A DNA stretch of 64,000 bases from Brachyhypopomus gauderio (taxonomy: Eukaryota > Chordata > Actinopteri > Gymnotiformes > Hypopomidae), in the NCBI RefSeq assembly GCF_052324685.1, contig NW_027506974.1:124501-188500 (forward strand). The letters run 5' to 3'. How positions within the stretch are numbered: the stretch's first letter is position 1; each line of letters opens with the position of its first letter. The translations under genes were made by a program, and so were the position numbers. The notes below the pieces were generated by a model that saw nothing but the letters and a program-made list of their open reading frames with translations, had not been told where the DNA came from and searched no databases. Positions 1 through 64,000 of the stretch are shown piece after piece.

Positions 1-43
1 CACAGGCACGACAGCTTTACGGACGCTGCATAAGCTGCGCCGA
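1..43. repeat. Left arm of a 43-bp inverted repeat
   Basis: The reverse complement of these bases matches 2295-2337, just upstream of abcd3, at 36 of 43 positions, including an unbroken core GCAGCGTCCGTAAAGC. The two arms flank the whole LINE/MITE block. The partner lies in the GC-rich abcd3 promoter zone, so this arm may be an inverted copy of promoter DNA or the end of an unrecognised element. The sequence to the left of the window is not visible. Confidence 0.6.
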
Positions 44-182
44 CGCGCTTTCGTTTTTCGTTTTGCTACTATCTCCAAGCCAAAAATCAATCAATCAATC
101 AATCAATCAAATTTTATTTATATAGCGCTTTTTACAACAGTTGTTGTCACAAAGCAGCTTTACAAGTGCCGAGTCCTAGCCC

Positions 183-519
183 CATGGACGTAGTTTTGAT
201 TTCATAAGTGGGGGGGACACAACCTGGGGTGGCGAACTGTTGAGCGGGGGGGGGGGGGTTGAATGAAAATTGTTGAGCGCTGTGAACAAAAATTGTTGAG
301 CGGGGGGGGGGGGGGGGAGCTCGGAGCTGCATGATCCTAGTGCTAGATTTGTCGCTATTTGGATATTGTTTTTTTAACCGTTAAAAAGTGGGGGGGACAT
401 GACTTCGTCGCTACTTAAATATTTGGTTTTAACTGTAAAAACTGGGGGGGACCAAAACCGGCTTTTGAAAAAGTGGGGGGGACATGTCCCCCCCGTCCCC
501 CCCCAAAACTACGTCCGTG
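183..519. mobile_element. hAT-like MITE nested in the LINE 3' UTR
   Basis: The element has 16-bp terminal inverted repeats, CATGGACGTAGTTTTG at 183-198 and its near-perfect reverse complement at 504-519. It is flanked by an exact 8-bp target-site duplication, CCTAGCCC, at 175-182 and 520-527. An 8-bp duplication is characteristic of the hAT superfamily. The 337-bp interior has no coding capacity and holds several long G runs, including the repeated phrase TTGTTGAGCGGGGG. Excising it and one duplication copy restores a continuous LINE 3' UTR, which fixes the order of insertion. Confidence 0.8.
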
Positions 520-1695
520 CCTAGCCCCCAGTGAGCAAGCCAAGGGCGACAGTGGCAAGGAAAAACTCCCTAGTTTTTTGCATGAGGAAGAAACCTTGAG
601 AGGAACCAAGACTCGGGGGGGGGGACCCATCCTCCTCTGGCCGACACCGGTCACCATGACAACAACAACAATTTAGACAGAAAGAAATAAAGAAAAGGAA
701 AAGATGTAGTATTGTCCATCATGGTGTAGGCTTATCCGGTCAGACAGTAGGTGGCTGGCACTGGATAACTCGCTTGCCTCTCCTCATCTCATTTTTCCTC
801 GAGCAGGCGGGCAGCCATTTGGAGAAAATAAAACAGGGAAAATTAGCTCTGTATGAGGACATATACAGGACAGATGAAATTAAACACATTTCTGGAGTGT
901 GGCAGCAACTCCGGCATTAAGTTAAACTATTACAGCCTAGCTAAAAAGGCAGAACCAGAAGGTAACATAGGCTTGGGGGCATTCTGAGACAATGGCATCC
1001 ATCCACTGCACTGTCAACAAACTTGAGTGACCACGAGCAGTGACAGGACGACAGCACCAGCGCCCCAGTCTACCATAAAACCCTTCGTCTATGAACCCCT
1101 GGATCTGTACCTTTATCTAAGGGGGGATGTTAATTATCAAATGCTAAACCAAATAGGTGGGTTTTCAACCTAGACTTAAAGATTGTGACTGTGTCAGAGT
1201 CCCGTACGCATTTTGGGAGGTTGTTCCAAAGCTGGGGGACATTATAAGAAAAGGCTCTTCCCCCTGCTGTTACCTTATTAATTTGTGGAACTACTAAAAG
1301 ACCAGCACCCTGTGATCTTAGTTGACGTGGGGGTTCATAGTAGGAAATAAGTTCCTGGAGGTATTCAGGAGCAAGCCCGTGTAGTGCTTTATATGTTAAT
1401 AATAGAATTTTAAAATCAATACGAAATTTAACTGGGAGCCAATGCAGTGCTGATAGGACTGGTCTAATATGCTGAAATTTTCTAGTTCTGGTCAGAACTC
1501 TGGCTGCGGCATTTTGAACTATTTGAAGTTTATTTAGATTCCTATTTGAACATCCTGACAGTAGTGAATTGCAGTAGTCTAATCTAGAGCTAACAAAGGC
1601 ATGCACCAATTTTTCTGCATCATCCTGTGATAATGCATTTCTTAATTTGGCAATGTTGCGGAGATGTAGAAATGCTATCCTAGTAGTATTATCTA

Positions 1696-1986
1696 CAGGG
1701 TTGCCAACTTTTGACGTTCGCTTGGAGTGAGATTTTAACCTGGAGCCGGTGGCGAGTGTATTTTGTTGAGCGGGGGGGGGGACACAGATTCAGTGTTATA
1801 TCGCCGGTGGATGGCGCCAGAGCTAGCGAACTAGTAACGTAGGCTATTGAATCATATATGTGGATCTGAGGTAAATAAACTGGATATTTTTTTTCGGCGT
1901 GAGATATCGGAAGTGTGGCGTGAGAGCGTGTGAAAACGGTCAAATGCGTGTGTCTCACGCTCAGTGCGTGAGAGTTGGCAACCCTG
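1696..1986. mobile_element. Second MITE, interrupting the LINE coding region
   Basis: The ends are perfect 14-bp inverted repeats, CAGGGTTGCCAACT at 1696 and its complement ending at 1986. TATCTA flanks both sides (1690-1695 and 1987-1992). Removing the 291-bp element and one TATCTA restores the LINE reading frame across the junction (LSFDKYIDNTTRIAF), which proves insertion. The CAGGG terminus is hAT-like, but the visible duplication is 6 rather than 8 bp, so the superfamily is uncertain. The interior shares the TTGTTGAGCGGGGGGGG phrase with the MITE at 183-519. There is no transposase. Confidence 0.75.
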
Positions 1987-2018
1987 TATCTATGTATTTA
2001 TCAAATGATAAATCTTTT

Positions 2019-2057
2019 GAATTTCTCATCTTTTTTTCTCAAAAAGATGAGAAATTC
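2019..2057. repeat. Perfect 17-bp hairpin
   Basis: Arms at 2019-2035 (GAATTTCTCATCTTTTT) and 2041-2057 are exact inverted copies separated by 5 bases. It lies at the 5' breakpoint of the LINE fragment. It may be a small fold-back made at the LINE junction; there is no coding or RNA-gene context. Confidence 0.7.
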
Positions 2058-2279
2058 ATGTATTTACACATTACTTACATAAAATGTATTTAAACAAGAA
2101 TGCTTCGTTATTATTATTTTTTGTTTCGTTTTTCAACCTGCATAACTATCATTTAAGTGTACAAGTATATCTGTCACAGTTCCATCATCTACCATGGAAA
2201 ACAGATCACCCCCACCGTGACTCCGCAACGACAGAAAACAATGCTTAAACATTTCATCCAAAAAAAAATCCCACGGTTA

Positions 2280-2435
2280 TCATTCGGAACGTAATCGGCG
2301 TAGTTTACGCAGCGTCCGTAAAGCGCTCGTGCCCGCGAAACGGCGCGCCCCCCCAATTGCGCATGCGCAGAATTCGGCGTAGAACAGCGGCTCGCGCGTC
2401 GCCCCCTGGCTAGCTTGTCCGTCGCAGCGAGAAAC
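2280..2435 (+). promoter_or_regulatory. abcd3: abcd3 CpG-rich promoter and 5' UTR with an NRF-1 palindrome
   Basis: This stretch is much richer in CpG than the AT-rich DNA on either side and ends at the abcd3 start codon. TGCGCATGCGCA at 2358-2369 is an exact palindromic NRF-1 site, a factor that controls many housekeeping and organelle genes from CpG promoters. There is no TATA box. The transcription start cannot be placed from sequence alone. Confidence 0.55.
2295..2337. repeat. Right arm of a 43-bp inverted repeat
   Basis: This is the inverted partner of bases 1-43. It lies about 100 bp upstream of the abcd3 start codon, inside the CpG-rich promoter. Confidence 0.6.
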
Positions 2436-3654
2436 ATGGCGGTCGTCAGTAAATACTTGACAGCGAGGAACTCTTCGATAGCCGGCGCCGTCTTAGTCGC
2501 TCTGTATTTACTTAAACGAAGACGAAGGTCTGCCAGGTTGAACAGGTAGGTAACACCCGCGTCCCTCGACCGACGTTTTTGTCATTCATAGTCGCGTTTT
2601 TAAACGCCCACTGCTTATTCTCATGTGAACTTCACAGCCAGTTAGCCAGCGAAGCTAACAAGGTTAGCATTAGCTTTGATCAATTTCACCCAGCTTATCC
2701 AAGCTGTCAGACAGTTCAGGTAAGGTCTGGTTATTTATTTAAAAAATAAATAATTATGTCAATGTAAAACGACTATGAGGTGTGTTTTTTTTTTTCTTTT
2801 CAAAAATAAAGTGCATTTTTGCTTACTACTGACCCATGACTGGTATAGGAGTGTGCAATGTCAGTGTGTATGTAGGTTAAGTGACAGGCTGAGACTGGCC
2901 TTGCTTTTACAACACATGATGCTGTTATGTGCATAAAAACACACTATGGTGCAAAACCAGTTGTCTTATTTTCTCATCTCCACGAATAGCAAGAAGAGTT
3001 CATCAGAACTTCTGTTAAATAATGAAGTAAGTGAAGTAAGCTGTACACGACTTTGCACAGGAAAATGATCATTCTAAATATTAGCTTGATTGGTTTATTT
3101 GCTGTTATTAGATTCATGGGAAAATGTAATTGTCATACCCTCAAAAAATGTAACTACGGTGGGAGAAAAGTCAATCCATGTTGGTGTCTTGTATAAATTC
3201 CAGTAGGTGGTAGGCACAGACCGATGAAGGTACTGAATTCATAGGAAAAGTGGATACATTTTAGGATACAAAATCTTTTTATCATTGCTTTTCATCCTAT
3301 CAGAAAGATGCAAAAAAGGAACGGGCTGCTGTGGACAAAGTCTTTTTTACCCGAATCACTCGAATTCTCAGGGTCATGGTGCCAAGATTCTTCTGTAAAG
3401 AGGTAAGGGGGGTGTGGGCAAAATGTGGGAATATATGTGGGCATATTTTTATGTTCTCATGTTTGCACAGTAATGACCACTGTGATCCTTTTTTTTCTCG
3501 TTAAGTAGCTGCTTTAATTTACTGATATGGCAGTTTGTGCAAAGTTCATGAAGTGTTAATTGCATTTCTTATATAGAAGCATAGGTGGGTGCTTTACAGT
3601 ATTGACATAATGCAGTGCACACCTTTGTCGCACCAGTTGCATGCATGTCTGTTA

Positions 3655-3705
<51 letters not shown>

Positions 3706-6700
3706 TCATGTGTCATATTAAAACAAAATTCAGAACTCAAGACATTTTGCTTCATCTCGAATTCAAAGATATAAATAAATATATTTTGCATACATCTTTC
3801 ACAAGCTTCTAAAGCTGTCATAAGAGTATATTGTGGCGATTGCCCTGGCTTGTCGTGTTATGTTATAGATGTGCCTGTAGACTTCAGATTTTCTACATGT
3901 ATTTTATGTCTTAGACGTGGTACTTGAGCATGATTGCAGTGATGCTGGTGGCTCGGACGTACTGTGATGTTTGGATGATCCAGAATGGCACTATGATTGA
4001 AAGGTGGGACACTGATGCTTAATGTCTCAAGTTCAGTGACATGCATGTGTCATTATTTTAAATTTTCAGACACAGAGTTTTAATAACTGAACAATATATT
4101 CTTTAATCTTTCACAGTGGTATCATTAGCAGAGATATCACTCTGTTCAAAAGGCACTTTTATTCCTACATTTCGGTCATACCTGGGGTAATGTCTCTATT
4201 TGCTGTGAATGATTTCGGACTAATAAGTGTGTGGACTTGTGTTATTGACAGTATAGCCCTACATATCTCATTCCTCTGACTAGATTAAGCCACGTAGCTC
4301 ACCATTACTTACTTACTTGAAACTGTAAAAACTAATATAGCTACTACTCAGCCATGTTGGCTCCAATACTAAAACACAGATCTCCTCTGATACAAATTCT
4401 GGCATTATTATCCCCTATAGACAGCAAGTGTAAGGGTTCACTATAGCAGTCCTTCATCTTTTTTCTTTAGTATTTCTAACTTTGCTTGCTCTTATTTTGT
4501 GCATGTTGTGGTTTACAGTGCTATTATTGGTCGCTCCCCAAAAGGTTTCAAGAAGTATTTGTTCAACTTTATGGGGGTCATGCCAGTTGTAAGTGACTTT
4601 TTAAAATACTTTTTAGACATGATGAAGCATTATTGATTGAACTGTGTTTTATTTGTAACTATAGTGTATGTTTTCAGTTTTAAAAAGATGTAGAAAGTCA
4701 GAGGAGGCCTGATGTAGCTATGTACTTACGTAATACCGTAACCTCTCTTTAACATACTACATTAATATTGCTATGGAGTAATCAGCTACCAACAGTCATT
4801 ATGTATGCATTTTGCACATCTTGTGTTTGTTTTCTTACTATGTACCAAGAGATTTTTTTTTCTTTAGATTTCATACCTTGTTTAAATTCGTAGTTCTGTA
4901 CCACTGTAGATTGCCCTGGTGAACAATCTTTTGAAACTTGGCCTGTACGAGCTCAAGCTCTGCTTCCGTGAGAGACTCACCAAACATCTCTACGATGAGT
5001 ACCTGAAGTAAGGGCACTTCTGAGCCTCGCCCCATGTGTCGTTTCTCAGCCAGACAAAGCATCCTGTATTTCTGCACTTCTGAATCTCCAGGGTGGGTTT
5101 TTTTTTTTTTTTGCTTTTACAATTTTTAGGGGCTACACCTACTACAAGATGGGCAATCTGGACAACCGAATTGCTAATGCTGATCAGCTCCTAACCCAGG
5201 ATGTGGAGAAGTTCTGCAACAGCGTGGTAGATCTCTACTCTAATCTCAGCAAGGTGCAGCATTTCTTTAATTCATTACAAAACAAAATTATAACAGTTCT
5301 GCTTTTAAACCTGTGATTTCCATTGCTACACTCAAACGCGGTCACGTTGTTTGACTTGTTGATTTGTTTGTCCCCCTCACAGCCTCTCCTTGACATTGGC
5401 CTCTACATCTTCAAGCTGACGACTGCAATTGGAGCCCAAGTAATACTCAGTCTGTTTTCTGAACGTTTCATGAGCGCCACATTTCTGAACACACACCTGG
5501 CAGTGAGCTGATGTGATGCGTGCTCTCAGGGTCCCGCCTCCATGATGGCGTACCTGCTCATCTCGGGACTCTTCTTGACGAGGATGAGGAGACCCATTGG
5601 AAAGATGACCGTGATTGAGCAAAAATACGAGGGGGAGTACAGATACGTCAACTCGCGCCTCATCACCAACAGGTGCATTTTTTTTTATCCTGTCAGTTAA
5701 AATTGTGCCTGCAGAAGAAGTGCTTGTTAACCTCGCACCCTCCTAACGCCTGCTGTCTTGTAGTGAGGAGATTGCCTTCTACAATGGGAATGTGAGGGAG
5801 AAACAGACCATCCACACCACCTTCAAGAAGCTGGTGAGAGCCGCCTCTGTACTTTTATGATGAATATTGAACTTGTTGAAAAGTTGGACTTGTGTACATT
5901 TGTCGTTACGAATGGCTGTTCGTTTGTATCTGTGCTTTGCCCTCAGGTTGACCACTTGCACAATTTCATCTTTTTCCGCTTCTCCATGGGCATGGTAGAC
6001 AGCATCATTGCTAAGTGTAAGTTACGCACAGGCTAAATGGATGTTAAACCCATCATAAGCATTGACATTTAAAATCATTTTCAGTGGCAATTCTTCTTTC
6101 TGTCACGTGCAGACTTGGCCACAGTAGTTGGTTATCTGGTCGTGAGCCGACCCTTTCTGAACATGACACACCCACGCCACCTCCACAGCACACACGCTGA
6201 ACTACTGGAGGTAAGAGACCTTAACTCCACCTAGTGTATCCTCCATATTCCCTCTCCCTGTAGGATTACTACCAGAGCAGTCTGATTTATCCCCCATATT
6301 CCCTCTCCCTGTAGGATTACTACCAGAACAGTCTGATTTATCCTCCATATTCCCTCTTCTGTAGGATTACCGCCAGAGCAGTCTGATTTATCCTCCATAT
6401 TCCCTCTCCCTGTAGGATTACTACCAGAGCAGTCTGATTAATCCCCCATATTCCCTCTCCGTGTAGGATTACTACCAGAGCAGTCTGATTTATCCCCCAT
6501 ATTCCCTCTCCCTGTAGGATTACTACCAGAGCAGTCTGATTAATCCCCCATATTCCCTCTCCGTGTAGGATTACTACCAGAGCAGTCTGATTTATCCCCC
6601 ATATTCCCTCTCCCTGTAGGATTACTACCAGAGCAGTCTGATTTATCCCCCGTATTCCCTCTCCCTGTAGGATTACTACCAGAGCAGTCTGATTTATCCC

Positions 6701-9700
6701 CCATATTCCCTCTCCCTGTAGGATTACTACCAGAGCAGTCTGATTTATCCCCCATATTCCCTCTCCCTGTAGGATTACTACCAGAGCAGTCTGATTTATC
6801 CCCCATATTCCCTCTCCCTGTAGGATTACTACCAGAGCAGTCTGATTTATCCCCCATATTCCCTCTCCCTGTAGGATTTCTACCAGAGCAGTCTGATATA
6901 TGCCCCATATTCCCTCTCCCTGTAGGATTACTACCAGAGCAGTCTGATTAATCCTCCATATTCCCTCTCCGTGTAGGATTACTACCAGAGCAGTCTGATT
7001 TATCCCCCATATTCCCTCTCCCTGTAGGATTACTACCAGAGCAGTCTGATTTATCCCCCATATTCCCTCTCCCTGTAGGATTACTACCAGAGCAGTCTGA
7101 TTTATCCCCCATATTCCCTCTCCCTGTAGGATTACTACCAGAGCAGTCTGATTTATCCCCCATATTCCCTCTCCCTGTAGGATTACTACCAGAGCAGTCT
7201 GATTTATCCCCCATATTCCCTCTCCCTGTAGGATTACTACCAGAGCAGTCTGATTTATCCCCCATATTCCCTCTCCCTGTAGGATTTCTACCAGAGCAGT
7301 CTGATATATGCCCCATATTCCCTCTCCCTGTAGGATTACTACCAGAGCAGTCTGATTAATCCTCCATATTCCCTCTCCCTGTAGGATTACTACCAGGGCA
7401 GTCTGATTTATCCCCCATATTCCCTCTCCCTGTAGGATTACTACCAGAACAGTCTGATTTATCCCCCATATTCCCTCTCCCTGTAGGATTACTACCAGAA
7501 CAGTCTGATTTATCCCCCATATTCCCTCTCCCTGTAGGATTACTACCAGAGCAGTCTGATATATGCCCCATATTCCCTCTCCCTGTAGGATTTCTACCAG
7601 AGCAGTCTGATTTATCCCCCATATTCCCTCTCCCTGTAGGATTACTACCAGAGCAGTCTGATTTATCCCCCATATTCCCTCTCCCTGTAGGATTACTACC
7701 AGAGCAGTCTGATTTATCCCCCATATTCCCTCTCCCTGTAGGATTACTACCAGAGCAGTCTGATTTATCCCCCATATTCCCTCTCCCTGTAGGATTACTA
7801 CCAGAGCAGTCTGATTTATCCCCCATATTCCCTCTCCCTGTAGGATTACTACCAGAGCAGTCTGATTTATCCCCCATATTCCCTCTCCCTGTAGGATTAC
7901 TACCAGAGCAGTCTGATTTATCCCCCATATTCCCTCTCCCTGTAGGATTACTACCAGAGCAGTCTGATTTATCCCCCATATTCCCTCTCCCTGTAGGATT
8001 ACTACCAGAGCAGTCTGATTTATCCCCCATATTCCCTCTCCCTGTAGGATTACTACCAGAGCAGTCTGATTTATCCCCCATATTCCCTCTCCCTGTAGGA
8101 TTACTACCAGAGCAGTCTGATTTATCCCCCATATTCCCTCTCCCTGTAGGATTACTACCAGAGCAGTCTGATTTATCCCCCATATTCCCTCTCCCTGTAG
8201 GATTACTACCAGAGCAGTCTGATTTATCCCCCATATTCCCTCTTCTGTAGGATTACTACCAGAGTGGGCGTATGCTGCTACGTATGTCTCAGGCCCTTGG
8301 TAGGATTGTTCTCGCCGGCCGAGAAATGACGAGGCTCTCAGGGTAAACGACATTGCATTGATCATGATTGTAGACGAAGCACACGTCTCCATTCTGACCT
8401 GTTGGTGACCGTCTGCTCTGCTGAGATCTCCAATCTGGTTTTTAGTTAACAACTTTAGTTAACAACAAGTTTAATTTCAACTAAAGAAATTGTGGCCTTC
8501 AAATTCAAAAGCAAGGCAATGCGTAACACAAAAGGATTTTTGGGGTACTTCGTGTCTCTCAGTTGAGAGATGGGTGAGACAGAATAGACGTTTGAATAGA
8601 TACAGATTGAATAGGCAGTATACATCAGTGCATTGATGTGAGTCTATATATTTTCTATATGTATTGTATCTATATCTAAATCTATGTAATGCGTGATTAG
8701 ATTTACATGAAGGATTTATTTTAGTTACTTAAATGCTAATTTATTAATTGTCCTTTATTCATAGGTTTACCACCCGGATCACTGAACTTATGAAGGTCTT
8801 AAAAGAGCTGAATTCTGGGAAATATGAACGCACCATGGTCTCTCAGTCAGAGAAAGGTGAGCTCAGATCTGTTGAAGAGGAAAACTGTGGGTAGCCACAA
8901 GGCCTTGTTACTCATCATTGATTTAATCTTTGCAGAAACAGATGCCTTAGAAAAACTAACCTTGCAGCCCGGAAGTGGACGGATCAACCACATGGACAAC
9001 ATCATCAAGTGTGTATACAGACTTCTGTGTCTCATCTTCAGACAATGTCAGATTTCCAACAAATATGTTAATACGTCACATTATCCTGGATTAACTTGGT
9101 ATTTTATCAGCTTTATTTTGCATTCTCTAGGTTTGAACACACACCCTTGGTAACACCCAATGGAGATGTTCTGATTAAAGACCTTAATTTTGAGGTAAAG
9201 TTATATTTAAGGTGTACCATTTTACTCGGTATATCACATTTGTTTTCTTTTTGCAAACCATTCTTAGCATTGCAAAGTTTCAAATGCTAGCACATTGCTC
9301 ATTTCTAGGGCACCTTTGACCTCTCCATTGTAAAATGGCCTTGTAGAAAGACTTGCTTTTATTGTATATCTCTTTGGTTTATACCAGTTGTGAATAAACA
9401 TATTTAACAGATGTCTCAAATATTCAAATTAGTTAGGCCATGATATAGTTGTGGACTCGGGTAAGGATCACAGAGACCCGTGTTAATGTTGCGTATGTAT
9501 GTGTCTCCAAAGGTGAAATCGGGCACCAATGTTTTGGTGTGTGGGCCCAATGGCTGTGGAAAGAGCTCACTTTTTAGAGTTCTTGGAGAGGTAAGCACGT
9601 AGATTTAAAGCCAACTCCTGAAGACAAGCAAACTTTGCAAAGCAGTGTCTTGTGAGCATTTATTTACATACATGTCTAAAGTGTGGTTCGTTTTCTTTAG

Positions 9701-10766
9701 CTGTGGCCCCTGTTTGGAGGGAATTTGACCAAACCAGAGAGAGGGAAGCTCTTCTATGTCCCTCAGGCAAGATCCCTGAAAAGCCAACAGCAGCACCAGT
9801 TCTTTCTAGATATGCCTCAATAGATAGATTTCTATGGCTTTATAATATTGTGTGCTCAATTCCAGAGACCATATATGACGCTTGGCACACTGAGGGATCA
9901 GGTTATCTACCCCGACACCCATGATGACCAGAAGAAGAAAGGCATTTCAGATCACGTACTGGACAATATTACGCCAGCTCAGACAAATGACGTTCTCATT
10001 TTTTGGGCTCTTTCCCTCCACTGTGTCTCCCTAACGTTGTGTCTGTGTTTGAGACAGGTGCTGAAGGAATACCTGGACAATGTGCAGTTGGGGCACATCC
10101 TGAACAGAGAGGGCTCCTGGAACACCGTTCAGGACTGGATGGATGTTCTCAGCGGTGGAGAGAAGCAGAGGATGGCTGTAAGGAAGCTTGACTTTTCTCT
10201 TCAAACATAAGCAGTATGGCTGTCAGAAAATATCCTTAAAGGATCTACGGTCAAACTGAGCACATTGTTTCTTGGCTGCTGTTTTAATTGCTGCAGATGG
10301 CTCGGTTGTTCTACCACAAGCCTCAGTTTGCCATCCTGGATGAGTGCACCAGTGCTGTGAGTGTGGACGTGGAGGACTATATATACAGTCACTGCAGAAA
10401 GGTAAGGGAGACTTCTTGTCCTTGTATTGATGTTCTCAGCACTCTTCTGTAGTGGTGTGAAGCTTCTCCTTTGAGTTGACTCGTCCTTTCTGTTCGTTGC
10501 AGGTGGGCATTACTCTGTTCACAGTCTCCCACAGAAAGTCCCTCTGGAAGCATCATGAGGTGAGACTAACGGGAGGGGGAGGGGGAGGGGGTCGTCCTCT
10601 TTTATTCTGGGAAGATGTTATCTGTGCTGGACACTTCTCATTTGTGCGTGAACATGGCTAGCCTGCTTTTTGTTTGTGTTGCCTACAGTTCTACCTACAC
10701 ATGGATGGAAGAGGGAATTACGACTTCAAGCCCATCACTGATGAAACGGTGGAGTTTGGCTCATAG
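2436..10766 (+). CDS. abcd3: ATP-binding cassette sub-family D member 3 (PMP70), 23-exon gene
   Basis: Half-transporter of the peroxisomal membrane that dimerises and imports branched-chain and dicarboxylic acyl-CoAs and bile-acid precursors for beta-oxidation. Exons: 2436-2545, 2990-3026, 3304-3402, 3915-4003, 4117-4186 or 4519-4588, 4910-5007, 5130-5253, 5383-5439, 5530-5672, 5764-5833, 5947-6016, 6113-6210, 8251-8342, 8765-8856, 8936-9008, 9131-9194, 9513-9590, 9701-9766, 9866-9955, 10058-10177, 10297-10401, 10503-10559, 10689-10766. All phases agree and give 659 residues, the length of human ABCD3. Landmarks: N-terminus [22 protein letters not shown] (277-284) in the EAA-like loop; Walker A GPNGCGKS (473-480); signature LSGGE (571-575); Walker B ILDE (593-596); H-loop His625; C-terminus VEFGS. 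Oddities are the doubled exon 5, a GC-AG intron after exon 18, and an intron 12 made almost wholly of exon-13 acceptor copies. Whether it is the a or b teleost paralogue cannot be told here. Confidence 0.97.
3657..3702. repeat. (AT)n microsatellite
   Basis: About 23 AT dinucleotides in abcd3 intron 3. No other function is visible. Confidence 0.95.
4117..4186 (+). CDS. abcd3: abcd3 alternative exon 5a
   Basis: Seventy bases bounded by TTTCACAG and GTAATG. It completes the serine codon split at the end of exon 4 and ends in phase 0. It encodes [23 protein letters not shown], which aligns without gaps to exon 5b (identical at I, I, R, F, K, V, P). It lies in the loop after transmembrane helix 1 and the start of helix 2 (residues 112-135). 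Using 5a and 5b together would shift the frame, so the two are expected to be mutually exclusive. 5a is further than 5b from the mammalian exon. Confidence 0.8.
4519..4588 (+). CDS. abcd3: abcd3 alternative exon 5b (canonical-like)
   Basis: Seventy bases between GTTTACAG and GTAAGT, with the same phases as exon 5a 332 bases upstream. It encodes [23 protein letters not shown], which closely resembles the human segment (IIGRS..FK.YL.NF...MP). This is the version to use for a reference protein. The donor GTAAGT is stronger than that of 5a. Confidence 0.9.
6235..8264 (+). repeat. 51-bp minisatellite in abcd3 intron 12 made of exon-13 acceptor modules
   Basis: The array runs from 24 bases after the exon 12 donor region into the first 14 bases of exon 13. 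Each 51-bp unit reads GATTACTACCAGAG (the start of exon 13), a branch-point-like TCTGATTTAT, CCCCCATATT, a pyrimidine tract CCCTCTCCCTG, and TAG. The distance from the first decoy GATTAC (6264) to true exon 13 (8251) is 1987 bases, that is 39 units less two single-base deletions. The third acceptor (6363 region) and the true one share the shorter TCTTCTGTAG variant. Most other variation is single substitutions (TTTAT/TAAT, GATTTC, ATATATGCCCC). Confidence 0.95.
9767..9865 (+). other. abcd3: Non-canonical GC-AG intron of abcd3
   Basis: Exon 18 ends ...TATGTCCCTCAG and is followed by GCAAGA, with no GT that keeps the frame. The acceptor TTCCAG at 9865 precedes AGACCATATATGACG. The join gives [16 protein letters not shown], the conserved Q-loop region, so the GC donor is required. 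CAG|GCAAG is a good match for functional GC donors, which are a small minority of vertebrate introns. Confidence 0.9.
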
Positions 10767-12499
10767 AGACGTGTAGATTCATCAAACGCGTGCGCTCAGC
10801 TCGGGCTGGGGGGCATCTTGAAATACTGCACTTAAAGAAACATGCCAGCCAACAAAATCTAGGATTTTGTTTTTAATCCCTTGTAACATTTTTGCTTTTG
10901 ATGAAGCTCTGTTAAAAATCCGTTAACACTACATTTCTGTCTTCCATGATTGTATGATTGTTTAATTTGTAATTTAAGGTGCGGTCCAATTTACCGGGCC
11001 ACCAGTAAAGAGAATAGTGAATGGGCTAATCCCAGTGAAATGTGTCCATATCCTGTATGTGAACATATCATGTTTTAGATGAACTCATGTAAGAGGAATT
11101 AGTCCATAGGGTGTTCAGTGCCAGGCAACTATTTCTTCCTGAACCTTTGGGATGTGTAGGCCTAGAGTACTAATAATGAGTACTAGAGTACTAACAATGC
11201 CTTTTTGACTCCAGGTACACTATTCGTTATAACTGTCAAGCTACTAAGTGGCCTTAGTACTTACTGTAGTAATTTGTGGTGGGTCGATTGTATGGCCCTA
11301 CGTAGTGGTTTGATGGAGCTATTCTAGCAGAATGTTACCTTTAATCGTAGAAGGATACATAGGGTGGATTGCTCCGATTTGCCAACCAAAAAGCCTTGTA
11401 CAACATTGTCTAATTGTTATTAACATTTGCCTAAATGCACTTTTTTTTGTTTCATACAAAATGCAGTTTTCTCTGTGCTACTGTTGATAAGATAAAACAA
11501 CAACACCCCCTGCGTTTTGTATCTACTGATAATACCAAGAGTCCATAGACCTGCAATGAACTCACACATGGCCTTTTCAATAAAAAAAAATGCATCAGTC
11601 GAAGTTCGACATGCGTCCCTTTGTTCTTTGGGTCGCTCTGAGATTTGTGGGAAGAGTAGCATAGCCGCCCCCCCCCCCCCCCCCCCCCCCCCCAGATAAG
11701 TCACTGATAAGGAAATCGTTTGAAAGATGAGATAAAGTCTTCCTAGAAATAAGTGAGTTTATTCATATTACATATCATTTTCTCGTTTGCTCAGTTTAGA
11801 TTTTTCATGTCATTTGTTTACTGGTTGTCATATTAGTTGTCATATTGGTTGTCATATTCATATTAGTTTGGCCTAAACCAGTGAGAGATAATAGACTAAG
11901 GTAATAGTATCTGGGGTAGTGAATTGTGCACAGTCCAGTGTACAGAAGATAAGCACTTGTGGGGTCTCCTCCCTTCTCTTACTGGGTTAAAGGCTTGTTC
12001 CTTGAACTGCGTTCATACTCATTGGTAGTTCTGTTCTGGTGTGTGACCTACTGTTCCAGTTATGTCAATCATTAACGAGGAAGACGGTGAAGTAAATTCT
12101 TCACTAAGATCTTTCATATACTGTAATAATGGAGCATTTCATATTTATGGATGTGTTACAGTTGTTAGTTTATGATATTATGACAGTAGTGTTCGCTTCA
12201 GAAGACCTGTGTGTTCCCATTAGTTTTGTGTTGTTATATCACAACTCGAGGGCTAATTTACTGTAAGAATCCATGTATGCTTCAACAACAATAATGTGAA
12301 TCACGTGGTAGGATAGTTTTGTTTTGTTTTTTTTTCCCCTGCAAGACCAATACAGGAAGCTTTTTAAAACCACAAGAACTTCCTCTTCTGTGATGAAATG
12401 AAAGCACATATCATAAGACACTCTTTCATTCTCATATTGTAGGGTTATGTGACACAGATAATTCTTGTTGGACACAGATCACCCTTCTTCAAATGCACC
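10767..12499. other. abcd3 3' UTR and abcd3-acp5 intergenic region
   Basis: No further exon is visible. A candidate polyadenylation signal AATAAA lies at 11579-11584, about 0.8 kb after the abcd3 stop. A C26 homopolymer is at 11668-11693. ATTAGTTGTCATATTGGTTGTCATATTC-type short repeats occur near 11830. The last few hundred bases are the presumed acp5 promoter; no TATA box or clear osteoclast-type element could be assigned with confidence. Confidence 0.6.
11668..11693. repeat. C26 homopolymer
   Basis: Twenty-six uninterrupted cytosines between abcd3 and acp5. Its length is likely to be variable and error-prone in sequencing. Confidence 0.9.
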
Positions 12500-14737
12500 A
12501 TGACCAGGGTATCTCCTCTACTCCTCGTCCTCTTACAGATATTCTGCACATGCCATGCTCAGGAACGCAGTAAGTCCATGGTTAGACACTAACAGAGTAA
12601 TGTCTGGTAAATTGCAGTGTCTACATGTGGCAAATATTCTTTCTATCTTGTATCTTTGTGTCTTTGACTGCTATGTCTCCCAAGGCTCTCTGCGCTTTGT
12701 TGCCATTGGAGACTGGGGTGGTCTTCCATTTGCCCCCTATTACACCACCCAAGAACAGGACATCGCTACCGAGCTGGGGCAGGTTGCAGAGAGGTGGGGG
12801 GTGGACTTTGTCCTGAGCCTGGGAGATAACTTCTACTACAGTGGAGTCAAGGACGTTAATGACTTTCGCTTTAAGGTGTGCACTGTTCATTTATGAGTGT
12901 AAATATAGTATAATTCATGAAAATATTGAAAATGTGGCTTGTGTTATGTTGTGGTATGTTATGTGAATTATCATAAATCTCTGTAAGTTACAGCTTTTTA
13001 CTTTAGCAATTGCCTTAAATATGAGACACACAGCCATTAAAAATGGTAACAGATCTACAAATATTTTCTGACAAACTTATTAGCTTGAGAGTTTTCAAAT
13101 CGTCACTGCTGGCCCTCACACTCAGTAAACGTAGACGTCAAACTTTGCCACATGTGTAATAAGCATGCCCTCTAGTGGACATGGTGTTGCATGTCTCCAT
13201 AATCATTCAACTATACTAGATGAACCCATGTTTCTACAAACTGATTCAGCACCCGGGACAATATAAGTACTTGAGTTTTAGTCAGTTCCACCATCTCCTC
13301 TGGTTTCAGGCAACATATGAGCAGGTCTTCTCCTATCCAGCACTGACTGCTGTTCCGTGGTATTTGGTGGCGGGAAATCACGATCATCTGGGAAATGTTT
13401 CTGCTCAGCTTGCCTATTCGGACATATCAGAGAGGTGGTGAGTTTGTGCCACAGTTGAAGGTGAACGCTACATGCTAATTCAGTGGATGGTACTGTGCAC
13501 CAGCACTGCACTGGTGTTACACTGCCTGCTCTGTGACACTGTCTTCTGTTGATGTCTCTCTAATCCAAAGGCATTTTCCTGAGCTCTACTATCAGTTGCA
13601 GTTTAAAGTTCCCCACACCAATGTCTCCATGACTGTCCTAATGATAGACACAGTGGTTCTGTGTGGGAACACTTATGATGGATTCTACCCACGAGGCCCA
13701 GAAGACCCTGGCGCTACCGACCGCCAGTTCGAGTGGATCAGGACAACACTAGAGAACACAAAGTAGGATTTGTCAGTTTAGGATCAAACCAGAGGTCCGA
13801 ACTTAACTTCAAACGTAACAAGGATGGGTTTTTAACTCAAATATAAGGGAGTAGACATCAAGGTAGCACTGGATGTGATGATTTGACCAAATTATTGTTT
13901 TTTTTTTCCCCTTACTTTTTGCTGAAGAAGGATAAATCCTTAAACAAGAACGTATAAATTTGGGAACTTGTTTTTAGAAGTCCTGACCTGCCACACTCCT
14001 CCTCATAATAAGTTCCACCCATGCATTCCTACAAGTCAGTGTGACCACAAAAACACACCCCATGTCTATGAAAACACAATAGTCCTCCCTTACCCTACAC
14101 ACATCCTAACACCCCTCAACATTCCTAACACTGAGGTATTCCTGCCACAGCACCGCTGCTTCCCTGATAAAAGGTTATGTTGTCTTAATGTCTACACTAA
14201 ACAGACTCGTGACAAATCTGTGATTCCTCCTCAGGTCTGAATTTGTGGTGGTGGCTGGCCACTACCCTGTTTGGTCCATCGGTCACCATGGACCTACACA
14301 ATGTTTGGTGGAGAGGTTGAGACCATTACTGAAGAAGTACAATGTCACTGTATACCTGAGTGGCCACGACCACAGCTTACAGGTGAGAAGCTGATCATCA
14401 AAACCTTCACATACATTTACTCAGTTCTCCCCAAATCATCTGTTGATGGAAACTGCATTCAATTTCTTCCCAGTTTATCAGGGAAGAGGACGGAAGTGCA
14501 TTTGTGGTCAGTGGAAGCGGGAATTTCCTGGACACCTCCGTTAACCACAGGAAAGGTTTCCCATTGTCTTGGCAACTGTTTTCGAGTGCTGTGAATGAAA
14601 CCTTAGGAGGTTTTGTATACTTTGAGGTCACAGATAGCCAAATGTATGTTAGTTATATTCAGTGGGACGGGAAGTGTGTGTTTCAGACGGCTCTGCCTAA
14701 ACGCAGCACCTACCGGACTGAAGGAGACGGACAATAA
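12500..14737 (+). CDS. acp5: Tartrate-resistant acid phosphatase type 5 (purple acid phosphatase)
   Basis: Secreted or lysosomal di-iron phosphatase, in vertebrates a marker of osteoclasts and some macrophages. Exons 12500-12569, 12685-12875, 13310-13437, 13571-13762, 14235-14382 and 14474-14737 join in phase to 330 residues (human about 325). The first 20 residues are a signal peptide (hydrophobic [10 protein letters not shown]). All metal ligands are present: Asp33 (GDWGG), Asp71 and Tyr74 (GDNFYY), Asn110 (GNHDH), His203 (GHYP), His238 and His240 (GHDH). Against mature mammalian numbering these have a constant offset of 19, then 17 after a 2-residue deletion. NVS glycosylation sequons are conserved. 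An out-of-frame ATG lies 7 bases upstream (12493), but only the ATG at 12500 gives the signal peptide. No clear AATAAA follows; ATTAAA at 15086 is the best candidate. The gene lies 1.7 kb after abcd3 and faces f3 tail to tail. Confidence 0.95.
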
Positions 14738-15892
14738 GACACAGCAGCTCTGAATGCTCTGAGGAACGTGCTGTCCTGTGTTTGTCTTACATCGTTTCAT
14801 TTACGTCTAGAAATCATTTACCTTTTTTCATTTTTTTAAAATACATTCCTCTCATATTAAGGGCAGTGCTCTTATTTAAAGATGTTTTTGCAGCTGTACC
14901 CATATCTGAGGTCAAATGTTTGTGTCACATATCTTCAGCTTGCACTGCTGCATTTCCAAAATTGTGTCAGATTGCTAGTATGTTAATCAGATTTTGGTCC
15001 TGACGCATTTTGGTACCGGTTTTATAGTTCATTATGTAGAAACAGTGTGCCAAATATTTAGGGATTGTATTAGGGCCAGTCTTGGATTAAATTAAGTTAA
15101 ACTAACTAACCCTAAAACCCTTTTTAGGATTTCTCTGGTTCTAGGAATCTGGCCCAGTTAGAAAAGTATGCATTCACAGTGTTTTACAGTTTTCCACTTC
15201 AAACACATGGGGGCGATATTTGAATATGTTTACTTCAGTTTACAATATCCCTTGTTTAAATTGCAATGGTATTACATACATTGGACAAAGCACAGAGACC
15301 CAAACATGTAGCTGCTGAATGTACAGAATTTATTTGACGTTTGTAAAAGTGACTTTAGTACCATCTCCCACAGTTTTTATATGTCTACAATGTAAAAGTG
15401 TGCAACTTCTGACAGTTTTTCAGTTCTAAGTTAACGTAACCTCTCATAACATAGTATAGTAACACCTTTGTCTACAGTACCATAAAAATGATTTAAAAAC
15501 TAATATACAGATTTTGTTGTTTGTAAAAACTAGAAAAATAGGTGCCATCTTATAAAACACGTTATGAATAGTTATAAAAGTTATATTTTGGTTTTCCCCT
15601 CTGCATACACAAAGCCCCCAAAATGTTAACATTACTCAGCAATTACATCAAAAAATGAGGAGTGCTTATAAAATGTTAAAACAGTAGACAGTGCCAGTGA
15701 TGAAAGTACCATTGATCTAATGATCACAGAAAAACCATCTGCAGCATTAAATAATAAGCAAGTAACAGTGATGTTTAGTTTCACAGAAACAAAATGAAAA
15801 TATCCAGTGTTTTACACTGTAATGCAAATGAATCCAGTTCTGTTGTAAGATGCATTTACATCAGCATTCATTTCAATGTTCAGAGGAGATAC
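14738..15892. other. acp5-f3 tail-to-tail intergenic region
   Basis: AT-rich DNA with no exon. It should contain the acp5 3' UTR (plus strand) and the distal f3 3' UTR (minus strand). On the minus strand AATAAA occurs at 15334-15329, a candidate f3 polyadenylation signal; if used, the f3 3' UTR would contain the whole 29-bp minisatellite. On the plus strand ATTAAA at 15086-15091 is a weak candidate for acp5. Confidence 0.45.
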
Positions 15893-17190
15893 GCTAAAGA
15901 GCACACTCTCCTCATACACCCCTCTAAGAGCACACTCTCCTCATACACCCCTCTAAGAGCACACTCTCCTCATACACCCCTCTGAGAGCACACTCTCCTG
16001 ATACACCCCTCTAAGAGCACACTCTCCTCATACACCCTTCTAAGAGCACACTCTCCTCATACACCCCTCTAAGAGCACACACTCCTCATACACCCCTGTA
16101 AGAGCACACTCTCCTCATACACCCCTCTAAGAGCACACTCTCCTCATACACCCCTCTAAGAGCACACACTCCTCATACACCCCTGTAAGAGCACACTCTC
16201 CTCATACACCCCTCTAAGAGCACACTCTCCTCATACACCCCTGTAAGAGCACACTCTCCTCATACACCCCTCTAAGAGCACACTCTCCTCATACACCCCT
16301 CCAAGAGCACACTCTCCTCATACACCCCTCTAAAAGCACACTCTCCTCATACACTCCTCTAAGAGCACGCTCTCCTCATACACTCCTCCAAGAGCACACT
16401 CCTCATACACCCCTCCAAGAGCACACACTCCTCATACACCCCTGTAAGAGCACACTCTCCTCATACACCCCTCTAAGAGCACACTCTCCTCATACACCCC
16501 TCTAAGAGCACACTCTCCTCATACACTCCTCTAAGAGCACACTCTCCTTATACACTCCTCCAAGAGCACACTCCTCATACACCCCTCCAAGAGCACACAC
16601 TCCTCATACACCCCTGTAAGAGCACACTCTCCTCATACACCCCTCTAAGAGCACACATTCCTCATACACTCCTCCAAGAGCACACACTCCTCATACACCC
16701 CTCCGAGAGCACACACTCCTCATACACTCCTCTGAGAGCACACACTCCTCATACACCCCTCTGAGAGCACACTCTCCTCCTACACCCCTCTAAGAGCACA
16801 CTCTCCTCCTACACCCCTCTAAGAGCACACATTCCTCATACACTCCTCCAAGAGCACACACTCCTCATACACCCCTCTAAGATCACACTCTCCTCATACA
16901 CCCCTCTAAGAGCACACACTCCTCATACACTCCTCCGAGAGCACACACTCCTCATACACCCCTCTAAGAGCACACACTCCTCATACACTTCTCCAAAAGC
17001 ACACACTCCTCATACACCCCTCTAAGAGCACACACTCCTCATACACCCCTGTAAGAGCACACACTCCTCATACACCCCTGTAAGAGCACACTCTCCTCAT
17101 ACACCCCTCTGAGAGCATACACGCCTCATACACCCCTGTAAGAGCACACACTCCTCATACACCCCTCTGAGAGCATACACTCCTCATACA
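15893..17190. repeat. 29-bp minisatellite at the 3' end of f3
   Basis: About 44 copies of a 29-bp unit (plus strand TAAGAGCACACTCTCC then TCATACACCCCTC), with 27-bp variants and many point changes. The array reaches into the last codons of f3: on the minus strand each unit carries GGGTGTATGAGGAG, which at 17195-17180 is the end of the coding sequence (Gly-Val-stop). The repeat therefore appears to have expanded from the stop-codon region into the 3' UTR. Confidence 0.95.
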
Positions 17191-18533
17191 CCCTTCAAAG
17201 GTACTCCCTCCATTCCTCTCTTCTTGGTCTTCTGTCGACGTTTGCAGCACATGACTATGACAGCAATCACCACTGACACTATCACAGCGATGACCAGGAT
17301 GGCAGACGCTATTACCGGTAAGCTGTAGTCTACAATGCAAGAAGATGAAGACCATGATTAGTAAGCTGTCCCCCTTTACTGAGCACTGTACTGTACAGAG
17401 ACAGGACCAGTTTTGCAATGCTGCAGTTGTCTGTGGTCTTACCCACTGCCATGACTTCTCTCAATGTCTACATCTCATCAACCATGAGCCCACAATAGTG
17501 TTGAACCCTACACACATAACTGTGACACCATCTTCCTGAACGATTGACCACTACTCAGTATGCTACAGTATCATTACACACCAGCATCGCGGTCACACCA
17601 GCTACCACTTGTCCTTTAAAGTCATGTGTTAAACGCTAAGGCTGAAAGAATATGAACTACAGCTTTCTGTAGAAAGAAAACTTTTACATAATGTTATTAA
17701 TTTATCATTACTTTCCTTATTACAAAATAAGCCAATCTGCTGTGCTTTATAAAGGTGCTAATGCATGTTTTAACAGAGCAGCCACCTGTATTATAGGTGG
17801 GCATCACCTCTTTTTTAGAGCTTACCATCAAAGAAAGACTTGTGCTCCTCCGGAGAACACTGGACATGACTGATCTCGCCGTGCTGTTTGTCCGGGCTGC
17901 GGGAGCGAATGAGGGCTTGTACAGTGAAGCAGTAACTCACGCCCTGGTCCAGATTAGTCACCTCTATTGTGCTGCTGGTGCTGATCTTCTCTTTCTTAGG
18001 AGGAGAACATACATGGCGCAATCACTTATCCATTCACTTATTCATTCAGTAATTCATTCATTTATTCATTCACTTATTAATTCACTTATTCATTCACTAA
18101 TTCATTCACTAATTCATACACTTATCCATTCATTTATTAATTCAATTATTCACTCAGTAATTCATTCACCAATTTGTTTATTTTTCCAGCTAACCCAGCG
18201 GATGAAGCTCTTTGAACCCTTTTAAATGCATGTCCGGATTCCATTACTCTATTTTGGCAGGAAGAGGTCATAAACAGGTCCTGAGAAGACCTGCAAGCCT
18301 GGTCCTAATTGTGTATACCCATAAAACTAACCAAGAGGCTCCGGGCCAACGGAGGTAGTTGTTGGTTTTGTAAAGAACCATACAAATCTTTAATAATTTC
18401 TCTTTAATTATTGTTCCTTAAGATTTAATCCAAGAGATTGTGTACGACTTATAAATCTGTGATGTGAACTAATAACTCATACATAAACATTCAATTATAT
18501 ATATATATATATATATATATATGGTGTGTAATG

Positions 18534-18613
<80 letters not shown>

Positions 18614-20116
18614 GTGTCGAGAAGAGAGGTGTATCTCTGCTGCACATCATAGTACCAAGATGCTTAGTAGATATCAAGAAAATGAACTTTAGAAGAGTCA
18701 CTAAACCTCTGTACTGATAAGCAATGCTTGAGAGGGTTATTAAAGTTGTATATGGCTATTGGACGCATGACATAAAATAATATATTTCTTGGTAATTGAT
18801 AATCCTGCATGTGTTATTTTTGTAACTGAAACAATGGTAACGTACATGAATAATTTTTCAGTTATTACATACCTTCCCAGTACTCTTGGCTTTCCTGTAG
18901 AAGACCTTATATTGCAAGTCATCTTTAAAGATATCACGAATGCTCTGAGACTGTTTCTGCCCATTGAGGACTGCTGTCTGAATGTCCTTTACATAGAGTG
19001 TTATTGTTCTTTGATCTTTGCTCACTGCAATCCTAAATTCTGGTCTGCCAATCATTGCTAAAAAACAGAAAAAAAAGAGAACAATTTAACAATGGGTTGT
19101 TTTTTCAACAGTACATATGGGGAGATGTAAGAGATGGATGAAAGTTCATGAGAAACCTACTGTCATTATAGGGGCAGAACCAGCCGGACGCTGTGTGTGG
19201 GAACTCGGTGAGATCAGAGCTAGAACCACGTTTAGGCTCTGACTGAACCTCTGCCATGTATCTGCCTTTCAGGTTTGTGAGTGCAGTCGTCAGGTCACAT
19301 TCGGTGTCGCTGGTCTGAATACAGAGAGGAGTCCTTTCTCTGTCCTGACCACGTCTGGAACCAGGATATGATTTACAATCGTGAACTACCATCCCATTAT
19401 ATGAAAGCCTCCAGGCTATCGATGCATGCTCATGCAGGCAAAGGGTGTGGATGTGTGCAATACCGGTCAAACATCACATTGATGATGTTACTACTTAAAA
19501 ATTAAACAGTATTGACTTTACCACATTATTACAATGCAGGACTTTTTTTATGTAACAAAGTGGTAGAAACACTATTTTCTGGTATTTGATGGTAAATCAA
19601 CAAAACTCTCAACTGATAAGGCTCAGAGTAAGAATAAACTTCATTTAAAAAGGTGTTTACACATCAAGTTCAATACAATTTAAGGTCTCTGTAATTCACC
19701 AGCTGTCATAACACTTTACCAAAACCTGCAGTATTTTAAGTCTTTAAATAGTGTTTTAATATGCCTTTCCAATGTTAGCAGCAGAAATATCACTTACTGT
19801 GAGAATTCTACAGTGTATGAGTAGTTGGTTGGCTTTGGACTCCATGTTAATAATGTCTTGAAATTCAAAGAACTCCAAGTGACATTCTGGGCTCGCGGAA
19901 ATGTTTCTACACAAAGGCACACAGAAACATGTGTTTTATAAACACTCCAGGCCACAAGATGGTGTGTGTAATAAACCTCAAATGCAAGGCGAAGTTTGCT
20001 ACATAAAACTGTAGAAGTATGAATAGTCCTGAACATCTCGACTCACCTGAAGCACAGCCATTCACAAAAATCATCCACACGCACAGAAACCTTAAATTCT
20101 TCTGTTGCAACTTCAT
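17184..20116 (-). CDS. f3: Coagulation factor III (tissue factor)
   Basis: Type I membrane receptor for factor VII/VIIa and initiator of the extrinsic clotting cascade. Six exons on the minus strand: 20116-20047, 19906-19798, 19354-19161, 19057-18873, 17994-17826 and 17329-17184. They join in phase to 290 residues (human 295). The exon structure is that of the class II cytokine receptor fold: signal peptide (exon 1), first fibronectin III domain (exons 2-3, with [19 protein letters not shown] and the pair C..TSDTEC), second domain (exons 4-5, with [16 protein letters not shown] and the pair SYCFTVQ / HVQC), then a transmembrane helix ([21 protein letters not shown]) and a short basic tail beginning [11 protein letters not shown], whose juxtamembrane cysteines could be palmitoylated. 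The mammalian WKS loop reads WSS. The exon 3 acceptor (TTCCAG at 19355) has a poor pyrimidine tract but is the only in-phase choice. The stop codon lies inside the 29-bp minisatellite. Confidence 0.93.
18022..18170. repeat. Degenerate (TTCA)n-type repeat
   Basis: Imperfect ATTCATTCACTTATTCATTC units in f3 intron 4, immediately beyond the exon 5 acceptor. Confidence 0.8.
18496..18608. repeat. Two (AT)n tracts in f3 intron 4
   Basis: A 28-base AT run is followed by GGTGTGTAATGATAC and a second run of about 70 bases. Both are prone to cruciform formation and length change. Confidence 0.95.
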
Positions 20117-20400
20117 TTTACTCCAAGATATTGGCTAAACTGCTGTCCGATCAGAGCCTGATCATTTATTTCCACTAAGGATGAAGTACAATTTCCGTGA
20201 CCAGGTAAAAACGCAGCGCTGTAAACTCCCCTCGTGCGATTTTAAGTCTCAAATTCCGTCCAAACTCCTGAATGCGGTCAGCGAGTCACTGGTGATAATG
20301 ACACTCCCAACGCCCGCCCCCCTGGGCTCCGCACATCTGTGAGTGGATAAGCCTGCTGTCTGTCATACAATGCAAATGAAACGCCTGGTTATTGACCATA
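20117..20400 (-). promoter_or_regulatory. f3: Presumed f3 promoter region
   Basis: This is the segment upstream of the f3 start codon. It contains a GC-box-like CGCCCGCCCCC (20311 region) and, on the minus strand, an AP-1-like TGACTCGC at about 20290. Both factor classes are known regulators of mammalian F3. An AAATAAAT stretch at about 20165 could act as a weak TATA-like element. These are motif matches only. Confidence 0.35.
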
Positions 20401-21416
20401 TAAGGTTATCCGTTCTGCGTGTCTTTGTGGTGTAGAGTGTTTAATATTTCATTCAAAATTGAATAATAAATACATTCACAGATCCTAATAACTGTGTAAT
20501 AAAATAGTGGCATAAATAGAATTCCAAGTTTATTTATAAATTGTCAACCTGGTATTACAAAAAAAATGCAGAAAAATTAAGATTCACGTCATTCTGCAAG
20601 AATGGACATAGCTACGTTTTTTGGCCGGAAATGTAATCACTAACTTGCTCAATAGTTTGAGTAATTAACAATGTATACATGTAACAATGTATAATCATTC
20701 AAACGAACAAATATATTTAATTTCATTATTTTCATTTGGATCGTAATGAATATTAGTTATTATCATATATTATTATATATTATCCTATATGATGAATATT
20801 GGTTATTACTCTTCAGCAAACTGACTGGTTGATTTAAGCACAATAGACTTCTGATGTATGGATTTGATGCACAGCCAATTCTGAAAGGTCATGGTGTGTG
20901 TAAAGAACAAGTGAGTGTTTTATCTCCAATAAGGTTTGTTTTGTAAAGCCTTTATCCTTTGATAAAATACCCCTTATCAAATATGACAACTGCATTCGAT
21001 GCCTGTTTTCCAATTAGGTTTTTATTAATACATCCTTTCAAAGGACATGTTGTGTTCTTTCATAACACTGCAGTTTGGAAAATTCTGGTTCTGTTCAAGT
21101 TCTTTGCTGCTTTCATCCCTTTGAACACGGGGGGGCTGAATCATGGGCACAGTGCACAGGGCCAAATGCCAGAAAGGGCCTTTACCCATTCAGGAGTTTA
21201 TGCTAATCTGAAACTGCTGCATTACTCTGGCCTGTGGCTTTGCATATTAAGGTGCTTACTGCACACGCTCACAATACCAGTGAGATGTGCTATTGGCATT
21301 CAAATTGACAGTATTAATGAGCTGCCAGGAATGTTTCAGATGTTACATCATAGATTTCCTACTGCTTCTGTATAAATATAGAGCGTGGTGACTCGGCCAT
21401 GGTCATCATCTCTAAT
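20400..21416. other. Intergenic; GC-richer patch at about 21100-21375
   Basis: AT-rich intergenic DNA without a gene. From about 21100 to 21375 composition becomes more balanced, with POU/octamer-like words ATGCTAAT and TTTGCATAT, and one forward frame stays open for 138 codons (20959-21375) without resembling a known protein. It may be a conserved non-coding element; that is inference. Confidence 0.35.
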
Positions 21417-21708
21417 GCAGTCATGGCCTGGCGGTTAGGGAACTGGTCTTGTGACCGGAGGGTCGTGGGTTCGATTCCCAGACAGGCCATGACTGAGGTG
21501 CCCTTGAGCAAGGCACCTAACCCCAACTGCTCCCCGGGCGCCGGGCTAGGGCTGCCCACCGCTCTGGGTACGTTTGATCCACAGCCCCCTAGTAATCACT
21601 AGTGTGTGTGTTCTGACTGCACAGATGGGTTAAAAGCGGAGGACAAATTTCGATTGGGGTGTAAAAATCACAATTGACAAAATATGGCACATTTCATTTC
21701 ATTTCATA
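21417..21708 (+). mobile_element. tRNA-derived SINE, copy A
   Basis: The head resembles a tRNA gene with an A-box-like TGGCCTGGCGG and an exact B box GGTTCGATTCC (21468-21478), the internal RNA polymerase III promoter. It is followed by a body (GCCCTTGAGCAAGGCACC, GCCCACCGCTCTGGG, GCGGAGGACAAATTTCG) and a tail of CATTT repeats. A second copy with the same order of blocks is at 38604-38873, so this is a dispersed family. TAATGCA on both sides (21413 and 21706 regions) may be the target-site duplication. Confidence 0.85.
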
Positions 21709-23560
21709 ATGCACTAACCACTAACGGTACTGTCATGCGGTCCACAATGATTACAGCCCAAAGGTATTTTAGCAGACCTGAAGTACATGGGAATGTTTGT
21801 GAGAATTAGTGTCCTAGTGGCTTGTTTGTCTGATCCACTTATGGTCAACAAATACATATATTTTTTGCAATTTAAGACACTTGTTGATTAAAACAAGGTT
21901 CCCTTGTATAAGAGTTCTGTAAATATTGTGTTTTTTGATGGGAAATGACAGTACATGAATGCATAATGAGCTCACCAACACTTTCCAGTTTAAGCATTAT
22001 ATTTTACTGATAACAACAATTATTCACATAGAGAGAGGGTTTTCTACAGACAAGAGTCTTTTCCTGTAAAAGATGAGTTATTAGCTTGCTAAAGCACTTG
22101 TCTAAAGAAGATAAGGTAGAGTTCATTCGTAAAACAATACATGATTCATTACTTTTGATATTGTCACAAGATCTCGTAAGGCAGGGTGTGCGCTACACAA
22201 ACATATCCTGTTATGCTTCGCGTCCAAGTATTTTGACTGAATCTACTAAGGGATGGTGGTCCCGTATAATTAACCAACACTGTCAGGCATACTGCACATG
22301 TCTGAATGTGTTCTCCCTCCTGTCTCTTGATTTTTTTATGGAGTTCTGCTGTCTTTTGTTCAGAACTGACATGAGTATAGATATCTATTCACCAACACTG
22401 CAAGCTGAGACCTGTTCAAAGTGCCACAAAGGTGGTGCAAGTCATAGTAACATAAATAATATTCAAAGTACAGGTTGATATAGGTGCATATAGAGGATAT
22501 TCTTGGGTTCAGGGTGATTGCCTGAAACAAAAATATGAAAAATAGCCAAGTAGACTGGAAATTATTCTTATAACTACCCAGTTAATAACGTCTTACAGAA
22601 TTAGGAAATAATGCTACTTCTACCACCTGTTGCTACCATCAGTTTGCTATATGTAGGATACTAGCTTGCTAACTAGTTTCAAAATAAAAGTTGCAGCTAA
22701 TAAAATACAACTATATAAACATGTGCATGTACAACCACATTATATTTTAATTTCTCCAACAAATCGTGTCTTGAGTACAAGTATCACCCGTGTCGAGGCT
22801 TTTTGCGGGCTTGGCTTAGTCGATATCGAACTAGTCTCCATATAGCTATCTACACAGATAATGTCAGTAAATCCGGTTCATTTGCACATGTCGAAGTACC
22901 TGAACCAGCTTGTTCTTTGATCATTTTGGGAGGATCGTTGTCAGGTCCAACGGCTCTTAGTTTAAGCGGTTTACTTTTGTACTTCTGTGATGAGGTTGCA
23001 TTACTACTAACTACCTGCAATTACGTGATGCAGGTGTGTGCTGTGCGTTACAGGCTCTAATTGCAAATTGAGCAGGGATAAGGCTGCTTTGAAACCAACG
23101 AGCAGGCAGCTGCCTTCTGTTATCGCTGACCTGAGAACAGATGCCTGATAACACCGAGTTCACATTCTTCCTTTTCACCTTACGCAAACTACGATCCGAG
23201 TTCTTAGGGGTGGAGGACAAAAAAACGAAGGGAAAATCGTTAACTGTTTGCTTTCCGACTCATTCACACAATTTTTTTTTACTGTGATTTGGGTCTATTT
23301 CCATTACTTTTTATTCTCTTTAAAATAAAATAATAATAATTGACCAAAATAAAAACCTTTAAAATATTTATACTTGCTGAAAAAAATTTACACTCTCCTG
23401 GACCTAGAGGTAACCTGGCTATATGGCTATAATTCTATGCCCTATTCATAAAATATCTAGCAATAACAGAAATTTAAATATAATGCTGACAGGAGTTTAT
23501 ATATCTAAGATGTGTTCAGCAACATTGTCACGGTGTACAGGCAGCCTAGGAACACACCCA
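21709..23560. other. Intergenic, no gene recognised
   Basis: AT-rich DNA. An open frame of 130 codons on the plus strand (22086-22478) has some amphipathic, protein-like N-terminal sequence but no recognisable family, splice context or codon bias, and is probably chance. Nothing else could be supported. Confidence 0.4.
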
Positions 23561-23567
23561 CAGCCTC

Positions 23568-24011
23568 ATCCACACACACCACACACACACACCCTCTCAC
23601 ACCCACCACACACACACACACACACCCTCTCACACCCACCACACACACCCACCACACTCACACACCCTCTCTCACAACTCTCACACCCACCACACACACA
23701 CACCCTCTCACACCCACCACACACACCCTCTCACATCCACCACACACACACACACACACACACCCTCTCACACCCACCACACACACCCACCACACTCACA
23801 CACCCTCTCTCACAACTCTCACACCCACCACACTCACACACACACACCCTCTCACACCCACCACACACACCCACCACACTCACACACCCTCTCTCACAAC
23901 TCTCACACCCACCACACACACACACCCTCTCACACCCACCACACACACACACACACACCCTCTCTCACAACTCTCATGCCCACCTCCACACACACACCCT
24001 CTTAAACACAC
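23568..24011. repeat. CA-rich compound microsatellite
   Basis: About 440 bases of (CA)n interrupted by CCCTCTCACACCCAC and CTCTCTCACAACTC blocks that recur in the same order several times, giving a higher-order repeat. Long frames on both strands (201, 221 and 75 codons) are by-products of the low complexity. Confidence 0.95.
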
Positions 24012-24782
24012 TCTTCGTCCTGCCGCCGTGTCTTCTATGGAGACTACAAAGTTTGTTCTGCTGCAGTCTTTTTTGTTTGTTGCATTAACATCTTTAAGAC
24101 CATCAAAGCTCTATTAGGTTCTATTAAAATGCTCCGTTAGCTGTCATAAAGCACTAAAGCACTTTTGTCTCCTGGGACAACCCAGTCAGTTGCTCTCCAC
24201 GCTTATTTTCCTGAACTTGTCTCTCTTAATGATGTTACTACTCATAGAGACAACATTCACAACATGTGAGATGGACCTGGGCAGGTGACAACTGTACGCT
24301 GTACCCTGAGGGAGTATGGCACCATCGGAGTGCTCACCCTGATGGAGCCAAGCACTTCACTTCCTTTTCTTGCTAATACTAAGCAGTTCACACTGAGGCT
24401 CAGACTGATCACAGCATGTAAAAAAATGGGTAGGCACTAAAGTTTCCTTCTGTTGGAAAACCACTGTACATTAAAGACTGGTATTCACCAAAGTTTACCT
24501 CTGTTATTGAAATAAGCTGAGTTCACGCTGTACTAACTGTCAGCTAAAGATTGCAGGCAAAGACACTATATACTTTATATATTTACACACTTCTCACCCA
24601 CAATTTATGAAATGGTGAATAAAAATGGAGAACTGAAAACCAATCTTGCCAGCATCATTGTGATCAAATGTCTTAACCACATTCATAACCACACGATGCT
24701 GTGTTACTTGGAAAAAGGGCTTCAGCCCATATTAGATTCTCCTATATAACTGATTGTTACCAAAATCCAGTAAAATGGCTTA
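24012..24782. other. Intergenic, nothing recognised
   Basis: Single-copy-looking AT-rich DNA between the CA repeat and the Tc1 copy. No exon, RNA gene or repeat could be identified. Confidence 0.4.
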
Positions 24783-26144
24783 CGCTGGTGTTTGAAAGTT
24801 TGTGAAATCTTTTGGAAGTTTCTAGATTTTTGTATAAATATAACTTAAATCTTAATCATGTTGTCACAGAAGCCCTAAAAGTAAATGAAGAGAACTGAAA
24901 CAAATTAGATTAAAATATTAAATTATTGATTATTTATTTATTGCATATGGAAACCGCATTTCGTTGTCCAGTACCTGTACTAGGGCAATGACAATAAAGT
25001 TTAATCTAATCTATTGAGGAAAATGATCCAATATTACATATCTGTGAGTGGCAAAAATGTAGTATGTAGTATGACTCCCTAGTCCAACAATAACTGCAAC
25101 TATTTCCTGCACATAAGCTTGGAGGAATTTTAGCCCATTCTTCTGTACAAAACAGCTTCAACTGAGTGTTGTTGGTGGGTTTCCTCCCATAAACTGCTTG
25201 ATTCAGGTCCTTCCACACGAATCTATTGGGTTAAGCTCAGGACTTTTGACTTGGCTGTTCTAAAACCTGAAGTGTATTTTTCATTAATCATTCTTTGGTA
25301 TAACAGCTTGTGTGCTTATAGGGTCATTGTCTTCCTGCATGATCCACCTTCTTCTATGATCCAGCACATGGACAGATGGTAATTTTCCTTTACAATTTGT
25401 GGGAATAATTCAGAATTCATTGTTCCATCAGTGATGCCAGAGCTGTACCAGATGCTGCAAAACAGGCTCAAAACATAATGCTCTACCGCCGTGTTTCACA
25501 GTAGGGGTGAGATGCAATGCAGCAATGCTGGAATGTAGTGTTTTCCTTTCCCCAAAAGATAACAATTCTCATGTAAACCGCAAAAATCTATTTGGTCTCA
25601 TCCATCCACAAAACATTGTTCCAATTGTCTTCTGGCTTGTCCATGTGATCACCAGCACACTGCAGACAGGCAGCAAAGGTCTTTTTGGAGAGCAGCAGGA
25701 TTCTCCTTGAAATCCTGCAAAGCACACCATTATTTTTCAGTGTTCTCCTGATGTTGGACTCGTGCGCATTAACATTAGCCAATGTGAGAGAGGCCTTTGA
25801 TTACTGAGAAGTTCCTTTGGGTTCCTTCATGATCTTGTGGACTACTACATGTTTTGGTTTTGGTGTGACCATGATATGCTTCCCTACACATGCTGTGAAG
25901 ATCAGGCTTTGCTAGATCTGTAAATAAAAGAGATGTCCACTCACACTTGATTGTCATATCATTCTTTGACAACACCTGACTCAAATTTCAAATGTAAAAT
26001 GATGCGCTAATCCTAAAAGTTCACTTATTTTTGCCAATCACAAAAATACAATTTGTAATAATTAAATTAATTAAACATTTTAGGTTGAATTTATACAGAA
26101 ATATATAAACTTCTAAAGGGTTCACAGGTTTTCAGGCACCACTG
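24783..26144 (-). mobile_element. Degenerate Tc1/mariner transposon
   Basis: The element is flanked by TA dinucleotides (24781-24782 and 26145-26146), the target site of the Tc1/mariner superfamily. Its ends are inverted repeats (CGCTGGTGTTTGAAAG and the complement of GGCACCACTG). Minus-strand frames preserve pieces of a Tc1 transposase in the wrong relative frames: RRTLKNNGV..SRR..LLSKK and NWNNVLWMDETK (25588-25782), and MWKDLNQAVYGRKPTNNTQLK..CTEEWAKIPPS (25218-25006), the usual C-terminus. Multiple stops and internal loss mean it is inactive. A short LINE tail is inserted near 24945-25011. Confidence 0.85.
24945..25011 (+). mobile_element. LINE 3'-tail fragment inside the Tc1 copy
   Basis: The segment GCATTTCGTTGTCCAGTACC...GCAATGACAATAAAG followed by TTTAATCTAATCTA is a familiar fish retroelement 3' end with a short tandem tail. 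It interrupts Tc1 sequence between TTATTTATTG and ATTGAGGAAAATGATCC, and ATTG is present on both sides. It is a truncated retroposed tail, inserted after the Tc1 copy. Confidence 0.6.
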
Positions 26145-26146
26145 TA

Positions 26147-28440
26147 AAGTGAAGTGTGCTTATCAAGACAAGTGCATGCATGCCTCGTACTGCGGAAGAG
26201 CTTCCCCACCCTCAGAGAGACGTCCGTGAGTTTTCCTCCTAGGAAACATGTCTGTGTGGAAACGGATCCTGTGATCCTGGGTTGTTTCAAAGGCCAAGAA
26301 GAAAGAGGACCAACATTCAGATGAATAAAGGAAGATATCAATATTTGGCCAGTGAAGTGGCTTTTTTAATTTACACCTCCACATGACTATTTTTAAGTTA
26401 TGTACTTTTTCTCTATGGGGAAGAAATGCTTGTGCTCAATTGTGTTCATTCAAATGTGGTTCCACTGTGGACACTCAAGGGATTTTGTCACTCCGTTAAA
26501 TGTATCTACAAATCCACTGTGAAGTAGCTGTTTGAGAGAATGATTTCGATGTCATGCACAGTAAATAACAAACCTCCTTTAGAGAAACAACAAATAAAGG
26601 AAAATGATGCACCAAAAAAGAATCAACACAAAAAAATTAAACTGAACTCAATTGCATGTGTCTGTGTTCAGTTTCAAGTGTCCACTTGTCAACATCCATG
26701 TCACCGAACCCAAGCAGCTGAACACCACAAAATGATCATTACTTATTTACTTCCTTCCTTTCTTTGACATCCACCCTTAAGGGAAGAACAGGAATTCAGT
26801 CCGGCTTTAAAGCACAGAACTCCAGGAGTCCTGCACAGGAATTCAGTCCTTAACCCGCATCTCACAAAGGACATCACCAAAACAAGGATATTTACTAAGG
26901 CAAATAATCTTTCAAGCAATAGTATTATTAAGACTGTTTATTACAAGCAAGTGTTATTAAGTATTATTTAGTAAAATATAAAGCATTATTTCATATAATA
27001 GTATTATTAAAGACTAGTGCTTTATTTGCTTAATGAATAAATAACCTTAAGATGTCAAAACCATTTTCAGATCTCAAGAGTTTTTGCATTCAGTTTGCAT
27101 TCAAGTGCATGCAAAACTGTATTTGATTAATATTAGTATAAAAATGCAGTACATATTTATAGTTAGAAATAAAAACATGAATAAATCCTAAATTTGTAAA
27201 ACAAAATATAACAACCATAATATAATGCAGTGAAAACATACCATGTGTCAAACATGCACGGGAACTGGTCAGTAGAAGTTAATAGACATGTGAGCTTCAC
27301 TGACTGAGATTCCTGTTGGAAACAAGATATCTTATTGCTTATGTACAAAAGGTAGCACAAATATATTTAGACCTCAGTGAACACTTGTAGAAAACATGAA
27401 ACGTGCATGATTAACACCCGTTTACCGTACATGTCACAATCTTGGCTCTGCTCTAGACATTAAGTCATGTGAATTTTTCGCTAGAAAAACAAAGCCATAT
27501 AAATACTGGCTCAGTGGTGTACAGAGGACCTGATGACCTTTCAGTGTACTGCCATCAGACGGCTCTATATTACACAAACACAAATCAAAAAATAAACACA
27601 CACAGATCAACAGACAAAGAGTTGCTAGGCATACCTACATTAAAACAGAATACCTGTATACTGTTTTCTGTAAAGGATAAAACATGAAACGTGAAGTTAA
27701 GCCACTGACTACAATGTAGGCACAGGAAACTGTTCATTTTCATTGGTTAACCACCATCACGTCTGGCCTTTTAAAAGGAAATTGTTTTGCAATGATCCTT
27801 TTCTGTAGCAACATGTAGTTTTCCTTTTGCTTACATTGTTTGGCATGTCACAGCATGCTGGATAGGGATGGTGTGTTGCACAGAAGTAATTTAAGAACCG
27901 AACATGGTGGGACAAGCTTATAGGTGCCCTTATAGAAGCGCTTGTAATGAATAATTAACAAATGTTAACAAATGTGTTAACAAATTGTTCACGAATATTT
28001 AGGACATTATTAGAATGCTTCTGGTTTCCTGAGGTAGCTCAAGGTGCATTACAGAAAATGTAATGGAATAAATCACTTCAAACTGTAAACAGTACCTTGA
28101 ATGTCCTCTAAATTATTCTGAATAAAGTTGGGAAATCCCACTGTATTTCAGTTAATTTATATCATTCAAGCATTCTGGAAGACACTGCTGCTCTGTTAAG
28201 GTATTGCAGTTCTCATTAATGTCCAATTTCTATACTTGCAAGGATAATCTGTGATTGGTCATGTATTTTCCACAGTGTCAAACAAAAATTTATCACAGAC
28301 ATGGATAAACCTCAGCATTCTTCAGAGCAATTAAAAAAAAAATTGTTTTTAAAAGATAAAACACCTTGCATAACATTACATATTTTGTGAAGAGCAAACT
28401 CCCAGTCTTTCCTTTGGCACACACAATTATTCGAGATTAA
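26147..28440. other. Intergenic, no gene recognised
   Basis: AT-rich intergenic DNA in the f3-alg14 gene desert. Only short frames are present, with no splice-consistent exons. Confidence 0.4.
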
Positions 28441-28760
28441 TCAGATGCAGCCAACGTCTCGTGCATTTAAAAAAACATGAGGCTGCAAAGACCTTTATCA
28501 CTCAGGTCCACTGTTAGAGCCAATATGGACACTGTGCTGGATAGACACGCTACGCTGCTTCTATATATCTTGCTGTGCACTGGCTCCTTGCATCGAGTGG
28601 CCTTTGGGGTGTTTTCATTCTTTCCCACCCTTGAATTGAAGGCAGATAACTTCCATGCAGCTACCCTGTGGCCTGTTGCCCAGATGTTACACAAAGCAAG
28701 CAGACCTGATTTTGCTAGATTACCCCTGAGATGTTCACAATGATTTGCCAAATCGCTTTT
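28441..28760. other. Candidate conserved non-coding patch
   Basis: A roughly 300-base island of balanced composition in AT-rich surroundings. It is open on both strands (88 and 94 codons) but with no protein similarity that I recognise. It contains SOX-like ACAAAGC and homeodomain-like TAGATTACC words. An enhancer is one reading. Confidence 0.3.
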
Positions 28761-30840
28761 AAAGTCATGCAGAAAGCAACAAACACTCGTAAGGAATGAA
28801 AATTCCTTTAATCTCCTTCTCTCTTTGTCCTTACAAGGATGTGGAATTTACAAGAATATGATTCTTGAGTTCAAAATTGTTACTAGTTAGGCTAAGGGTG
28901 TAGGCAATAGCTTCTTATGGTGTTATGACTTTGCAAGTTAGATATGAGATGTTTCAGGTTCCATGACTGTGAAAACAAAATTTTACAAATCTGTGCTTGC
29001 ATGATGTGACAAGACTACCAGGTTTCTTCTTCAAATTATTGGCATTTGCCATTTCAACTTGAAGGAGAACTGGTAGAGGTCAAAAGTGATTTAAAGTGTA
29101 ATTTAGCTAAATGTTTTCTTTCATCTGTCTGTGGTGATTAGGTGCAGACTGCATAATCTACATGTTGTTGTTTAATGTCCACATCATCACTAGCTAGCTT
29201 ATAATCACTGAAAAAAATCTACCAATATAATTGCAGTAGCTCACTTTACTGTAAGCTTGATTGTAAAAGTTATGACACATGCATAATACATATAAAACTG
29301 TAGCCGCGTTTTACAGTGATAGTTTAAATTATATTTGTAACATATTGCTATTTGAATTAGCAATCAAATTTATCTGCTTATTTGATAATTACAGACATGT
29401 TAATAAACAGAACGTGTGCTGGTATTGTGAAGTTTTTCAGTCCCTTATTATGAAATGTCGTAAACGTTTCTAACCTGTGGCAGCAGGTGAAAGATGTTCT
29501 AGGTTACAGATATTCTAGGATACTGATGTTACTGATGTTCAGCAACCATTAGCCTACTCTGAAATAACCAGAACCACCATACACAGCTAGCTAACGTTAG
29601 CGAGTTATTACCTAAACAAGTTAGATAACAGTTAACTACGAACCAGCTGGTGAACTTTTTAATAAAATGAACCACATACTTATTGAGGAGAGGGAATGAG
29701 AAACGAGTTAGTAAGGCGTGGGAAAGAGATCAATAAAACTTTGTGAATCGTGGATAACAACATTTTGCTCTTCCATTTAATGGACGATGAAATCTGCCAC
29801 TTCCCCCATGTCTGCGACTGAGGCTGTGTGTTTATGACATTTAAGTTTCTCTTAAAGTAAGTCATAAATGTCATATTATGTCTCACTGTACATACTCAGC
29901 TTAATTCATACCAATATTTAAATAACAAAATAAATCGTTTCCCATTTCCCACAAAAACACAGCTTTTGTCCTTTCTGCATGTGATCAAAACTTGATATTT
30001 CCATAATTGACTAAATTGTTACCACGCCTTATATCATCCCCACGCCTTATGTGTTTGTAGCTGAGTTAGTGCATTTGTATTGTAAAGGAAAACTACAACA
30101 AAATACAAAACAAAAATTCAATGTGGTCAAGATCTGATGACCTCCAAAAGTTTGAGTGATCCATTTGAAATGAAGTGTACTGTGTTCACACTGGCTTTTG
30201 TAGCCAAGTGCAGGCAACTGAAATACAGACATGCAGTCAAATGAAATACACGGTGATCTGAAAACGCATGTTAATACAAGGTATAGGGGGTTAAAATCGT
30301 TAAAATCAAGCAGACTGTCTTGCCTTGGATGTTCATAAGAACAATTAAAAGGTTTGCCATCCAGCATAAAGAGTACCTGTAAAATAACCATGCTGCAATG
30401 TTTTAAGTCCTGGACAAGAATTTGTGTTCTAATATTCTTGACTTGTGATTTGACTTCAACTTGCGTACTGACTTACAGCTGACTATTATTAAATTTTTTA
30501 CTTTATTAAGAAAAGGTTCTGATCATTTGGAAGAAACATTTAAATCAATATCTTGGCATTAATATATTTGGTGATATAACATGATGCGATGCTTTCATGG
30601 AGAAAAGCTGGAAATGATCTCAGCTTGATGAATTGTCTTGGGGTTATGTACAGGACTTGGTCAGGACTTGGTGAGGTCTCATCTAGGACTCAGGACTGGT
30701 GACTTTAGTTTGAACACTAGAGACTTGGACTTAGATTCCACATACAACAGCTACAACAACAACAAAAGCCAAAACCAACTTTAATGCAAAAATAAAGAAT
30801 GAAAGAAAGAGAGATTATATTCTAACTTTGATATGTGGGA
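28761..30840. other. Intergenic, nothing recognised
   Basis: AT-rich single-copy-looking DNA with a small palindrome CTAACGTTAG near 29592. There are no exons or known repeats. Confidence 0.4.
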
Positions 30841-32180
30841 TTTATAGTTTGTCTGAGTCCTTTTACGAACACCCGCTGAGGTCATCTGAACATCCTCTGG
30901 CCTCTATCATCTGGGAAAACAGAAATGCTGTGAGTGAAGTGCTTAGAGCTTAGAGGGTAACTACCCAGACCCCCCCGGGGGCTGCACTCTCTCCAAGACC
31001 CACTGACAGCTGTGGTGCTCCTGCTATTATTTGTCCTTCCTTTAAAAGATGCATTGGAAATTGCCTTCAGTGGTGTTGTCAAAAAATACTTCCAAACATT
31101 CAGTGCACAGTGACATGGCTTAATTATCACAAACACATCATGGGTAGCTTTGGTCATCAGAGCAGTGTATGTCTAGAGAGGTTGTTTAGAGGGTGATTAA
31201 CTTTTATGATAGTGTCATGAAAAGTCTCCCGAGGCTGTAAGATTTATGTATGAAGTTATGGTGAAGTTTTGATGGCACCCTGTCCCACACACAGCGAGCT
31301 TGGTAGTGTACACTTTGGTGGACAACACTCTTCGTAACTCTCCAGAGACAAATGTGGTTTTCTGGTATAGCCACTGGCTTGACCCCTCAAAAACCTCTTA
31401 ACTGTAAACTTTAAGCAAAAAGGCAAAGACACAGTTAATACAGACCACTTCTAGTATTTTAGCTGCAGAATAAATTAACTCCATTTTAGACTTTTTTTCT
31501 CTGGGCTGCTATTTATGAATAAACTGTTGAATATTGGACAGAGCCATTGTTTATTTAATGTTTGTTTGAAAAACAGACACTTATTGTTTGCAAATTCCAA
31601 TAAACTATCTTTCTGGAGGTGCCATGTCCGTTCTGTTGATGCACATCCACAGTGATGCCAGACGGAGCCTCACAAAGTCCAGTTCTCACACGTAAACACG
31701 TTTAGTCTGTTTAGCTGTTTCTCGCATCACGTCCAACAAGACCATGAGAACTATTTCAGTCTGTCCCAGGACCATAAGCACCTACCATGTTATCTATATA
31801 GCCCACTCATCTCTTCGAATTCTCTGGACAGGAAGTTGACTCAGAGGGACAAATATCCATGCAATGACGTCCTCCTTAAATAACTCTACACAGCTTGAAT
31901 ACGCTGAGAGTGCCACAGCTCACACCATAGCAAAGAGTGAACTGTGCAAGCTGTCTTTATCAGATGTGCTGAGTGCATTGCTGGTACACTGGCATGGCCA
32001 GAACATTCCAGAAGGCCTCACAGATAGAGGTGATGAGAGCTTGGCTCGCCATGTGGACACACGAGTACTGGCACTGGGAACAAGTCCAGACACCATTAAC
32101 CCTCCTTCTGAAAATGCTGACACAGCTTAGTACCAGTGTTCTGATGGTTTCAGAAGTTCTTAAACACATCGTGTACTCAT
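30841..32180. other. Candidate regulatory patches in the f3-alg14 desert
   Basis: Two GC-richer patches stand out: about 30860-31160 (E-box CAGCTG, homeodomain-like GCTTAATTATC) and about 31860-32180. The second is open in four overlapping frames on both strands (67-88 codons), begins with a CRE-like TGACGTCC and contains TEAD-like GAACATTCC. No protein family is recognised in any frame. Conserved enhancers are the simplest hypothesis. Confidence 0.3.
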
Positions 32181-34066
32181 AGGAGTCTCGTTTTCTTAGA
32201 TGTATGCAGTCATTTTTACCATGATATAATTTTTTTTAAGTTGCTAGAAGAAAACAGAATTCTACAGAGATACGCATAAGCCATGTTATATAAAGCATAT
32301 GACATAGGTAGGTCTTACTGGTATAGAATCCCACCTAGATGCTGTTTTCTGTTTATAGGCAATTAACCTGAGAATGACTAATATAATTAATCACATTCCT
32401 ATATTCATGACATTCTGTATTCATTACTCTTTATTTAATCAGCACTCTTCATCAGCATCACTTAAATTACGAGAATGTATGAATTAAAGTAATTAAAATA
32501 TGCCTCTGACATTCACAAGTTCAATAGTTCATTATGGATTTTTTTTCTTTCTATAATATTTTTTTGCAGATACAAATAAAACACCCCAACAAGAATTTGG
32601 ACTTTGACCCCTTGATATTGGCATATTTTTAGATATGCTGTTATATGATGTATATGTACATGTTATGTCTGCAATAATGTGTCAACATCCTTACAGTCAC
32701 TCTTTCCAGACACTGGGAACTCCCACACAGGTTATTTCAGCAGTGCAGGTTGTAGAGTAACCAAGTTCCTTTAAAGTAACTGTGAAACCGCAAAGTTATT
32801 ACACAACACCTACTAGAAACCCTTTCTGGGCTCACACCCTGTTTCTGAAGTCATAGACTGGGCAAACATCCGTGTCCACTGCACCACTCTGCCCGTCGAG
32901 CTAGAAAACTCCTAGAGAAATACAACACTCCACTTTGAACATTCCTTACTGATAATAATTGACTGATATGCCGCCCTTCTCCATAGTAACCTGTCTGCCA
33001 AACTAAAACTGATTCATGTATGCACATGTACATATATAAAATTAGGAGTTAATTAGATGAATAATTCCAAATTTATGTCCAGCTGACTTTGTATTTATTG
33101 TATCAATTGTATCAATGTAAAACAGCAAGTTCAAACAGTAGGTATAAATTAATAACTTGCATTCAAGCAAATACTAATGTTATCTTTTTACAGTGCATGC
33201 TATATTTTGTTCAGATGGGCATTGTACTCATTTCTGGGATGATCATGTCGTATGTATGATCAGGATTATATTAAGATTAAATTTGAGAATGTAGGCCTGA
33301 AACACTTTCTTTCTTTAAACTTAACCTGGTGGCTGGGTTATTTGATCGTAAATATTATATGGGATTCTTCCCTTTGGACAAAGGGTTATATAAACACCCG
33401 TAGGTACATCCAACAGACCTGTGCCAGGTTTCAACAACAATACAGGTTTTGTGGTCCACAGTGGTGAGACAACACGGTAATATGGGTCTCCTGATGCTTA
33501 CTGCTACAAAACTGGTTCTGCACCACTACCGTGGGTCACAGTTATAGATTAAGCCTTTAACCTTCAAAACAGGCATCTGTATAGATTTGTGCTTGTATAG
33601 TGAGCATTGCTACAGAGAAGCCTGTTAAAGAATCGCCTGTGAAACTATTGATACCAAAAATGACTATAAAGGCTCAAAACTAAATTTAACTGCAGGATCG
33701 TACGGCATCAACATGGAAGGAACGCTGACAGGATCCCTGTTGCTCTCAATAACGCTATTTTGATGGACATAGAAACTTTAGCAGGCATGGTTGTCTTCTT
33801 ATTCCAGAATTTTCTGTAAAGAATGTGGTTAAAAAATACATCTTACTAGCATGCCAACAGAGAAAATAACTGCGTGTTTGTGCAGTACTTGTAGAGACAG
33901 GAAGTGGGAAAGGGCTGTGAATACAAAAAGTACTTAAGGATGATAAGAAAGAGAACTGAGAAGAATTGAATTTCTGATTACCAATTTTTTTCTTCAGTTC
34001 TTGGCAAGTGAGTCTGCCCCCTGGTGGTACAATTGTGAGCAGGCGTTCCACCAAAGTACACACCTC

Positions 34067-34113
<47 letters not shown>

Positions 34114-35680
34114 CCATTTTATTTGTATTTCGCCATACTCAGTGCTCCTTTCCACAGAGTAAACAAAAAACAAAACTCAGATGACATCAAGACATAAGAC
34201 AAAAAAAACAGACAAAAGCTGTCAAATCAAAAACACAAAGGCAAATCAAAAACACAGCAAGTTATCAGAGAGTGGAAATGTTGGAAAAGATGCATTTGAA
34301 GTTCAGATTTAAAGGTGGAGGGAGAAGGACAGAGACGAAGAGATTGCAGTAAAGTGTTCCACAATTTTGCATAATTTGCATAGTTTTGCATAATGTTTGT
34401 GTTCTGGTTGCAAACAACTGGTGAGGTGATGAAACAGACACACCATCAAAACTGAATGTAAAACCAGTTAGTTTTGAAATTATGTGTTTAACAGAGTTTA
34501 GTTTTTAAGTAAGACAGAGTTTAGTTTTTTAAAAGTTTGCCCTCAACCATTGTTTGAGTTCATGTATACAGAACAAAACAGCAGGGAATGGAAGAATACA
34601 GAAAGATTGTTTAGCATACAAATTGCACAAGCTTAAACATACAAATGACATTTAAGTTTATGACAGACAAAATGGATTTGACTAGGACTAGGACTGTCAA
34701 TTTCAGAAAAATGCTCTGAAATATCCAGGCATTATTTTAGGGGCAGCCCCAGATATTTGAACCAGGGTTGGACATGATGTCATCCCGTTTATGTGATATT
34801 GCTTAACTCATCAGAAGAGCACAACAGATAAACAACAGATCTAACAGACGCCGGTTAAAAACAAAACAGGATGTCTGGTTCAAACAAACAAATTTCCACA
34901 GTGTATTACCACATAAACTAGAATATACTAAAATACAACAAATCCTTAATGTTTGTCATTTGTTATTTACATAGGAAATTCCACATGTCCTACTAACTGA
35001 CCAATATCAAATTATTTCTCTTGCTCCTGAATTTCCTGAATCCAGAGAGTTTAAAAACAAGAAACATTCACAATAAAAGTAAATATATAGAATTATAGAC
35101 AAAGGCACTGATCAAATAAAATATTTTAATTTAATCAATATTTTAATACATATTTAAAATTACATCTTAATGAAAAATAAATACATTGCATTCACTCAGA
35201 TATTCAGTGTAGCTGCTGGAGGAGATGCCTGAACAAAAAGAAAAAATGGCTCATGCACCCTGCAAAAAAAAACCAAAAAAAAAAACAAACAAAAACAAAA
35301 CATACACAAAGTGTTATTTCAGTGTCAGTATAATTTCAGTGTCAGTATATTTTAAAGTGTCAGTAGTCTCTAAATGTCAGTATTATTTCTTACCTGTAGC
35401 ATCCAATTCCTTGTATGTGTGAAAGAGATTCTACCTGCTAGCTCTCTCTTCCCCCATGCACAATGCTACATGCACATCTCAACTGTTTATTCCTTCTCCA
35501 AGTTCCACCCAGTTCTGAAATACACACTGACAGCACATCTGTGCATGAACGTAACCTTTCAGTTAAGTCAGAAAATGACCTACTGTATTATAAACATACA
35601 GATTTATACTTGCATACATTCTTATGTGTAATATAAATCTCCACATTCCAAGATCTATAAGAACTTGATCCCTCACTCAC
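32181..35680. other. Intergenic, only simple repeats
   Basis: AT-rich DNA containing an (AAT)n tract (34067-34113). There is no supportable gene. Confidence 0.4.
34067..34113. repeat. (AAT)n microsatellite
   Basis: About 15 perfect trinucleotide repeats. Confidence 0.95.
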
Positions 35681-35770
35681 ATAATCTACTGACAACATCC
35701 ATAATCTACTGACAACATCCATAATCTACTGACAACATCCATAATCTACTGACAACATCCATAATCTACT
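35681..35770. repeat. 20-bp tandem repeat
   Basis: Four exact copies of ATAATCTACTGACAACATCC and a fifth half copy. The perfect identity suggests recent expansion. Confidence 0.95.
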
Positions 35771-36859
35771 GTTAAGATAACATCCATTTAGTGCTCACTT
35801 ACTGTCCTGAAAATAAAACTGGCTGGCATTACACATAAACACTTCTGAATCTTAAAGGATGGTGCAGAATGTCAGAGTCGGTGACAGAGTCAGACTCACT
35901 TGCAGACAGAATTCAGGGATTACAGTGGTAGAAGACCCCATGTTTGGAATCAAAACAGAAGAAACACCAGGCAGACAAACCTCAAACAGAGCAGGCAGAG
36001 AGGTGAAGACCGGGAAAACAGGCCTAACTCACAACGTGAATGCAAAAAGTTAAACAAACATTCAGGAATGGCTCAGAAACTAGGCAAGCATACAAGACTT
36101 CATAACAAGGACAGAGGTGAGGGTTGACAACAAGACAGGTTCAACTAAATCAGAGGATAAGGAATGAACAGGAGGGTTATGGGGATTGCAGGCTGCCTCC
36201 ATTATTAAGGTTACTCAACTAATCTCCTACAGAAGACACAAAAACAATGACCATTCATGTAGTTACCATATTACTGTAGCCTGCAACTGATCTAGAACTA
36301 GCAACTGTGCTACATGTACATTTATTAACACAGCCACTAAATCACCAATCGCCATCACTCTGATCATTTGGTTGAACACCTTTGTACCATCAGGATTAAG
36401 AATTTGTTGTTTACTGTGCAATGCATTTTAATACTAATGTACCTTGTACATAAGGTCTATTTAATGCTAACAAACCTTCTCTGCTTGCATTGCTAGTTGT
36501 TGCTATGGCAGCAATGAAATGAGGAAACTCAAAGAAAAAGACACAATCTACACTCTTAGAACTTAAGACCTCCATGGTATGAATGTGATGATTAAAACAT
36601 CTGCCTTTTTATATACATACTGATTCCTCCTCCTGTTCATTCAGAAGCACTTTGCTTGTACACCTGGTGAAGGACCTCTGTCCAATGGCACATGAGATTA
36701 AAAAAGTTTAAAATAACAATTTAATTTCTTTCAGTTTCTTTACAACCAAATGCCAAATTCAAATCTGAATCTAATACGAAGCAGACTGGTTGGAAATAAC
36801 AACAGAAAGAACAACAACGACAACAATAATAAAAACAAGGGCACTTGTATTTGGGTTTT

Positions 36860-37112
36860 ATTTGCACAGACATGTGGCAATGCCGTGAATCTGCTCACTA
36901 AGAGACTGAAAACTGGACACATTTTATGGAGGATGGGTTCCCTTTTGAGTCTCAGCCCTCCCAATGTTTCTTCCTAATCTCCCTTCCCTAGTTTTCCCTT
37001 GGCACTGTGGCCCCTGGCTTACTCATTATGAATCCCCATGTGTTTGTAAAACTGCTTTGTGACAACATATGTTGTTTAAAGCGCTATATAAATAAATGTG
37101 ACTTTGATTTTT
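36860..37112 (+). mobile_element. LINE 3' UTR fragment, same superfamily as the copy at 84-2035
   Basis: Plus-strand blocks GAGTCTCAGCCCTCCC, CCCTAGTTTTCCCTTGGC and AAAACTGCTTTGTGACAAC, then AAAGCGCTATATAAATAAA, follow the same order as the 3' end of the LINE at the left edge, read in the opposite orientation. It is a 5'-truncated insertion with no coding sequence left, about 0.6 kb upstream of alg14. Confidence 0.7.
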
Positions 37113-37379
37113 TACCTAAGCTTTAGCCTACCTTCTACAACTAATAATGGCAACAGAGTGTTATTACAAATATTAGCTTTTTTGTCAGCAATTATTAATT
37201 AACATATTAACTAAATAACTATTTAAATAACTAATAACTAAATAACAAAAAACTACTAAAAACAAAAAACTATAACTAAATAACAAAAAAAATAACAATG
37301 CCATGTACGTTTTCCATTCGTATTAGTTATCAAATAAAAAGTAAGCCATAAAATAATTTTTTTACGTTCATGAGGTTAC

Positions 37380-37743
37380 GGAAACGCTTTACGCGCGAAT
37401 ATTGGCCTCTCTTTTCTTCCGTAGACGCTGCTATGACGACCGCGGTTAGCTTAGCTTAGCTAGCGCCGCAGGAAGCGGGCGCCGTTCGTCTAATATCTCG
37501 TAGTTTATCGCCGTTTAACGTTATCAACGTCCAGATTTCACGTTTGTGGCGACGTACACTAAATGTACATTAAATGTTCTTGAGGTGATGTTTAATGCTC
37601 TTGAGGTGTTGAATTAGACACCACGACTCTCCGCTCACCTCGTAGCGAGTCCCCGTGTGTTGTTTACATGTCCGGGCCTGCACCTCGGGAACAGGCGCTG
37701 GACCTCTAGACACACCACGCAGGGTCCGGGCTCGCCCGCCGTG
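37380..37743 (+). promoter_or_regulatory. alg14: alg14 CpG-rich promoter region
   Basis: CpG becomes frequent from about 37380 and stays high to the start codon. ETS-type cores occur as TCTTCCGT (about 37415) and CAGGAAGCGG (about 37470), next to GCGGGCGCCG. It is TATA-less, typical of housekeeping glycosylation genes. An in-frame upstream ATG at 37657 would add 29 residues but is not supported by homology. Confidence 0.45.
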
Positions 37744-40700
37744 ATGGCTCCAGCGGGCTGGGCAGTCCTGTGCTGCATGTTCCTGGCCGTGGTGGTTCTG
37801 GTCCGGGTGGTGGTGGTGGTCCGGGGCCGCACGGGGTGCCGGCCGGGCAAGAAAGGCTCGGTGTGCGTCCTGGTGGTGGCCGGGTCAGGTGAGACGGACG
37901 TGTGATCCACACGGATCCGGTCCGGTGGCCGTGTGGTGGTGTCAGGAGTACTGCACACGACATGAACCCGTCTTGAGTCAGTTGTGTGTGTGTTTGGCTC
38001 GTAGGTGGACACACCAGCGAGATCATCCGTTTGCTGGGAGGTTTGTCCCCGTCCTACAGCCCACGACATTATGTGATCGCAGACTCGGACGGGATGAGTG
38101 AGGACAAGATCCGCACGTTTGAGACGTCCAGACAGACGGGCGGCGTCCAACGAGAGGTCATTTAAATGTCCAGCATATAGCGTCTCATACGGGCTGCACA
38201 TTCGCCTACGAACACCAGATGGCAGAGTTTCCCTTTCTGTGACTCTTCAGATTCGTTTGACCTCGCTGGAGTTTTGCAGAAACTTTCAGCCTGATCAGGC
38301 AGTTGTGTGAAACACAGCTGATGCTGTTAATCTTGTTTGAGTATTGAAAGTGCAGTGAAACAGACATCGATTACGTCCCACTCATCTTTACTTCTCTCCT
38401 TGTTTCCACTCAGTTCACCATTCATCGGATCCCTCGCAGTAGAGAAGTTCTTCAGTCGTGGACCTCCTCGGTGCTCAGTACGCTGTATTCTCTGCTCTAC
38501 TCAGTCCCACTGGTGTTTAGGCTCAGACCTGATGTGGTAAGGATGCTCCCCACCTCTGCCCATATTTCCCAACACTTCAACTTCTTATTACACACCTACA
38601 AGGGCAGTCATGGCCTGGTGGTAGGGAACTGGTCTTGTGACCGGAGGGTCGTGTTCGATTCCCAGACAGGCCATGACTGATGTGCCCTTGAGCAAGGGAC
38701 CTAACCCCAACTGGGCGCCGGGCTAGGGCTGCCCACCGCTCTGGGCACGTGTGATCCACAGCCCCCTAGTAATCAGTGTGTGTGTGTGTGTGTGTTCTGA
38801 CTGCACAGATGGGTTAAAAGCGGAGGACAAATTTCGATTGGGGTGTAAAAATCACAATTGACAAAATATGATTCAGATTCGTAACAAAAGAGATTTGCTT
38901 TTAGATGGCTTCAGATCTATTTTGATGACGAAGGACTGATATTGTAGTTTTATGTTATCTCACATTTGTCACTTATTTGGATTATCTTATATTTGAGTAC
39001 GTTGTGTTTTATGCTATCACCCCTCGATGTTGTGTACTTTTCTTTTTTTTATCTTGCTGTATGTTTTCTGCACAGGCCTTGTGCTTGCTGTCTGGCACTT
39101 GTGTAACAGAAGGTTATGAGTGCCACACAGAAAAGCTCGACGTTATAATCAAAATTAAATCCTCCTGCGTGGTTACTAATTAAGCCCTAATGCACATCAT
39201 ATATAGGGAATAGTTTCACTTAAATCGTATAATATTTTGCAAGATAGGTTAAATATCTTCCTGATAAAAGAATCAGGGAACTTTTATGTACATAGTTTGT
39301 CATGTATGAAGTATGTATAGATGTGATTTCATTCATTATATATGTATATTTTAAAGTTTGAAATAGCCATCATTTTATATGGTCATAAGTATTTAAAAAC
39401 AAAGGTTCCTATAATTGGAACCCAACACAGAATTAACCTATGAGCACATTAATCATCCCTTTTTTTTAAACTTCTGATCTCTTTTAGAGTCACATATTTT
39501 ACAAATATGCATTTTCCCTCATAATTGTAGGATTTCTCTTCCTTCAGGTCACACATGCCACCTTGAATATCCACGTTCCAATTGTTCAAAGCCTGGTGTT
39601 GTTATGTATCTAGTGAGAGGAGAATGGCACTATCCCATATAAGGCACATCCGTGATTCAAAAAATCAAAAACATCTGGCATTTCTCATTCTGTCTCCAGT
39701 TGAGTGAAAGTAGGATGATAAAAAGCAGAGTATATGTAGAAAGATAAGAAGGAGAGTGCTGGAGTGGAGAGGATGAGTGACACCCCGGCCCCTCCCCCTG
39801 CCCCTCCCCCTGCCCCTCCCCCTGCCCCTCCTCCTGAGGTCATATGGTGTGAGTGGGAGTGAGTGGGGTGGTGTTTCCGGATGTGGCGGGGCCTGACTGG
39901 CTCCTCGGCCCAGCTGTGACGCTGGCCTGCTCTTCCTCAGGAGAGGTGGGATTAAACCCATTTAGGCTTCTCCACTGTCATTGCCAAGGGATGTGAAGCG
40001 ATGTGATTAATCAGGTAGTGTCTGAGAGTAGAGGAGAAGAGGAGAGAAAGAAGGGAGAGCTGGTGTGTGTAGGGAGGGAGGGAGAGTTCCTTGTGAGAGT
40101 TCAGCACAGGGAAGCAGCCTGACATGACTGCGTGCTCACCTCTTATTAGCAGCCCTTCTTCACATGTGGTCATCCTCTTCCTCTGTTCTTTTCAGCGCTG
40201 ATTAGAAGAGAGGTCGGGTGGAGATAAGTGCAGATAGCCAGGCTGCCTTGTATGGTGTGGAATGGAGTTACTTTAGAGATTTTGTTGCACTTTTTGTTAA
40301 GTTTTTTAACCACTTTCAATTTTATTTGCTAATAGAGCTAACTATGTAAGTAGATGGGTCTGTACATCTAATCTTTACGTGTAACGCTTAAAAGAGCCTC
40401 ATTCTTTAGAGAACTCCCACATCTTTAGCTCGTGCCACGTGGTCTTCGGACTGTGTTCATATAGAAGTGCTAAGTTAGGGGAGACTCTTCGTGGGATCGC
40501 GTCCCCCTGTGACGTCTCACGTCCAGGTCGACGCGGCGTGCTGCATTCCTCAGTGTGACTTAAAGCTCCCCTCTGTTTATTTTTACCAAACTTGAGCATG
40601 TCGACTAGAAGCACTTCAGCTGTGGGGGCCGCATTCCAGAGAGGAATCTGAGGGAATTTGGGGTGGGGGGGGTGTTGGGGGGTCAGGCCTGGGAGTGGGG

Positions 40701-43700
40701 GGAGGGGGGGGGGTTCAAACATTGGTTTGCCATAAAAGGGCGTGAATCACAGGCACCCGTCAGCACTGCGCTCCACCTCCAGATGTGTCAGCACAATCCA
40801 AGGGGCTGACGGTGTCTCATCAGACGCTGCCTAATGCCATACAGTCTGTCTGAAGCCAGTGGGCTTCGGCTCAAGCCAAGTACTACTGTTGCTTTAGAGC
40901 CATTGAGAAGGTGGGTTACATAAGCACCGTAGTGAAAGGCCACTTTGTGCTATAACTATGATGTGCCATATGAATTTGTGCTTTAATGTATTCAGCGGGT
41001 ATCAATTGATGATTGTGTTTTATTTCCATGGGCTACATCTTTAGATTAGTTAATTCAGCATGACCATAGTGAAAATGAGGAAAACTTGAGCTTGTTAGTA
41101 ACTTAATTTACCAACTAAGTTTGCCTTACTCATTAAAGCATTTTATAAGTGCGCTTATATTAGTACATTTTAATTATATTAAAAGTGAGTGGGGGAACAA
41201 GGAAAAATGCACAGTTTCCCAAGTTCACAGTGTCTGTTTGACTAAGTTGGAGCCTTCAATAAATTCCAGTGCTAGACAGAGAGAAGAATTAACATCCACG
41301 CATACAAAAAGTTTGGGGGGAGAAAAAAAAAGAAGAGACATTTAACTTCCATTGGCTGGCGTGCCGGAGGGGCCCCGCTTTTCCTCGTGTGGAAAAACAA
41401 GGAGCACGGAGAGGAGGGGGTCACGCAGGTCGTACTGTTTCCAAAACCAAGTGGCGGTGGTCGGGGAGCAGCACGGTGAGCGGCCCCGTCCCGGTGGGGT
41501 TCCAGCCCGGCTCCTGGCCCAGCGGCCCCACGCGGCCCCATGCGGCTACGCTCCTCAGGGTTCCGCCTCCTGCTTTTTCCACCCTTTCTTTTTTTTCTTT
41601 CTTTCTTTGAACGTTCGGGCCAGTGTCTGAGCCCCATATGTTTCATCTTAACCTTATAAGGAAATTGTTAGGGGATGGAATGGAGCGGCCTGTTGATTGT
41701 TTTAAGGCAGATTCCAATATGGATTTTCTTTTTGTTTCCTGCCTCATGATGCTTGGAGTGGCGGAAGGATCCATCAGGCAGCGTTGGGAGACGTAGAACT
41801 TGGATCTACAGTTAAACACGCACCAGCGCTGCAAAACGAGACGTGTATGTGCAGGACTGTCGCTCGGATCTGATTTCATTAATGTCTTTTTAGAAATGTG
41901 AGACCAGCGGTATCCTGGTCATCAAAGTGCATGGCCAAAATGTCTTAAATCAACCGCTTATTTATTTATATATTTATTGTAACAATCAATATTGGCCAAC
42001 GTGTGTGTAGTTTTGTTCCATCTGCGCTTGATTTTATGCAGGCTGTCAGACATAACAATAACAGAAACGCGGGCTATATGAACCGGCTGTCCAAACGTGC
42101 TCGCAGTCGGTGAGAGGAAGACTTCCACACGGAGCGTCTGGCCCTCAACCAGGACAGCAGGCATGGCCGTCCACTTTGAGCTCGTCTGTGTCTGAATGAA
42201 TTTCAGGACCTTGTCCCGCCTACACTCTTGATCACCCTTGCGGTTAAAAACAGCCCATGGGGATGAATGTGTATGTGTGTTTGCCAGCTGCATGTCTAGT
42301 TAATCTCTGTCTCTGAGTGTGGGGAAGATTGATAAGTGATTTATAGGTATCTGTCTGATAGCCTTCTGGATCCTCCCAAGTCTTTTATCTTGTAACTACA
42401 GCTTGGATAGAAGGGTCTTGGCATTTATGGGCCTCCACACCTGTTTTAGTCAGGTCAGAGTTTACTCACCCTGTCTGAGAGGAAATGACACAGGTTGACA
42501 CGCTCCCTCACCTGCTCCCACACGCTGTGATGCAGTGTGTTCAGTGTGCCGTAGGACAAGACGTCATCGGCCTGCCGTCAGATGCCTCCTTTACAGCTGT
42601 TTAACCTGCTGGGAATCAGGAAACCGTGTGTAAGGAATGTTTGTGGAGGAGTGAATGGAGACAGTACAGACATACGCACTGTAGCACACGGGGATAGAAC
42701 ACGCAGCCACTTTTAAAGGTGTTAATCGAAGAGGTTCAACCCGTGTCCCTGAGCTCACAGACCTGGCAAATGAAGTGGTTATTGTATGTCTGTGAGATGA
42801 CCTGAGAGAAATTACCTCACTGATGGGGAGTGTATGAATCAGAGCCAAGTACTGTGAGAGAGCAGGCCTACTTTTGGTGAGTGAGTGTTTTGGTATCTGT
42901 ACAAAGAATCCTCGTATGTGTGTGTGGTGAGTCACTAAGGTGTGGAATCAGGGCTCAGCCCTGGAGAGGCAGGTATATGGAGACACGTCAGGAATTTTGG
43001 GGTGTTTTTTTTATTGCAGTTATTGGGCTCTTTTCCCTCAGGAACTGGGAGATACCCCAGTGCCGTAGACCGCAGATATTGTAGGGCATTGTGTCTCGTC
43101 ATGACTGACTGCAAAGGCTCCTTTCACTGCGTACAAGAGTTTTTGATAGTGTTACAAACTGCTTTTCCTTCCTGTGGACATGCTGCTATGCAGTGCTTTG
43201 ACTAGCTTCTGAATGATTATAGGGCAAGAATGTTTAAAAGCTTATGATTTATTTTGTGCTGAAAATAAACATTATGTCCTTTCAGATTTACGCCTTCCTG
43301 GCAGAGGTTCCAAATGGCCTTTTCACAACTTGGCAGACACCCATACCAAATGCTCAAATACACGAGTGCAGTCATCCATAGAGCTGGGTTCAGTTTTGTC
43401 ACTGTTGGGTGACAATGACTTCATCCCCAAATGGACCTGCAGCAACACGTGAAGTGCAAATACGTCTGAGGCAGAGCAGACACGAGGCCCCGCCCTCTCC
43501 AGTCACTCAGCTTCTCCACGAGGCCCCGCCCTCTCCAGTCACTCAGCTTCTCCACGAGGCCCCGCCCTCTCCAGTCACTCAGCTTCCACACGAGGCCCCG
43601 CCCTCTCCAGTCACTCAGCTTCTCCACGAGGCCCCGCCCTCTCCAGTCACTCAGCTTCTCCACGAGGCCCCGCCCTCTCCAGTCACTCAACTTCTCCACG

Positions 43701-44512
43701 AGGCCCCGCCCTCTCCAGTCACTCAGCTTCTGCATGTGTGTGGCTGGGATGTGACCACTCCCCTGCCTCTACGTTTGTGATGTAGAATTCAGGTCTACGC
43801 TTTCCAGAGCCAGAAATCTGAGTGCATTCATGTCTATATGTGAAACTCGGAGCTTCTCGATCTTCTCACTGTCACTGGTCACGTTTAGTTTTCTCTTTGG
43901 TTTCTGTCCAATGCGTTGGTCTCATCTCGGTCTCGTCTCGTCATGGTCTCGTCTCGGCGGCCCGCCGAAGGAAGCCTAGGTTTTTCCAGCGTCTCTGCAC
44001 CCCCTGCTCAGGGTTCAGCCCTCAGAGCGGTGATGGATTCTCCAGACTCCATGGCCTCTTTCCACAGCAGTCTGACTGCCTTCCTGTGCAGCTCCTTCTC
44101 TGCAGTCCACAGTCTCTCGTATTTCTCTCTGAGGAGAGCTGTCACACGCAGCCTTTCACCCTCACTTTACAGATGCACGGCGTTACCCTTTTAATTCTGT
44201 TTAGTAGGAATGACCTAAATATGTGTAATTGCAATCCTATGTGTGTAATTGCAATCCTGTGTGTGTGTGTGTGTGCTGCAGGTGCTGTGTAACGGGCCAG
44301 GGACGTGCGTGCCTCTGTGTGCTGCTGGACTGCTCTTGGGGATCCTGGGCCTGAAGAGAGTGCTGCTGGTGTATGTGGAGAGTATCTGTCGTGTGGAGAG
44401 CCTTTCTCTGTCTGGTCAGATCCTCTACCACCTCGCCGACTACTTCTTTGTGCAGTGGCAGCCGCTACAGGCCAAATACCCCAAGTCCATCTACATTGGA
44501 AGACTAGTATGA
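37744..44512 (+). CDS. alg14: ALG14, membrane subunit of UDP-N-acetylglucosaminyltransferase
   Basis: ALG14 anchors the catalytic subunit ALG13 to the cytosolic face of the ER and helps bind dolichyl substrate; together they add the second GlcNAc of the N-glycan precursor. Exons 37744-37888, 38005-38156, 38414-38536 and 44282-44512 join in phase to 216 residues, the same length as human ALG14. Seen in the protein: an N-terminal membrane helix (about 4-27), the glycine-rich loop GSGGHTSEI (about 47-55), SPRHYVIADSDGMS, IHRIPRSREV, VLCNGPGTCVP and VYVESICRVE, and a C-terminus IYIGRLV. The exon 2 donor GAG|GTCATT is weak, but the protein join (RE-FTIHR) is correct. The last intron is 5.7 kb and contains a SINE and a GC-box minisatellite. 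A poly(A) signal is at 44705-44710. Confidence 0.95.
38604..38873 (+). mobile_element. tRNA-derived SINE, copy B, in alg14 intron 3
   Basis: It has the same blocks in the same order as the copy at 21417-21708. A 2-base loss disturbs the B box (GTGTTCGATTCC) and a 9-base loss follows the ACCCCAACTG block. A (GT)n run replaces AGTGTGTGTG. It starts 67 bases after the exon 3 donor, in sense orientation. Confidence 0.85.
39783..39835. repeat. (CCCCTG/CCCCTC)n repeat
   Basis: Twelve-base units of CCCCTGCCCCTC type, pyrimidine-rich, in alg14 intron 3. Confidence 0.85.
40600..43480. other. alg14 intron 3, no further gene
   Basis: Several G-rich runs (40660-40715) and a GC-rich patch at 41360-41640 with overlapping frames on both strands are present. 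No frame resembles a known protein and none has splice or start context, so nothing coding is called here. Confidence 0.4.
43481..43732. repeat. Seven-copy 36-bp minisatellite with GC boxes
   Basis: Seven near-identical 36-bp units, starting at 43481, 43517, 43553, 43589, 43625, 43661 and 43697. Each contains CACGAGGCCCCGCCC, so there are seven evenly spaced GGCCCCGCCC (Sp1/KLF-type) boxes. As 36 is a multiple of three, frames on both strands stay open (HEAPPSPVTQLL repeats), but there is no evidence of translation. Confidence 0.95.
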
Positions 44513-44704
44513 GTGAAACTTGACTGGACGTGTCACTATCACAGTGGCACATTTAAGATCGGTGGGTCATGTGTCTTCTGTTGTCATTTTAAAAGATGCA
44601 GAATTGTATAGATGTTATTGCTGGAATACAGAGCTTCGTGTTGCACTGGGACAATGAAACACATTTTTCTGTACAGAGTGAGTGAACAGGAGAAGTTGAT
44701 ATTG

Positions 44705-44710
44705 AATAAA
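44705..44710 (+). other. alg14: alg14 polyadenylation signal
   Basis: Canonical AATAAA 193 bases after the alg14 stop codon. Confidence 0.7.
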
Positions 44711-46540
44711 TGGTTCTGTGTTATCTAAGCCGGGTTTTCTGCTTTTGAACTGAAACTGGGAGTAGAAGTGTTGTCCAGAAGGAGGCTTCTAAAAAGAGCA
44801 CTCATGCTCTCTGAAAAATGGGGAGAAGAAAATGCTCTGCGCTGCGGCCAGATGAACCCCCGTGCACGGAGTCATGGTGGAGCGTAAGGTCATGGAGAAA
44901 CATCACCGCGCTTACTGCCGTTAGGGTGAAGGTTCGGCCTGAAGGACGATGACTGCACCAGTCTGCCGAGGTCTACGTGTTTGCTCGCAGGCTTTCTGGA
45001 TCCATCTGTTATTCCATTTCTGTAGCAATAGTGTAGACAGGTCTACACCACTGAGCACGCTTTTAAGATGTGTACGATCTGAGAAATGTTTCCAGTTGGG
45101 ATGATTGTGTTTTTAAAGAATATCAGAAGAATTGTGCAGATTTTATATATTATAAAAATAAAGTGTATTAAACAGAGTGGCTGAGAATAATTGATTGCCT
45201 CCCTCCATGTAAGATTTGCAGTGTTCCTTGTGTTCCCAAAGTCCTGTGCGTAGTGCAATCGCATTGTGGAGCGTTTCCTGTCTGTGCTCTTGCTCCCATG
45301 CTGAGATTGCTGATGGCCAGAGGAAGCAGCGTGAATAATTGAGATGTTTTGTTTTTCTGGCAGCGTATGGAGAGAGGGGGGGAGGGGGCAGGCCTGAATT
45401 CTTTGGTGAGCTAATTCAGCACTCACATCTGGGTTATAGAGCCAAGATGCTATTTTGGTTACCATGTTTTTGGTAGAGTAATAAAGAACTTTAGAATGTA
45501 CATGACCGTGCTGGTCATACTGACTTGAGTGGGCCTACCCCTCCCTGACGAGTTCATGAAGGTCACATCATTGTTAGTGTGTATTTTCATTTCCCTTAAG
45601 TCACTGCGTTTGCTCTATACCACATTCTAGGGTTTGATCAGTACAAGAAGGTGCACAGCTGGAATGTTGCATTAAGAGAGTTTCAGAGTTTAAGACATGA
45701 AGCTTATGACTGATGTGAAACAGGATTTTTTAAAAGTTTGTACATCACCACCAGGAAGAAGAGATGTTTGTTGAGCGGGCCTGCAGTATTTTGAGGAAGA
45801 GTGAAGTTGTCGGCAGCTGTCTGCAGTGATGGTCAACGGCAGTGGGAGAGACTGGTGTGGCAGTGTTTCAACACCCATGTTAAAGTGATCCAATTCAAAG
45901 CTGGAATGTGTATAATAAAAGGTGATTGGTCACCCTTCTGCGTACTCATCATAAGTCACATTATCTCCTGACACGCTGGCTATCCGCAGAATGCTTTGAA
46001 AGATAACTGGAAAATAAAGTATACGTCCTGTATTACGGATCACCTCAGCACCTTTGATATGTTCTGTGCTTGTCCCTTCACCTATCATAGTCGATCAGAA
46101 AACCTATGTTTTATCTCGCCTGGCTAACTTCAGAGTTCTACATTACTGCTGGAGATTTTTGGACTTTTACTGTTCCTTTGAACCTCACGCTCAGAGTTTG
46201 TTAGAGCTTTAGATTTTATTTCCCTCAGTGTTCATATGTTCAAATACTGTCATTATATGGAACCTCAATTTCATGCTGTAGTGTACACACATAATTACTA
46301 CTAAATGCACACAACCGCATGCACCAACATTTGGAAAGGTCTGTACAAGTGATCCACACTGCACATACCTTTAAAAAAACAGACTCAGTGGGCTCTATGT
46401 TCTATTACGTCCTCATTACAACCTTAGAAGGTAAAATGTGCCCACAGCCAATTCATACAAGCCTGAACCATTGTTTAAGCCGTGAAATAATACATCGTCG
46501 TATGCAGATAAATATCCAAAAAAGCGCATAACGATTATGT
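44711..46540. other. alg14-cnn3 intergenic region
   Basis: No exon is visible. Further AATAAA-type words occur near 45160 and 46014, but they are not clearly tied to a gene. Confidence 0.4.
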
Positions 46541-46884
46541 TATAATTCAGGTCGCTCAGCAATGTTTGGAATCTCAGCAGTCAGTAGATCCCGACCGCAG
46601 CGCCGCTGTAACAATAGATCCGCGAGTATGACGCCGGAGCGCTGTGATTGGCCGACACAAATCCGTCAGGGATCTTGCGACATTTCTCCTCACAAAAGTG
46701 ATCTACTGAGGCCAGAACTTCCCGAGCGAGCGCAGGCGGCCCCACCGAACCTCCCGAGCGGATTTAATGTCTTTTGGCTGTGCCGTAGTGGACTGCCGAA
46801 GTACCTCGACTGTGATTTGAAACCGCATTTTTAAAACCACTTTGTTGCCAGATACACACTGACACAAAGAAACTTCACGGAACC
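46541..46884 (+). promoter_or_regulatory. cnn3: cnn3 promoter and 5' UTR
   Basis: CpG-rich stretch ending at the cnn3 start. GTGATTGGCCGAC carries an inverted CCAAT box (ATTGG at 46647-46651), an NF-Y-type site. No CArG box is evident, in keeping with the broad expression of CNN3 compared with smooth-muscle CNN1. The transcription start is not determinable. Confidence 0.45.
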
Positions 46885-49800
46885 ATGACCCAGTTCAACA
46901 AGGGACCCGCCTACGGATTATCTGCAGAAGTTAAAAGCAAGGTACGTCGAAATGAACATTTTCTTCGGCGTAAAATGTAGTTAATATTTGTGTGAATTGT
47001 AGAGTAGTAGTTCACTGCAGTCTGCAGTTTTAACGTGCACGTAAAACATCAGTTGTCCCGTGTCTCGTCAGGCAGCTTTTGTGCTTTTATTCGGAAACCC
47101 TTCCCTTAAAACCGGGTCCAAACGCCAGAGTAACTTCAGTGCTCTTTTGAACGGAGGAAAACTTTCATAGGGATAAAGTAGAAATGTGGTTGTGCTTTAA
47201 TGTAAAGTATTATCTACTAAACCGTATAATAGAAACAGCCCACTGTGTGTGGACTAACGGACTATGGTGTCAATCTGGAGATTTTGAGTTTGTTTTAATA
47301 TTTTGTTGTAATTCTGCGGCATTAATGATATTTGTAGGCCCACATGTCGAAAAGCCAACGGCTTTATTTCATGTCAGTCGAAAACAGTATAAAAGTGTAA
47401 TTATGCGGATAAATGAAGTCCGTTGAATCTGGTTGTTGGACGTGTGCACCCTCCCTCCTTAGAGAATACACCACGACAAATACGAGCTGCTTCACTTCAT
47501 CTTAACGGTGCACTTCATGTGCTTGTGTGAAACCATGGTAGAAATAGTGTGGGCAGAGTTCCTTTATATGAGTTCCTTTATATGTGACCTCTTAACCCTG
47601 AGTGCAGATTTCTAGTAGCCACAGACTTTGCAAGTCTTACTGAATATTCAGAAATGTTTGGATGCAGTCTAGTATGCTAACTCTGTGTTTTGCAGTCAGT
47701 GTTGTGGGAGTTTTTTTTTTAGTAAAAGTCTTTTTAAAACCCAGGAATTCAGAACATTCCTGATCTCTGAGGTTTACAGAGTCAGAGGGGTACGTGGTCC
47801 CACGGAGAAACATGCCCACCAACGTTTGGTAGCACAAAGCTTTAACCCCTAGAAACTGATTTCACACAACACTGTGTTTAAAAAGGCAGCTTTCTACAGT
47901 GTGATGGATTTGCTCCTGGGATGTGTGCGGAAGCACAGTTAAGCTGTATTGTGGCTCCACTGGCTTACCTCCTGTGGCCAAGGATATCTCTGAACCATGT
48001 GATCCAAGGTCTTCTGCCAAGCCCTGCCTGGGAGAGCACTTTACTCTTAAATAATATGAGAGCCATTTTCTTTGTCCATTACTGTTTTTTTTACATGATG
48101 AAAGCCAAACAAATCTATAGTAAAGAATGTGAAGTTAGGTGAAACCCTCAAAGCAATCGTTTTCCCCTCTACCTCTTTAGTTTTACAGATTTTCTTGTAG
48201 AATGTGAGTTTGTGTTCTATATCTTTGTGGTTTCTCATTTTGCATTCATAATGTCAGTAATTCTACACCAGACACAGACATTGTGCTTATGCAGGATTTT
48301 GGTTGTTTTATATACAAACATGTGAATGTCTTACAAAGCTTAGCAGTGTATAACACTGACCACTTAGCAGCTGGTGTCATTCTCCGCTTTATTGCATCTT
48401 TTGTGACATTTGTAAAATGTTCTGGTTGAAATTATTCTCAGGAGTACGGGGGAGAACATCCTTCTCGGGAACATTTTATTTTCCGACCTTCTCCATGGGT
48501 CGTGTGCTTTTGGAGGCTTGTTGGTGTTTTCTAGTTTCAGTAGTAGATGGGAAAGTTCATTACTCAATGCTGATTGTGTATTCTGTTTTCTGATTCTGTT
48601 GCTCGTGAGAAGAATGTGAAGTAGACTGAGAACTTTCAGTATAGTTTAGTATCGTAGTATCTGTTGTTCCTGTTATCTTTTCTATCAGTTAGTCCTCCTA
48701 TTTGCACATAATTTCTGGGATGATTAAGTTTGGTGAAAGGATGAATTCAGTATCACATGTTTCCACACTCACACACTGCCCCTTACTGGTTATGTAATAT
48801 CTTCCTCGAGGGTCAGTCATTACCATTTTATCGGCAAAACACATCACTTCCCCATTTTACAGTTATCACAAGTTACACATTGCCTTCTTTAGTCTGTCTA
48901 AATTATTTACGTATGGACACGTCATCTTGCAGAATGAGTTATATTTGAGTCCTCAGATCTCTGGGGGAGGGGTGAGTGGCTGACTTTCATTGAATAATGT
49001 TTGCCTGTGGGTAGGTGGGTGGGTGGGTGGGTGGGGGGGTTGTTGGGACAGTTAGCAAACAGTCCAGAGAAATGTGCTGGATCTGCCTGAAATGCATCTG
49101 CTTTAGGGAAGAGGCTTGACGTGGCATAAAAATGGCTGTTGTGGTATTGTGATCATTTACTGCTGTGACTGATTTTAGTGTTTTCTCAGGTTGATGGCTT
49201 TTTTGTTTTGCACAATGCGTGAACTCGCACCCTTTATAAGATTGAATACACCTTCTGTCTTTTTTTTTGTTTTGTTTGAGAAACATCCCTTTATCACTGT
49301 AGTAGGTTCATGTTTCTCTCCATCTACGCTTTCTTGCTTTTTGCATGTCACCGTGTAACAGAGTGCAGCACAGGGGCATTCTGGGGGCTGTAGTGTTTGG
49401 AGAACAGTATGTGTGCATGGTTTTGGGTGTAACCGCATTGGGTTGAGCGCGGTGACCCACAGGCCATTCCTTCCTAATGCCACATTCTGATCACGGCTTT
49501 GTCGTACACCACCTTTTCTGACTCGTGTAGATGGAGTGTCCAGGTGGCCCGGCACTCTTGCGGCCTTTCCCTGTAATGTGCTGATGAGCAGATCTTTTCC
49601 TGGATCGGATCAGGCTGTGTGGAGAGTTACCAGCTGCAGCCTTCTACTGCCATTTGGAGTTGGACAGGAAAGTCCGTTTCCTCAGGCCATTGTTGCTACG
49701 CTTTAGGCCCCCCACATCCGTTGCGAGGCTTTTAAGCAGACCGTCTTTTACACGCCCCATAAGTGTTCCTGATCTTGATTTAAGATGCGTTATAAGTAGC

Positions 49801-52800
49801 TTTGAAGGCCAGGCGGACGGTGTTGTCTAAGGAGTCTGTTTTGTTTCGGTTATTGTGCCTGTTTAATCTACACTGTCTGCCTGTTAAAGACCGATGTACT
49901 TGAGGGTTCAAGGACTTTTTTGTGGTGTCGTCATTCGTCGAGTGAATGAGATCGAGAACTGTCTTGTGAGCTGTGTTCAGGTTCTGCTCATGTGTAAACG
50001 GTTCTGGTTGATTCCCCGCGTACAGCTGATCTATCTTCCTGTTGACGTGTCCTCGTGCTAACTGGCGGTTAAATATTAATCATGACATGTTGGAATGTCC
50101 GTATACACTTTGTCCAGTACTTTAAAAATATTTTCAGTCAAGACATCTGTAGGTTTGTAATCTATGACACTCATCTTGTTCACCTTACCATGCCATGTTA
50201 GTGTGGCGTCTACAAAATGAATATTTTCTTTTGCTGCCTTTTGCAATTGCATCATAAGCTGGATGTAAGTTCATGTCCGATAATGTTGCATGAAAGCCTG
50301 GACTGCCTGTGTCTGCTTCTGTCCTGATGGATGTCCTGTTCATGTGTGAAGATGCAGTTCATCTCTGGAGCAGAACTTTCTGGATTTTGCTCCAGAAATT
50401 TTAATGACCTTGCCAAGAAAGGAGATCTTGACTGGGACTTTTTGGGCTTGGCGTTGGCCGTGCTCCCGGAGGACGACTGTTGGAAGAAGTGAGAAACTCC
50501 TGCCCTCTGATCTGGCCCTGTAATCTCCCTGCCACATAGAGGAGTGTCTGTTCTGCTGATGTTCTAGTTCATCAGTTAACTTCTAAATTAATTGGTCCAG
50601 TGAGGAGCCTGTAATTGTGTGAGAGAACCTGAATCCATGGTAACCTTTAAATATCGCGCGCACACAGACGCACAGAACAGTCGGTCTTTTGAAACCTGTG
50701 GAACAAAACTCCATATTTGCCCTTTTTGAGAATGAGAGACTTTTATAAGGCTCTTGGCCTTTTGTCTGTCATTATGTGTGAGGAGGCTTCATGTGTGACC
50801 TCAGATTGCACATGGGGAGTGAGCGTGCCCTATGGTGGTGTTTTTATTTTTTCTTCCTCTTTTTTTCCTGGTGACTGCCCTCACATTCCAGCGGACGGGC
50901 TTTTTGCGAGGCACCAGCGATTTCACTGAACTCGGGCCAAAACGCGCCTCCTCTGCACTGAAAAGAGGGATTGAAAGCAGCATAACGAGGGCCTGAAGGC
51001 GTTTGGTTGGAGAGGCTACCGTTGACCATATGTTTATAAGAGCACTCCAACACCAGCTGTTCTGTATCGCCTTGTATTACTCACTCGGACCGCCTTACTA
51101 ACCTTGTGTCGGCCAAGCAGAAGTGGGGGAAATACTTCCTTTTCGGTTCCAAATGTAATGTTGTTGTTGTTGTTGTTGTTTCTCATGCATCCTGCACATC
51201 ACATGCACATTCTCCTCTTTGAGATTCAGTGTTAAATAAACATGGTGCTGTTGACCAGCTTGTATTGTTTATAAGCGAGACGGCCGGAGGTGTGTCTGTT
51301 CCTCACACCTGGCACATGCCCTCATTCTTTCACTTTGATGCACTTTACACAATATCTAACAGCTTTAACCACGTATCCCAGACCTGTGCTTCAGGTCAGG
51401 CAGGATGAGCGGTATTTCACACCGGCTTCTGTTCGTCGTGCAGCGTCTGGGGAGCGGGAGGGGCGGGAGGGGCTCCGGGGCAAAGTGTACTCCTGCTCAA
51501 TCTGTCTTAGTTGGCTCAGGGAGCTTCCTGCTCACTCGGGTCTGATGACTCCATCAGCTCTGGCAGTGGAGATGCTGACCCCTGAAGCCGTCCTTGAAAC
51601 GGCACACCAGAGAGAAATGCCATTCGCTGGCTTTCGCCTTCACGTTAGCTCTGCGCTAATGTCAGATGGATTCGTTCGGAAGGTTCTTGTTTTACTGGCA
51701 GTTGGGATAATTACCGTGGAATGGAGGCTTTACGTTTTGTCGAGTGTTTGTGTTGTTTGCACCTCATAGGGGTAAATATGCTCACAGTTGGATTGTAAAC
51801 TTTCATGAATTCTAGCTGCCAGCTGGCAAAGGTCAAATGAAGTAAGTTATTTAAGGACTAATGTTATAGAAACAGCAGTTACCAGTCAGAGAGGGTCTAT
51901 TTTCTGGTGCACGATTGGATTTGTTGATCATATAAATCAAGTGTCTGATGAAAACAAAAACCCAACCAAACGGCCTGAGCATGGCTTCTTTCCTTTCAGT
52001 TGGAAGAGACTGAATTATGCTTGTGGCATTGGTAATGGTATATTGTAAACATTTTCTATATGAGTCTTTGATTTCTGTGACATTTCTTGGAGAGATTGGT
52101 GTCCTGTCTGTCAAATATCTCCATTAGCTGATTAGTAGATGTATTTTAACAGGGCTGAAAACGATGGGGTTGCGTGCTAGTATATAATTACTACGATTGC
52201 CATCTGCAAGCAGCTACAATGCCTTCCTGAGCACTCTACATACCACGATCATTCCAGCAAAAGGCATAAAATATTATAATACACACTTTTAGCTGTAGGT
52301 ACAGAATGTGATCTGTACCTCTGCTCATGTTTCGTCCACGTTTAGATTGCTCAGAAATATGACCCACAAAAGGAGGAGGAGCTTCGCTTCTGGATCGAGG
52401 AAGTGACTGGGATGCCCATCGGAGACAACTTCCAGAAGGGCCTGAAGGACGGTGTGATCTTGTGCGAGTAAGTGCTGTGTGTGTGTGTGTGTGTGCGCGG
52501 TGATGACTCGACATGCTCGGACAGACACGTTGTCCGTTGTCACATGGTAGTATCCTCCATCTTCAGGACATTCTGGATCAGGCATATACAGACACGATGG
52601 GCCTGTTTATATCCCTAATGTTTGTAAGCAGCTTTTGTTTTATAGTAATAAAAATGTTTAATAGAGTTTTCTAATCTTTTTTTAATTTTAGGTTAATAAA
52701 CAAGCTACAGCCAGGAGCCATAAAGAAAATCAACCACTCTCAGTTGAACTGGCATAAGGTAGTTACACCTGCTTCTTATCCAACTCCAGACCTTTGTTCT

Positions 52801-54517
52801 GCGAGGCATTCGGTGTCCTGGACAGGAGAGACGTGCCTTCAGAAATAGCCCAGTAATGGCTCTGTGGCATCCTGTTCTGCCCTGCCGTCACGTGCTGCTG
52901 GGATATGTAGTCCTACTCAGCAGCATTTTACCTTACTGACATCATGTCTTGTATCTTATTACATTCTGTTTGGACCCTGTGCTTCCTGTAGTTGGAGAAC
53001 CTTGGGAACTTCATCAAAGCTATCTTGGCCTATGGCTTGAAGCCCAATGACATCTTTGAAGCCAATGACCTCTTTGAAAATGGAAACATGACTCAGGTCC
53101 AGACTACACTTCTAGCCCTGGCCAGCATGGTATGCTCTTCACCTCTGACGTGCACCGGAGACCCAGTGTGGTCTTTCCTCGCACTTCTTTCTGGTCTTTT
53201 AACATTTTCACGTGTCCCTTTTTAAAACACGTGGACATGCATATCCTTGTTTGTAATGTTAATGTATTACTTTTTGTAGGCAAAAACCAAAGGAATTGAC
53301 ACAAAAGTTGATATTGGAGTGAAATATGCAGATAAACAGGAGAGACATTTTGACGATGAGAAGATGAAGGCAGGCCAGTGTGTTATTGGACTTCAGGTTA
53401 GACACGCACCATCTAATATACCATCAGACCAGTGGAGCCCTGCTATGTTGTCTTGTGGCGTATTGTGGACAAAGTGATTTATTTTCCAATATTTCCAGAT
53501 GGGAACCAACAAATGTGCCAGCCAGGCGGGTATGACTGCCTATGGCACCCGGAGACACCTCTACGACCCAAAGACACAGACAGATAAGCCGTACGACCAG
53601 ACCACCATCAGCCTACAGATGGGCACTAACAAAGGAGCCAGTCAGGTATCTCCAACGCACCTGACGTGAGATAGAAGTGGAGAGCATGGGCACACACACA
53701 CAACCTTTTGATCTCTCTGTCTGTCCGTCTCTGTCTGTCCGTCTCTGTCTGTCCGTCTCTGTCTCTCTGTCTACATGTACTAGAAAATACAGTATAGGAG
53801 TAACTGTGACCACTCTATCAGGGTACCCGTGGGACCTTAAAAAGTCTTAAAATGTCTTAAATTTAGTTTTCCATATTCAAGGCCTAAAAATGTCTTAAAA
53901 TGTCTGGAATTTTATGAGGGGAGGCATTAAATTATTATAAGTGTGTGTTGTTCAGTTGTTCTGGAGCGATGTGAACTTTGCCGAATCTAGCGCTAATGCA
54001 GAAAATAACCGCTCCAGGGTCCTAGTGCTAGATTCCTAGCGTTGGAGTATACGGCCTCAACAACGTCAACAACAACAATCCTACTGACACAACCTACTCT
54101 CCAGGTCCTTAAATCCTTTTTTTTTTTGTCATTGAACTGTGCTCTTCCCTCTCTCTCCCTCTCTCTCTCTAGGCCGGCATGTCTGCACCGGGTACCCGGA
54201 GAGACATCTTCGACCAGAAGACGGCGGTCCAACCGTTGGACAACTCCACCATCTCTCTGCAGATGGGCACCAACAAGGTGGCCTCCCAGAAGGGCATGAG
54301 CGTGTACGGGCTGGGCAGGCAAGTCTACGACCCCAAGTACTGCGCCCCCTCCACGGACGCGGCCGTCGTCCACGCCAACGGCAGCCAGGGCACCGGCACC
54401 AACGGCTCCGAGATCAGCGACAGTGACTATCAGGCCGAGTACCAGGAAGAGGAGTACCAAGGGAGTTACCATGACGACTACAGCGGCCACTACAACGACC
54501 AAGGCATCGACTACTAG
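46885..54517 (+). CDS. cnn3: Calponin 3 (acidic calponin)
   Basis: Actin-binding protein that stabilises stress fibres and modulates actomyosin contractility; broadly expressed. Exons 46885-46941, 52346-52467, 52692-52758, 52992-53129, 53280-53396, 53499-53645 and 54173-54517 join in phase to 330 residues (human 329). Domains: N-terminal [19 protein letters not shown]; a calponin-homology domain over roughly residues 25-130 ([59 protein letters not shown]); three 23-26 residue calponin repeats with cores [32 protein letters not shown] and [16 protein letters not shown]; then an acidic Asp/Glu/Tyr-rich tail ending NDQGIDY, the mark of CNN3 rather than CNN1 or CNN2. Intron 1 is 5.4 kb; intron 6 holds a transposon fragment. 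Confidence 0.97.
53819..54050. mobile_element. Fragment of a hAT-like DNA transposon in cnn3 intron 6
   Basis: It begins with CAGGGTACCCGTGGGACC followed by repeated AAAGTCTTAAAATGTCTTAAA, a pattern typical of the end of dispersed fish hAT elements. An internal inverted repeat pairs AATCTAGCGCTA (53984-53995) with TAGTGCTAGATT (54023-54034). The phrase TCCTAGTGCTAGATT also occurs in the MITE at 183-519 (335-349). The far terminus is not clear, so the boundaries are approximate. Confidence 0.5.
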
Positions 54518-54636
54518 GGAGAGCCGCGCTATTAGTTGAAGCAGTATTAATGCGTTATATATCAACAGAGCAAGTCTTTTGCTATCCTTGCTAGTCTTCC
54601 TTTTGTGTTGAGGGATGAGAGAGGCGCTGTGTGTGG

Positions 54637-54678
<42 letters not shown>

Positions 54679-55308
54679 GCATTGTGCTTCTCACCTCTCA
54701 TATTCCTCTATACTGCAGCTCCTCTATTAAGCGGCAGTGTTTTAAATCGGTCATAGGTAATATAGAATGGCAAGAAATCTAAAACCTGCTTATCCGAACA
54801 TTTCTTTTTAAAATGTTTTTTTATGAAGTATAGAGAACTGTGAAGTCAAGATTACCCAATTGTACTATGCAGCATTTGCTCAGTAAGGTTCAGCTTTTAT
54901 ATCCCATGACTGTGCGTGTGTGTGTGTGTGCGTGTGTTGGTTTTAACTAAATGATTCCACATCTCAGACTGAGTCCTACCAGTTCAGCTAAACTCCACTG
55001 CAGCCCGAGAGCACTGATGATGTAAAGTGGACACACAAGTGGACCAAAAGCCTTTTTACATCACTGGAAATGTAAAATCATTTCGCTCGGAAATGATTGA
55101 GGTTGTGGTGCTTTTAAAAAGTTCCGTCATTAGACTGGATGACCAAAAAACCTTCTTTCTTCCAGCTTTTATCAAATAGTTTTATTTGTGCCATAATCTC
55201 TAATTTTCATATAAATTCCACTCCCTCTGTATTTATTGCAATTTCTCATTTAAACTGTTCGTCCGTCATATGGTTCTTTTTATGATTACAATGTATGTTA
55301 TGAATAAA
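54518..55308 (+). other. cnn3: cnn3 3' UTR with polyadenylation signal
   Basis: Roughly 0.8 kb follows the stop codon, with (GT)n tracts at about 54632-54675 and 54917-54940. AATAAA at 55303-55308, in a TGTATGTTATGAATAAAGC context, is a convincing signal. Confidence 0.65.
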
Positions 55309-57160
55309 GCATTTAATGTTTTGTTTCTCCAAGACTTTCCCTTTGTAGAAATACAGTTTAATATTGTTACTTGACAATTTGTCCTTTTAAAACCAAAATA
55401 TAGCATTTTCAGTACCCTCTATTAAATTTCAATTTCATATGACGTAAACAAGAATAAGACGTAAATAGCTTGACCCCTGCTTCAGAGTAGTGGTCTATAG
55501 TTGAAATATGGTTTCATGTTTAGCCTCTGATTTAATTAGCTAGCACACAGCTCTTGTATATTTTATGAAGGTGAAAGGCACAGAGACTTAGATGAGCATT
55601 CAATCTGCTCAAGGCAATATGGTAAAATCATAAATCTTCTGTTCTTGAGGCAACCCTCCGAGGGTGCAGGAGGACTTTTGGAAGCTGGCCCTTGAGCTAG
55701 TGGCCCCTGATTTCTTCAAATGCTTATATAACCTCCTTGAGTTCACTTTGAGTGGAAAACCAGAATCTAAAGTAGAGAAGCTCTGTATAAGTAATCGGAA
55801 AGAAAACTAACTGCATCTTGTGATTATACGCATGGTATCTTGACAGATGAGGGTTTAAAGGGACTGAAAGGTTTGCATCTTTTCTTGTGTATGTTAATAC
55901 AGTTCTGTGCTCAGAATATTGTGATGGGGGGCCCAACAGGTCCAAACCTGCTGATCAGCTCCAAAGGATCTGGGTTGGATTATGTAGCGTAGCTTCCTGT
56001 CCAGCTGTGAGTGCAGCGTGCTGAAGGAAGAATACCAGACCTCGTTTCTCGGACCTGTTGGCTGATTGATGGAGAGTTTGTCCTGTTTTTGCACTAGCAA
56101 GTTTACATTTTGACATTATGACCTTAAGAAATGTCACATAATGGAGACCTGCAGTGTTTGCATTAATTAAATAAAACAAAAGTGAGCTTTGCTAAAATCT
56201 CTGGCTACTGAAATTGCCTAAAAATGTGAAGTACAATTTACAAGACATCGTATGTTCCAGTGAAGATCTGCCTGTGTGAGAACAATCCCACTGGATGATC
56301 TGGGGAGACGTTCTTCCCTCCAGCTGCTGCTAATGTGGGTATAAAAGTGGACCTGACGGCCAGTGATGTGAGGAGATGAGCTGGAAACTGAACCGAACCA
56401 TCCTTGAGCTTCCTCAGAAATCTCTGGCCTTCTTTCAAATGCTGTCTCCTTCTTTCCCCCCTTCACTGCCAGGGAATAATAAGTGCTTTGTACTAGCTGT
56501 GGAATCCGGGACCAAAACGCAAGACTCAATTATAGGGAAGGCCTTAAAAAAAAAAAGACTGTTACCGCAGCAACCACCGTGGGCCTTTACAGGGAGACAG
56601 AAAGTGAAGCAGTCGTGCAGCAGAGAGTGTTCGGTTCCAGCTCGGTCGTGCAGTGGTGGGTGCACAGGGCCCAACCGTGTTCACGCTCCGCTCTCTAAAG
56701 CCTGAATGAGCTGCTGCGTCTACCTCATGCCTCTGGTATTCTTCAGTGTTTTACTTATGAACAATGAGGTAACGTCTCTCGCCATTGAAAACCTTTAATG
56801 CCGTGAAGCGTTTTAATATGGTTGCGTTAAGCTATTCAGCAGTGGAGGTATTATATTGTGTTGATACCGTGATCGATATTGGTTTGACCCAGCGGATACA
56901 AGCTGGGCCCTGTCTGCTTTTACAGATTTGATTTCACATTTCTCCCAGCCATCTGCTCTGTGTGTGTGAAACGTGATCGAGCTCTTCTCTGTGAATCTAA
57001 AGGCAATAGTGAGCAGGACAGTCTAAACCCTCTAAACCAGTCTAAACACTAAAACAGTCTCAGGGCTGCAGTCTGGTCTTTATTAGCAGCTCGCTCCTGC
57101 ATGATGGTCCAGCAGCCGTAACTCAACACACCTCAGCTGAAGAGAGGAGGCATTTCAGAC
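55309..57160. other. Intergenic, no gene recognised
   Basis: Mixed-composition DNA downstream of cnn3. Short frames on both strands around 56220-56700 overlap one another and match nothing known. Confidence 0.4.
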
Positions 57161-57950
57161 GGGGAGGGGAGAGGGGAGGAGAGGGGAGGAGAGGAGAGGG
57201 GAGGAGAGGAGAGGGGAGGAGAGGAGAGGGGAGGAGAGGGGAGGAGAGGAGAGGGGAGGAGAGGAGAGGAGAGGAGAGGAGAGGGGAGGGGAGGGGAGGA
57301 GAGGGGAGGAGAGGAGAGGGGAGGGGAGGAGAGGAGAGGGGAGGAGAGGAGAGGGGAGGAGAGGGGAGGAGAGGAGAGGGGAGGAGAGGGGAGGGGAGGA
57401 GAGGGGAGGAGAGGGGAGGAGAGAGGAGGAGAGGAGAGGAGAGGGGAGGAGAGGGGAGGAGAGGAGAGGGGAGGAGAGGAGAGGGGAGGAGAGGGGAGGA
57501 GAGGAGAGGAGAGGGGAGGGAGGGGAGGAGAGGGGAGGAGAGGAGAGGAGAGGAGAGGGGAGGAGAGGGGAGGGGAGGAGAGGGGAGGGGAGGAGAGGAG
57601 AGGGGAGGGGAGGGGAGGGGAGGGGAGGGGAGGAGAGGGGAGGAGAGGGGAGGGGAGGGGAGGAGAGGGGAGGAGAGGGGAGGAGAGGAGAGGGGAGGAG
57701 AGAGGAGGAGAGGGGAGGAGAGGAGAGGAGAGGGGAGGAGAGGAGGGGAGGAGAGGAGAGGGGAGGGGAGGAGAGGAGAGGGGAGGAGAGGAGAGGGGAG
57801 GAGAGGGGAGGGGAGGAGAGGAGAGGGGAGGAGAGGAGAGGGGAGGAGAGGGGAGGAGAGAGGAGGAGGGGAGGAGAGGGGAGGAGAGGAGAGGGGAGGA
57901 GAGGAGAGGGGAGGAGAGGGGAGGAGAGGGGAGGGGAGGGGAGGGGAGGA
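57161..57950. repeat. 790-bp homopurine GGGGAGGAGA-type tract
   Basis: Nearly 800 consecutive bases of G and A only on the plus strand, built from GAGGGG, GAGGA and GAGA blocks in shifting order. Such mirror-rich purine tracts can form triplex (H-DNA), and its dense GGGG runs can form G-quadruplexes. Confidence 0.97.
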
Positions 57951-58013
57951 TGTATTTGTCTTTACGCAGACACGTAGAGAGGGTGGAGAGGGTGTGAGGG
58001 AGGGGACCGGGAT

Positions 58014-58035
58014 GGGGGGGGGGGGGGGGGGGGGG
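58014..58035. repeat. G22 homopolymer
   Basis: Twenty-two consecutive guanines 64 bases beyond the homopurine tract. Confidence 0.9.
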
Positions 58036-58752
58036 TTCCTGGAGCTGACAGGCTGTTCACAGTGAGATACAGCCCCCTTGCTAGGTAGAGCTGGGCCTGA
58101 TCCAGGACCTGTGGAGATGTCTGGAGGCCTCTAGGTGTGGTACAGGTCCACCACTGAACGGAGCTGAATGGAAATAGTTTCACGTTAATGCACTTGCACT
58201 TTCTTTTGTTTCCATATTCTGTAGTTAGCAGTAAAATTCCTGTCATGCCTCTGTAAACGGAACCACTTGAGACCAGTTTTTTATTGTTCGGTAAGTACAG
58301 CCATGTCTTTACTATTCAAAATTCTTAAAAGGTTTTTTTTTTCCACGAAACACTGTAGTTTGAACTCAAATCATGGCGTGTGTTTTCACTAATGGCAGCC
58401 TACATGGTAGGATTTACATTACAAAATTTTATTAAGTTGAACTTTTTATGCACAGACAAAAGATGAAAGAAAAACCAACCATGTCCCATGACATCCGGAT
58501 CTTCCTGCATGTTTGTAGCAGAATAAATAAATTTCTCAGATGATCAAAACATTTGGCAGCAGGTCACACTCAGCTGCACACAGACCAACCGGCCCGTGAA
58601 CGTCCTCCCTTAATCCACAGACTTATTATTTATTTATTCCACGGATTTATTATTCGACAGCTAACAACAGACACGACACATGTCTCATTTGCAGGAACAG
58701 GAGCTGTTGCTATATCGGGATAATTATAAATATTTATAATATTCTTAATATT

Positions 58753-58798
<46 letters not shown>

Positions 58799-60780
58799 TG
58801 ATTTAGCCAATTAATATTTATTATGCAAGAGGTATGTGTGTCTGCGTTCTGTGTTAATCAGAAACAGCTGTCGAGAGTCACTGTGTGGCATTATCTCTGA
58901 ATTGCTTGTTTCTCTGGCTCAAATGAGGTCTAATTTTCCTGGGCATTGACATCCATTCAGACAAAGCCACATTCATGGCCAACCTGCTCTCGTGGTGGGG
59001 AAGTGTGACGGAATGTAAGTCTGAACTTCCTAAACTCCAAGCAACAAATCAGCACCATCGGCCTTTGAACAATGAAATAGTTCTTCAGGGTGATGGGGAG
59101 CTACAGACATCTGATCTCAGTTACTAAACAGAGAGGTAAGATTACCTCTGTTTTAATGCCAATTAGTCAGCTAGTATGTCCCCTTCACAGACATTAAAAG
59201 TTCACCAGTAGCACTGGGAGAGAAACGCTTTTCACAATTCTTTTGTAGCACACGGCAGATCTCACACAATGGTATTTTTTCACTTTTCATTTAATTAAGA
59301 TTTACTGGTTTCACAATTGGCTTGCAAAGGGCTCAATAAACTGCATTTGGTGTATGTAATCTGATAAATTCACTAGCACATTTTAGCGCTTTTACTTCAG
59401 TTCTCAAGCTTATGTTAGGCTGTTAAACCGCACAAATGTTAGGAGGAACAACTAAACTGCAAGGAATCTTCAGGAGAGGGTGCACAGGAATTTCATTGCT
59501 CTTGTTCAGATAGAGAATTACAAACTCTGAGACAGAGTCAGTGGTGGTTAAAACACCATCACCATGGTCGTGCTCAAAGAATCCACAGTCAACAGGGCCA
59601 CTGGCGGTTGCTTTTGAAACCTTTTGACAATGAGCAGCGTGTTGGACCAGAACCCCCTTTCAATGGTTTGTGTGGAAGAGAAATTCTGAGTGCCCAGACT
59701 ATGAGTTGATAAGTCTGAGTAAAATTCTGGTCCATTATGTAATGGTTCTCATAGTCCATAATCTTTCTCTCCTATCTCTTTGTCTCTTCCACTCTAATGT
59801 ATTTAAATGTTCCTTTAATGTCTATTCAGTGACATTAAATTCTGATCTATGAAACAGATAATATTTTTATCACTCTCAGTGCAGTTCTACACTTTGCTTG
59901 CACACACTCCACTTGTATAAAGTCTTTCGTGCATCCTGTGTACAAATGTTTTCATGCTAATAAACAAAGCTACCGTAAGTGTAATCTTATATCTTAAGTG
60001 TCAACTAGTGCTGAGAACTGGTGAAGTTCAAGTCCAAATTCAATGCATTCAACAAGTAAAACTCAATGTGGAAAAACCATTTACACATGTCTACGCACAG
60101 TGAGTGTTCAGTTTCTTCCGTGAGAAAGGTAAGATTTTCCTATTGCATGCACTGAAAAGGCACTCTGAATATTCACTCCTAGGGTTTCTTACATGTTGCC
60201 AACATCGTCATTCTGATGATAAAAAAAAACATTAACCTTTGCAAGCGATGGCGGTGTGACCTAGACACGAGAGACCCAGAATAGAATCAAGACAAAAGGG
60301 TCACGCCCTGCTGTCTCCTGCAGACACGCCCACACAGCCATCCTACCCCTGTGACCTGTGTTTGTGTCTGCTCTGTGGGGTCACTGTTTCCTCTGGATTC
60401 TTCTGGGTCAGGGTGTGGTGACATCAGCAGGACGGGTTAGGAAAAGTGCAGAAAGCTAAAGGTGCAAGAGCATTATGACCATGAAGATGGTTTTATTTCC
60501 ACAGTGTCTGGACCTGAGGGAGTTGCTGAAGACAACTAAATCTTGGTGTAGGCAAGAACAGGATGATACTGATTGTTAGCAGAGAGATCATTTTATGTTG
60601 CCGAAAATAGGGACCATTTCAGAAGGGGGTGTTCTGTGATAATATTAACATCACCATGTCTGCTGTAGCAAAATAAGTAATTACTTTATTACAGTAATTA
60701 AAATGTCTATAGTCATTATATGAAATCAAAAGAAGAACCACATAATTTTAGAGATGGTGCATGTCTGCAGACTCTACATG
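58036..60780. other. Intergenic, no gene recognised
   Basis: AT-rich DNA with an (AT)n tract at 58756-58792. No exon, RNA gene or clear transposon was found. Confidence 0.4.
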
Positions 60781-60986
60781 CCAACACGTCAGAAGAGCAC
60801 ACAACCATCCATCCATCCAGTATCTGAACCGCTTAATCCCACTAGTCGGGGTCACGGGGGGCTGGAGCCAATCCCAGCATCTCCGGGCGAAGGCAAGGTA
60901 CACCATGGGCAGGTCGCCAATCGAGAATCTAACCCAGACCGCTTTGCTGTGAGGCGACAGTGCTAACCACCACACCACCATGCCGA
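60781..60986 (+). mobile_element. Dispersed teleost repeat fragment (LINE or SINE 3' region)
   Basis: It opens with CCATCCATCCATCC, then ATCTGAACCGCTTAATCC, GGGTCACGGGGGGCTGGAGCC and AATCCCAGCATC, and ends GTGAGGCGACAGTGCTAACC with ACCACACCACCATG. This order is very common as a dispersed element in fish genomes. There is no coding capacity; orientation is given as read. Confidence 0.65.
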
Positions 60987-62640
60987 TCGAGCACACAACC
61001 TTCTTTAATAAAAACTTATAAGAATCACATATGCAAAATACAATACTTTAAAAAATGAGAATTTGTCATACAACTTTATTATTTTACACTTCATATGCAC
61101 AAAACTTCATAATAAAAACAGTACAGTTTAGGATGTTATAAGTAGGCCTATACAGTCCTTTACAAAGTTGTAAGTATATGAATGGGGCACAGATCGATAT
61201 GTTATTGGATATAAAAAGGGCTATAATACTCTAAAAGGCATTTGTAATAAATAGCATCTAAAAATTAGAAACCTATTTTTACAACCTTTCGCATATGAGA
61301 GTGTCCTGATAACGTTACTGTGCTGATGAATATAATCCTTGGGGTGCCTTGCTCTACCGGTTATTAAAAAAGACCAAACAAATGTCTGGCTCTGTTATTG
61401 ATAAAAAATAAGTAAGATAAAGCAAAAACTAGACTCCCTCAAATAAGCAATGTTCTCTCAATGCTTGAGTATAGCTACATAGAAAAAATGCGCCAGATAC
61501 TTCATGCAAGGAAATCTGCAGATATTCCAGTCAGCTGCCTGTGTAATATCTGTAATTTAGTCAACATTAACAAACATCGTGATGTTTTAATATGCTCTTC
61601 ATAACGTGTGCTGCTAATAAAACCGATATTGCTTTTCAGTCAGAGCTTATGGAAGAGGCGAAGTCAGCGCATGACACCTGACATGAAATGACTACAGGAT
61701 TTTACTGGCAGCTAGTAACTGTAAGGCGAGGGTATCCTGAAGGAAGGATGTGCACCGTGCGCCCTCTGGCGGTCAGCAAGGGTAACTGTAACGGTGGCCA
61801 TTTCTGCAGGATGCAGAGTTGGCTAGATTTGCCTAGAGTGGGAGCTAAACGGCGAAGGAGGAAAGTGTCCACAGACGGTGACAGAAGCGTACAACTGCAC
61901 GTGTGAGGCGGTGCAGAGCGATGCAAATCTAAAAATACAGTTGTGCTCTGACGTAAATAGTCCATTGGCATGAGTGCACATGTTGACGTGCGCCATTTGC
62001 CACCCTGTTTGTCCCGTTTGTCCCAGGTGCAGGTCTCACAGCTGGAAGACAGATAAGACAGATAAGACAGATATGCACAGGTGTGCTGTGTGTTGTGTCC
62101 TGTGTCCTGTGCCACGGCCGAGTTAGAACAGCACCGATCTCACACGGAACTGGGGGATTGTAGCCTGGTTGATCGTTCTGGTAATTTTGTAATTAACAAT
62201 TAACTGTTGGTAAAAATGGATATGTCGGATATTGCATTTGTATGTAATTGTAATAGCCAGTAGAAGTCCTGGTCTAACTCCTGCTCTTTGGGTGTTCTCT
62301 GCTGTCTCACTTTGAGCTTTTCAACTGACTCAAAACTGTTGAAACTGAAATGAAAAACTTCTTGCCGTTTTTCTAGATTTAACCAAATCTTAAATCTTCA
62401 GCCTCAACACAAGAGTGTCCATGCGAATACATCAGCACCATTGTGTCAGCAGCCTGTCATCTTTGTGTAGTGTTGTATTTCTGGAGGAGGCTTACAACAA
62501 CACACGCAGATAGACTGTAGAGATGTACAAGAGCAGGTACTTTATTCATAAAAACCATACATGTTATTGTACGCACAAAATACTGTAAACAAATACTGTG
62601 TTATCATGACGCTGAGAGCAGCTGCTCCGTCCTTGCACCG
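60987..62640. other. Intergenic, approach to the last promoter
   Basis: AT-rich DNA with a short GATAAGACA repeat at about 62048-62072 (GATA-type words). No gene could be supported. Confidence 0.4.
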
Positions 62641-62699
62641 TGTGACTGTAGCGATGTCTCTTTAAGAGTGAAACTGAAAGGCGATCCGTGTAGGAGAAA

Positions 62700-62996
62700 G
62701 CGCCTTGCCCTGCAGTAACCTCCCGCAAGCGCGCGCGCCGCTCCTGCAGCATCCTGCTCCGCGCGCGCTCTCACCTGCGTGTCTCCCAGCACGCGCCGGG
62801 CCCGCGCGCACGAGCCGCGCTGAAAATGTGCACGGACGTTTATTACGGAGGAGGGAGGACGTTACCGAGCGACTAGAGGCGCCGACGGGCGGCCAGCAGG
62901 TTCGGTTCGGCCCCGTTATGTTCGCAGCCGTCGCGCACGAGCCTCAGAACTAGCAGTCGCGCGACGGGGGAGACGCACTTGGATGTTGGACGGCAG
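62700..62996 (+). promoter_or_regulatory. CpG island with a probable non-coding first exon of the next gene
   Basis: CpG density is the highest in the window (GCGCGCGCCGC, CGCGCGCGCTC, CCCGCGCGCACG). A strong donor CGGCAG|GTACGTG follows base 62996 on the plus strand. An ATG at 62983 opens only MLDGR before the donor. If joined to the acceptor at 63984 it runs in a different frame from the ATG at 63988, so it would be an upstream overlapping frame rather than the protein start. The gene itself is mostly outside the window. Confidence 0.5.
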
Positions 62997-62999
62997 GTA

Positions 63000-63984
63000 C
63001 GTGCACGCGGTACCGGAACCGTTTTCGTGCCGGGACATCTCGGGCGCGGTGTTTTGATTGCTGGGTTGTTTTCTGGCGAGATCTGGCAACCCGGGTCAGG
63101 ACGTTTCCGTGTGTGGTGGAGGCCGTTTGGTTGCAGGTTGCAGGTGTTTACGTGTTTATTTACGGTGGTTTCAGGAGAAACATTGCGGCGTTTATCCGTC
63201 TAACCCAGCGAACTTGCGTGGCAGGTTCAGATAGCCGAGTGCCATGTTAATCGGCTCGGTCTGTTGGTTTGTTCACTAGTACTAAGGGTCCCTAATGTCA
63301 TATTTTAATAATACAGTATCGCAACAGATGCAACTTCTTACGGTGAGTGTCTGGGGTTGTTCAGGGGTGGACACATCACATTCAGTTTACAGGTCATTTA
63401 GCAAGATTCGTGTCTGCAGTAATCAGATTGACCAGCTACTTTAACCTCCGACATCACAACACCCAACAACCCCCGCGAGTCCTCCATCCACCACCCCATC
63501 ACCACCCCCATCACCACCCCATCTCCACCACCCATACAGTATGGAGAAGTCACATCACTGCTGCTGTTTGTCTCAGATCTGTTTCATCAGTTTTCATATA
63601 TCCGTGATTTTAGGGTCGTAATAGCTAAACAAGTTTGCATTTGCTTAGGATGCATCTTGTTCCACTTTTGAATGTTATCCTTTGATGTTCTAGACATCCC
63701 AAAATAAGGCCGAACTTTCAATATACAAATGAAGAAATTCAGACGTGGCCCGCTGGAATCTTTAGAATGAATCAACTTTTGTTTGCCTTTGAGAATGATC
63801 GGCATGGCAGTGATGAAATCTCATGTGAACACTGCTGTTTGTTCATGCGTGTAGCCGTATGTCATGCTGTGTATTTAAGATATAACCGTGCTCCAGTATT
63901 TAGTGTACAGAGGTCACCTGAAAGAATGAGCCCATACTGCATGGCTGGGTTTGATTCATGGTTGCTTGGCTGTTTGGTCTCTAG
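63000..63984. other. Presumed first intron of the last gene
   Basis: Composition falls from CpG-rich to AT-rich. A CACCACCCCCATCACC-type run lies near 63490-63530. No coding exon is seen. Confidence 0.4.
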
Positions 63985-63987
63985 GGA

Positions 63988-64000
63988 ATGCACTGTGCAT
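63988..64000 (+). CDS. Possible start of slc44a3 (choline transporter-like 3), cut by the window edge
   Basis: GTCTCTAG at 63984 is a plausible acceptor, followed by GGA and ATG CAC TGT GCA (Met-His-Cys-Ala). Human SLC44A3 begins Met-His-Cys, and it is the neighbour of CNN3 in mammals. Thirteen bases are far too few to prove identity, and the same 13 bases form a palindrome around a central T, so coincidence is quite possible. Confidence 0.25.

Follow-up and report, generated by a model that had tools for sequence, protein, structure and literature searches.

A minisatellite of 39 duplicated acceptor junctions ahead of exon 13 of abcd3 in Brachyhypopomus gauderio, most likely tolerated by normal splicing

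A connection with new introns has been drawn for human tandem repeats that lie at the borders of exons (PMC2812944), and the closest described relatives of the array reported here come from amphioxus and from human ABCA7. The amphioxus 'mirage' minisatellites of the globin genes BflGb6 and BflGb9 are tandem duplications of intron-exon boundaries for which regular splicing was reported (PMC3087553), and a similar boundary array in amphioxus PGBD5 was likewise reported to be spliced regularly, with Adh and TnC cited in the same account as examples (PMC3902484). On the donor side, the VNTR of human ABCA7 intron 18 includes the exon 18 donor, and its 25-bp units each begin with a donor (PMC5954066). 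The copy at the edge of this VNTR serves as the canonical donor, and one-unit retention, which shifts the frame, is a minor product (2 ± 1%, provided that the values are given in the sequence of the listed events); such retention was unchanged with VNTR length, and nonsense-mediated decay (NMD) showed no dependence on length (PMC5954066). Longer repeats were accompanied by more skipping of exon 19 and lower expression, and the alleles range from about 12 to 427 units and show an association with disease (PMC5954066).

The window, by which we mean the whole stretch of 64,000 nucleotides that was analysed, carries in abcd3, a gene for a peroxisomal transporter, what is most likely a large example of this known kind of repeat, tolerated by normal splicing. 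Acceptors within the array are referred to as decoys, numbered from the 5' end, and the features of the locus are as follows:

6113-6210, forward strand: abcd3 exon 12, ending CTGGAG with donor GAG/GTAAGA; its translation matches human ABCD3
6211-8250, forward strand: abcd3 intron 12, 2040 bp, nearly all array
6237-8264, forward strand: minisatellite with a 51-bp unit and two units of 50 bp, 39.8 copies according to TRF
6264-8250, forward strand: 39 units, each running from a decoy junction to a terminal TAG (first bases of the decoy exons: 6264, 6315, 6365 and so on to 8201)
6315-6364, forward strand: unit 2, 50 bp, ending in TCTTCTGTAG; decoy 2 shifts the frame
8201-8250, forward strand: unit 39, the last, 50 bp, whose end TCTTCTGTAG is the authentic acceptor; use of decoy 39 shifts the frame
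8251-8342, forward strand: abcd3 exon 13, 92 bp, donor CAGG/GTAAAC; the repeat unit has its exonic portion from the first 14 bases of this exon
8765-8856, forward strand: abcd3 exon 14, which after skipping of exon 13 would be read as VYHPDH and then a stop

Exon 1 of abcd3 was placed, as were 21 exons (3 to 23) using their AG/GT borders, with a single GC donor, after exon 18; the numbering of exons 12 and 13 assumes a small exon 2, deduced from the reading phase. When joined through 8251, exons 3-23 encode 610 amino acids that align end to end and without gaps with human ABCD3 (1190 bits), for which PDB entry 8z9x was used as the reference. LLE directly precedes DYYQS in human ABCD3, and this contiguity identifies 8251 as the authentic acceptor. 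Ten exons (14-23) lie downstream of exon 13. The remaining introns placed within exons 3-23 measure 79-515 bp, compared with 2040 bp for intron 12. The donor after 6210 lies outside the array and the repeated element is the acceptor, so the array is not a donor repeat of the ABCA7 type. The exon 13 donor, GTAAAC, is without the usual G at position 5 and is of no help to exon definition.

The TRF analysis yielded 97% matches across the copies of the 51-bp unit, and the array (6237-8264) takes up almost the whole of the intron (6211-8250), as the original prediction had stated. Cutting at TAG/GAT gave 40 TAG/GATT junctions between 6264 and 8251, corresponding to the 39 decoy acceptors that had been predicted and the true start of exon 13. 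A 41st TAGGAT, at 8304, is unrelated sequence inside exon 13. Each unit consists of 37 nt of intron-like sequence and 14 nt of exon; all 39 units contain CTGAT, a pyrimidine tract and the terminal TAG, and none has an AG between CTGAT and TAG, which bears out the proposal that the array consists of duplicated intron 12/exon 13 junctions with a complete acceptor-like module in every unit. The distance from the branch-point-like A to the final G of the acceptor is 29 nt in 37 units and 28 nt in two, in agreement with the anticipated spacing of about 29 bases. Two further claims held in part. A spacing of 51 bp applies to 37 of the 39 units, the two units of 50 bp placing decoys 2 and 39 out of frame, and the first 14 bases of exon 13, supposed to be present in each unit, are copied exactly in 31 of 39 and inexactly in the rest. 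The 50-bp units lie near the edges of the array, unit 1 and units 28-38 are of the consensus type, and 24 of the 39 units are identical. As unit 2 ends in TCTTCTGTAG, decoy 3 (6365) and the real site 8251 have an identical acceptor.

The use of any decoy had been expected to add a particular 16-residue peptide followed by a stop. A premature stop is predicted from all 39 decoys, upstream of later exon junctions, but the exact peptide is predicted from only 25 of them. A further 12 give an altered peptide that ends at the same stop, and the other two shift the frame because their own units are 50 bp long. The frameshift product of decoy 2 would comprise 23 amino acids, and that of decoy 39 (8201), which is nearest to the real site and would add 50 nt, would comprise 42 amino acids and end at a stop codon inside exon 13 (8327-8329); no Pfam family was found for this 42-residue product. 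Among the 40 acceptors, the reading frame is open through exon 13 from 8251 only. Retention of intron 12 is predicted to lead to a stop after VRDLNST, and skipping of exon 13 is out of frame. The predicted exon sizes for decoys 39 to 36 (8201, 8150, 8099 and 8048) are 142, 193, 244 and 295 nt, respectively, and those for the other decoys are longer. The intron left by decoy 1 would measure 53 nt and that left by decoy 2 (6315) 104 nt; an intron of 53 nt is probably too short, whereas one of 104 nt is not. The decoy stop is no evidence of design, since a TAG acceptor in phase 0 and a repeat length divisible by three yield a stop automatically. Of the differences among the distinct 51-bp units, 6 fall within the 14 exon-derived bases and 13 within the remaining 37, approximately in proportion to their shares, indicating that the differences do not avoid the exon-derived bases and that no constraint is seen on them. 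Nothing in the sequence indicates selection for the decoys.

Acceptor strength and RNA structure were both considered as means of setting 8251 apart. Using a small acceptor matrix built from the 20 other abcd3 acceptors, and thus trained on its own reference set, 34 of the 40 array acceptors scored 6.01, 8251 and decoy 3 scored 5.91, three scored 4.76 and one 6.76, with 8251 scoring lower than 18 of the 20 other abcd3 acceptors. The local score does not favour 8251 over the decoys, and acceptor strength as a discriminator is unsupported. RNA folding of six consecutive units (z 1.09) and of the last units together with exon 13 (z -0.96) was not clearly better than that of shuffles, and concealment of the decoys by RNA structure is unsupported by either comparison. 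The distinguishing feature of 8251 is its context, being the sole acceptor directly followed by the complete exon 13, whose donor is 92 nt away. As the last copy alone has this position, 8251 is probably the acceptor mostly used, through exon definition. In early experiments with duplicated acceptors, the acceptor nearest the donor was reportedly chosen; under a strict rule of this kind 6315 would be used, with its 104-nt intron, and the normal product and its function would be lost. The length of the decoy 2 intron and the matrix scores stand against the exon-definition reading, or at least do not speak for it.

In later copies of the array, TATCC or a variant of it follows the ten bases CAGTCTGATT, whereas the first copy begins TATCC and lacks these ten bases ahead of it; this suggests an ancestral intron that probably exceeded the 53 nt now remaining upstream of decoy 1. 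Adjacent identical units form 19 pairs, compared with a mean of 14.3 in 10,000 shuffles (p 0.0064). Variant units recur as well, with a single pair at each of the lags 1, 2 and 8; this clustering of identical units and recurrence of variants is the pattern expected from unequal exchange. The abcd3-like paralogue on contig C19, of which three matched exons are 64-68% identical to the array-bearing copy, has an intron at the same position (1565 bp, a length worked out by hand) but no tandem array in it, TRF on a 4-kb stretch returning nothing above 2.4 copies. In the one assembly searched, the array was found at one locus, on C130 alone, by a whole-genome DNA search that scores the best candidates only and skips very common words and by a pattern search allowing up to two mismatches and no gaps. 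Minisatellites are common in this genome, with 18 arrays (period of 15 or more and five or more copies, after merging of overlapping rows) in 146,283 non-N bases, present in 7 of 16 stretches. Of these stretches, 15 came from separate contigs, always at the same position, and one neighbours the window; neither the window itself nor the exon-centred loci L025-L030 enter the count. At such a frequency, some arrays should hit exon borders by chance unless purged. Within the window, no exon was recognised, in a reading by eye only, at a 36-bp array (43481-43731) or a 20-bp array (35680-35771).

Taken together, we consider it probable that the array is a mirage confined to a single locus, that 8251 is mostly used by exon definition, and that the repeat is close to neutral, without a regulatory role acquired in evolution. 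In one gene copy, a segment of about 51 bp, running from the terminal part of intron 12 through base 14 of exon 13, would have been tandemly duplicated, and would then have been expanded and homogenised to 39 copies by unequal exchange or slippage. The spliceosome would mostly select 8251, and low leakage to the nearest decoys (8201, 8150, 8099 and 8048) would give rise to premature-stop transcripts that are likely targets of decay. By analogy, the regular splicing in amphioxus and the edge-copy donor of ABCA7 may serve as precedents for such a mirage. The structure in abcd3 is real and striking; a regulatory reading of it is hypothetical.

The original prediction went on to propose that allele length tunes productive splicing through NMD, such that decoys would compete with 8251 by copy number, NMD would remove their products and array length would set the output of PMP70. 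The predicted stop from every decoy, the branch-like site and AG kept in each of them, and the scores of most decoys, as high as that of the real site, are all consistent with this proposal. However, the TAG stop follows from the acceptor sequence together with the 51-bp length and needs no selection, one-unit retention in ABCA7 was unchanged with length and NMD showed no dependence on length there (PMC5954066), and the amphioxus arrays are reported to splice regularly (PMC3087553, PMC3902484). With no signal of selection in the units and the ABCA7 and amphioxus analogues opposed, tuning by allele length is a possible but unsupported idea that we regard as improbable, and it is highly doubtful that the decoys act as a genetic rheostat, kept or exploited, in which allele length sets the share of 8251 and the PMP70 dose varies between individuals. 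As the closest tested relative, ABCA7 would by analogy argue against length-dependent use of decoys and draw attention to possible skipping of exon 13. The array lengthens intron 12 and adds pyrimidine-rich tracts, and with increasing length it might promote such skipping or lower output, in the manner of the increased exon 19 skipping and reduced expression seen with repeat length in ABCA7 (PMC5954066). The skipped product would be out of frame, and the length of intron 12 relative to the other introns placed within exons 3-23 fits this possibility, but the ABCA7 repeat lies on the donor side and differs in sequence, leaving a skipping effect unlikely without being far-fetched.

It could also be envisaged that donor-near decoys capture splicing and leave this copy of abcd3 silent, as a damaged gene whose function is covered by the C19 paralogue. 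Decoy 2 does lie near the donor, and a second abcd3-like gene does exist. However, the coding sequence is intact over 610 amino acids and close to human ABCD3, although little decay would be expected if the array arose recently, and the paralogue, given the 64-68% identity of its three matched exons, may not be redundant; we find a silent copy distinctly improbable. An artefact of assembly in a repetitive contig outside the large ones would be in keeping with the position of the window on a contig of 408,735 bp, well below the lengths of the large contigs sampled, and with the frequent errors of copy number in arrays of this kind, but it is very hard to reconcile with the structured order of distinct unit variants and with the intact surrounding gene.

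The array in abcd3 represents a natural experiment, in which about 40 acceptors of nearly equal local strength are arranged in series, and it asks whether the choice of acceptor is governed by proximity to the donor, by proximity to a full exon or by chance. Minisatellite-rich genomes may contain more arrays of this kind than have been reported; among the open-access matches listed, for which abcd3 was not a query word, there was neither an abcd3 array from a fish nor an acceptor-side array from a vertebrate. A minisatellite in human IFI6 (6-16) is said, in work of Turri et al. in 1995, to have multiple splice donor sites, and, going by that title alone, it also provides repeated splice sites, but these are donors, whereas the abcd3 array repeats acceptors. 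As in amphioxus BflGb6, the abcd3 repeat combines the 3' terminal part of an intron with the beginning of the exon that follows (PMC3087553), and TAG and exon-13-derived bases are found in 39 of 39 units, each of which spans the boundary with a splice signal. It also resembles the amphioxus mirages, many of whose units carry splice signals, in being tandem and minisatellite-like (39.8 copies, 97% matches). The units of BflGb6 measure 150-160 bp and are present in 6 and 3 copies in two haplotypes, compared with 39 copies of 50-51 bp in abcd3 (PMC3087553). Units of 10-72 bp are described for amphioxus Adh3. The amphioxus mirages come with reported splicing, whereas the abcd3 array lies in a vertebrate-like gene and is known here from its sequence anatomy. 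Like the ABCA7 VNTR, the abcd3 repeat holds the authentic splice site and its edge copy is the real site; the ABCA7 repeat, however, is on the donor side with a 25-bp unit, and that of abcd3 is on the acceptor side with units of 50-51 bp, in one assembly (PMC5954066). The abcd3 array would extend the amphioxus phenomenon, with human ABCA7 as its donor-side counterpart, to a fish acceptor, and it exceeds in copies the acceptor-side example BflGb6 (3 and 6), while the donor-side alleles of ABCA7 reach about 427.

A reading frame of 706 residues (6338-8458, minus strand) lies antisense to most of the 51-bp array, the minisatellite of abcd3 intron 12; the length of the unit is divisible by three and no stop occurs in that frame, which explains why it stays open, and it is probably meaningless. 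A GC donor at 9767 is apparently used by intron 18 of the same gene.

Downstream of abcd3, an acp5-like acid phosphatase gene was located at 12504-14737. A query of 104 residues, obtained by joining the frames at 12504-12896 and 13220-13441 by eye, matched tartrate-resistant / purple acid phosphatase chains with a best E value of 8.8e-42, and the later part of the gene is represented by entries in the list of open frames. An open frame of 219 residues on the minus strand (1130-1789), for which no Pfam family was returned, looks similar to the terminal part of a LINE reverse transcriptase.

Using TRF, a second large minisatellite was identified downstream of the acp5-like exons (29-bp unit, 45.1 copies, 15897-17200), together with a 36-bp repeat of 7.0 copies (43481-43731), in which three plus-strand frames and one minus-strand frame are open and no exon was recognised on inspection by eye. 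Elsewhere in the genome, two of the 16 fetched stretches surveyed for minisatellites (period of at least 15, at least five copies), L009 and L016, each carry five arrays inside 10 kb.
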